This document shows, in pieces, positions 1 through 33,927 of a DNA stretch of 33,927 nt (positions are counted from its first letter, which is position 1; each line of letters starts with the position of its first letter). Source of the DNA: Planctomycetota bacterium (GTDB lineage Bacteria > Planctomycetota > Planctomycetia > Gemmatales > Gemmataceae); the NCBI GenBank assembly GCA_016873095.1, contig VGYC01000067.1:1-33927 (forward strand). Direction: 5' to 3'. The notes beneath the pieces are model-generated. The model saw only the letters and a program-made list of their open reading frames with translations. It was not told the DNA's origin and did no database searches. Both the position numbers and the translations under genes were made by a program.

Positions 1-35
1 GCATGACCGGACCCTCCGTGGTCGTCGTGCGCCAT
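1..35 (-). CDS. Possible N-terminus of a gene leaving the window on the left (partial)
   Basis: An ATG read on the minus strand at position 35 opens a frame with no stop before the window edge and encodes a start rich in His, Asp and Gly (MAHDDHGGSGH). His-rich starts like this occur in some membrane-bound respiratory subunits, but eleven residues cannot identify a family. I see no clear Shine-Dalgarno sequence upstream. If real, the gene would be divergent from the secreted protein at 250. This is a weak call. Confidence 0.22.
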   Translation of the reverse strand, partial: MAHDDHGGSGH

Positions 36-249
36 GTGAAATTACCAGGAATTTGAACGAAATTGCCCATTTTGACAAGGCCAGCTGCAGCTTTGCAAAA
101 CCTTAGTAGTGAGTTTGCCGGCAAGGGAACGGAGCGGCCACGGATTTTACGAAGCGCGTCATGCTTTTTCTTTGACGCGGCCTGACCGTTCGCTTACGTT
201 GATTGGAATGAGTTCGCTTCACGGCTGTTGCCACCTGGAGGTTTGTCCC

Positions 250-960
250 ATGCGACATTGCTGGTTGGTGCTGTTGGCGATCGTGGCCTTGCTGTCGCCG
301 GTGGCGGCGGATTGCCTGGTTTATCGGCTGCCCGAGGACGGCAGCTTCGCACGCTTCGACCTCGAAATAAAAGAGCAGCGCGGCGACGACTCCAAGACGG
401 CGACCGGTTCTTTCACCATGTCCTCGGTGGGCGCCAAGGAAGTGGACGGCAAGAAATGCCGCTGGATCGAGATCAAGATGATCATCAAGCAAGGCGAGCG
501 TGAGCAGGTTCAGATTGTCAAGGTACTGACGCCGGAAGAACACCTCAAGGCGGGGTCGAGCGCCATCGAGCACATGATCAAGGGCTGGGCGGGCCGGCCC
601 GGCAAGGAGGCGCGCGCCGTCGAGGGGAGCAAGGATCGCCGTCTCGGGCCGGTGTCCGCATTCCTGTGCGGCCCCTTCATGAACGCCAAGAAACTGCCCG
701 CCATGGAGATCGACACCAAGGTCGGCAAGTTCACCTGCACCGGCGTCACCGGCAGCATCAAGATCGAGCAAGACAAGACCGTCGTGGAAGTGGTCTTCGA
801 CAATCGCCTGAGCGACAAGGCCCCGTTCGGCGTCGTTTCCTCGAACATGAAGTACAAGGCGACCCGGGCGGACGGCGAGACTCGAGACCAGGGAACCGTT
901 TCCTTGAAGCTTGTCGAGGTGGGCAAGAACGCCAAGAGCGACCTGCCGGATTCACAATAG
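250..960 (+). CDS. Secreted hypothetical protein (236 aa)
   Basis: I do not recognise the family. The protein begins with a short basic N-terminus and a hydrophobic stretch (residues 4-20) ending in PVAA, a typical Sec signal peptide, so export is likely. The mature part is charged, rich in Lys and Glu, and alternates hydrophobic and polar residues as beta-rich domains do; no catalytic motif stands out. The ATG at 250 is chosen over upstream in-frame starts because GGAGG lies at 237-241, eight bases before it, and because the signal peptide begins there. The next gene starts 27 bases after the stop on the same strand, so the two may be co-transcribed. Confidence 0.8.
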   Translation: MRHCWLVLLAIVALLSPVAADCLVYRLPEDGSFARFDLEIKEQRGDDSKTATGSFTMSSVGAKEVDGKKCRWIEIKMIIKQGEREQVQIVKVLTPEEHLKAGSSAIEHMIKGWAGRPGKEARAVEGSKDRRLGPVSAFLCGPFMNAKKLPAMEIDTKVGKFTCTGVTGSIKIEQDKTVVEVVFDNRLSDKAPFGVVSSNMKYKATRADGETRDQGTVSLKLVEVGKNAKSDLPDSQ

Positions 961-987
961 TTTGCGGCGACGGACGAAGAACCCTGC

Positions 988-1620
988 ATGAGCACCACAC
1001 CAACGATCCCTGCTCCGATCGCTCCGCCCCGGCATGCCCTGGGATTGCCCGAAGGAAGCGTGCGCACCATCCTCGCCCTGCTGGTGACGGGATTGGTGTG
1101 CGCCGTCATGCTGGTGCCCAGCCGCAACGGCGTCGTCACTCCCATCCCGCCGTATCTTCTGTATCTGCTGTTCCTGATCCTGGGCCATTTCTTTGCCACG
1201 CTGGGACATTACCATGCCCGCCCGTGGCCGTTGCACTTGCCCCCCTTTTTCGTTCGACTGATCATCATTGGCGCACTCATGGGGACGGTGGCTTACCTTT
1301 ACTCGAATGACCCGGACGACCTGCAGCGCAAGTGGGAAGCATCAATGGACATGATCCGCGCCAACTGGTACTTGCCGGTATTGCTGCTTGCGGGCTTCTT
1401 CGTGGGCGTGGTGCTGCGTAGCATCGTCGGCCGCACGAATCCTCCGGTATTCGTCCAGGACCTGGAAGCCTGGGTGGCTCTGATCGGCGTCATCGGCCTG
1501 TGCATCGCCGGATTCATACACCTGGTCATCAACCCGAGCTTGCAGAACCCGATCGACTTCCCAAACCTGGAAGGCTTCCTGGCCGTGGTCGTGGTGTTCT
1601 ACTTCGGCGCCCGGTCTTAG
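988..1620 (+). CDS. Multi-pass membrane protein of unknown function (210 aa)
   Basis: Five hydrophobic segments are visible, at about residues 25-44, 55-74, 88-105, 127-146 and 160-181, with a shorter sixth at 196-207 near the C-terminus, so this is an integral membrane protein. The N-terminal segment LGLPEGSVRTILALLV resembles a recurring LPxGSVRxxLAL motif seen in small bacterial membrane proteins of unknown role; that comparison is from memory. No enzyme motif is visible. It follows the secreted protein by 27 bases, which suggests a shared transcript. There is no strong Shine-Dalgarno before the ATG. A weak hairpin followed by four T lies downstream at 1710-1737. Confidence 0.82.
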   Translation: MSTTPTIPAPIAPPRHALGLPEGSVRTILALLVTGLVCAVMLVPSRNGVVTPIPPYLLYLLFLILGHFFATLGHYHARPWPLHLPPFFVRLIIIGALMGTVAYLYSNDPDDLQRKWEASMDMIRANWYLPVLLLAGFFVGVVLRSIVGRTNPPVFVQDLEAWVALIGVIGLCIAGFIHLVINPSLQNPIDFPNLEGFLAVVVVFYFGARS

Positions 1621-1709
1621 TTCTTGCCGCGGATTACCCATCTTGCCGGCGTGCTTGTAGTTTCCACACCGTGACTTGTAACTCCTTCCACAAGGTTTCC
1701 TTGCCTCGG

Positions 1710-1737
1710 CATGGGCCTGCGCGGGGCCACATGTTTT
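1710..1737 (+). terminator. Weak candidate intrinsic terminator after the membrane protein
   Basis: An 8-bp stem (1710-1717 with 1725-1733, one bulged A at 1729) with a 7-base loop is followed by TTTT at 1734-1737. It lies about 90 bases past the stop at 1620. The stem is GC-rich but the T-run is short, so termination may be partial. Confidence 0.4.
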
Positions 1738-1901
1738 AATCTCCGTGGATGACATGACTTGTGATCATTCTCAACACGCGCCTGCACGCGGCATTGCAAT
1801 TGCTCATCGATCTACCGCTCTTGAAGGATACCCACAACGATTTATCAAATGCCGGCTGTCACATGGAAGTGACGGCACAACATCGGACAAGGAGCCAGTC
1901 C

Positions 1902-2153
1902 ATGCGATATATCGGTCTCGTCCCTGTCACCCTTTTCACGCTCGGCATCACGCTCACGGTGTTGCCGGCAGTCGGCTGGTTCTCCCGCCGGGAAGATTCC
2001 CGTTCGTCGTCGCGGTTCTATGAGCCGCGCTTTCACGCCAGCGCCAACGAAACCCATGACACCGTTGACACGCAGGAAGTGCCCGGGGACGTCGCCGCCC
2101 GTTGCCGTCGCGCTCAGCCCACGCACTGGCGTTATCTCGTTCTGCACCGCTGA
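1902..2153 (+). CDS. Possible small secreted or membrane-anchored protein (83 aa)
   Basis: The ATG at 1902 is preceded by AAGGAG (1889-1894) at a spacing of seven bases. The product begins MRYIGLVPVTLFTLGITLTV, a short basic start followed by a hydrophobic segment like a signal peptide or membrane anchor. The rest is hydrophilic and low in recognisable features. I know no family match. Both the ribosome site and the signal-like start argue that it is a real small gene. It is followed 81 bases later by a second small frame with an equally good ribosome site, and both lie upstream of a clear terminator at 2453-2509. Lack of homology evidence keeps the confidence moderate. Confidence 0.45.
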   Translation: MRYIGLVPVTLFTLGITLTVLPAVGWFSRREDSRSSSRFYEPRFHASANETHDTVDTQEVPGDVAARCRRAQPTHWRYLVLHR

Positions 2154-2234
2154 TGAGCCTTGCCTTTCGTCCACCTCATTCATTCTCCGTGCCGACACGA
2201 AGTCGCGCGGTTCACAAGGAAAAGGAGTTTCCGA

Positions 2235-2411
2235 ATGTCTCTCGATCACCTGTCCGCCGCCAGCCCCCGCAACCTGACCACCGATAGCCACACGCACGCC
2301 CCGATCAACGATCGGGACGCCGTCGCCGTTCTCGCCGGCGTCGGCGAACATTTCGACCCGGCGCATGCCACCTGGGAAGCGGCGTGGATTGATATCGGCG
2401 GAGAAGGATAA
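2235..2411 (+). CDS. Possible small protein or peptide (58 aa)
   Basis: The ATG at 2235 has AAAGGAG at 2221-2227, seven bases upstream, one of the best ribosome sites in the window. The predicted peptide is polar and acidic, has no signal sequence or membrane segment, and ends in WEAAWIDIGGEG. No known family is recognised. The stop at 2411 is followed 41 bases later by a strong hairpin terminator, which supports a transcript ending here. It could be a small cytoplasmic protein or the precursor of a short peptide; nothing in the sequence decides this, and no modification or export gene is adjacent. Confidence 0.45.
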   Translation: MSLDHLSAASPRNLTTDSHTHAPINDRDAVAVLAGVGEHFDPAHATWEAAWIDIGGEG

Positions 2412-2452
2412 GCCGCGCCGCTTGCAAGCTACAGCAAGATGCCTTGCACAGC

Positions 2453-2509
2453 CCGACGTGTCAGCCAGGGATGACGTCCCCCCCTCGCTGACACGTCGGT
2501 TCTGTTTTC
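2453..2509 (+). terminator. Hairpin terminator after the small genes
   Basis: A perfect 13-bp stem pairs 2453-2465 (CCGACGTGTCAGC) with 2487-2499. The 21-base loop holds a second small hairpin (GGGA/TCCC). A T-rich tail (TTCTGTTTT) follows at 2500-2508. The position 41 bases after the stop at 2411 fits termination of a transcript carrying the two small genes. Confidence 0.65.
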
Positions 2510-2908
2510 CGTCTCCTCGCTTTCCCGATCATTCGCTCCACGTCAAGCTTGCCATGCACGCAGCCCGGCATGCGCGCCAATGGCCACATCGATACCAGGA
2601 TACAATTCGTTGCCGGGGTACCGAGATGGGGGGTGGCAACGCAATGCATTTCGATCAACGTCTGCCAGCCGACTTGAGAAAAAATGGACTTGTCGCCGGA
2701 TTTGCTGTCAAGATCTCGTCATCGCGACAATCGAGCTTGATCTGCGCATCGTGCGCAATTGCGTCCGTGGAAATCGCTGGAAAAGAACGCGTGCTGGCCG
2801 CGCGGCGGCGGCGGCGGTGGTAAAGTTGCCGTGGACCTTGGGCGTGCGCCCGCCATCAGGATGATGGACGAGGCCGTTCGCCCCCAACTTCAGAGAACGG
2901 TCACTCCC
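2510..2908. other. Intergenic stretch, no supported gene
   Basis: About 400 bases between the terminator at 2453-2509 and the cysteine-rich gene at 2909. Short open frames exist on both strands but none has a ribosome site or a protein-like composition that I trust. A short CGG triplet run occurs near 2803-2818. The promoter of the gene at 2909 should lie here, but I could not pick a convincing -35/-10 pair. Confidence 0.5.
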
Positions 2909-3508
2909 ATGAAAATACGGAAATTGATGATAGGCCTGATGTGCCTGTCGGTGGTAGGCGTCGACTTTCCATCCGTCGTGCAGGCCCGCGGCTGTTGCGG
3001 TTGCGGCTGTTGCGGCTGCAAGCAGATTCGTTGCTGCTCGGTGATCTGCTGCCGACAGTACAACGCGTTCACGCCGGTTTGCTGCGGCAGCCTGTGCTGC
3101 ACCGGTTGCTGCCCAGTGGGCTGCGGCTGCTGCCAGCAGCCAAACTGCTGCGGACCGAGCTTCTGCACGGGCTGCTGCCCGGCCCCATGTCCGGCGCCGT
3201 GCCCGGCCCCTTGCTGCGACGCGCCGACGTGCATGGCTAGCCCACCGGCCGCCCCCTTTATTCCCAACATGCAGATTCCGCAGGCGCTGCCCTCGACGGC
3301 CCCGTCGTCGGCGCCGCAGTTCATGCCGCCGCCCCCCACACCGCTCAACGGCCAGACGGCGTATAACGACGGCTACAATCCCTGGGCCCTCATGCATGCC
3401 GGCTACTATCCGGGCTACAGCGCCGGCTACTATCCGCCAGTGACGCCGGCCAGCTACGCTCCAGGCTACGCGCCGAGCAACGTCCCCGGCTACTGGTACG
3501 GGCATTAA
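2909..3508 (+). CDS. Secreted cysteine-rich, Tyr/Pro-rich protein (199 aa)
   Basis: The ATG at 2909 begins a basic start, a hydrophobic segment and VQA, a typical signal peptide with cleavage near residue 27. The next ~85 residues hold about 29 cysteines, mostly CC pairs spaced by Gly, Pro or short loops, including three PAPC units. There follows a Pro/Ala/Ser-rich linker and a C-terminal part rich in Tyr, Gly and Pro, with GYYPGYSAGYYPP and several PGY units. No family is recognised for certain. The composition suggests an extracellular or periplasmic structural protein cross-linked by disulfides, or a metal binder; cysteine-rich wall proteins are known in this phylum. A strong terminator follows 52 bases after the stop, so it is probably transcribed alone. 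There is no strong Shine-Dalgarno before the ATG. Confidence 0.82.
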   Translation: MKIRKLMIGLMCLSVVGVDFPSVVQARGCCGCGCCGCKQIRCCSVICCRQYNAFTPVCCGSLCCTGCCPVGCGCCQQPNCCGPSFCTGCCPAPCPAPCPAPCCDAPTCMASPPAAPFIPNMQIPQALPSTAPSSAPQFMPPPPTPLNGQTAYNDGYNPWALMHAGYYPGYSAGYYPPVTPASYAPGYAPSNVPGYWYGH

Positions 3509-3560
3509 TCGGTCGCCCTGGTAATCTCAGTCTCAACGAAAAGGAGGTCCGTTCATAGTC

Positions 3561-3597
3561 AAGCCCGGTCCTTTCGGGGACCGGGCTTGTTTTTTTT
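3561..3597 (+). terminator. Strong intrinsic terminator
   Basis: A perfect 11-bp stem (AAGCCCGGTCC at 3561-3571 with 3578-3588) and a 6-base loop are followed by a run of eight T (3590-3597). This is a textbook Rho-independent terminator for the cysteine-rich gene. It also separates that gene from the convergent gene ending at 3621. Confidence 0.88.
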
Positions 3598-3620
3598 CCG
3601 GAAGCGATCAGGCAGGGCAG

Positions 3621-4877
3621 CTAGCGGCCGGGATGCATCTGCCGGTTGAAGATCACGGGATCGAACTCATCAGTGGGCTCGTGCGCGGGCTGTGAGTGGC
3701 CGCTGGAGAAGCCGGATTCCTGATCGGGCCGCACCGCGGACGGACGACTTGCTGCGGGCGCCTTGGCCGGCACGGGATGCGTCGGAATCGGCGAGAGCTT
3801 GGGATCGCCCTGAACGACTGGAGTCTGCTCAACCTTCTCCATTGCCCTCGTCCCGGCTGTCTCCGGTGTCGCGACAAAGCGCAACGGCGTACGAGCTTCC
3901 GGCGCGGGCTTGTCTTCTTCCTTCACCACCTCGTGCGCGACTTGGCGGCCCTCGAGATTGGGCACGCCGGCCACTGCCGGAGCCGGCAACGTGAAAGTCG
4001 ATACCGTCCTTGGCTCCGGTGTCGTCTGGGCGCGCGGCTTCGGTTCCTCTTTTTTCAAGTGTGGATTCTGACGCAGCACGTAATTGACCCAGTCCTGCAT
4101 GCTCTTGTATGGCTCGCTCAAGCGCTTGATCGGCGGTTGGCCGGTGTTGCCGTGGGCGCAGATGGCCTTGATCAGCAACGGGCTCAGGATGGGATGATCC
4201 GGGTCAATCTGCTTCAGGACGGCGCCGAGGTTCTTCTGCGTGGCCGCTTGCGTGCCGCCGTGATAGGAGCGATAAAGCTGAAACTCGCCCCCCTTGCCCG
4301 CTGAATGGCAGCTCACGCATGTATTCATGAGGATCGGCTGGACACGGGTGATGAACAAGGCGACGCAATCGGAGCTGATGTCATTGGTAACGGCCGCAAC
4401 GGGAACCGGAGCCGGCATCTTCGGCGTCGCGGACGGTTGCTGGCTCGTCGTCATGGCGCGCTCGAGTACCGAGACGAGTTGCCGTGACGCCGCGTGGTCC
4501 GGCCGCATCTTCGATGCCGCGGTCGCCTCCGCCAGAGCCTGAGCACGCATGTCATGGAGGTGACACCAGCGCGCCAGCCGTAGACGCTCGTCCGGATCGA
4601 GTAGATTGGCCCGCGAGGCCATGAGTTCGTAGGCCTCCTGCCAGTCGCAGCACAGCTTCATTTCCGGCGACACCGGAATCCAGACCTCGCCCATGCCACG
4701 ACGAATGCGATACTGCTGTCCATGCCGCTCGATGTCGCCATCCAGTGTCCGGCCATTGTCCAGTACCAGAACCTTGCCGGTTGTCTGCGGACTGGCCCCA
4801 ACCGGCGGTGCGGCGCGAACGCTATTCCCGAGGGCGAGCAACGCCCCGAGCGCGAGTGACGCTATTTTGGCTTTCAT
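3621..4877 (-). CDS. Secreted protein with a c-type haem motif (418 aa)
   Basis: The protein starts with a clear signal peptide (MKAKIASLALGALLALG...VRAAPP), so it is exported. Residues about 35-75 look like a short beta domain, followed by a helical stretch (about 80-140). A single CXXCH motif (CVSCH, residues 187-191) lies in a region with 'PILMNTCVSCHSAGKGG', as in the cytochrome c-like domains common in planctomycete proteins. A helical part with DWVNYVLRQNP follows. From about residue 280 the rest is Pro/Ala/Lys-rich and probably disordered. I infer haem attachment outside the cytoplasm; the distal haem ligand cannot be assigned by eye. The start at 4877 is chosen because the signal peptide begins there; in-frame codons upstream add an unlikely extension. 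The function is not known. Confidence 0.78.
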   Translation of the reverse strand: MKAKIASLALGALLALGNSVRAAPPVGASPQTTGKVLVLDNGRTLDGDIERHGQQYRIRRGMGEVWIPVSPEMKLCCDWQEAYELMASRANLLDPDERLRLARWCHLHDMRAQALAEATAASKMRPDHAASRQLVSVLERAMTTSQQPSATPKMPAPVPVAAVTNDISSDCVALFITRVQPILMNTCVSCHSAGKGGEFQLYRSYHGGTQAATQKNLGAVLKQIDPDHPILSPLLIKAICAHGNTGQPPIKRLSEPYKSMQDWVNYVLRQNPHLKKEEPKPRAQTTPEPRTVSTFTLPAPAVAGVPNLEGRQVAHEVVKEEDKPAPEARTPLRFVATPETAGTRAMEKVEQTPVVQGDPKLSPIPTHPVPAKAPAASRPSAVRPDQESGFSSGHSQPAHEPTDEFDPVIFNRQMHPGR

Positions 4878-5003
4878 GATGCGCCGGTCTATACGCCGAG
4901 CTGACAAGCATGTCAAGAGTAGCTGGCCTTCAGGAACTGCCGGTAGAGAACACGGGTTCTGGGGCGGAGGGGCAACCGCGCCATGCCGATGCTGCACTGC
5001 CAG

Positions 5004-5873
5004 TTACTTGTGGTGCGGTACGATGCGTCGCACGGAGCGCTTCAGGCGTGACAGGGTGCGCCGCCACCAGGGATGGGCAGCCTCGTTAGGGCTGCCGGCG
5101 TTGCGCGGCAGGCGCTCGAGAACCTGATGCAATTTTTGCACCCGGTCCTGCAACTCATGCTCGGGGATGGTCGTGGTCCGCCGGGCCAGGACGGTAGTGC
5201 CGTGTGGCGACTGTCCCGGGCCCACGCTGTCGATCTCGAGGATCTCGGGTACGAATCCGGCGTCCAGCAACATCTGCGCCAGGGCAGGCAGAGTCGGCCA
5301 GAACGACCAGCCGGACAGGCCCGAAAGCGGGTCGGCGTAGCCGAACTCCGTGTAGCTCATGCCGGCGTAACCATCGATGGTGAGGTCCGCTTCGCTCAGG
5401 CGGACGTAATGCGTGTTGATGTAGATGTGATCGGTGATGGCCGCCAGTCGCCTCAGCAACTCCCAGGGCCGCGGCAGGTGGTACAGGAAGCCGACGCAAT
5501 ACACCGCATCGAACCGTCCCAGCGATGTCAGGTCGAATGTCTCCAGATTTTCGCACAGGAACTGAACGTTGGTCACGCCGAGCGTCTTCTGAACAAACTG
5601 GGCCTTCTCGACGTGGTAGTCGCGTCCCTCGATGGCCACGACTTCGTGCACCCCCGGATGGGCGGCGAGTTGAAAGGTGCCGCCGCCCTGGCAGGCGCCC
5701 AGTTCCAGGATGCGCCTGGCATTAGGCAGGTGGCGGAAGAAGGACGCGGGCCGCACATCTGCTGGTTCCTGGTTTCGGTTCTTGCCGTAGCGCTCGCCAT
5801 CAACCGAGAAACGGACCAACCACGATGATTCTTTTCGCAGGCGATCCACTTCCTGCTGTACTTTCGCGTCCAT
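5004..5873 (-). CDS. SAM-dependent methyltransferase, CmoB-like fold (289 aa)
   Basis: The class I methyltransferase motif I is clear (ILELGACQGGGTF), followed by the acidic end of strand 2 (VVAIEGRDY) and a motif IV region DAVYCVGFLYHLPRPWELLR. The last resembles the FLYHxxxP segment of CmoB-like (DUF1698-type) methyltransferases, so this family is the best match from memory. Those enzymes act on tRNA, but many distant relatives modify sugars or small molecules, so the substrate is unknown. The C-terminal ~60 residues are basic and probably helical. The ATG at 5873 is preferred over a TTG at 5978 because GGGGGA lies just upstream of it and methyltransferase-like sequence begins soon after. 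It lies alone between two other minus-strand genes, 126 bases from one and 140 from the other. Confidence 0.78.
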   Translation of the reverse strand: MDAKVQQEVDRLRKESSWLVRFSVDGERYGKNRNQEPADVRPASFFRHLPNARRILELGACQGGGTFQLAAHPGVHEVVAIEGRDYHVEKAQFVQKTLGVTNVQFLCENLETFDLTSLGRFDAVYCVGFLYHLPRPWELLRRLAAITDHIYINTHYVRLSEADLTIDGYAGMSYTEFGYADPLSGLSGWSFWPTLPALAQMLLDAGFVPEILEIDSVGPGQSPHGTTVLARRTTTIPEHELQDRVQKLHQVLERLPRNAGSPNEAAHPWWRRTLSRLKRSVRRIVPHHK

Positions 5874-6013
5874 GCATTCCCCCGTGCGAAACAGCCAAGA
5901 TCCCTGGCCAGGCACCCGATGCAAACCGTGTGGGTTTTTTGGGAGGTTGATCCTAATTGGTGTCGCGGACTGGGTCAAGGCCGGGTTGGGGATGTCGTCG
6001 CCGCGCTGCGATC

Positions 6014-7006
6014 TCAGGCCGGGGCCATTTCATAGACACGGACCTGGCCGTCGAAGAATGGGACGGCCAAACGGCGTCCATCCGGATGAATGTGCAGATC
6101 GCGCGCGTTGTTCGGCAGGTTGAGCGTGTGAAAGGACCGTTCCTGATCGGGCCGCCAGAACCATAGTGCCCCGCCGCTGCCGCCGCCCGCTGCTGCCAGG
6201 AAACCCGAGGGATGGAAGACGACGCCCCATGCCGTTCCCTGAAAGTTCGCTTGTGGGCGCAGCACCTGCCGTCGCCGGCCGGTCTGCCAGTCGAAGAGCA
6301 CCACCGCCGGCTTGCCAACGCCGGCGAAAGCGTTGGTCACGTCGGTAATGCCGGCGCAGGCCAAGAGCGTGCCGTCGCCGTTGAACGCGAAGCTACGGAT
6401 GCCGCCATGGTGGGCGCGAAAGCTCGGGTCGTAGCGATGGAGGATGCGCGCATCAAAGGTGCGTTCCTCGGTGCCGCGGGCGATGTCCCACTGCTTGACG
6501 TTGCCGTGCAAATCACCGGAGACGAGGAATCGCCCGCCGGGATGGAAAGCAACGTTGTAGACATGGCTGGCGTGCCCTTCCATCTGCCGGACCAGGCTGC
6601 CGTCTTCGCTGTTCCAGATCTTGACGAGGTTGTCGTTGCCACAGGTGGCCAGCAGCCGGCCATCGGGGCTGACGGCCAGCATGCGCACCCAGCCGCGATG
6701 AGCAGCGAACGTCCGCGCCGGCTCCGGGTTATCGGCATCGAGTTGCCAGATGAAGACCTGCCCGGCCCCGTCGCCGCTGAAAAGTTTGCGCCGTCCCGCA
6801 TGGAAGGCCAGCCCGCGCACCCAGCTACGATGCCCCGCAAGCTCCGTCTTGCGGCCGCCGGCAAGCTCCCACCGCTGAATGGTATTGTCCTGCGCCGCCG
6901 CGAAGACGAAGCGGCCCGCCGGATCAAATCGACAGCACACGAGCGGACTGTTGTGTCGCAATTCCTGGACCATTCGCGTCCGCGCCGGATCAATCGGTGT
7001 CGGCAT
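6014..7006 (-). CDS. Seven-bladed WD40 beta-propeller protein (330 aa)
   Basis: Seven consecutive WD40-type units are visible, each with a GH or AH start, an FxPxGR-like turn and a final W-D-like strand end (IQRWEL, VFIWQL, VKIWNS, VKQWDI, VVLFDW, LWFWRP, VRVYEM). Seven blades make one closed propeller, and the protein contains little else. It has no signal peptide or membrane segment, so it is probably cytoplasmic. Such propellers act as protein-binding platforms; the partner is unknown. The ATG at 7006 is chosen because GGAGA lies seven bases upstream and the first blade begins about 15 residues later. Stand-alone propellers of this kind are numerous in planctomycetes. Confidence 0.86.
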   Translation of the reverse strand: MPTPIDPARTRMVQELRHNSPLVCCRFDPAGRFVFAAAQDNTIQRWELAGGRKTELAGHRSWVRGLAFHAGRRKLFSGDGAGQVFIWQLDADNPEPARTFAAHRGWVRMLAVSPDGRLLATCGNDNLVKIWNSEDGSLVRQMEGHASHVYNVAFHPGGRFLVSGDLHGNVKQWDIARGTEERTFDARILHRYDPSFRAHHGGIRSFAFNGDGTLLACAGITDVTNAFAGVGKPAVVLFDWQTGRRRQVLRPQANFQGTAWGVVFHPSGFLAAAGGGSGGALWFWRPDQERSFHTLNLPNNARDLHIHPDGRRLAVPFFDGQVRVYEMAPA

Positions 7007-7053
7007 GAGTACGCTCTCCGGTCTGTAAGTGCAACCGCGATTCCCGATTCTTA

Positions 7054-7329
7054 TCATACGACGGCGGACGGCGGCGGGAAACGCCAAGACGGACGCCGGA
7101 GCGGAGCGGCGCGATCGCTGGGTTGTTCCCTGTGCGGGCTGCAAGCGGCTGGGTTCTCTGCCGAAGATGCCGGCGTGCGACGACTTGCTCGACGACCGCC
7201 TCCAGCTCGGCGCCATGCTCCCGCCGCCAGGCCGAGCGCCCGCCGCGCCAGGTCGCGCAGCCGGAGCGGTTCGCCCAGGTGGCCGACGATGTGATCGATC
7301 GCGCAATTGACCCGCTGGGAATACGTCAT
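7054..7329 (-). pseudogene. Probable remnant of an AraC-family regulator
   Basis: From an ATG at 7329 the frame reads MTYSQRVNCAIDHIVGHL and then LRLRDLARRA. This matches the first helix and the start of the first helix-turn-helix of AraC-type DNA-binding domains. After that the similarity stops: the remaining reading is Arg/Ser/Pro-rich, with no second helix-turn-helix and no effector domain. Another frame gives a more protein-like reading from about 7250 downward, which suggests a frameshift or deletion. The neighbour on the other strand is a VOC-fold gene, a common companion of AraC regulators. A complete AraC/GyrI-like protein would be more than twice as long. I infer a decayed gene. Confidence 0.5.
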
Positions 7330-7453
7330 GGCCGTGACCGCACGTGTTCGCTCAAAGATTCGCAAGATTTGACGAGCCGGCCCCGGCTGGGCAGGTATGA
7401 TGCATCCACGTACCCGAAGTTACGAATCTACTTGTACCACGGGAGAAACCAAC

Positions 7454-7840
7454 ATGCGCTTGGGAAACTTCTCCGTCAGCCTGGCAGTCCAGGATCTGTC
7501 CCGTTCCCGCGAGTTTTACGAGAAGCTCGGTTTCCGGGCCGTGAGCGGTGACGCCGCCAGCAACTGGCTGATCCTGCAAAATGAGACCTGCACCATCGGG
7601 CTCTTCCAGGGGATGTTCGAGAAGAACACCTTGACGTTCAACCCTGGCTGGGACCGCGCTTGCAACACGCTGCCGGACTTCGACGATGTCCGCGACATCC
7701 AGAAGTCGCTCAAAGGTCAAGGCCTGCCCCTGGTCATGCAAGCCGACGAGTCGTCCACCGGTCCTGCACACCTTTGCCTGATGGACCCGGACGGCAACCC
7801 GATCCTCATCGATCAACACGTCCCACGCCCCGGGAAGTAG
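7454..7840 (+). CDS. VOC superfamily (glyoxalase/bleomycin-resistance fold) protein (128 aa)
   Basis: The protein has the length and layout of a single VOC domain built from two beta-alpha-beta-beta-beta modules. It opens with MRLGNFSVSLAVQDLSRSRE and FYEKLGF, the standard first strand and helix of the family, and ends with LCLMDPDGNPILIDQH, the standard last strands. Members bind a divalent metal and act in detoxification, dioxygenation or drug binding; the substrate cannot be read from sequence. The metal residues are not fully evident by eye. The ATG at 7454 is chosen because the first strand starts immediately; GGGAG lies about nine bases upstream. An AraC remnant lies on the other strand just upstream, which may once have regulated it. 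Confidence 0.86.
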   Translation: MRLGNFSVSLAVQDLSRSREFYEKLGFRAVSGDAASNWLILQNETCTIGLFQGMFEKNTLTFNPGWDRACNTLPDFDDVRDIQKSLKGQGLPLVMQADESSTGPAHLCLMDPDGNPILIDQHVPRPGK

Positions 7841-8088
7841 GCTGCCGTCTTGCGAGCGAAGTGGTGGTGTTTCGCTCCGCGCGCCCGTCGTCACCTGCAA
7901 GTCGTCATGTCCCGAATGCTGACCCAGCGGTGAGACTTGACAAGTTACCCAAGCTCATGAAACCTGGGCGGACTTTGCCGCGGTGCGCAAGCACAACGAG
8001 TATGCACGAATGAACGGCCTTGTCGCAGATAAGGATAGGTGGTTTCTGTGCAGCCTCCGTCGGCATGAGTCCGATGCTCTCCGGTGTC

Positions 8089-9243
8089 ATGACACCGATT
8101 CCATTCAATAAGCCTACCATCGTGGGCAATGAGTTGGCCTACGTCGCGGAGGCAGTCCGCTCGGGCAAGGTCGGCGCGGATGGCGTTTTCACCGACCGTT
8201 GCTGTCGTTTGCTCGAACGCCGGCTCGGCATCGCCAAGATCCTGCTGACTACATCCTGCACGTCGGCCCTGGAAATCGCCTGTCAACTGGCCGATCTGAA
8301 GCCGGGTGATGAAGTCCTTGTGCCGTCCTTCACCTATGTCTCCACGGCCAGCGCGGTGGTGCGACTTGGCGCCCGGCCGGTGTTCCTTGACATTCGTCCC
8401 GATACCTTCAATCTGGACGAACTCGAGGTTGAGAAGGCGATCACGCCGCGTACCCGGGCCATCATTGCGGTCCATTACGGCGGCATCGCTTGCGCAATGA
8501 CGGAGCTACAGGCGATCGCCCAGAAGCATGGGCTGTTTCTCATCGAAGACGCGGCGCATGGGGTGGATGCCTTTTTTGCCGGCCAGGCGCTGGGATCGAT
8601 GGGAAGTCTGGGCTGCTTGAGCTTTCACGAGACGAAAAACTGCTCGTGCGGGCAAGGTGGAGCACTGTGCATCAACCGGCCCGAGTTGGCAGATCGCGCG
8701 GAACGCATCCGGGCCAAGGGCACCAATCGCCGTGACTATCAGCGTGGCGTTGCCGATCACTACACGTGGACCGATCTTGGTTCCGGCTACGCCCCGAATG
8801 AGCTGACGGCAGCTTTTCTCCTCGGACAGCTGGAGCAGCTTGATACGCTAACCGCCCGCCGTCGCGTGCAACATGCGCGCTACCACGATCTGCTCTCCAA
8901 GTACGCGACCGTGGGCAGGCTGACACTGCCCGCGAGCCTCGAGAATTGCCAGAGCAACGGTCATCTTTTCCCCGTGCTCTTGGCAGGTCCGGAGCAACGT
9001 GGCGCCCTGATGTCGGCCCTCGCGCAGGCGGGGATTCAGGCCGCGCCCCACTATGTTCCCTTGCATCGCTCGCCCATGGGCCGGCAGTGGGGCATTGTTC
9101 CCTCACCCTTGAGAGTGACGGAAGCCGTCAGCGGCCGCTTGCTGCGACTGCCGCTATTTCACGAGCTAACGGAGGCTCAGCAAGCTCGAGTGGCGGCGAC
9201 GGTCGGCGAGTTCTTGGAAGGATCGCAACGCCGCGCGGCTTGA
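8089..9243 (+). CDS. wecE: WecE-like dTDP-4-amino-4,6-dideoxyhexose aminotransferase (384 aa)
   Basis: This is a PLP-dependent DegT/DnrJ/EryC1 sugar aminotransferase. The start TPIPFNKPTIVGNEL closely resembles WecE (RffA), which makes dTDP-4-amino-4,6-dideoxy-D-galactose from the 4-keto sugar and glutamate for enterobacterial common antigen. The PLP-binding region is intact: the acidic residue in FLIEDAAHG (Asp154) and the lysine in SFHETKN (Lys183). The length fits the ~376 residues of the family. The ATG at 8089 is chosen by alignment with the family start; no clear Shine-Dalgarno is seen and upstream TTG/ATG codons are possible. It heads a cassette with a glycosyltransferase and a NeuD/PglD-like acyltransferase, which suggests synthesis and use of an amino sugar for a surface glycan. 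The exact sugar is an inference. Confidence 0.86.
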   Translation: MTPIPFNKPTIVGNELAYVAEAVRSGKVGADGVFTDRCCRLLERRLGIAKILLTTSCTSALEIACQLADLKPGDEVLVPSFTYVSTASAVVRLGARPVFLDIRPDTFNLDELEVEKAITPRTRAIIAVHYGGIACAMTELQAIAQKHGLFLIEDAAHGVDAFFAGQALGSMGSLGCLSFHETKNCSCGQGGALCINRPELADRAERIRAKGTNRRDYQRGVADHYTWTDLGSGYAPNELTAAFLLGQLEQLDTLTARRRVQHARYHDLLSKYATVGRLTLPASLENCQSNGHLFPVLLAGPEQRGALMSALAQAGIQAAPHYVPLHRSPMGRQWGIVPSPLRVTEAVSGRLLRLPLFHELTEAQQARVAATVGEFLEGSQRRAA

Positions 9244-9280
9244 GCCGGAGTTGAAGGAATGCGCATAAAGAATCTGAAGC

Positions 9281-9366
9281 AGACAAGCGTGACGGGACGT
9301 CGCTTGGCGGTTTCGCGCACGATGTCGCGCGCGAAACCGCCAAGCGAGCTTCCTACACGCTCGTCT
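9281..9366. repeat. Large symmetric inverted repeat in the sugar cassette
   Basis: Two 38-base arms (9281-9318 and 9329-9366) face each other across a 10-base centre. The inner 19 bp pair perfectly (TCGCTTGGCGGTTTCGCGC at 9300-9318 with 9329-9347). An 8/8 base internal loop follows, then an outer 11-bp stem with a single mismatch (9281-9291 with 9356-9366). No T-run follows, so it is not a standard intrinsic terminator. It begins about 37 bases after the aminotransferase stop and ends 25 bases before the glycosyltransferase ATG. Confidence 0.8.
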
Positions 9367-9391
9367 AAATGAACTGTCTGTGAGTGCAACG

Positions 9392-10303
9392 ATGTCATCG
9401 CGCTACGACCTGCATCCGATTTACATCCTGGCGCCGCCCTACCACGAGCGGTCGGGAGGCATTCGCGCGCTGTACCGCCTGTGCCACCACTTAAACAAGG
9501 CCGGGTTTCACGCCTTCATGGTGTCGAGCCCCTACCAGGCGCCCAGCAGTCTCGAAGCGCCACCGCTCGCCGAGGAACAGCGTCAAGAACACCTCAGCCG
9601 GGGCTGCAAGCCGATCGGAGTTTGCGGCGAGTGCGAAATCGGCAATCCGCTCGATACCTCGATCGTCGTCCGCTACCTGTTGAACACGCCGGGCTGGTTC
9701 CAGCCGCTCGCACCGTCATCGTTTGGCGACCATGACTTCTTCTTGCATTTCGACGATGCGCACGTGCCGGCCGAGCGCCGGTCGATCGACTTGTTCATGC
9801 CGGTGGTCAATCGCACGATCTACCATCTGAGCGAACACCAGGGTAAGCGCCACGGCTATCTTCTTCTTTCGCATCGCGCCGCACTGGACAAGCTTGAACC
9901 GCCGTCCTGGGTTCGTCCGCTTGTCACGGTCACCATGGAGAATCCCTTGGCACATGAAGAACTGGCGAGGTTATATCGCCGGTGCCGGGCCATGATCACC
10001 CTGGAACGCGGCGTCGCCATTTTCGAGAGCCTGTGTTGCGGCTGTCCAGTGATCTGCATTCCAGGCCCTAAGTTTACTCCGGAAACGTACCAGCGCCGCT
10101 TTCGCGGCGCGGGACTGGCATGGGGATGGAGCCAGGTGGAACTGGCCACGGCGTCCGCTCGAACCGGCGAATTCCTGCACCTCTATCAAAAGCTCGAGCG
10201 CGGCGTCACGGGACGAGTCCATCAGGTGTTCAACGATATCATCGACAAAGCATCACAACGTTCGCGCTTGATGTCCCTTCCCATGCTCAGGGCTGCGTCA
10301 TGA
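9392..10303 (+). CDS. Putative glycosyltransferase of the sugar cassette (303 aa)
   Basis: The N-terminus reads IYILAPPYHERSGGIRALYRLCHHL, like the GGI/R-A loop of GT-B glycosyltransferases such as the WsaF-like group. The C-terminal half has a run with TLERGVAIFESLCCGCPVICIPG, which fits the E-x7-E-like donor-binding segment of GT-B enzymes (ERGVAIFESLCCGCPVI). I infer transfer of a sugar onto a surface glycan or protein. A CGEC motif in the first half is unusual, possibly a metal-binding pair. Starts at GTG 9380 and ATG 9392 are both possible; neither has a strong ribosome site, and a large inverted repeat lies just upstream. Its stop overlaps the start of the next gene (ATGA at 10300-10303), so the two are translationally coupled. 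Confidence 0.72.
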   Translation: MSSRYDLHPIYILAPPYHERSGGIRALYRLCHHLNKAGFHAFMVSSPYQAPSSLEAPPLAEEQRQEHLSRGCKPIGVCGECEIGNPLDTSIVVRYLLNTPGWFQPLAPSSFGDHDFFLHFDDAHVPAERRSIDLFMPVVNRTIYHLSEHQGKRHGYLLLSHRAALDKLEPPSWVRPLVTVTMENPLAHEELARLYRRCRAMITLERGVAIFESLCCGCPVICIPGPKFTPETYQRRFRGAGLAWGWSQVELATASARTGEFLHLYQKLERGVTGRVHQVFNDIIDKASQRSRLMSLPMLRAAS

Positions 10304-10941
10304 CGACGAAACCCATTCTCATTCTGGGCACTTACATGCTGGCCGAGGAAATGGCCGACCTCATTTCCGAGATGCCCGGCTGGCGTGTGGCTGGATTTGT
10401 CGAGAACCTCGACCGCGCGCGCTGCCGGCCGCTTCTCGGCCTGCCGGTGCACTGGATCGATGACGTGAAAGAGTTGGCCCACGATCATTTCGCAATCTGT
10501 GGCATCTCCACGACACACCGGGTGGCTTTCATCGAGCAGGCCCTGGCTGCCGGCCTCCGCTTCCCAAGGCTGGTCCACCCGACGGCGCGGGTGTCATCGA
10601 CAACGACACTGGATGAAGGCGTCTTCATCAGTGGGGGAGTCCAGGTCGCCGCACATACGAATATCGGCAAGCATGTCTTCGTCAACCGGGGAGCGCTGAT
10701 CGGCCACCATACCACGATCGAGGACTATGTCACCATTCAACCGGGCGCCAACGTCGCCGGCGCCTGCCATGTCGAGCGCTGTGCCTGGATCAGCATGAGC
10801 GCCGTCGTGCTTGATCGCAAGAGAATCGGCTGCCACAGCATCGTCGGCGCCGGTGCCGTCGTCACGCTAGATGTGCCGTCCCACGTCCAGGTTGTCGGCG
10901 TCCCGGCCCGCGTGATCAAGGAGAACGTGGCGGGGAAGTAA
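10300..10941 (+). CDS. NeuD/PglD-like sugar O/N-acyltransferase (213 aa)
   Basis: The first ~70 residues form a small Rossmann-like domain (PILILGTYMLAEEMADLI), followed by a left-handed beta-helix of hexapeptide repeats (HPTARVSSTTTLDEGVFISGG, then NIGKHVFVNRG). The segment GHHTTIEDYVTIQPGA carries the catalytic-type histidine of PglD and NeuD. PglD acetylates a UDP-4-amino sugar with acetyl-CoA, so with the WecE-like enzyme upstream the likely job is acetylation of a 4-amino-6-deoxyhexose. This role is inferred from context. The ATG overlaps the glycosyltransferase stop by four bases. A hairpin at 10958-10979 follows. Confidence 0.85.
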   Translation: MTTKPILILGTYMLAEEMADLISEMPGWRVAGFVENLDRARCRPLLGLPVHWIDDVKELAHDHFAICGISTTHRVAFIEQALAAGLRFPRLVHPTARVSSTTTLDEGVFISGGVQVAAHTNIGKHVFVNRGALIGHHTTIEDYVTIQPGANVAGACHVERCAWISMSAVVLDRKRIGCHSIVGAGAVVTLDVPSHVQVVGVPARVIKENVAGK

Positions 10942-10957
10942 ACACTGGATCAGTATC

Positions 10958-10979
10958 GCTTGCGGAAACCTCCGCAAGT
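10958..10979. terminator. Candidate hairpin between convergent genes
   Basis: An 8-bp stem (CTTGCGGA at 10959-10966 with 10971-10978), extended by a G-T pair, has a 4-base loop. It sits in the 97-base gap between two convergent genes. The T-run after it is poor, so this is only a candidate transcription end. Confidence 0.35.
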
Positions 10980-11038
10980 CAGATTCGGACGCGCGCATTT
11001 TCACCCCGCGGAGGCCACGACCCTGCTCGGGAAAGCGA

Positions 11039-12334
11039 CTACGCCAGGATTTCCCCAATCGAGTCCGCTTGTGGGTCGGCCATGGGGATCGGGCGGCCGT
11101 TGTGGTGGTGGTTGCGGCGCGGGTTGAGGCCCAGGGCGCGGAAGTAAGTGTGGAACAGGTGGCCGCCGTTGACTTCGCGCTCGACAACTCTGGTACCATT
11201 GGCGTTGGTGCGGCCCACGACACCGCCTTGCTGAATGCCACAACCTGCCACGGCTACCGACCAGGCCCGCGACCAGTGGTCGCGTCCGTAGTTGCGGTTG
11301 ATGGTCGGCGTACGACCGAATTCCGACATCACGATCACCAGCGTGCTCTCCAGCATGCCGCGCTGCGCCAGATCGTCGAGCAGCGTCGCAAACGTGCAGT
11401 CGAACTCGCCGAGTTGTTCGATGTGGAAGTCGAAGTTCTCGTGATGCGTGTCGTAGTTGGAGTGCGTGACCTTGACGAAGGGCACGCCGCTCTCCAGCAG
11501 CCGGCGGGCGAGCAGGCAGTGCTGGCCGAAGTCATGGGTGCCGTAGCGTTCCTGCAGATGGCGCGGCTCGCGCGACGTGTCGAAGATGCTGCGCCGCCGC
11601 ATGACGTCCGTCGCCTGATCGTAGGTGTGCGTGTAGGCCTCGGTGTCGGCGGTGCGGCGGCCCTGGGCGAAGCGGTTGTTGAGGCGCACGCGCAGGTCAT
11701 TGCGCTGGCTGTCGGCTAGTTCAGAAAGGGTCGTCGGCCGGAACAGGTTCGGCGGCGGGTTGCCGTCAGCCAGCGTGACCGAGGCGAAGCGTGGCCCGAG
11801 GAAGGCCGCGTCCTGGCGGTTGAAGCCGCTTTGCCCGCGCGGGCTGATGTGGATGTAGCCGGGCAGAGCGTTGCCCTCGCTGGCCATCAGCTTGGCGACG
11901 ACGGAGCCGAGGTGTGGAAACGTCTCGGCGGGAGATTGACGGCGGCCGGTGTGCATGATGTAGGCGCCGCGGCCATGTTCGTTCTCGGCCGTGTTGATGC
12001 CGCGCACCAGCGCCATGCGGTGCATCTGCCGGGCCGTGTGCGGCAGCAGTTCGCAGATGTGCGTGCCTGGTACGGAGGTGGCGATGGGCAGGAATGGCCC
12101 GCCGGTGTCGGTCCCGGGCTTGGGGTCCCAGGTCTCGAGCTGGCTCACCCCGCCCGACAGCCAGATGACAAGGACGCGCTTGTCCATGCGGCGGAGCTGC
12201 TCCGCCATCGCCGGCTGCACCATGTCGGCGAAGCTGAGCGCTCCCACTCCAGCCAGTCCAGCCGCGGCCCCGCCCAGGAATTGCCGCCGCGACACCACGT
12301 GCTGCGGCGAGTTGCATGCGTAGAACGGTTTCAT
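11039..12334 (-). CDS. DUF1501 family secreted protein (431 aa)
   Basis: The protein has the DUF1501 layout: a twin-arginine export signal (SRRQFLGGAAAGLAG) near the N-terminus, VLVIWLSGGVSQLETWDPKPG soon after, then LPHTARQMHRMALVRG, and late motifs MSEFGRTPTINRNYGRDHW and VAVAGCGIQQGGVVG. Family members resemble sulfatase/alkaline-phosphatase folds and are usually encoded beside DUF1549/DUF1553 proteins in planctomycetes, as here. The precise activity is not established, so I give none. The family signature residues look intact. It is the last gene of an operon-like run with Uma2 (33 bases upstream) and the DUF1549/DUF1553 gene. Confidence 0.9.
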   Translation of the reverse strand: MKPFYACNSPQHVVSRRQFLGGAAAGLAGVGALSFADMVQPAMAEQLRRMDKRVLVIWLSGGVSQLETWDPKPGTDTGGPFLPIATSVPGTHICELLPHTARQMHRMALVRGINTAENEHGRGAYIMHTGRRQSPAETFPHLGSVVAKLMASEGNALPGYIHISPRGQSGFNRQDAAFLGPRFASVTLADGNPPPNLFRPTTLSELADSQRNDLRVRLNNRFAQGRRTADTEAYTHTYDQATDVMRRRSIFDTSREPRHLQERYGTHDFGQHCLLARRLLESGVPFVKVTHSNYDTHHENFDFHIEQLGEFDCTFATLLDDLAQRGMLESTLVIVMSEFGRTPTINRNYGRDHWSRAWSVAVAGCGIQQGGVVGRTNANGTRVVEREVNGGHLFHTYFRALGLNPRRNHHHNGRPIPMADPQADSIGEILA

Positions 12335-12367
12335 GATCCGGCCCCCCGTGTGGATTGCAGTTCCAAC

Positions 12368-12970
12368 CTATGCCCGCGCCGCTGCCTGGAACACCTGCCG
12401 GCAATCGAACTTGAAATCGGGCAGCAGCTTTGTCTCGTAGACATCGCCCGGCTGGAGCACGCGCTCGACCCACTTGCCGCGCGAGCGGCGCAACACCAGC
12501 ACTTCCTGCTTATCGGCATCGACTATCCAGTATTCCTTGACGCCAAAGTCGAAATACTCTTCGCGCTTCTCAACGTAATAACGCAGTTCCGATCCAGGGG
12601 ACACGACTTCGACGACGATATCCGGGATCCAGATGGCCCACACTTCGTCATCTTCCCTGGGAGGCTCCGTCAGATAGATTGCCAGGTCCGGGTGGCGTTC
12701 GCTCTGCAGGTCGGCTAACAGGATTTTGCATTCGCTCCCGGCGGCGATGGCGTAAATACGATCTGGATGTGCCAGCTTGAAGACCATGAATTGACCGCGA
12801 ACCGCATCGACCTGGCGAAAGTGCTTCAGCTTTGGAACATCGCTCACGATAACCAATCCCCGCCCAAGCTCGTAAAGATGCCCCTCCTCTACCTGCGCAG
12901 GTTCAAACTCCGTGAGGCTCATGCGGCGACCGTGGTCTTGCGGCCCAACTTTGACTATGGTCTGGATCAT
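12368..12970 (-). CDS. Uma2 family PD-(D/E)XK nuclease-fold protein (200 aa)
   Basis: The Uma2 (DUF820) signature is clear: PDLAIYL (Asp95), WIPDIVVEVVSPGSE (Glu121), then VEKREEYFDFGVKEYWIVD with the conserved lysines. The family has a restriction-endonuclease-like fold and is very abundant in planctomycetes and cyanobacteria; its biological role is poorly known. The acidic and lysine residues of the core look present, so the fold is probably active. It lies between DUF1549/DUF1553 and DUF1501 genes, with only 17 and 33 bases on either side, all on the same strand. This placement inside the usual pair is unusual. It has no signal peptide and should be cytoplasmic, unlike its exported neighbours. 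Confidence 0.88.
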   Translation of the reverse strand: MIQTIVKVGPQDHGRRMSLTEFEPAQVEEGHLYELGRGLVIVSDVPKLKHFRQVDAVRGQFMVFKLAHPDRIYAIAAGSECKILLADLQSERHPDLAIYLTEPPREDDEVWAIWIPDIVVEVVSPGSELRYYVEKREEYFDFGVKEYWIVDADKQEVLVLRRSRGKWVERVLQPGDVYETKLLPDFKFDCRQVFQAAARA

Positions 12971-12987
12971 TCGCTTATTCTATCCGC

Positions 12988-14616
12988 TCAATGATTGAAG
13001 CGAAACTCCGCCGACGCCAGCAATGCCCAGGCCAGGTCCTGCATGGCTGCCGGTCGATCGGCGCGGCGCGACGCCAGAAAATCGGCGAGTTCCTTTCGCT
13101 CTTCGGACGTTGGCATGCGTGTTAACACGCTCAGATATAGTTCCTCGGCAATGCCATCGGTGCTCGTCAGCTTGCCGAGGCGGAAGATCAGGTTGCCAGG
13201 CCGTGGGGCCAGCCAGCCGCGCACCAGGTCGCCGTTGCGCAGGAACAGCGTCTGGTCGAGCGTCGCCTGGAACTCGCCGGCCGGTTCGCCGGGAGCATTG
13301 CCGAACAGGCTGGCAAACGGCGACTCGTTGCCAATGAGCCGGGCATGCAGGGCGGCCTCGTTGGGTTTCTTGCCCTGGGCCAGACGTTCGGCGTCCGTCA
13401 ATCCCGTCGCCTGCATGACGCTCCAGGCGAGTTGCTCCGGCGACATCGGCCGCAGCAGGGCGCCGGCGAAGGCGCTCTCGGCTACGTCTTCACTCCCCTT
13501 GGGCAGAACGCTCGACCGCTGATAGGTCTTGCTCAGGGCGATCTCACGGAGCAAATACTTGATGTCGAACTTGTGGGCTGCCAGCTCCTCGCCAAGCAAC
13601 TTCAGGAGCGCGGGATGCGAGGGCGGATTGGCCTCGTGGTCGTATTCGACGGGATGTACGATGCCCCGGCCCAGCATCTGGAACCAGAGACGATTGGCCA
13701 GCGTGCGGCGGAAGTGCGCATTGCCGATGACTTGCTCCGCGAGCAAGGCACGCCGGCTGTAGCGCGGCACGGGCCGCACGTCCTTCCCCGGCTTGACCGC
13801 GTACTCCTTGCCCTTCTCTTGTTTTGGTTCCTGCAACGCCGGCCCGTCGGGCAAGCGCGGGCCCGAACTCTTGCTCACCTTCGGCACGAACACCGACTGG
13901 AAGCTGACCTCCCCTTCCGCCTTCTCTGCGAGCATCGCCAGCTTCGCTTTCTTGTCGGTGAACAGGGAAGTGCGGCTCAGGAACGCGTAGATGCCGTAGT
14001 AATCCTCCTGGCGATAGGCCGGCACCAGTGGATGATCGTGGCACTGCGCGCAATGAAAATTCATGCCCAAGAAGAGCCGGCTGATGTCGCGCGTCAGCTG
14101 ATGCGGCTCGGCCAGGCGATCCAGGTAAAAGCGGGCCGGGGCGCGGTTCTTGACATCCGATCCGTCCGCCGACAAAATCTCGCGAACCAGCTGATCAAGC
14201 GGCTTGTTGTCGGCGAACGACTTGCGCAGGTACTCCTGCCAATCGGCACGGCGGACGTGCTTGTCCGGCCGGCGATCCATGAAGAGATTGTCGAACACGC
14301 GCTGCATGTGTCGGGGATACTGCTCCGAGGCCAGCAAGCGGTCGATGAGCTTGACGCGCTTGTCTGCTGCCTGGTCGCCGAGGAACGCGCGCGTGACCTC
14401 GGCAGAAGGAATCACGCCGGCCAGATCGAGATAGATGCGGCGCAGAAACTCGGCATCATCCGCAAGTGCCGCTGCCTGCTTTGCGAACTCCAACTTGCCT
14501 GCTGCGATCGACTCGTCAATGCGCTGATGCAGTGGCGCTTGCGCGCCGGCGGTCGCATGCAGCACCAGCAATATCAACAAACACCAGGCAAATCGGCAAG
14601 AGTGCGGGTGTGTCAT
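12988..14616 (-). CDS. DUF1549/DUF1553 secreted protein (542 aa)
   Basis: After a signal peptide (residues about 8-26, ending TAGAQA) the protein shows the DUF1549 domain (FLRRIYLDLAGVIPS, about 57-71, to about 200) with the characteristic CAQCHDHP (residues 189-196), where CXXCH resembles a haem or metal site. The DUF1553 domain follows (LANRLWFQMLGRGIVHP and the end SAEFRFNH). These domain pairs are planctomycete hallmarks, usually beside a DUF1501 gene, and are widely proposed to act in polymer breakdown or electron transfer outside the cell; the true activity is unproven. This one lacks the N-terminal PSCyt1 cytochrome domain found in longer members. No strong Shine-Dalgarno precedes the ATG. 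The Uma2 gene follows 17 bases after the stop. Confidence 0.9.
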   Translation of the reverse strand: MTHPHSCRFAWCLLILLVLHATAGAQAPLHQRIDESIAAGKLEFAKQAAALADDAEFLRRIYLDLAGVIPSAEVTRAFLGDQAADKRVKLIDRLLASEQYPRHMQRVFDNLFMDRRPDKHVRRADWQEYLRKSFADNKPLDQLVREILSADGSDVKNRAPARFYLDRLAEPHQLTRDISRLFLGMNFHCAQCHDHPLVPAYRQEDYYGIYAFLSRTSLFTDKKAKLAMLAEKAEGEVSFQSVFVPKVSKSSGPRLPDGPALQEPKQEKGKEYAVKPGKDVRPVPRYSRRALLAEQVIGNAHFRRTLANRLWFQMLGRGIVHPVEYDHEANPPSHPALLKLLGEELAAHKFDIKYLLREIALSKTYQRSSVLPKGSEDVAESAFAGALLRPMSPEQLAWSVMQATGLTDAERLAQGKKPNEAALHARLIGNESPFASLFGNAPGEPAGEFQATLDQTLFLRNGDLVRGWLAPRPGNLIFRLGKLTSTDGIAEELYLSVLTRMPTSEERKELADFLASRRADRPAAMQDLAWALLASAEFRFNH

Positions 14617-14754
14617 GATTCACCCAGGTTGAGGCAGGCCGGGCGACATCGATCCAGTGGCAGGCAGGCAAACTCCACAATATCCGCTGGCCGGGGCATG
14701 TCAAGCGAGAAACAGCAGCAAATCCTTCATCGTCCTTCATCCTCTTGTTTAGGT

Positions 14755-15567
14755 TCAGCGCACCATTACCCAGCGGGCGGCCTCCTCATGCGCCGTGGCG
14801 TGAATGGTGTGGCCGACGGTCGGCATGACGTGCAGTTCGACGGGGACAATCTTGCTTTTCCCGGCAGCGGCGGTGACCAGTCGGCGCGTGAACAGAATGG
14901 CCTCGTCGGTACTGACGCGCCTGTCGTCGTTGCCAATGCACAGCCAGACGGGCCGGCCGGCAAGCCTGGCCGCGTGCTTCTTGAGATCGAGATCGCGCAT
15001 CGGCTTGTCGTTCTTCGATCCCTGAAACTCGCTGACGGCCAGCAAGTCGGTCACCGGCGCGAAGGCCACGACCCAGCCGATGCGCGGCTCGGCGGCGGCC
15101 AGGTGCAACGCCATGAACCCGCCGCGCGACGTGCCGGCTGCGCCCACCTTCTTCGCGTCCGTATAGCCGTCCTTGACGAGCTTGTCGAGCACCGCCGACG
15201 CCTTCTTGGCAAAGTCCTCCACCAGCGGCTGGCCCTTCTCCAGCCGGGTTCGCCAGCCAGCGATGCCGCTTTCGCCGGCAACCTGGTCCTTGCCGTGGCA
15301 TGGCAAGTCGAGGGCCACGCTCAGGTAACCCTTGTCCGCGAGGATGTGGCCAATCTCGTTAAACTCGGCGCGCTTGAGCGAATCCTCCACGCCGCCGGCC
15401 AGGACGAAGAACGTCGGCGCCGGCTTCGCCGGCTTGCCGCCGTAGACGCCGAAGCGCACGCCGGAGTCGGTTTTGAGCATCTGGATCGCGGGCTTACTCC
15501 GGTCGCCGATGCCCCCAGTTCGCCCAGCCACGATTACGCAAGCGGCCGCCAGAAGCAAACGCGTCAT
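14755..15567 (-). CDS. Secreted alpha/beta hydrolase, dienelactone-hydrolase-like (270 aa)
   Basis: The N-terminus is hydrophobic (LLLAAACVIVAG), probably a signal peptide. The fold's landmarks follow: LSVALDLPCHGKD, the nucleophile elbow GTSRGG (Ser147), an acid in GNDDRRV (Asp214 or Asp215) and the histidine in VGHTIHA (His253). This is a complete Ser-Asp-His triad of an esterase or peptidase-type alpha/beta hydrolase, of the prolyl-oligopeptidase/DLH kind. The substrate is unknown. The start has AGGAGAT upstream on the minus strand at good spacing. Only nine bases separate it from the stop of the M24 peptidase gene, so the two are likely co-transcribed. Confidence 0.85.
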   Translation of the reverse strand: MTRLLLAAACVIVAGRTGGIGDRSKPAIQMLKTDSGVRFGVYGGKPAKPAPTFFVLAGGVEDSLKRAEFNEIGHILADKGYLSVALDLPCHGKDQVAGESGIAGWRTRLEKGQPLVEDFAKKASAVLDKLVKDGYTDAKKVGAAGTSRGGFMALHLAAAEPRIGWVVAFAPVTDLLAVSEFQGSKNDKPMRDLDLKKHAARLAGRPVWLCIGNDDRRVSTDEAILFTRRLVTAAAGKSKIVPVELHVMPTVGHTIHATAHEEAARWVMVR

Positions 15568-15576
15568 ATGGATCTC

Positions 15577-16671
15577 CTACTTCAACGCAATCACATGATT
15601 GCTGAGCCGTTCGTAGCCCTTGGGAGTGATGAGGTAGTTGTGCTCGATGCGGATGCCGCCGATGCCTTCAACATAGAGGCCTGGCTCGAGCGTGATGACA
15701 TCGCCGGTGAGCAGGATTTCATCGGCGTGGCGGACGAGGAAGGGCGCTTCGGGATGGGTGAGGCCGAGGCCGTGGCCGGCGTGGTGCGGGAAATACTCGC
15801 CCAGACCAGCCTGCACGAAGGCTGCCATGACGGCATCATAGACCGTCTTGCACGGGACCTCCGCGCGCAGTTCCTTTTCGCCGGCGGTCATCGCCGCCAT
15901 GCAGGCGTCGTAGAGCCGTTGCTGGTCGGGGTTCGGGTCCTTGCCGACAACCAGGGTGTTGGTGAAGTCGCTGCGGTAGCCCTGGATGACGACGGAGTAG
16001 TCGAGGATCATCATGTCGCCGGGCTGAAGAACGCGGTCGGTGGGTCCGCCGCCGCGGCGCGAGGCGCCCGGCGAGACGGCGAAGTCGCCGTAGACGATGA
16101 CCGGCATGCCGGCGGCGCGCACGCAGGCCGCGTGGATGCCGCCATATACATCAAGCTCGGTCATGCCCGGCTTGACGTTTTCACGGGCCCAGGCATGGCC
16201 GGCCTCGGTGGCCTGCATGCAGCGGCGCAGCAGGGCGATCTCGTCGGGATCCTTCTGTCGCCGCAAGCGGGCCAGAGTGCTGACGATGTTGGCCGCCCAT
16301 TTCTCGCCGGGGCGATCGTGGACGTGGAAACCGTTGCGGCTCGGATTCACGTCTTCCAGCACGGCAAGCTGACGAGGCCCCTTGCCAGGCGACTGGCCAT
16401 CGTACCAGGTCACGACCCGCGTCTCATCGACATGAGCCTGCTCGACCGATTTCGGCAAGCGATTGTCGTGCAAGAGCTTGGCCCGGCCATCGCCACGTAG
16501 CACCAGGTAGCCGGGGAAGCCGGCGCCGAGGCTGATGGGATCGACCCAGAAGTTGGCGAGATACGCCAGGTGAATGAGATCGCCCAGCACCAGGAAATCA
16601 CTGTCCGGCTTGGGATTGAGTGCCTTGCAGAATCGTAGCCGCCGTTGCCGGCAACCTTCGGCGGTGAGCAT
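15577..16671 (-). CDS. M24 metallopeptidase, Xaa-Pro aminopeptidase-like (364 aa)
   Basis: The creatinase/Xaa-Pro dipeptidase layout is present: an N-terminal domain (about 1-130), then the pita-bread catalytic domain. All five metal ligands are visible: Asp224 (MILDYSV), Asp235 (RSDFTNT), His300 (HHAGHGLGLTHPE), Glu329 (TLEPGLY) and Glu343 (IRIEHNY). It should remove N-terminal residues next to proline using two divalent metals in the cytoplasm; no signal peptide is seen. The ATG at 16671 is chosen because AAAGGAG lies eight bases upstream; a longer in-frame extension to 16851 would overlap the neighbouring CAP gene. The hydrolase gene follows nine bases after the stop. Confidence 0.93.
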   Translation of the reverse strand: MLTAEGCRQRRLRFCKALNPKPDSDFLVLGDLIHLAYLANFWVDPISLGAGFPGYLVLRGDGRAKLLHDNRLPKSVEQAHVDETRVVTWYDGQSPGKGPRQLAVLEDVNPSRNGFHVHDRPGEKWAANIVSTLARLRRQKDPDEIALLRRCMQATEAGHAWARENVKPGMTELDVYGGIHAACVRAAGMPVIVYGDFAVSPGASRRGGGPTDRVLQPGDMMILDYSVVIQGYRSDFTNTLVVGKDPNPDQQRLYDACMAAMTAGEKELRAEVPCKTVYDAVMAAFVQAGLGEYFPHHAGHGLGLTHPEAPFLVRHADEILLTGDVITLEPGLYVEGIGGIRIEHNYLITPKGYERLSNHVIALK

Positions 16672-16718
16672 GGCTGGACTCCTTTCGTAGGACAAGCGAG
16701 TTGCGTTACCGACGGCGG

Positions 16719-17204
16719 TCATCTCTTGCTGGGCGTGCCGAACACCTGCGTGTAGTAATAGTAGCCGTCGCCGCCCTGAACGACGCCGAGGCCGATTTCC
16801 GTGTACCCCTTGTGAAGGATGTTCTTGCGGTGCCCTTCGGAGTCCATCCAACCCTTCATGACAAGTTTGAGATCGAGCGGCCCAAACGCGATGTTCTCCC
16901 CTGCCAGGTAGTACTGGTAGCCAGCGCCCTTGATGCGCTGAAACGGTGTCTTGCCGTCAAGTTCGTGCTCCATCTTGCCCTGCTTGGCCATGTTGGCCGA
17001 GTGAGCGCGGGCGGACTGGAAAAGCAGCGGGGCGGCCTTCAGTAACGGCAACTCCTCCTTCTTGCGTTCGGCGTTGGTCAATTCGAGCAAGCGCTTCTCG
17101 ACCTTGGTCATCTCGAACTTGGTGGGCTTGGGTTGCTCGTCGGCCGGGTGGGCTGGCGTGAAGCCGAATCCGGTCAGTACGACCATCGCGAGGGTGCGGT
17201 ACAT
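16719..17204 (-). CDS. Secreted CAP-domain (SCP/PR-1, YkwD-like) protein (161 aa)
   Basis: A short signal peptide (residues 1-21, ending AHPADE) is followed by one CAP domain: LLELTNAERKKEELPLL, the His in ARAHSANMA, MEHELDGKTPFQRIKGAGY, GENIAFG and WMDSEGHRKNILHKGYTEIG, ending in YYYYTQVFG. This is the standard bacterial YkwD layout and length. The conserved His and Glu residues that form the CAP cavity are present. Family members are extracellular; enzymatic activity is generally unproven and some bind lipids or metals. It precedes the M24 peptidase gene by 47 bases on the same strand, and that gene has its own ribosome site, so co-transcription is possible. Confidence 0.93.
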   Translation of the reverse strand: MYRTLAMVVLTGFGFTPAHPADEQPKPTKFEMTKVEKRLLELTNAERKKEELPLLKAAPLLFQSARAHSANMAKQGKMEHELDGKTPFQRIKGAGYQYYLAGENIAFGPLDLKLVMKGWMDSEGHRKNILHKGYTEIGLGVVQGGDGYYYYTQVFGTPSKR

Positions 17205-17316
17205 GGTTGCTGGTCCTTGGTGAATGGGTTGACGCTCAGCCTCTCCATCTTAAGCCTTCGCCCTGTCACCAGGAAACAGATTTCAGAAATCCCGGCCGCG
17301 ACGCTCGATATTTCGC

Positions 17317-17344
17317 TTGACAGGATCGGCAACATTGCTATTGT
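17317..17344 (+). promoter_or_regulatory. Candidate sigma70-type promoter
   Basis: TTGACA (17317-17322) is a perfect -35 box. With a 16-base spacer, TATTGT (17339-17344) gives a -10 box matching four of six bases. It faces the gene at 17524 and would make a long leader that includes the inverted-repeat element at 17375-17487. It is a sequence match only. Confidence 0.35.
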
Positions 17345-17374
17345 CCCGCGACTCAAGGAACCAAAAAGCACACA

Positions 17375-17487
17375 CGTTCCCAGGGTCTGCCCGGGAACGC
17401 ACGCCACGCGAGGTGACGCCTTGCGCGCGTGAACGTCAAGAGACAGAGCCTTCATGGCGAGGCGTTCCCAGGCAGACCGGGGGAACG
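17375..17487. repeat. Small element with 25-bp terminal inverted repeats
   Basis: A 25-base sequence at 17375-17399 (CGTTCCC...GGGAACG) recurs in inverted orientation at 17463-17487 with 22 of 25 positions matching. Each copy is itself palindromic (CGTTCCC/GGGAACG arms). The 113-bp unit codes for nothing recognisable. The layout fits a REP/MITE-like interspersed element; I recall similar GTTCCC/GGGAAC palindromes as repeats in other bacteria, but no second copy of the whole unit was noticed here. Confidence 0.65.
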
Positions 17488-17523
17488 AGGAAATGGTTGG
17501 GAGACCAGGACGGGGGAATCGTC

Positions 17524-19035
17524 ATGCGATCTTGCACGTGGCGGACTTGGGGGGTGTGGACGCTGGGAACGATCTTGCTGGCGTTGCCGGCAGCGCTCCA
17601 GGCCCAGACTTCCGATTCGAAGACCATCTTCACCAACAAGCATTTTTTCCAGATGCCTGTCAAGATAGATGATCACCTGCGGGCCGACTTGAAGGAGGTC
17701 TGCCTGTACGTGAAGCGCGGCACGTCCGACTGGACCCGCCAGGAAACGGCGTCGCCCGCGGTCAAGCAATTCACCTATCGCGTGCCACAGGACGGGGAAT
17801 ACTGGTTCAGCGTGGCCACCATCGACAAGGCCGGCCGCATGAATCCGCCCGATATCGGCGCCCAGGCCCCCGGACTGAAGGTCGTCGTCGATACCAGTCC
17901 CCCCTCGGTCGAGTTGAAGGCGACGAGCGGCCCGGACGGCGAGCCGTGCGTGCAGTGCACGATGCAAGATGCTCATCCGGACATGCAGTCGCTTCAGGTG
18001 AACTATCGGGGCCGTGACGGCAGCGAGCGTTCTCTCGAGCCGCATCCCGCCAAGCCAGGGCTGTTCCACGTGCCGGACCCGAATTTCTGGGGCAGCATGG
18101 TCCGCGTCAGCGCCATCGACCGTTGCGGTAACCGCGCCAGATGCGAGATTCAAATGAGCGGCGGGCCCGGCGCCCAGCCTGAAAACATTCAGACCGTCAA
18201 GAGCGCGCCGCCACCCGTCCACCAACATGGCGTGCAGGAGAGCACACATCCGGTCAACATTGGCGAAGAGCCGCATCTGAAGAAAGCGCCACTGGCGTTA
18301 GGATCAGTCCCAACGGTGAGCGGCCGTACACATGTGGAGACGCGTATTGAGCCGGCGCCGCGAAAGCTGCCCATTCAGGTCGGAAGCGACGCCGCTCCGG
18401 CCAATCGCCTGATCCTCAATACACAGCAGGCGTCGATGGAGTATCGCATCGATCAGGTCGGCTCCAGCGGAATCGGCAGGGTCGATATCTATGCCACCAC
18501 GGACAATGGCAACACCTGGCGAAAGCTGGGCGAGGACCGCGACCGCCGCAGTCCTGCGGAACTGGACCTGCCGGGCGAAGGAACCTTCGGCATCCGTCTG
18601 GTGGTCGCCAACGGCCTTGGCTTCGGCGGCGGCGTTCCCGCCCGCGGCGAGGCGCCCACTTCCTGGATCGAGGTCGATACGACACCGCCCACGGTCCAGC
18701 TTCACGAGATTGAGCCCGTCGCCGACGAGAATGGCGGACATCTCGATATCCACTGGAAGGCCAGCGACACGAACCTGGGCAACGATACCGTGTCGCTGTC
18801 ATATCGCACGCGGCCAGATGGTCCCTGGAAGATCATCGCCCGCAACCTCAAGAACGACGGGTCGTATAGCTGGGCTTTCCCGCACGACATGGGGTCCAAG
18901 TTCTACTTCAAGGTTGAGGCCGCCGACCAGGCCGGCAACGTCGCCTTCGCCGAAAGCCACAACCCGGTGCTGCTCGACCGGACCGAGCCACGCGCCACCG
19001 TGCCGTCGGTGACGGCAATTTCGGGAAGGAAGTGA
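17524..19035 (+). CDS. Secreted multi-domain beta-sandwich-like protein (503 aa)
   Basis: A signal peptide (about residues 8-28, ending ALQAQ) is followed by alternating polar and hydrophobic segments typical of Ig-like or fibronectin-like beta sandwiches. Phrases typical of such modules recur: YWFSVATIDKAGRMNPP, VVVDTSPPSVELKATSG, VDIYATTDNGNTWRKLGEDR, IEVDTTPPTVQLHEIE and FYFKVEAADQAGNVAF. I count about three to four modules, joined by a Pro/His-rich linker (about 220-275). The repeated D-T-x-P-P-x-V join is common in bacterial surface proteins. I infer an extracellular binding or structural role; no enzyme motif is visible. The ATG at 17524 is chosen because the signal peptide begins there. 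It is convergent with the protease gene, with a gap of 116 bases. Confidence 0.8.
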   Translation: MRSCTWRTWGVWTLGTILLALPAALQAQTSDSKTIFTNKHFFQMPVKIDDHLRADLKEVCLYVKRGTSDWTRQETASPAVKQFTYRVPQDGEYWFSVATIDKAGRMNPPDIGAQAPGLKVVVDTSPPSVELKATSGPDGEPCVQCTMQDAHPDMQSLQVNYRGRDGSERSLEPHPAKPGLFHVPDPNFWGSMVRVSAIDRCGNRARCEIQMSGGPGAQPENIQTVKSAPPPVHQHGVQESTHPVNIGEEPHLKKAPLALGSVPTVSGRTHVETRIEPAPRKLPIQVGSDAAPANRLILNTQQASMEYRIDQVGSSGIGRVDIYATTDNGNTWRKLGEDRDRRSPAELDLPGEGTFGIRLVVANGLGFGGGVPARGEAPTSWIEVDTTPPTVQLHEIEPVADENGGHLDIHWKASDTNLGNDTVSLSYRTRPDGPWKIIARNLKNDGSYSWAFPHDMGSKFYFKVEAADQAGNVAFAESHNPVLLDRTEPRATVPSVTAISGRK

Positions 19036-19151
19036 CCAAATCTTGGTTGCGTTTCGCGCTCGCAGGTTCACTTGCGACACTGCAAACTTCCAAGCGCGCA
19101 ACGTAAACAGGGTCATGCATTCTTGCACAACAAAGCGACATCTGTTCGCGG

Positions 19152-22100
19152 CTATTTCGCATCGCCGTTGATGAGCAAACCCAGCGCGCTACAGCAATTG
19201 TTGTGAGCGATGCGGCCGCAGAAGCCGATGACGAAGGCACCGTTGCCGCTGACCGAACCGGAGTCGTTGCCGCCCGGGCCGCCGATCTGCTCGCTCTGGT
19301 AGCGATCGTTGGGATCGAGAGCGGTCTTGCCGACGCGCATGAAGGTGAACCTGAGACTGTTGAGCACGAGCGCGCTCTTGATCTCGACGGCCGCCACCGC
19401 GAAGCCGTCCTTGGCGCGGACAATCACAGTTCGCTTGGTCGAGACGCCGCGTTCCTGCCCCAGCGTCGCGCCTTCTGAAGTCCAGTAAATGGGTGCCATC
19501 GAGCTCACATATTCCTGTTCACCGATTCGGTCGAGGCTGATTACAAAGCCAATCAGCAATCCAGGTGCCGGCGCGACGTCGCTGAACGCGTCGCCATTGG
19601 GCCAACCGAGCACGGTGGACTTGGCGACTCCGCGCGTCTTGGCGGCCTTCTGCAAGAAGGCGCCAGCCTCGTCCGGCAGCGCGGACAGCGGCGCCGCCAC
19701 CATGTCCGGATGAGTCCCCTTGAGCATGACCAGGCCAAGGGCGCGACAGTGCTCGTTCCTCTTGCCGCAAATGCCGACGACCAGGCAACCGTCACTGCCG
19801 ACATGACCGTTCGATTGCCCGCCGTCGCCGCCGATCCACTCGCTCGCATAGCTGTCCTTGGGATCGAGGCAGCGCTTGGCCAGACGCATGAACGTGACTT
19901 TCAGGCCTTTGATGGCCACGTCTGACCTGACTTCGATGCCGGCCACGGCGTAACCGTCCTTGGCAATAATCGTGACCGTACGTTCGCCGGTGCCGATGGC
20001 GTCGCCGCGGGTTTCCCCCTTGCCAGTCCAGTAGATTGGTCGCACGGCTTGAATCACATCGTTGTTGAACGACTTGACGAGCCCGAGTTCGAAGCCGATC
20101 AGCAGTCCGCCCTTGCCGCGCGCCTCCTCGAAGACCTCACCGATCTGAAAACCGGCGATTTTGCTGTGGGTGCGATCGCGACGTTTGCCGTTCAGGATGG
20201 TCAACGTCTCGGCCGGCAGCGCGGGCATCTCCCGGGTGACAACTTCGGGGCGGGTATCCCTGAGGATGGCCAGTCCCAACCCCTGGCACTTGTCGCCTTT
20301 GATCTTGCCGCAGACGCCGACGATCAGCGCGCCGTTGCCGCCCAGCATCGTGGCCGCACCGCCGGCGCCGCCGAGCAGGTCGCTCTGATAGCTGTCGGTG
20401 GGATCGAGCGCATCCTTTTTCAGTCGCATGTAGGTGATCGGCATGCTGTGCATTCCCCACGGGCCGACCTTGACTTCCACTCCGCCGACGGCATAGCCTT
20501 CCTTGCTGATGAGAGTGACGGCCCGCTGACTGGGCAGGCCATGGATGTCGCCGCGCAGCTCTCCCTTCTCGGTCCAGAAGATGGGACGCAAGGACTGGAT
20601 GGTCTCCTGTTTGAAGGCGTTCGTGTCGAGGCCGACCTCGAAGCCGATCAACAAACCGCCCTTGGCGCGAATCTCCTCGAAGGGATCGCCGTCGGCCACG
20701 CCGGCAATGCGCGTGCGCAACAAGTCCGCGCGTTCGATAACCTTGCTGATGATGGCGCGAGTTTCATCGGGCAGCGCTGGCATGGCCTTGCCGAAGACTT
20801 CCGGACGCGGCGCCTTGAACAGCACCAGACCGAGGGCATTGCAGTTTGGCCCAACTTTCTTGCCGCGAACGCCAATCACCAGGGCGCCGCTGCCGCCCAG
20901 CGTGCCGCTGGGCTGGCCCCCGGGACCGCCGACGAACTCCTGGTAACTGTCCTTGGGATTGAGAGCGCCCTTGTCCAATCGCATGTAGGTGACGGTCATG
21001 CCGTCTATGGCCGCGGCGTTACGAAGCTCGATGCCAGCGACGGCGTAGCCGTCCTTGGCGACGATGAGTTCCCGGCGCTCGCCCATGTTTCCCTGGACCT
21101 CGCCGAGAACCTGGCCCTTCTCGGTCCAGAAGATTGGCCGCAACGCGGCGATGATGTCGTTAGGCCCCCAGCGACCGAGGCCGACTTCGAAGCCAATCAG
21201 CAGTCCGCCGCCGGTCGGCAGCTCGACGAAGTCCTCGCCGAACCGGCCGCCAACCATGCGCGTGAACGCACGCTGGCCCGGCAAGGAGGCCAGCTTGAGC
21301 AGTTCCTTCGCTTCGGCGGGCAGCGGCGGCAGCTTGCGATCGGCGAGCCTGCCCGACGGGATGGTGCGTGGCAGCTTGCCGGCGATGCCCTCCTCGCCCG
21401 GCCGGCTCGTCTGAATCGGCGTCCAGAGCTTCCTGCCGACGGCATTGACGATCTCGGCCTGCAGAGACAGCAGGGCATCCTTTTCCAAGTCGGCCAGTTC
21501 GATCGTCGCCACGGCCTTGCTCTTTGCCACAGTCAGTGCCAGCTTCCTGGCCCCGGGCATGTCGGCGACCTTCTTGGCCGCTCCCGCCGGCCCGCGGCCA
21601 TAATGCAAATCGACCGTCTTGATCTTCTCCTGCGGATCGAAGATGTCCAGCTCGATCCTGACTGGAATCGGCTTATCTTTCGCTTGCTTCGGGTTTTTCG
21701 GCCACTCGACATGAACCCGCGACACCTTGCCAGCCAAGAGATTCTTGAGTGCCCGCGCGGGAATCGCCTTGCTGATATTGGTGTTGCCTTCCTGCTTGGA
21801 GACGATCGAGGAGCGGGCGATGCCGACAAGCCCGCCCCTGGCATCCACGACTGGCCCGCCGCTGTTGCCTGGATTCAGCGTGCCGTCCAGCTGGATGGCG
21901 TCCAGTTCGCCGTCGTCATCGGTGTGCAGGCTCGACACCGAGGCCTTGCCGATGGTGATCGGCGGGTTCTTGCCCTTGCGTTCGGTCAAGAGATTACCAA
22001 AAGGAAAGCCCAGGACAAACACCGGCATCGTCTCCACGACTTTCGGGGTCTGCTCGAACTCAATCGGCTTGGGTAATTCGCGCAGGCCAGTCACGCGCAG

Positions 22101-22463
22101 CACAGCCAGATCAGCTTTTTCGTCAACGCCCAGAACCTCGGCAGCGACCGACTTCTCCTTGGCCGTGCCGCTCCAGAAGATAACGGTGACCTTCGGTTTG
22201 CTCGTCGGCACAACTGGAACGGGAACGTTCATCCGCGGCGCTACCACGTGATGATTCGTCACGACATACCCGCTGTCGCCACTGGTCCGAATCAAGAAAC
22301 CAGAGCCGGTTCCCACCACCTGGCCGATGCCGACCTTGATGAACACCGACGCGCTCTTGAGCGCTTGCAAGGTCGCCAACGGCAAGGCTTCATCGCCGCG
22401 CCCCCGGCCGGCAAGGCAACCGAGCAACACCAGGGCAGGAACGAGATTCCGCATTGCGCGCAT
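19152..22463 (-). CDS. Exported trypsin-like serine protease with four ~183-residue repeats (1103 aa)
   Basis: The N-terminal part is an S1C-type (HtrA-like) protease domain: GTGSGFLIR, catalytic His72 in TNHHVV, Asp118 in KADLAVLRV and Ser201 in LNPGNSGGPV, so the triad is intact. The start is hydrophobic with LLGC at 13-16, a possible lipoprotein box. After about residue 400 there are four copies of one module with starts (GLLIGF) at about 420, 603, 786 and 968, a period of 182-183. Each copy has RPI(F/Y)WT, a (K/E)(D/E)G(Y/F)AV segment, a TYMRL or TFMR strand, a LDPxDSYQS-like turn, GGxGG and a final CxxLGL. Unlike HtrA I see no PDZ domain. I do not recognise the module; its endings recall jacalin-type lectins only weakly. 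GAGGAG lies eight bases before the ATG. Confidence 0.88.
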   Translation of the reverse strand: MRAMRNLVPALVLLGCLAGRGRGDEALPLATLQALKSASVFIKVGIGQVVGTGSGFLIRTSGDSGYVVTNHHVVAPRMNVPVPVVPTSKPKVTVIFWSGTAKEKSVAAEVLGVDEKADLAVLRVTGLRELPKPIEFEQTPKVVETMPVFVLGFPFGNLLTERKGKNPPITIGKASVSSLHTDDDGELDAIQLDGTLNPGNSGGPVVDARGGLVGIARSSIVSKQEGNTNISKAIPARALKNLLAGKVSRVHVEWPKNPKQAKDKPIPVRIELDIFDPQEKIKTVDLHYGRGPAGAAKKVADMPGARKLALTVAKSKAVATIELADLEKDALLSLQAEIVNAVGRKLWTPIQTSRPGEEGIAGKLPRTIPSGRLADRKLPPLPAEAKELLKLASLPGQRAFTRMVGGRFGEDFVELPTGGGLLIGFEVGLGRWGPNDIIAALRPIFWTEKGQVLGEVQGNMGERRELIVAKDGYAVAGIELRNAAAIDGMTVTYMRLDKGALNPKDSYQEFVGGPGGQPSGTLGGSGALVIGVRGKKVGPNCNALGLVLFKAPRPEVFGKAMPALPDETRAIISKVIERADLLRTRIAGVADGDPFEEIRAKGGLLIGFEVGLDTNAFKQETIQSLRPIFWTEKGELRGDIHGLPSQRAVTLISKEGYAVGGVEVKVGPWGMHSMPITYMRLKKDALDPTDSYQSDLLGGAGGAATMLGGNGALIVGVCGKIKGDKCQGLGLAILRDTRPEVVTREMPALPAETLTILNGKRRDRTHSKIAGFQIGEVFEEARGKGGLLIGFELGLVKSFNNDVIQAVRPIYWTGKGETRGDAIGTGERTVTIIAKDGYAVAGIEVRSDVAIKGLKVTFMRLAKRCLDPKDSYASEWIGGDGGQSNGHVGSDGCLVVGICGKRNEHCRALGLVMLKGTHPDMVAAPLSALPDEAGAFLQKAAKTRGVAKSTVLGWPNGDAFSDVAPAPGLLIGFVISLDRIGEQEYVSSMAPIYWTSEGATLGQERGVSTKRTVIVRAKDGFAVAAVEIKSALVLNSLRFTFMRVGKTALDPNDRYQSEQIGGPGGNDSGSVSGNGAFVIGFCGRIAHNNCCSALGLLINGDAK

Positions 22464-22548
22464 GGCCAGGACTCCTCACGCCTGTTTCGAGAACAACCTG
22501 AGAATACTCCGGTCCATTCGACCTGTCCACGAAAAAGCCGCCGGTGCT

Positions 22549-23532
22549 TCATCCTGCATCCTTGTCAAACAGGCTTCCCGGCTTCACCTCGCGGTCCGTG
22601 CGCTCGGCGATGCTGTAGCTATCCTCATCGCAGCCCAAGTAGTCAGTGATCAGCTCGGCCAGGAAGCCGATGGACATCATCTGGGCGCCGAGCAGGAGCG
22701 CTGCCACGGCATAGATGAGCATCGGCCGGTTGTGCAGCGGCTCGAAGTCGTCCGGGAGCCACAGGCGGATGACCCAGATGACGCTGAGATAGATCATCCC
22801 CAGCGCTCCGGCCAGGAAGCTGACCAGGCCGATGCTGCCGAGGAGATGCTGCGGCCGCTGGCCGAAGCCTGTCAAGAACTTCACCGTCATGAGATCGAGG
22901 AAGCCCTTCATGAAACGGCGGACGCCGTACTTGGTGTGGCCAAAGCGCCTGGGCCGATGCTGGATCTCGATCTCGCCGACGCGGAAGCCGCGCGCCGCCG
23001 CCAGCACCGGAATGAAGCGATGTAGCTCGCCGTAGAGCCGCACCTCGCGGAAGACTTCCGCCCGGTAGCACTTCATGCCGCAGTTATGGTCGTGCAGCTT
23101 CACGCCGGTCACGCGGCTCACCAGCCAGTTGAAGATGCGGCTGGGGATCACCTTGTGCCAGGGATCGTGGCGAACCTTCTTCCAGCCGCTGATGACATCG
23201 TGGCCTTCGAGCGCAGCGAGAAAACGCGGCAACTCGGCAGGGTCGTCCTGCAAATCGGCATCCAGTGTGAGGATGATGTCGCCGTGGGCGGCATGAAACC
23301 CGGCGGACAGCGCCGCCGCCTTGCCGAAGTTTCGCCGAAAGCGAATGCCATGCACCCACGGACAGTCGCGTGCCATCTCGGCGATCACCTGCCAGGAGCC
23401 ATCACGGCTGCCGTCGTCCACGTAGATGACTTCCAGGTCCAGGCCCGCCTTGCGGGCCGCCTCGGCGATCTCGGCATTGAGGATCGGCAAGCTTTCCTTT
23501 TCGTCGAAGACCGGGATCACCACGGAAATCAT
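22549..23532 (-). CDS. GT2 family glycosyltransferase with two C-terminal membrane helices (327 aa)
   Basis: This is a DPM1/GtrB/ArnC-like enzyme. The GT-A core is complete: ISVVIPVFDEKESL at the start, VIYVDDGSRDGS (about 36-46), RNFGKAAALSAGF (about 68-79) and LDADLQDDP with DAD at 91-93, the metal-binding motif. Two hydrophobic segments follow (about 233-255 and 268-290). Such enzymes transfer a sugar from a nucleotide donor to undecaprenyl phosphate in the inner membrane, feeding surface glycan assembly; the sugar is unknown. Its ATG overlaps the stop of the metallophosphoesterase gene by four bases (23529-23532), so they are translationally coupled. Confidence 0.9.
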   Translation of the reverse strand: MISVVIPVFDEKESLPILNAEIAEAARKAGLDLEVIYVDDGSRDGSWQVIAEMARDCPWVHGIRFRRNFGKAAALSAGFHAAHGDIILTLDADLQDDPAELPRFLAALEGHDVISGWKKVRHDPWHKVIPSRIFNWLVSRVTGVKLHDHNCGMKCYRAEVFREVRLYGELHRFIPVLAAARGFRVGEIEIQHRPRRFGHTKYGVRRFMKGFLDLMTVKFLTGFGQRPQHLLGSIGLVSFLAGALGMIYLSVIWVIRLWLPDDFEPLHNRPMLIYAVAALLLGAQMMSIGFLAELITDYLGCDEDSYSIAERTDREVKPGSLFDKDAG

Positions 23533-24401
23533 GAATCGCCTCGCTGGACATCGTCGGCACGCCGGAGCACGAACGCGGTGATCTCCGGCCGCACGTTGAA
23601 GCGCACGCGGCGGAGATAGCCGAGTCCCCGGTTAATGTACAACGACTTGCCGCCGGGCACCGCGATCTCGCCCGCGGTGTAGCGGCGATTCTTGACGGGC
23701 AGGATCGGCGGCGGCAGGAACGGCGGCCGGCATTGCCCGCCGTGCGTGTGGCCCGCGAGGAACCAGCCGCGGCACGCCGATAACCGCTCGTCGTCGAGCG
23801 CGTCCGGGTTGTGACACAATGTCAGCGTCGGGCCATCCCAGCGAACCCGGGAAAACACCGTTGCCACGTCGAACGCCGGACACCAGTAGTCCTCCAGCCC
23901 GACAAGCTGCAGGCCCTGGATCGAGCGCACGTCATTGCGGAGGACGTGGATGCCCAGGTCCGTCAGCCGGCGCGTCAAGCGGTCCGCGACCTCGGTCCGC
24001 CGCCAGCCCAGCCCGTAGTCGTGATTGCCCAGGCTGGCGTAGGTCCCCAGCTCTGCCGGTCGCAGATGCTCCATGACCTCTGCGACTTTGTCCACCTGCT
24101 CATGCAGGTGGCACGTCATGAAGTCGCCCGTGACGACGATCAGGTCCGGCTTCAAGGAATTGACGTGTTCGAGCGAAGCGATCAGGTAATCGGCATCGAC
24201 GACTGGCCCGACGTGCAGGTCGCTCAGTTGAATGAGCGTGCGGCCTTCGAGCGCCGACGGCAGATTGCGGACGGGCATCTCCCGGCGGACGACTTTCAGC
24301 CAGTGGGGCTCGACGCGCCAGGTGTAGAGGCCGACGCCCAGGCAGCCGGCGCTGGCCAGGGCGAGGAAGCGGCGGCGCGTCAGGCGTGGCGTGAATCGCA
24401 T
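23529..24401 (-). CDS. Tat-exported metallophosphoesterase, YaeI-like (290 aa)
   Basis: The N-terminus LTRRRFLALASAG is a twin-arginine signal, so a folded enzyme is exported or membrane-anchored. The calcineurin-type metal site is complete: SDLHVG (Asp61, His63), TGDF (Asp93), GNHD (Asn126, His127), CHNPD (His197) and GHTHGG (His218, His220). The layout and length fit the YaeI/YkuE phosphodiesterase group, some members of which act on lipid-linked phosphates. Overlap of its stop with the GT2 start suggests that both act on polyprenyl- or lipid-linked sugar phosphates in the envelope; that link is my inference. Its start lies only 30 bases from the divergent start of the MetE-like gene. Confidence 0.9.
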   Translation of the reverse strand: MRFTPRLTRRRFLALASAGCLGVGLYTWRVEPHWLKVVRREMPVRNLPSALEGRTLIQLSDLHVGPVVDADYLIASLEHVNSLKPDLIVVTGDFMTCHLHEQVDKVAEVMEHLRPAELGTYASLGNHDYGLGWRRTEVADRLTRRLTDLGIHVLRNDVRSIQGLQLVGLEDYWCPAFDVATVFSRVRWDGPTLTLCHNPDALDDERLSACRGWFLAGHTHGGQCRPPFLPPPILPVKNRRYTAGEIAVPGGKSLYINRGLGYLRRVRFNVRPEITAFVLRRADDVQRGDS

Positions 24402-24431
24402 GCGGGACTCATTCCGTATAACAGCCGAGGC

Positions 24432-25532
24432 ATGGCTTCATCCCTCTCCAGGCTACCATTGTTCCCGACGGCCGTCATCGGCAGTCTGCCGCGGCCCGCC
24501 TGGCTGCTCGATCTGCTGCACAAGTACGTATCCGGCCGGCTGCCACGCGCCGACTGGGAGAAGGCTTGCGATCGGGCGGTGCCGTTCGCGATCGCCCTGC
24601 AAGAAACGGCCGGCATCGACATCATCAGCGACGGGGAATGGCGGCGCGAAGGTTACTTCCAGGTGTTCTACGAGCGTGTCGAAGGCTTTCAGCCCGACTT
24701 TATACCTGGGCGAACGCGGCGCTGGCCGGCCGTGGTGGCGCCGCTGCGCCGCCGCGGGCCCATCGTCGCCGACGGCGCTGCGTTTCTGCGTGCGAATACG
24801 ACGCGTGCCATCAAGATCAGCTTGCCAAGCCCCTATGTCATCGTGCGCCGTTTCTATTCGCCGGAGCAATCCGCCCGCGCCTACCCGACGCGCGAGGACT
24901 TTCTGCGCGCCGTCGAGGACGTCTTGCTGGAGGAAGCACGCGAAGTCCTGGCCGCCGGCGCCGACTGCATTCAGCTTGATGATCCCATGCTCGGCTACTT
25001 CGTCGATCCACGGTATCGCGAGCAGCGCAGCGAGCACTGGGGGACCGGACAGTTCGCCGATGTCGAGCAAGAGCTGCGACTCGCAATCGACAGCGTCAAT
25101 CGCCTGTCACGACCGTTGCGCGACGCCGGCGCTTACGTTGTCCTGCACGTGTGCCGGGGAAACATCGAGCGCAAGAGCGATGCCGCTGGTGATTTTTCGA
25201 TCATCTGGCCGGCCCTGTGCCATGCGGATGTCGATGAACTGGCGCTGGAGTTCGCCATGCCGCAGGCTGGCTCGCTCGATGTCCTGGCCCACTTTCCCAA
25301 ACGGATGCGTCTCGGCTTCGGCTGCCTGGACGTGCGCTGCCCCGAAATCGAGCCGCCGGAGAAGATCGTCGAACGTGTGCAAGCCGCGCTCCGCTACCTG
25401 CCCCCCGAGCGCCTCACGCTCACTCCCGATTGTGGCTTCGCTCCCAGCGGCGTGAACCCCATTCCGCTGGACGAGCCCTATCAAAAGCTGAAGTCGCTGG
25501 CCGACGCGGCTGGGCAACTGCGCGCCAGCTGA
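24432..25532 (+). CDS. MetE-core-like cobalamin-independent methionine synthase family protein (366 aa)
   Basis: The protein matches the C-terminal catalytic barrel of MetE: FPTAVIGSLPRP at the start, DIISDGEWRR (about 63-72), IQLDDPM (about 180-186), then the zinc residues His239 and Cys241 (LHVCRGN), Glu273 (ALEFA) and Cys334 (TPDCGF). All zinc ligands are present. It lacks the N-terminal half of full MetE (~750 residues), so it is a core-MetE-type methyltransferase. Such short forms use other methyl donors in some organisms, so the true donor and substrate are unproven. The start has only a weak GAGG very close to the ATG. It stands divergent from the metallophosphoesterase gene, sharing a 30-base gap. 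Confidence 0.88.
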   Translation: MASSLSRLPLFPTAVIGSLPRPAWLLDLLHKYVSGRLPRADWEKACDRAVPFAIALQETAGIDIISDGEWRREGYFQVFYERVEGFQPDFIPGRTRRWPAVVAPLRRRGPIVADGAAFLRANTTRAIKISLPSPYVIVRRFYSPEQSARAYPTREDFLRAVEDVLLEEAREVLAAGADCIQLDDPMLGYFVDPRYREQRSEHWGTGQFADVEQELRLAIDSVNRLSRPLRDAGAYVVLHVCRGNIERKSDAAGDFSIIWPALCHADVDELALEFAMPQAGSLDVLAHFPKRMRLGFGCLDVRCPEIEPPEKIVERVQAALRYLPPERLTLTPDCGFAPSGVNPIPLDEPYQKLKSLADAAGQLRAS

Positions 25533-25723
25533 ACCGTATGGGACTCGCGGCAGCTTTGAGCTGTTTTCCAACTCCGATTCCCCGCGCCTGCCGCGGCCCT
25601 CCCGACGTCTCCGCAAATGGTGTCAGGACCGACGGCCGGTGTCCGAGGTCGCCGGCCTTTGGCACGGCGCTATGCCGTTGTGATACCGGCCTGGCCCGCC
25701 GCGCAACTAGGCTTGACAGCACC

Positions 25724-25752
25724 TTGTGATCGTCTAGGAATACACGTATACT
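25724..25752 (+). promoter_or_regulatory. Candidate sigma70-type promoter of the GT-C/TPR gene
   Basis: TTGTGA (25724-25729) and TATACT (25747-25752) are separated by 17 bases, the ideal spacing; the -10 box matches five of six consensus bases. A transcript start near 25759 would leave a leader of about 22 bases before the ATG at 25781. It is a sequence match only. Confidence 0.5.
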
Positions 25753-25780
25753 TATCATTTGCTCTTTTCCGAGGCTCCCG

Positions 25781-28700
25781 ATGTCTTCTGACGTTTCCTC
25801 CGCATCCGCGTCGTCCGGCGACGCCACCGTGCCTCTACCTCCGCTGCCGCCTGCCAAAGACTCGTCGCTGGATGAAACCGGGGCGCGTCCGCAACCCTTG
25901 TTGCGGATGGACACGTTTCTGGCCTTTCTCGTGGTGCTGCTGGCCTTTTTTCTGGCTTCCAGCCCGTCGCGCACCAGCGACTTCTGGAGGCACCTGGCGG
26001 CTGGAAGAGGTTTGCTGGAGGGGCAGTATCAGTTCGGCATCGACCCATTTTCCTATACCGCCGACGGCCGTTCCTGGGTCAATCATTCGTGGCTATTCGA
26101 CCTGGCGGCTTATGGGATATACATCGCTGCGGGCGGTGCGGTGTTGCTCTTCTTGAAAGCGCTGCTGATGGCAGGATTGGGCGTCGTGTTGATCGCTTGT
26201 GGCCGAGTCGGCAAGAACTTGACCATCCCGGCCATCGCCGCGGCGATTGCGCTGATAGCACTTGGCCCCTGGATGTCTTTGCGGCCGATCACCGTTTCTT
26301 ACCTGTTTCTCGGTCTGACCATCTGGCTTCTCGAAAAAGGTACAGGGCGCATCGGCATGTCAGGCAAGTCCGCCGGCCTGCACGACGTCCTCAAGTGCTA
26401 CTGGCCCTTGCTGCTGCTTTTCGCAGTGTGGGTCAATGTCGATCGCTGGTTCTTGCTTGGACCGTTGACGACCGGTCTGTATTTTCTGGGCAAGTTTTTG
26501 AACCCGGCCGAGCGACCGGTCCTGTCCAGGGCGGCCATTCTGGTGCCCGCGCTTGGGCTGGCCGCTTGCCTGTTCAATCCGCATCTGGCGGGAGCGATCC
26601 GGCTGCCGGCCGAGTGGTGGGCTTCCGCGAACGCCGCTCAGATGCAAGGCGACTTCGCCCTGACGGCACAGCTGGTCAAACCGCACTGGCACATGTATTT
26701 TTCGCTGGCGGATCTGCCGACCGCTGCCGGCCTGGCGTACTGGTTCCTGGCCGTCGGCGGGCTGCTTTCGTTTCTTCTTGGCTGGAGACGCTTTGAAGCA
26801 TGGCGGTTGCTGGTGTTTCTCGCCATGCTGGCGATGAGCCTGGTACAGGGACAGGCAATTGCCTTTTTTGCGGTCGTCGCGGGACCGATCCTGTCCCTCA
26901 ATATTGGGGGAATGCTTGCGAGTAGCGCAATCCAGATCCGTCCGGAATCGACGTGGGCAGGCCTTGTTCCGGGCGGACGCTTGATCGTCGGACTGCTCGG
27001 ACTGGTGGCGGTGGCGGCGGCGTGGACAGGCTGGCTCGTCGGCGCTCCCTATGGGCCTCGACGCTGGGAGGTCGCTGGCAATTCTTCGCTCGAGCAAGCA
27101 GCCAGGCAACTCAATTCCTGGCGACAGCAAGACATACTGTCTCCGGCGGACAACGGCTTTGCCTTTTCACTGGAGGCCGCCAACGCGCTGGCCTGGCTCT
27201 GCCCTGCGGAGAAGTGTTTTCTGGATTCACGCTTGCAGGTTGCTCCCGAGCGGATCGCCGAATTCATCGCGATCCGCAAAGGCTTGATGCAGGTGGGCAA
27301 TCCAAAGGCCGCGGCCGACGACTGGCGTGCGATCCTGCGAAAGAACAACATCAATCACATCGTGCTCTACAGTCAGAACCGGCCGTACCAGGAAGCGGCG
27401 TTTCGCGCTCTCCTGTCGACGCCGGACGAATGGCCATTGCTATTCTTCGGGGACGGCGCCGCCATTTTCGGCTGGCGCGATCCGTCGAAGCCGGCGGCCC
27501 GAGATGCCTTCGCGGATCTGGAAGTGACTTTTGAGCAGCTGGCGTTTGATCCGGCCCCCTCGGAGTTGCCGCCGGCCACGTGGAGCGGCCTGGACCCGCG
27601 GCCGTACTACTGGTGGGATGCCTTCTGGAAGAATCAGCCTCCGCCGTCCCCGGATCTCGCCGAGGCGGATCTTGCTCTGGTGGCGCACGAATCGCTCAAA
27701 CCCGTTTTCGCCAAGCGCAATCAGCGGGCCTGGTCGGCGATTCGCAGCGCGGACATCGTCGCACGTAGCGGCCAGATTCTGCCGCCGCTTGAAGAAATCT
27801 CGCCAGCGCTGTCCGGGCTGCGCACGTACGCTTTTTACATGGGGACCGACGAAAGTTCGCGCGCCCCCTTGTTCATCGCCGTCAGGGCGCTGCGCCGGGC
27901 CATTCACAAGGATCAGTTCGAGAGCGCGCGAGCCTACTTCTTGCTGGGCGAGGTGTACCATCGTTTCGCCAATTCCAGTGAGCGCAAATGGGCTGCCCAG
28001 TACACAATGCTGCCACGGTTGCGAACCGTTCAGAGCATATACGGCTATTCGCAGGCAGTCGTGCTCGATCCAGACAACGACGTGGCCCACGGACGGCTGG
28101 GCGCCATATATGTCTCCATGAACTACAAGGACCTGGCCGTCAAGCATTACAAGGAAGTCATGCGCCTGCAACGGGCCCGCGGCCCGGAATCGGGCGAAAG
28201 CAGGGACGAACACGCGCAGCGGCTCGCGAAGCTGCAAAAACGCCTTGACGCGAGCGACGCGGAACTTGCGGAAGCGCAGCAAAAACTCGATCTGCGTCAC
28301 GATAGTCTGAAGGTCGCCGAGCGGGCCGAAATGGCCCTGTCCAGCGGGCTGGCGGGCAAGGCCCTGGAGATTCTTCTGAAGTCGGACTATGCCGCCTTTG
28401 GCAACGCGGGCATGGCTCTTGAGCTGAAGCTGCTGCTGGCGACCGGCGCCATGGAAAAGGTGCGTGCCTGGAGCGAGCCTGGGCAGGAACGATTCTTGAA
28501 TCCATTCACCTATCACTGGAACCTGGTGCAGGCGGCTGCGGCGACGGGCGACTACGACGAGGCGGATGTGAACTTGCTGGCGGCGGTCGCCAAGTATCCC
28601 GGTCTCACGAAAGAAGCCTTGCCCATGAGGCAAGCCGCGGCTTTCGTGATCGGCGCGGCGGCGCTCGACGCCTGCGAGGGGCTGTTTCCGAAGTTCCGGC

Positions 28701-29011
28701 CGCCGATCCTGACCAACGAAGATCCCGGCATGACTTCCTATATCCCCGATCTGTCAACCGCGCCGCTCATCCTGCGTCTCATGGCAAGCCGGCTTACCGA
28801 TGAGGCGGAAATCAACACGACGCGAGGACTGCTGGCCGTGGAAGCCGGACGCATGGATCGCGCCGACAAGTGCTTTGGCGACGCGGTGGCCTATTTCGCG
28901 AGCCCGCTCCATGCCATGGGGGAACATGGCACGCGATCCGGGCCGTACCTTGCCGACGAGATGGCCGCCATGATCACACGCGGAAAGCGCCACGACCAGA
29001 AGCGGCGTTGA
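25781..29011 (+). CDS. Large GT-C-like membrane protein with a TPR-like tail (1076 aa)
   Basis: A disordered N-terminus (1-40) leads to a first membrane helix (about 43-61) and a luminal-type loop SRTSDFWRHLAAGRGLL with Asp67 and His71, then IDPFSYTADGRSWVNHSWL. This D...H plus 'W-x-N-H-x-W-L' pattern is typical of GT-C glycosyltransferases and oligosaccharyltransferase-like proteins. About ten hydrophobic segments follow to about residue 430. A soluble part contains a probable coiled coil (about 800-840, Glu/Lys/Gln-rich) and helical pairs resembling TPR repeats (about 700-960). I infer membrane-linked sugar transfer with a protein-binding tail. A good promoter lies 29 bases upstream. The stop lies six bases from the stop of the convergent CRTAC1-like gene. 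Confidence 0.82.
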   Translation: MSSDVSSASASSGDATVPLPPLPPAKDSSLDETGARPQPLLRMDTFLAFLVVLLAFFLASSPSRTSDFWRHLAAGRGLLEGQYQFGIDPFSYTADGRSWVNHSWLFDLAAYGIYIAAGGAVLLFLKALLMAGLGVVLIACGRVGKNLTIPAIAAAIALIALGPWMSLRPITVSYLFLGLTIWLLEKGTGRIGMSGKSAGLHDVLKCYWPLLLLFAVWVNVDRWFLLGPLTTGLYFLGKFLNPAERPVLSRAAILVPALGLAACLFNPHLAGAIRLPAEWWASANAAQMQGDFALTAQLVKPHWHMYFSLADLPTAAGLAYWFLAVGGLLSFLLGWRRFEAWRLLVFLAMLAMSLVQGQAIAFFAVVAGPILSLNIGGMLASSAIQIRPESTWAGLVPGGRLIVGLLGLVAVAAAWTGWLVGAPYGPRRWEVAGNSSLEQAARQLNSWRQQDILSPADNGFAFSLEAANALAWLCPAEKCFLDSRLQVAPERIAEFIAIRKGLMQVGNPKAAADDWRAILRKNNINHIVLYSQNRPYQEAAFRALLSTPDEWPLLFFGDGAAIFGWRDPSKPAARDAFADLEVTFEQLAFDPAPSELPPATWSGLDPRPYYWWDAFWKNQPPPSPDLAEADLALVAHESLKPVFAKRNQRAWSAIRSADIVARSGQILPPLEEISPALSGLRTYAFYMGTDESSRAPLFIAVRALRRAIHKDQFESARAYFLLGEVYHRFANSSERKWAAQYTMLPRLRTVQSIYGYSQAVVLDPDNDVAHGRLGAIYVSMNYKDLAVKHYKEVMRLQRARGPESGESRDEHAQRLAKLQKRLDASDAELAEAQQKLDLRHDSLKVAERAEMALSSGLAGKALEILLKSDYAAFGNAGMALELKLLLATGAMEKVRAWSEPGQERFLNPFTYHWNLVQAAAATGDYDEADVNLLAAVAKYPGLTKEALPMRQAAAFVIGAAALDACEGLFPKFRPPILTNEDPGMTSYIPDLSTAPLILRLMASRLTDEAEINTTRGLLAVEAGRMDRADKCFGDAVAYFASPLHAMGEHGTRSGPYLADEMAAMITRGKRHDQKRR

Positions 29012-29017
29012 TGATTG

Positions 29018-31258
29018 CTACTTGGCGAGAGGCGAGGGCAGACGTTGCCAGTTCAGCTTGCGATATGACCGGGCATTCTCGGTAATCTCAATCGCCTGAT
29101 TGACATCGATGTTCTCAAAGGTCTGGACCGCGTTGCCGTGGGGCCAGCGGACTTCAAGCGTCGCGATGCTGCTGGCCTTGCCGACGCCGATGGTCTGTTG
29201 CAGCGGGTTGGCGCCCCAGCTGCCCCCGGTGCTGACGTGGCGATGCACTTGCAACGGTTTCTCCCCCGCGGTGACAATGCGGATGCGGGCGCCGATGGCC
29301 GCACGATTGGACTTGACGCCGACCAGTTTCACCGTCAACCAGTGATTGCCTTGCCCCGGATTCTGAAAGAGGGCATTGTGAAAGCGATCGCCGGGTGTGG
29401 CGCCGCCAACCTCCATGAAGATGTCCACGTTGCCGTCGCGGTCCCAGTCGCCGCAGCTACAGCCGTGTCCCTTCTGTAGATGTCCGGTCCCCGAAGTCGC
29501 CGTGATATCCGCAAAGCGCTTGCCGTCGACATTCTTGAACATGCGATTTGGAATCAGCGTCTCCAGATTCGGGTCGCCGGTGCCCAGGTAGAAATCCAGC
29601 AAGCCGTCGTTGTCGAAATCGCCGAAATTGGAGCCCATGGCCGCATAGACACCGGCAATGCCCGCTTCCTTGCTGACATCGCGAAACTCCTTGCCGCCGA
29701 GGTTGCGGTAGAGACGTGTCACCTCCCGGCCCGACTTCGGCGGCTGGCCGAGCAGATCGCGGACAAGATCTGCCAGGCTTCGATCATAAGACGTGGCCAG
29801 AATGTCCAGCCAGCCGTCGTTGTCATGGTCGAATACCCAGCAGGCAAAGCCCATGCGCGGCCCGGTGATGCCCATGGCCGCGGAAACGTCGCTGAAGGTG
29901 CCGTCGCGATTGTTGTGAAAGAGTTGCGGCGTGGCGTCCAGATACGTTGCGAACAGGTCCGGATAGCCGTCGTTGTCGTAATCGATCCACTGGGCCCCCT
30001 TGCAGGTTTTCTGGCGGCCCTGTACTCCCGCTCGCGCCGCCACTTCCTCGAAGGTGCCGTCACCCTTGTTCCGGAACAGCTTGTTCGGACCGAAATCACA
30101 GCACACGAACAGATCGACGAAGCCGTCATTGTCATAGTCGGCCCAGGTAGCAGCCAGTGAGTTGCCCGCGTACATCAGTCCGGCTTCGCGAGTCACGTCG
30201 TGAAAGGTCCCGTTGCCGAGGTTGCGCAGCAGCGTCGGCCGCACGGGATACGGCAGCCAGCCGCCACGCGTCACGAAAATGTCCAGATAGCCGTCGTTGT
30301 CGAAATCGGCCTGGACGATGTTGGCGCCAGCCACCTGGTCGCGAATCCCGGCCCGCTCGGTGCGATCCTCGAATGTGCCGTCGCCCTTGTTGCGATAGTA
30401 CGTCATGCCCAGCCCCGCGTCCCAGGCGCTGACGACGATGTCCATGAGGCCGTCATTGTCGAAATCGTCCATGATGGCGCCGCCGGCCGTGTTCAGACGC
30501 TTGACGCCGACGATATCGGCCACATCGCGGAAACGGCCGATGTCCAGCTCGCGACCAAAGCCGTCGAGCCGCAATATGTGCCGGGACGGTATCTGCCCAG
30601 GGTGCTCGCCAAGGGTCATGGCCGCCAGGTTGAGGAGCCAGCGCGTTCCCTCATCCTCGGGGAATTGCTCGAGATACTCGGTAAAATGCTTGATCGCCTG
30701 CCGCGAGCCGGCCGGTTGATCGTGTATGGCGGTGGCCCGCAACGGGAATAGACAGCTCCCCTCGCCCCGGCATTCGACGCAGTTCTCATTCTCGCCGCGG
30801 CGCAAGCCGGCCACGCCCTGGTAAAAAATGATCGTGTACAGCAACTTTGCGCTGACGGCGTCGGAGGTCACGGCCAGGCGGCGAGCGCCGCGCAACACGT
30901 CGTAAGCCTGGATCGCGTCCCCCTCATACAGCAGCAACGACGCCTGCGCCAGCATGTACTTGACCGCCGTCTCCGTCGGCTGCTCACGCTTCAGGTCCGT
31001 CTCGATGCGCTTGGCGAGCCGGTAGCCGATCCTGTCAAAGGCGAGCTGCACTTCCTTCAGCGAGGTGGGGTCCTTCCACGGCTTGAGTCCCATGAAGGCA
31101 AACATGACCCCGCCGGTGTCCAGCGTCTCGTACGGCTGGTACGGCAGCCCCTTCTTGGGCGCCGGCTCGACGTCGCGCCCGGAGGGCGCGAGATAGATCG
31201 CCCCCGCAATGCACCCCACCATCACGATCAGGGCAACCAGGATCCGCTTGCTCGGCAT
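29018..31258 (-). CDS. CRTAC1-like FG-GAP/VCBS repeat protein with ASPIC/UnbV domain (746 aa)
   Basis: A membrane anchor or signal (residues 6-24) is followed by a helical region with TPR-like character (about 60-220) that includes a cysteine cluster C160, C163, C169 (NCVECRGEGSC). Then come seven calcium-binding D-x-D-x-D-G motifs (DFDNDGLMD, DFDNDGYLD, DYDNDGFVD, DYDNDGYPD, DHDNDGWLD, DFDNDGLLD, DWDRDGNVD), i.e. a seven-bladed propeller like integrin alpha chains. The C-terminus is an ASPIC/UnbV domain (NHWLTVKLVGVKSNRAAIGA ... LEVRWPHG). Proteins of this type are extracellular or periplasmic and of uncertain role. The ATG at 31258 is chosen at the start of the hydrophobic anchor; no strong ribosome site precedes it and longer starts up to 31423 are possible. 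Confidence 0.86.
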   Translation of the reverse strand: MPSKRILVALIVMVGCIAGAIYLAPSGRDVEPAPKKGLPYQPYETLDTGGVMFAFMGLKPWKDPTSLKEVQLAFDRIGYRLAKRIETDLKREQPTETAVKYMLAQASLLLYEGDAIQAYDVLRGARRLAVTSDAVSAKLLYTIIFYQGVAGLRRGENENCVECRGEGSCLFPLRATAIHDQPAGSRQAIKHFTEYLEQFPEDEGTRWLLNLAAMTLGEHPGQIPSRHILRLDGFGRELDIGRFRDVADIVGVKRLNTAGGAIMDDFDNDGLMDIVVSAWDAGLGMTYYRNKGDGTFEDRTERAGIRDQVAGANIVQADFDNDGYLDIFVTRGGWLPYPVRPTLLRNLGNGTFHDVTREAGLMYAGNSLAATWADYDNDGFVDLFVCCDFGPNKLFRNKGDGTFEEVAARAGVQGRQKTCKGAQWIDYDNDGYPDLFATYLDATPQLFHNNRDGTFSDVSAAMGITGPRMGFACWVFDHDNDGWLDILATSYDRSLADLVRDLLGQPPKSGREVTRLYRNLGGKEFRDVSKEAGIAGVYAAMGSNFGDFDNDGLLDFYLGTGDPNLETLIPNRMFKNVDGKRFADITATSGTGHLQKGHGCSCGDWDRDGNVDIFMEVGGATPGDRFHNALFQNPGQGNHWLTVKLVGVKSNRAAIGARIRIVTAGEKPLQVHRHVSTGGSWGANPLQQTIGVGKASSIATLEVRWPHGNAVQTFENIDVNQAIEITENARSYRKLNWQRLPSPLAK

Positions 31259-31465
31259 GGGATCATTGTCGCCGCGACAGCGCGCGACTTCAAGCGAATT
31301 GTGGCAGCGCGGGTGAACTTGTAGCGTTCTGCGCGTTGCAAGGCGGTCCTGGTCGTTGTCGTCCGGACCAATCTCCGCCGCCAGACTGCCCGAGTCGCCT
31401 CCGGCGATTACAATGAACGCCACACGAATAGGAGGGTCGCCCGCCAGCTCAAAAGGTGATCATAC

Positions 31466-31912
31466 ATGCAACAGACCTTGATCGTGCTGAAACCGGACTG
31501 CGTGCAGCGTCGACTGGTGGGGACCATCATCGAGCGCTTCGAGAAGAAGGGCCTGCGCCTGGCCGGACTCAAGCTGCTGACGCCCAGCCGCAAGCTGGCC
31601 GAGGACCACTATGCCGTCCACAAGGGCAAACCCTTCTACGATTCGCTCTTGCAGTTCCTGACATCGGGTCCGACGGTGGCGATGGTCTGGGAAGGCCGCG
31701 AAGCCGTGACGGTGGCGCGTACGCTCATGGGCGTCACCGACGGCACCAAGTCGCCGCCGGCCACCATCCGCGGCGACTTCGCCCTGAGCGTGCAGAACAA
31801 CCTCGTCCACGGCAGCGACAGCCCGGAAAACGCCGCCGCCGAGATCAAGCTCTGGTTCAAGCCCGACGAACTGGTGGCGTATCGCCCAACCGATGCGGAC
31901 TGGGTGGGGTGA
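31466..31912 (+). CDS. ndk: Nucleoside diphosphate kinase (148 aa)
   Basis: The protein matches Ndk throughout in length and motifs. It opens QTLIVLKPDCVQRRLVG, including Lys9 of the nucleotide site, and carries the catalytic histidine in NLVHGSDSPENA (His115). It transfers the gamma phosphate from ATP to other nucleoside diphosphates through a phosphohistidine intermediate in the cytoplasm. AAAAGGTG lies just upstream of the ATG at 31466. It is a core metabolic gene and appears intact. It is divergent from the CRTAC1-like gene (gap 207 bases). Confidence 0.97.
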   Translation: MQQTLIVLKPDCVQRRLVGTIIERFEKKGLRLAGLKLLTPSRKLAEDHYAVHKGKPFYDSLLQFLTSGPTVAMVWEGREAVTVARTLMGVTDGTKSPPATIRGDFALSVQNNLVHGSDSPENAAAEIKLWFKPDELVAYRPTDADWVG

Positions 31913-32122
31913 AAAGGAGCGTCTGGCCGCCACAGCGAAGGCACTCATCGAGGATCCGAGGAATTACAAACTGGTCAGCATCGCCGCCAGCGGGCGCGAA
32001 ATGATCCCGGATCGCTTGGCAGGCGGACCATTCGCAGATTGCCACAAAACGTTGCTGGGACATAGCTTGCGGCAACCGACCCCTCTCGCGCGTATTTGCC
32101 GAGGAGGTGTATGCCTATTTCC

Positions 32123-32144
32123 GGACGAATATTGGACGAATATT
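32123..32144. repeat. Tandem 11-bp duplication
   Basis: GGACGAATATT occurs twice head to tail at 32123-32133 and 32134-32144, ending in a 10-bp palindrome CGAATATTCG (32137-32146). It lies just past the 3' end of the DUF1080 gene, in the 243-base gap that separates it from ndk. No other gene is supported in that gap. Confidence 0.6.
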
Positions 32145-32155
32145 CGGACCGATGC

Positions 32156-33493
32156 CTATCGCTCGGCTTGCCCCAGTTCCTTCACATAGATGTTCGCGAA
32201 CTGCACCGGATCGCCGTGGTGCTGCAGGGCGATACGGCCGGTCCTGGCGATGCCTGGAAGCTGGGCGTTGTCGATGACGTGCTTGCCGTTGAGATCCACC
32301 GTCAGCCGGTCGCCCTTCATGATGATGTGGAAGCGGTTCCACTGTCCGAGCGGCTTGTCGGCGCGCATGGTCGGCGTCACGCCCTTGCGGACCTCGGCGG
32401 ACAGCTTCGGATCGGTGCGGTAGCCGTAGACCTCGCCGGAGCCGATGGGCCAGCACCACATGTTGACCTGGCTCTTGCTGCTGCCGCGCAGGTAGATGCC
32501 GCTGTCGCCGGCGTCGTCCACCTCGATCATCTTCTGCTTGCCGTTCTCCATCTCGTAGTCGCCGCTGGGGAGGATGATCGGCCGCAGCGTCTTCTTCGGC
32601 TTGGCGGTGAAGCGCCAGTCGCAGATGAGCTCTATGTCGCCGTATTCCTTGTCGCTCCACAGGTCGCCGGCCTTGCTCTTGCCGTCGTAAGAGAGCGCGG
32701 TCCCAATCGGTACCCAGTGCCCCTTGTGGGCCGGGTCATCCTTCCAGTTGCGCAAGTCCAGGCCGGTGTATAGCGAACGATAGCCCTCTTCGACCGTGGC
32801 GATTTCTTTCGGTCCCGGCTTGCTGCTCGGCAACTCCTTGACCTTGAGGTTCTTGAAGAGGATGGGGGCGCCCTCGGCCTCGAGGCAGATGTAGCCCTTG
32901 CGCGGATTGCAGACGCCGCCCGAGACGACCTTGCCGTTCACCGCTAGCTTGAGAACGCCGTCCTTGCACTCGACGCGATAGTGGTTCCACTCGCCGGCCG
33001 GCTTGGATCGGCGTTCGCTGGGCAGGCAGCGCTCCCAGTCAGCAGGGTGCGGCCGATCCGGCTTCATCCTGGCGCCGTGGATGCTGAACACATCGCCGTG
33101 ACTGGTGTAGCGGTCCTTCACCTCGATGCCGTCCATGACCTGCACTTCGATGGAGCGCGGATAGCAGTTGCCGGGCACGGGCAGGGCGTCGCTCCAGATG
33201 AAGAGCCCGGAGTTGCCCTTGGCCTTCAGGTGCATCCACTCCAGTTCGAGGATGAAGTTCTCATAGTGCTTGTCGGTGCGCATGAAGCCGCTGGGCTGAC
33301 CGGTGCAGTAGATCATGCCGTCCTTGACGGTGAACGTTTCCGGAGCACAGTTCACATTCACCCAGCCCTTCAAGTCCTTGCCGTTGAAGAGCGAGACGAA
33401 ACCGTCATCGTCGCCGCGCAGGCCTGAGGAAAGCGCGACGGCCAGCAATGCAGCGAGACACATGACGACGCCGGTGCGAATCACGGATGGCAT
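32156..33493 (-). CDS. Secreted double DUF1080 (3-keto-disaccharide hydrolase) protein (445 aa)
   Basis: After a signal peptide (about residues 5-27) there are two copies of the DUF1080 jelly-roll. The first (about 32-222) starts FVSLFNGKDLKGW and includes NFILELEWMHLKAKGNSGLFIW. The second (about 238-440) starts YRSLYTGLDLRNW and includes SGIYLRGSSKSQVNMWCWP and the late strand RIALQHHGDPVQFANIYVKEL. Each ends in a strand of the FxNIxVKEL kind. The family is named for hydrolysis of 3-keto-glycosides and is greatly expanded in planctomycetes. Export suggests action on sugars outside the cytoplasm. The ATG at 33493 is chosen because AAAGGAT lies about seven bases upstream, within an alternative longer start. 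Confidence 0.93.
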   Translation of the reverse strand: MPSVIRTGVVMCLAALLAVALSSGLRGDDDGFVSLFNGKDLKGWVNVNCAPETFTVKDGMIYCTGQPSGFMRTDKHYENFILELEWMHLKAKGNSGLFIWSDALPVPGNCYPRSIEVQVMDGIEVKDRYTSHGDVFSIHGARMKPDRPHPADWERCLPSERRSKPAGEWNHYRVECKDGVLKLAVNGKVVSGGVCNPRKGYICLEAEGAPILFKNLKVKELPSSKPGPKEIATVEEGYRSLYTGLDLRNWKDDPAHKGHWVPIGTALSYDGKSKAGDLWSDKEYGDIELICDWRFTAKPKKTLRPIILPSGDYEMENGKQKMIEVDDAGDSGIYLRGSSKSQVNMWCWPIGSGEVYGYRTDPKLSAEVRKGVTPTMRADKPLGQWNRFHIIMKGDRLTVDLNGKHVIDNAQLPGIARTGRIALQHHGDPVQFANIYVKELGQAER

Positions 33494-33831
33494 GGCGGAT
33501 CCTTTCATGAAGTCAAACGCGGAGAGATCATGCAGAAGATTGTCGGCGATCGAGCGGCGAGGGTCAAGCGTCTTGCGCATTCGCCGCGTCGGCCGCGTCG
33601 GCCGCGTCGCCGCGTCGTGTGTCGTGCGTCGTGTCAAACCAAGATAAAAATGCCCCCATGTGATGAATGGGAAGCAGCGAATGCGAGCCAGTTGCGTTGC
33701 TGGGCCGGCGGGGGGGGCAGGCGCGGGGCCGCGGGGTGACGGGATGACGCGACGCGGGCGCGGAGAGGCCGGGCACGCGATGCGGACGGGGGACGGGACC
33801 AGGGGGTGAGCGCGGGTCGGAGGCGTGGACG
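33494..33831. other. Intergenic stretch with a CG-rich low-complexity run
   Basis: About 340 bases upstream of the DUF1080 gene. At 33582-33635 the sequence is a degenerate tandem of CGCGTCGGC / CGTCGTGTC units. From about 33700 it becomes strongly G-biased on the + strand, with runs of eight or more G (33710-33718). No supported gene or clear promoter was seen here. The promoter of the minus-strand DUF1080 gene should be here. Confidence 0.5.
33582..33635. repeat. Short degenerate tandem repeat, (CGCGTCGGC/GTCGTG)n
   Basis: Several copies of CGCGTCGGC are followed by GTCGTGTGTCGTGCGTCGTG. This is simple-sequence DNA just upstream of the DUF1080 gene and may vary in copy number between strains; that is an inference. 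Confidence 0.55.
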
Positions 33832-33927
33832 TTACACGGCGGCGTCTTGCTCGGTCGGCGCCATGGGTGCTTGGATCAGGGCGCGCAGCGATTTAGCGAT
33901 GGGCGACAACTTCATCTTGCCGTACGT
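33832..33927 (-). CDS. C-terminal end of an unidentified gene (partial)
   Basis: Reading the minus strand from the window edge gives 31 residues ending in a TAA stop at 33832-33834. The segment reads KMKLSPIAKSLRALIQAP and ends TEQDAAV, a helix-like tail. No family can be named from so little. The frame stays open to the right edge. The gene would be upstream of and in the same direction as the DUF1080 gene, separated by about 340 bases. Confidence 0.4.
   Translation of the reverse strand, partial: TYGKMKLSPIAKSLRALIQAPMAPTEQDAAV

Follow-up and report, generated by a model that had tools for sequence, protein, structure and literature searches.

A lineage-restricted planctomycete protein family with a conserved YNAF[ST]P core and up to 30 cysteines

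The window, which is the whole 33,927-nucleotide stretch of Planctomycetota DNA that was analyzed, contains at positions 2909..3508 (+) the coding sequence of a 199-residue cysteine-rich, predicted secreted protein, assigned by its reading frame and its homologues to what is, on the sequence comparisons described below, a previously undescribed and lineage-restricted protein family, the YNAFTP family. The gene is real and is under purifying selection. Four features extend what an earlier note on this DNA had described, namely a conserved core, a restricted distribution, synteny of the relatives with tsaD, and a hairpin in the 5'-UTR. As the best explanation, and with a little less than even confidence, we propose that the product, which is nearly uncharged, is secreted and serves as a cross-linked structural component of the cell envelope or the extracellular matrix, its leader being under CsrA-type control.

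The frame stands out within the window. It encodes 30 cysteines, 29 of them within residues 27-112, and in a scan of the 180 stop-free stretches of the window that are each at least 90 codons long, the maximum number of cysteines per 86 residues was 29 in this frame versus 11 in the next best. The other five frames of the same DNA contain 0-6 cysteines each, and the GC content by codon position (0.53/0.64/0.82) peaks at the third position, as it does in the other coding frames that were compared. Across eight pairs of homologues in the family dN/dS is 0.03-0.36, from which it follows that the protein is maintained by purifying selection and, given that the homologues share the same start and core, that the frame is translated. 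A chance or wrong-frame artifact was rejected in view of the cysteine density, the codon-position GC and the dN/dS values. An N-terminal extension to a TTG at 2759 was also rejected, since the homologues share the MK/MR start and what is conserved further upstream has the character of an RNA. Downstream lies an intrinsic terminator (3560..3597, +) with a 13-bp stem, a loop of 4 and a T8 tract, the stem of which (3560-3589) is calculated to fold at -26 kcal/mol (z -4.25). Because of this terminator and because the next long open reading frame runs convergently, the gene is apparently transcribed alone. The earlier description of about 29 cysteines in about 85 residues, of a Tyr/Gly/Pro tail (11 Y, 20 P and 8 G in the last 87 residues), of a signal peptide and of a real, separately transcribed gene with a dedicated terminator is thus borne out, the signal peptide being judged by eye.

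The predicted signal peptide occupies residues 1-26 (2909..2986, +) and reads as MKIRK, a hydrophobic stretch and VQA/RG, and the aligned homologues have in common a start of MK or MR followed by a hydrophobic segment and an A-x-A-like site. A bacterial lipoprotein was rejected because there is no lipobox ([LVI][ASTVI][GAS]C) at the cleavage site; the sole cysteine of the signal region, in GLMC at residue 12, is not part of a lipobox and its position is not conserved in the alignment, and LPAM_1 matches in the relatives stay below cut-off. By composition, the mature protein begins with a cysteine-rich region (residues 27-112; 2987..3244, +) with PAPC repeat units, within which lies the conserved core (residues 41-65, RCCSVICCRQYNAFTPVCCGSLCCT; 3029..3103, +), and continues into a low-complexity Pro/Tyr/Gly tail (3245..3505, +) that has few repeats, of the type YYPGY and GYYPP, and that ends in PGYWYGH. 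The protein has 11 CC, 4 CxC and 6 CxxC arrangements, and with 4 K+R and 2 D+E in 177 residues the mature part is nearly uncharged. In an AlphaFold2 model built with 19 family sequences (mean pLDDT 53.6) the signal helix is modelled better than the rest, as is a beta-hairpin, 41-48/58-65, around YNAFTP, where residues 41-60 reach a pLDDT of about 78-84, while most other residues are near or below 50. The model of a second member, L041 (mean pLDDT 47.4), has only a weak trace of the same hairpin, and together the two models suggest that the core of the family may form a beta-hairpin.

The earlier note knew no family with this combination of features, and a profile search of Pfam and NCBIfam (E up to 10) likewise gave none for the window protein. 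Seven relatives searched against Pfam matched no family above cut-off, and a sequence search of PDB sequences, plasmids and viral contigs returned no relatives of the window protein. A single-sequence search of 59 genomes gave matches in nine other genomes, at loci that proved to hold homologues, and this search is independent of the core profile (A2, 41 positions) and the full profile, in both of which the window protein is one row and against which it scores E 1.5e-14 and 6.5e-58, respectively. What defines the members is the core [RK]xYNAF[ST]PxxxG, found after the secretion signal. In an alignment of 25 members N-A-F is invariant and the core P and G are nearly so, and a fuller reading is roughly FGLF...[IV]xxR[PQ]YNAF[ST]PxCxGxxxCDG. 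The members are 115-322 residues long and many, although not all, carry the C-terminal PxYWYG that the window protein matches. The flanks of the core change rapidly, as Cys/Pro/Gly or Met/Pro/Tyr linkers, and no cysteine is invariant, with counts of 2-3 (L029-L031), 5-9 (L004, L005, L008, L018-L021), 20 (L002, L003) and, at the extreme, the 30 of the window protein. It follows that cysteine richness was elaborated in particular lineages, and a family defined by its cysteine pattern was rejected, as the core is conserved throughout. Specifically, the CC/PAPC pattern described in the earlier note is present in the window protein but is not defining, and the existence of homologues lacking it, which that note had named as a possible refutation, tells against the pattern as the mark of the family and not against the gene. 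A second, divergent YNAFSP paralogue in genome G083 (L037; G083:C232:6-362) is longer, has its cysteine-rich segments elsewhere and begins at a contig end.

Of 95 genomes from the same taxonomic family, 30 contain matches to the core profile, 31 copies in all, with E values of 2.7e-20 to 6.8e-12 followed by a gap. When 397 genomes sampled from the class and 392 sampled from the phylum were searched, no match fell outside that family. The next score, 0.006 in G007, was rejected for want of a convincing open reading frame. Where present the gene is usually single-copy, with two copies in one genome. It is absent from many relatives (for example G001 and G063), so the protein cannot be indispensable to the wall across the taxonomic family. 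In 13 of the 18 named loci, all from metagenome-assembled genomes, tsaD directly precedes the gene and is read in the same direction; in the genome of the window tsaD is on another contig than the YNAFTP gene. Among the readable neighbourhoods of gene-less genomes no hidden homologue was found in the tsaD slot, which other genes occupy, a reading that leaves out L117, L121 and L122, where no ETSCDET anchor was found, and that extends only 108 bases downstream in L114. In a TsaD tree, in which several forks are open, the genome of the window groups with G023, whose protein has 20 cysteines, with moderate support (92/88), and five gene-less genomes fall together.

Export, location, cross-linking and CsrA control of the YNAFTP protein are what we infer from these features, as follows. 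The protein would be exported by the Sec route, on a signal judged by eye, and the core, a predicted beta-hairpin, would self-associate or dock on a wall component. The assembly would then be cross-linked through its variable flanks, with disulfides serving in cysteine-rich species such as that of the window and perhaps with tyrosines as well, and expression would be tuned after transcription by CsrA acting on the 5'-UTR hairpin. Among the points for a structural role are the few charges, the 11 CC pairs and the P/Y/G tail of the window protein. A cross-linked structural role, which the earlier note had listed as possible, is still the best guess for the family, but disulfides cannot be its general means, since cysteine falls to 2-3 in some members. 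In a fuller version, which we put forward tentatively and consider rather improbable as a whole, this would be a lineage-specific surface family in which a nucleating core is kept, the cross-linking chemistry of the flanks is swapped between species (Cys-dense versus Met/Pro/Tyr-rich), and CsrA controls translation via the leader hairpin.

What holds the planctomycete envelope together is an old question. The walls have been described as SDS-resistant proteinaceous layers (PMC3422733). Later work, however, reports peptidoglycan in some planctomycetes (compare PMC5394234). Cysteine-rich YTV proteins occur in wall preparations of the phylum, Gemmataceae included (PMC8567305), so secreted cysteine-rich wall proteins do exist in planctomycetes, and these YTV proteins are the cysteine-rich proteins named in the cited preparations. 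The YTV-domain wall proteins (Rhodopirellula, Tuwongella; cited in PMC8567305) resemble the window protein in several ways: they are exported, as is predicted here, they are rich in cysteine, they are confined to planctomycetes, Gemmataceae among them, and an envelope role is likely. The window protein differs in that it is small (199 residues) and single-copy and in that conservation lies in the YNAF[ST]P core rather than in the cysteine spacing, and a string search of its 199 residues found no YTV. By analogy, the YNAFTP protein may be most like the planctomycete cysteine-rich wall proteins in its possible mode of action. Within the PVC superphylum the chlamydial OmcA and OmcB are also secreted, cysteine-rich envelope proteins and are thought to be held by disulfides, and a putative envelope role would be shared with them, whereas the window protein differs in having no Pfam match, a P/Y/G composition in its tail and a lineage-restricted family. 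Keratin-associated and spore-coat type proteins are Cys/Tyr/Gly-rich structural proteins and offer an analogy for how a cross-linked material that is rich in Cys and Tyr, low in complexity and uncharged may work; the window protein, in contrast, has a predicted bacterial Sec-type export signal and a short conserved core. The YNAFTP family would be a separate envelope candidate with a precise motif, and its natural variants with 2 to 30 cysteines are a ready series on the contribution of disulfides.

Profiles for DsbA (PF01323) and VKOR (PF07884) found no match in the genome of the window or in the tested relatives that carry the gene, so no dedicated oxidant for the 29 cysteines was identified by these two profiles, and this is the chief weak point of the structural reading. 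Most genomes tested (G000, G003, G011, G012, G016, G023, G024, G036 and others) match neither profile, yet encode cysteine-rich exported proteins. The thiols might accordingly stay reduced or metal-bound, which leads to the main rival reading, unlikely in our estimate but the one to be weighed most seriously: a secreted metal-binding or metal-storage protein whose CC, CxC and CxxC clusters hold Cu, Zn or Cd outside the cytoplasm while the tail anchors or spaces it. The numbers of these clusters in the window protein fit such a role, as does the fact that low-cysteine relatives are often Met-rich. In group g13 the mature proteins contain 9-19 Met, plus His, and since Met and His also bind copper, their composition would fit copper about equally well as structure. 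On the other hand, L029-L031 combine their 2-3 cysteines with few Met or His, no metallothionein was matched in Pfam or NCBIfam (E up to 10), no metal-handling gene was recognized adjoining the YNAFTP gene, and charged residues are very scarce in the mature part, unlike in classical metallothioneins.

Two further alternatives to the structural reading were weighed. The YYPGY and GYYPP units, the uncharged low-complexity composition and a patchy presence among relatives that suggests a lifestyle trait would suit an adhesin or a holdfast- or stalk-type glue, that is, a disulfide- and Tyr-rich secreted polymer for attachment to surfaces rather than a wall protein. We consider this improbable, as no adhesion-related neighbors were recognized, the gene is usually single copy and the tail repeats are few. 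Disulfide-stabilized effectors usually keep their framework, whereas the number and spacing of cysteines vary between members of this family, and this makes it very unlikely that a protein that is small, secreted and cysteine-rich with rapidly changing flanks is the precursor of a secreted disulfide-stabilized effector, antimicrobial or signalling peptide. The few charges, and the fact that no processing, immunity or export genes were recognized alongside, also speak against it.

Upstream of the gene, a -10-like element, TAAAGTTG (2821..2828, +), recurs as TAGAGTTG or TATAGTTG in the upstream DNA of relatives (L004, L005, L007, L023), with the form TAnAGTTG across genera and with a comparable spacing to the leader hairpin that follows, which points to a putative promoter here; a consensus scan found no -35 element. 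The leader then has a first stem-loop of the type GGGCG-TGC-GCCC (2840..2851, +), near-identical in L003 and L007 and varied in L004 and L005, followed 41 nt upstream of the ATG by the hairpin CCATC-AGGAT-GATGG (2853..2867, +), which contains the CsrB-repeat-like CAGGATG. A hairpin with a loop AGGAN, some 50 nt ahead of the start codon, is kept by members from many genera. Thirteen such hairpins align gap-free, and 88.5% of their cells pair, as against 20-73% in slid controls, a result to be read with the bias toward pairing that comes from their having been picked as stem-loops. Three pairs change on both sides, and the covariation score was reached by 7 of 500 shuffles, which is moderate support; the sequences are related. 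CAGGANG, a motif chosen after the leaders had been inspected, is present in 11 of the 25 leaders at 35-80 nt ahead of the gene, versus a mean of 0.28 and a maximum of 3 in 1000 shuffles and 2 on the reverse strand. The hairpin pattern has five matches in the genome of the window, of which only 2853-2867 looks intergenic, so the hairpin is not a common repeat there, although variants of the stem would escape the pattern. Repetition of the leader at other genes was rejected because the other four matches are inside long open frames, and a second copy of the 90-base leader was not found in that genome at a significant score. At the leader no Rfam family scored above gathering.

The CsrB repeat is CAGGA(U/A/C)G in hairpin loops, GGA in the loop being the key feature, and the NMR-defined CsrA site is ANGGAN, with RUACARGGAUGU also described (PMC7652899). 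GGA is in the loop of the window hairpin and of most of the 13 aligned ones; most leader loops are AGGAN, which is not the high-affinity ANGGAN spacing but fits the CsrB repeat, and CsrA is encoded in all 20 genomes of the taxonomic family tested. On this basis the leader hairpin looks like a candidate CsrA binding site. It would resemble the CsrB/CsrC-type hairpins in that the loop of a short hairpin carries CAGGANG, here in an RNA leader, in a group where all genomes tested have CsrA, and it would differ from them in having one putative site per leader rather than many repeats, in its mostly AGGAN loop, and in being lost in some lineages. In particular, three g13 genomes have the loop ACGAC or ACAAC, and without GGA these leaders do not fit CsrA; the loop in g17 is CATCAGGGATG. 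These loop differences, the departure from the NMR-defined site and the position some 41 nt from the start codon would also suit a different cis-acting RNA, such as an RNase target, a stabilizer or a decoy of the ribosome binding site, which would concern regulation only. This is a real possibility that we nonetheless judge somewhat improbable, given the match to the published CsrB repeat (PMC7652899) and the presence of CsrA in every genome tested. Read as a CsrA site, the hairpin points to a specific candidate target in a group with 1-7 CsrA copies per tested genome.

The 20 genomes include that of the window, with seven CsrA homologues, and some homologues lie in open frames that are far longer, up to 359 codons. 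Two neighbors of the gene may also be mentioned. A small open reading frame of 58 residues (MSLDHLSAASPRN...DIGGEG; 2235-2411, +) has no Pfam match and a good Shine-Dalgarno sequence, AAGGAG, and is followed by a terminator-like inverted repeat, GACGTGTCAGC...GCTGACACGTC, at about 2455-2497. The convergent protein (3621-4997, -) matched no Pfam family; it carries CVSCH, a motif of the haem-binding type, and its tail is rich in Pro and Glu.
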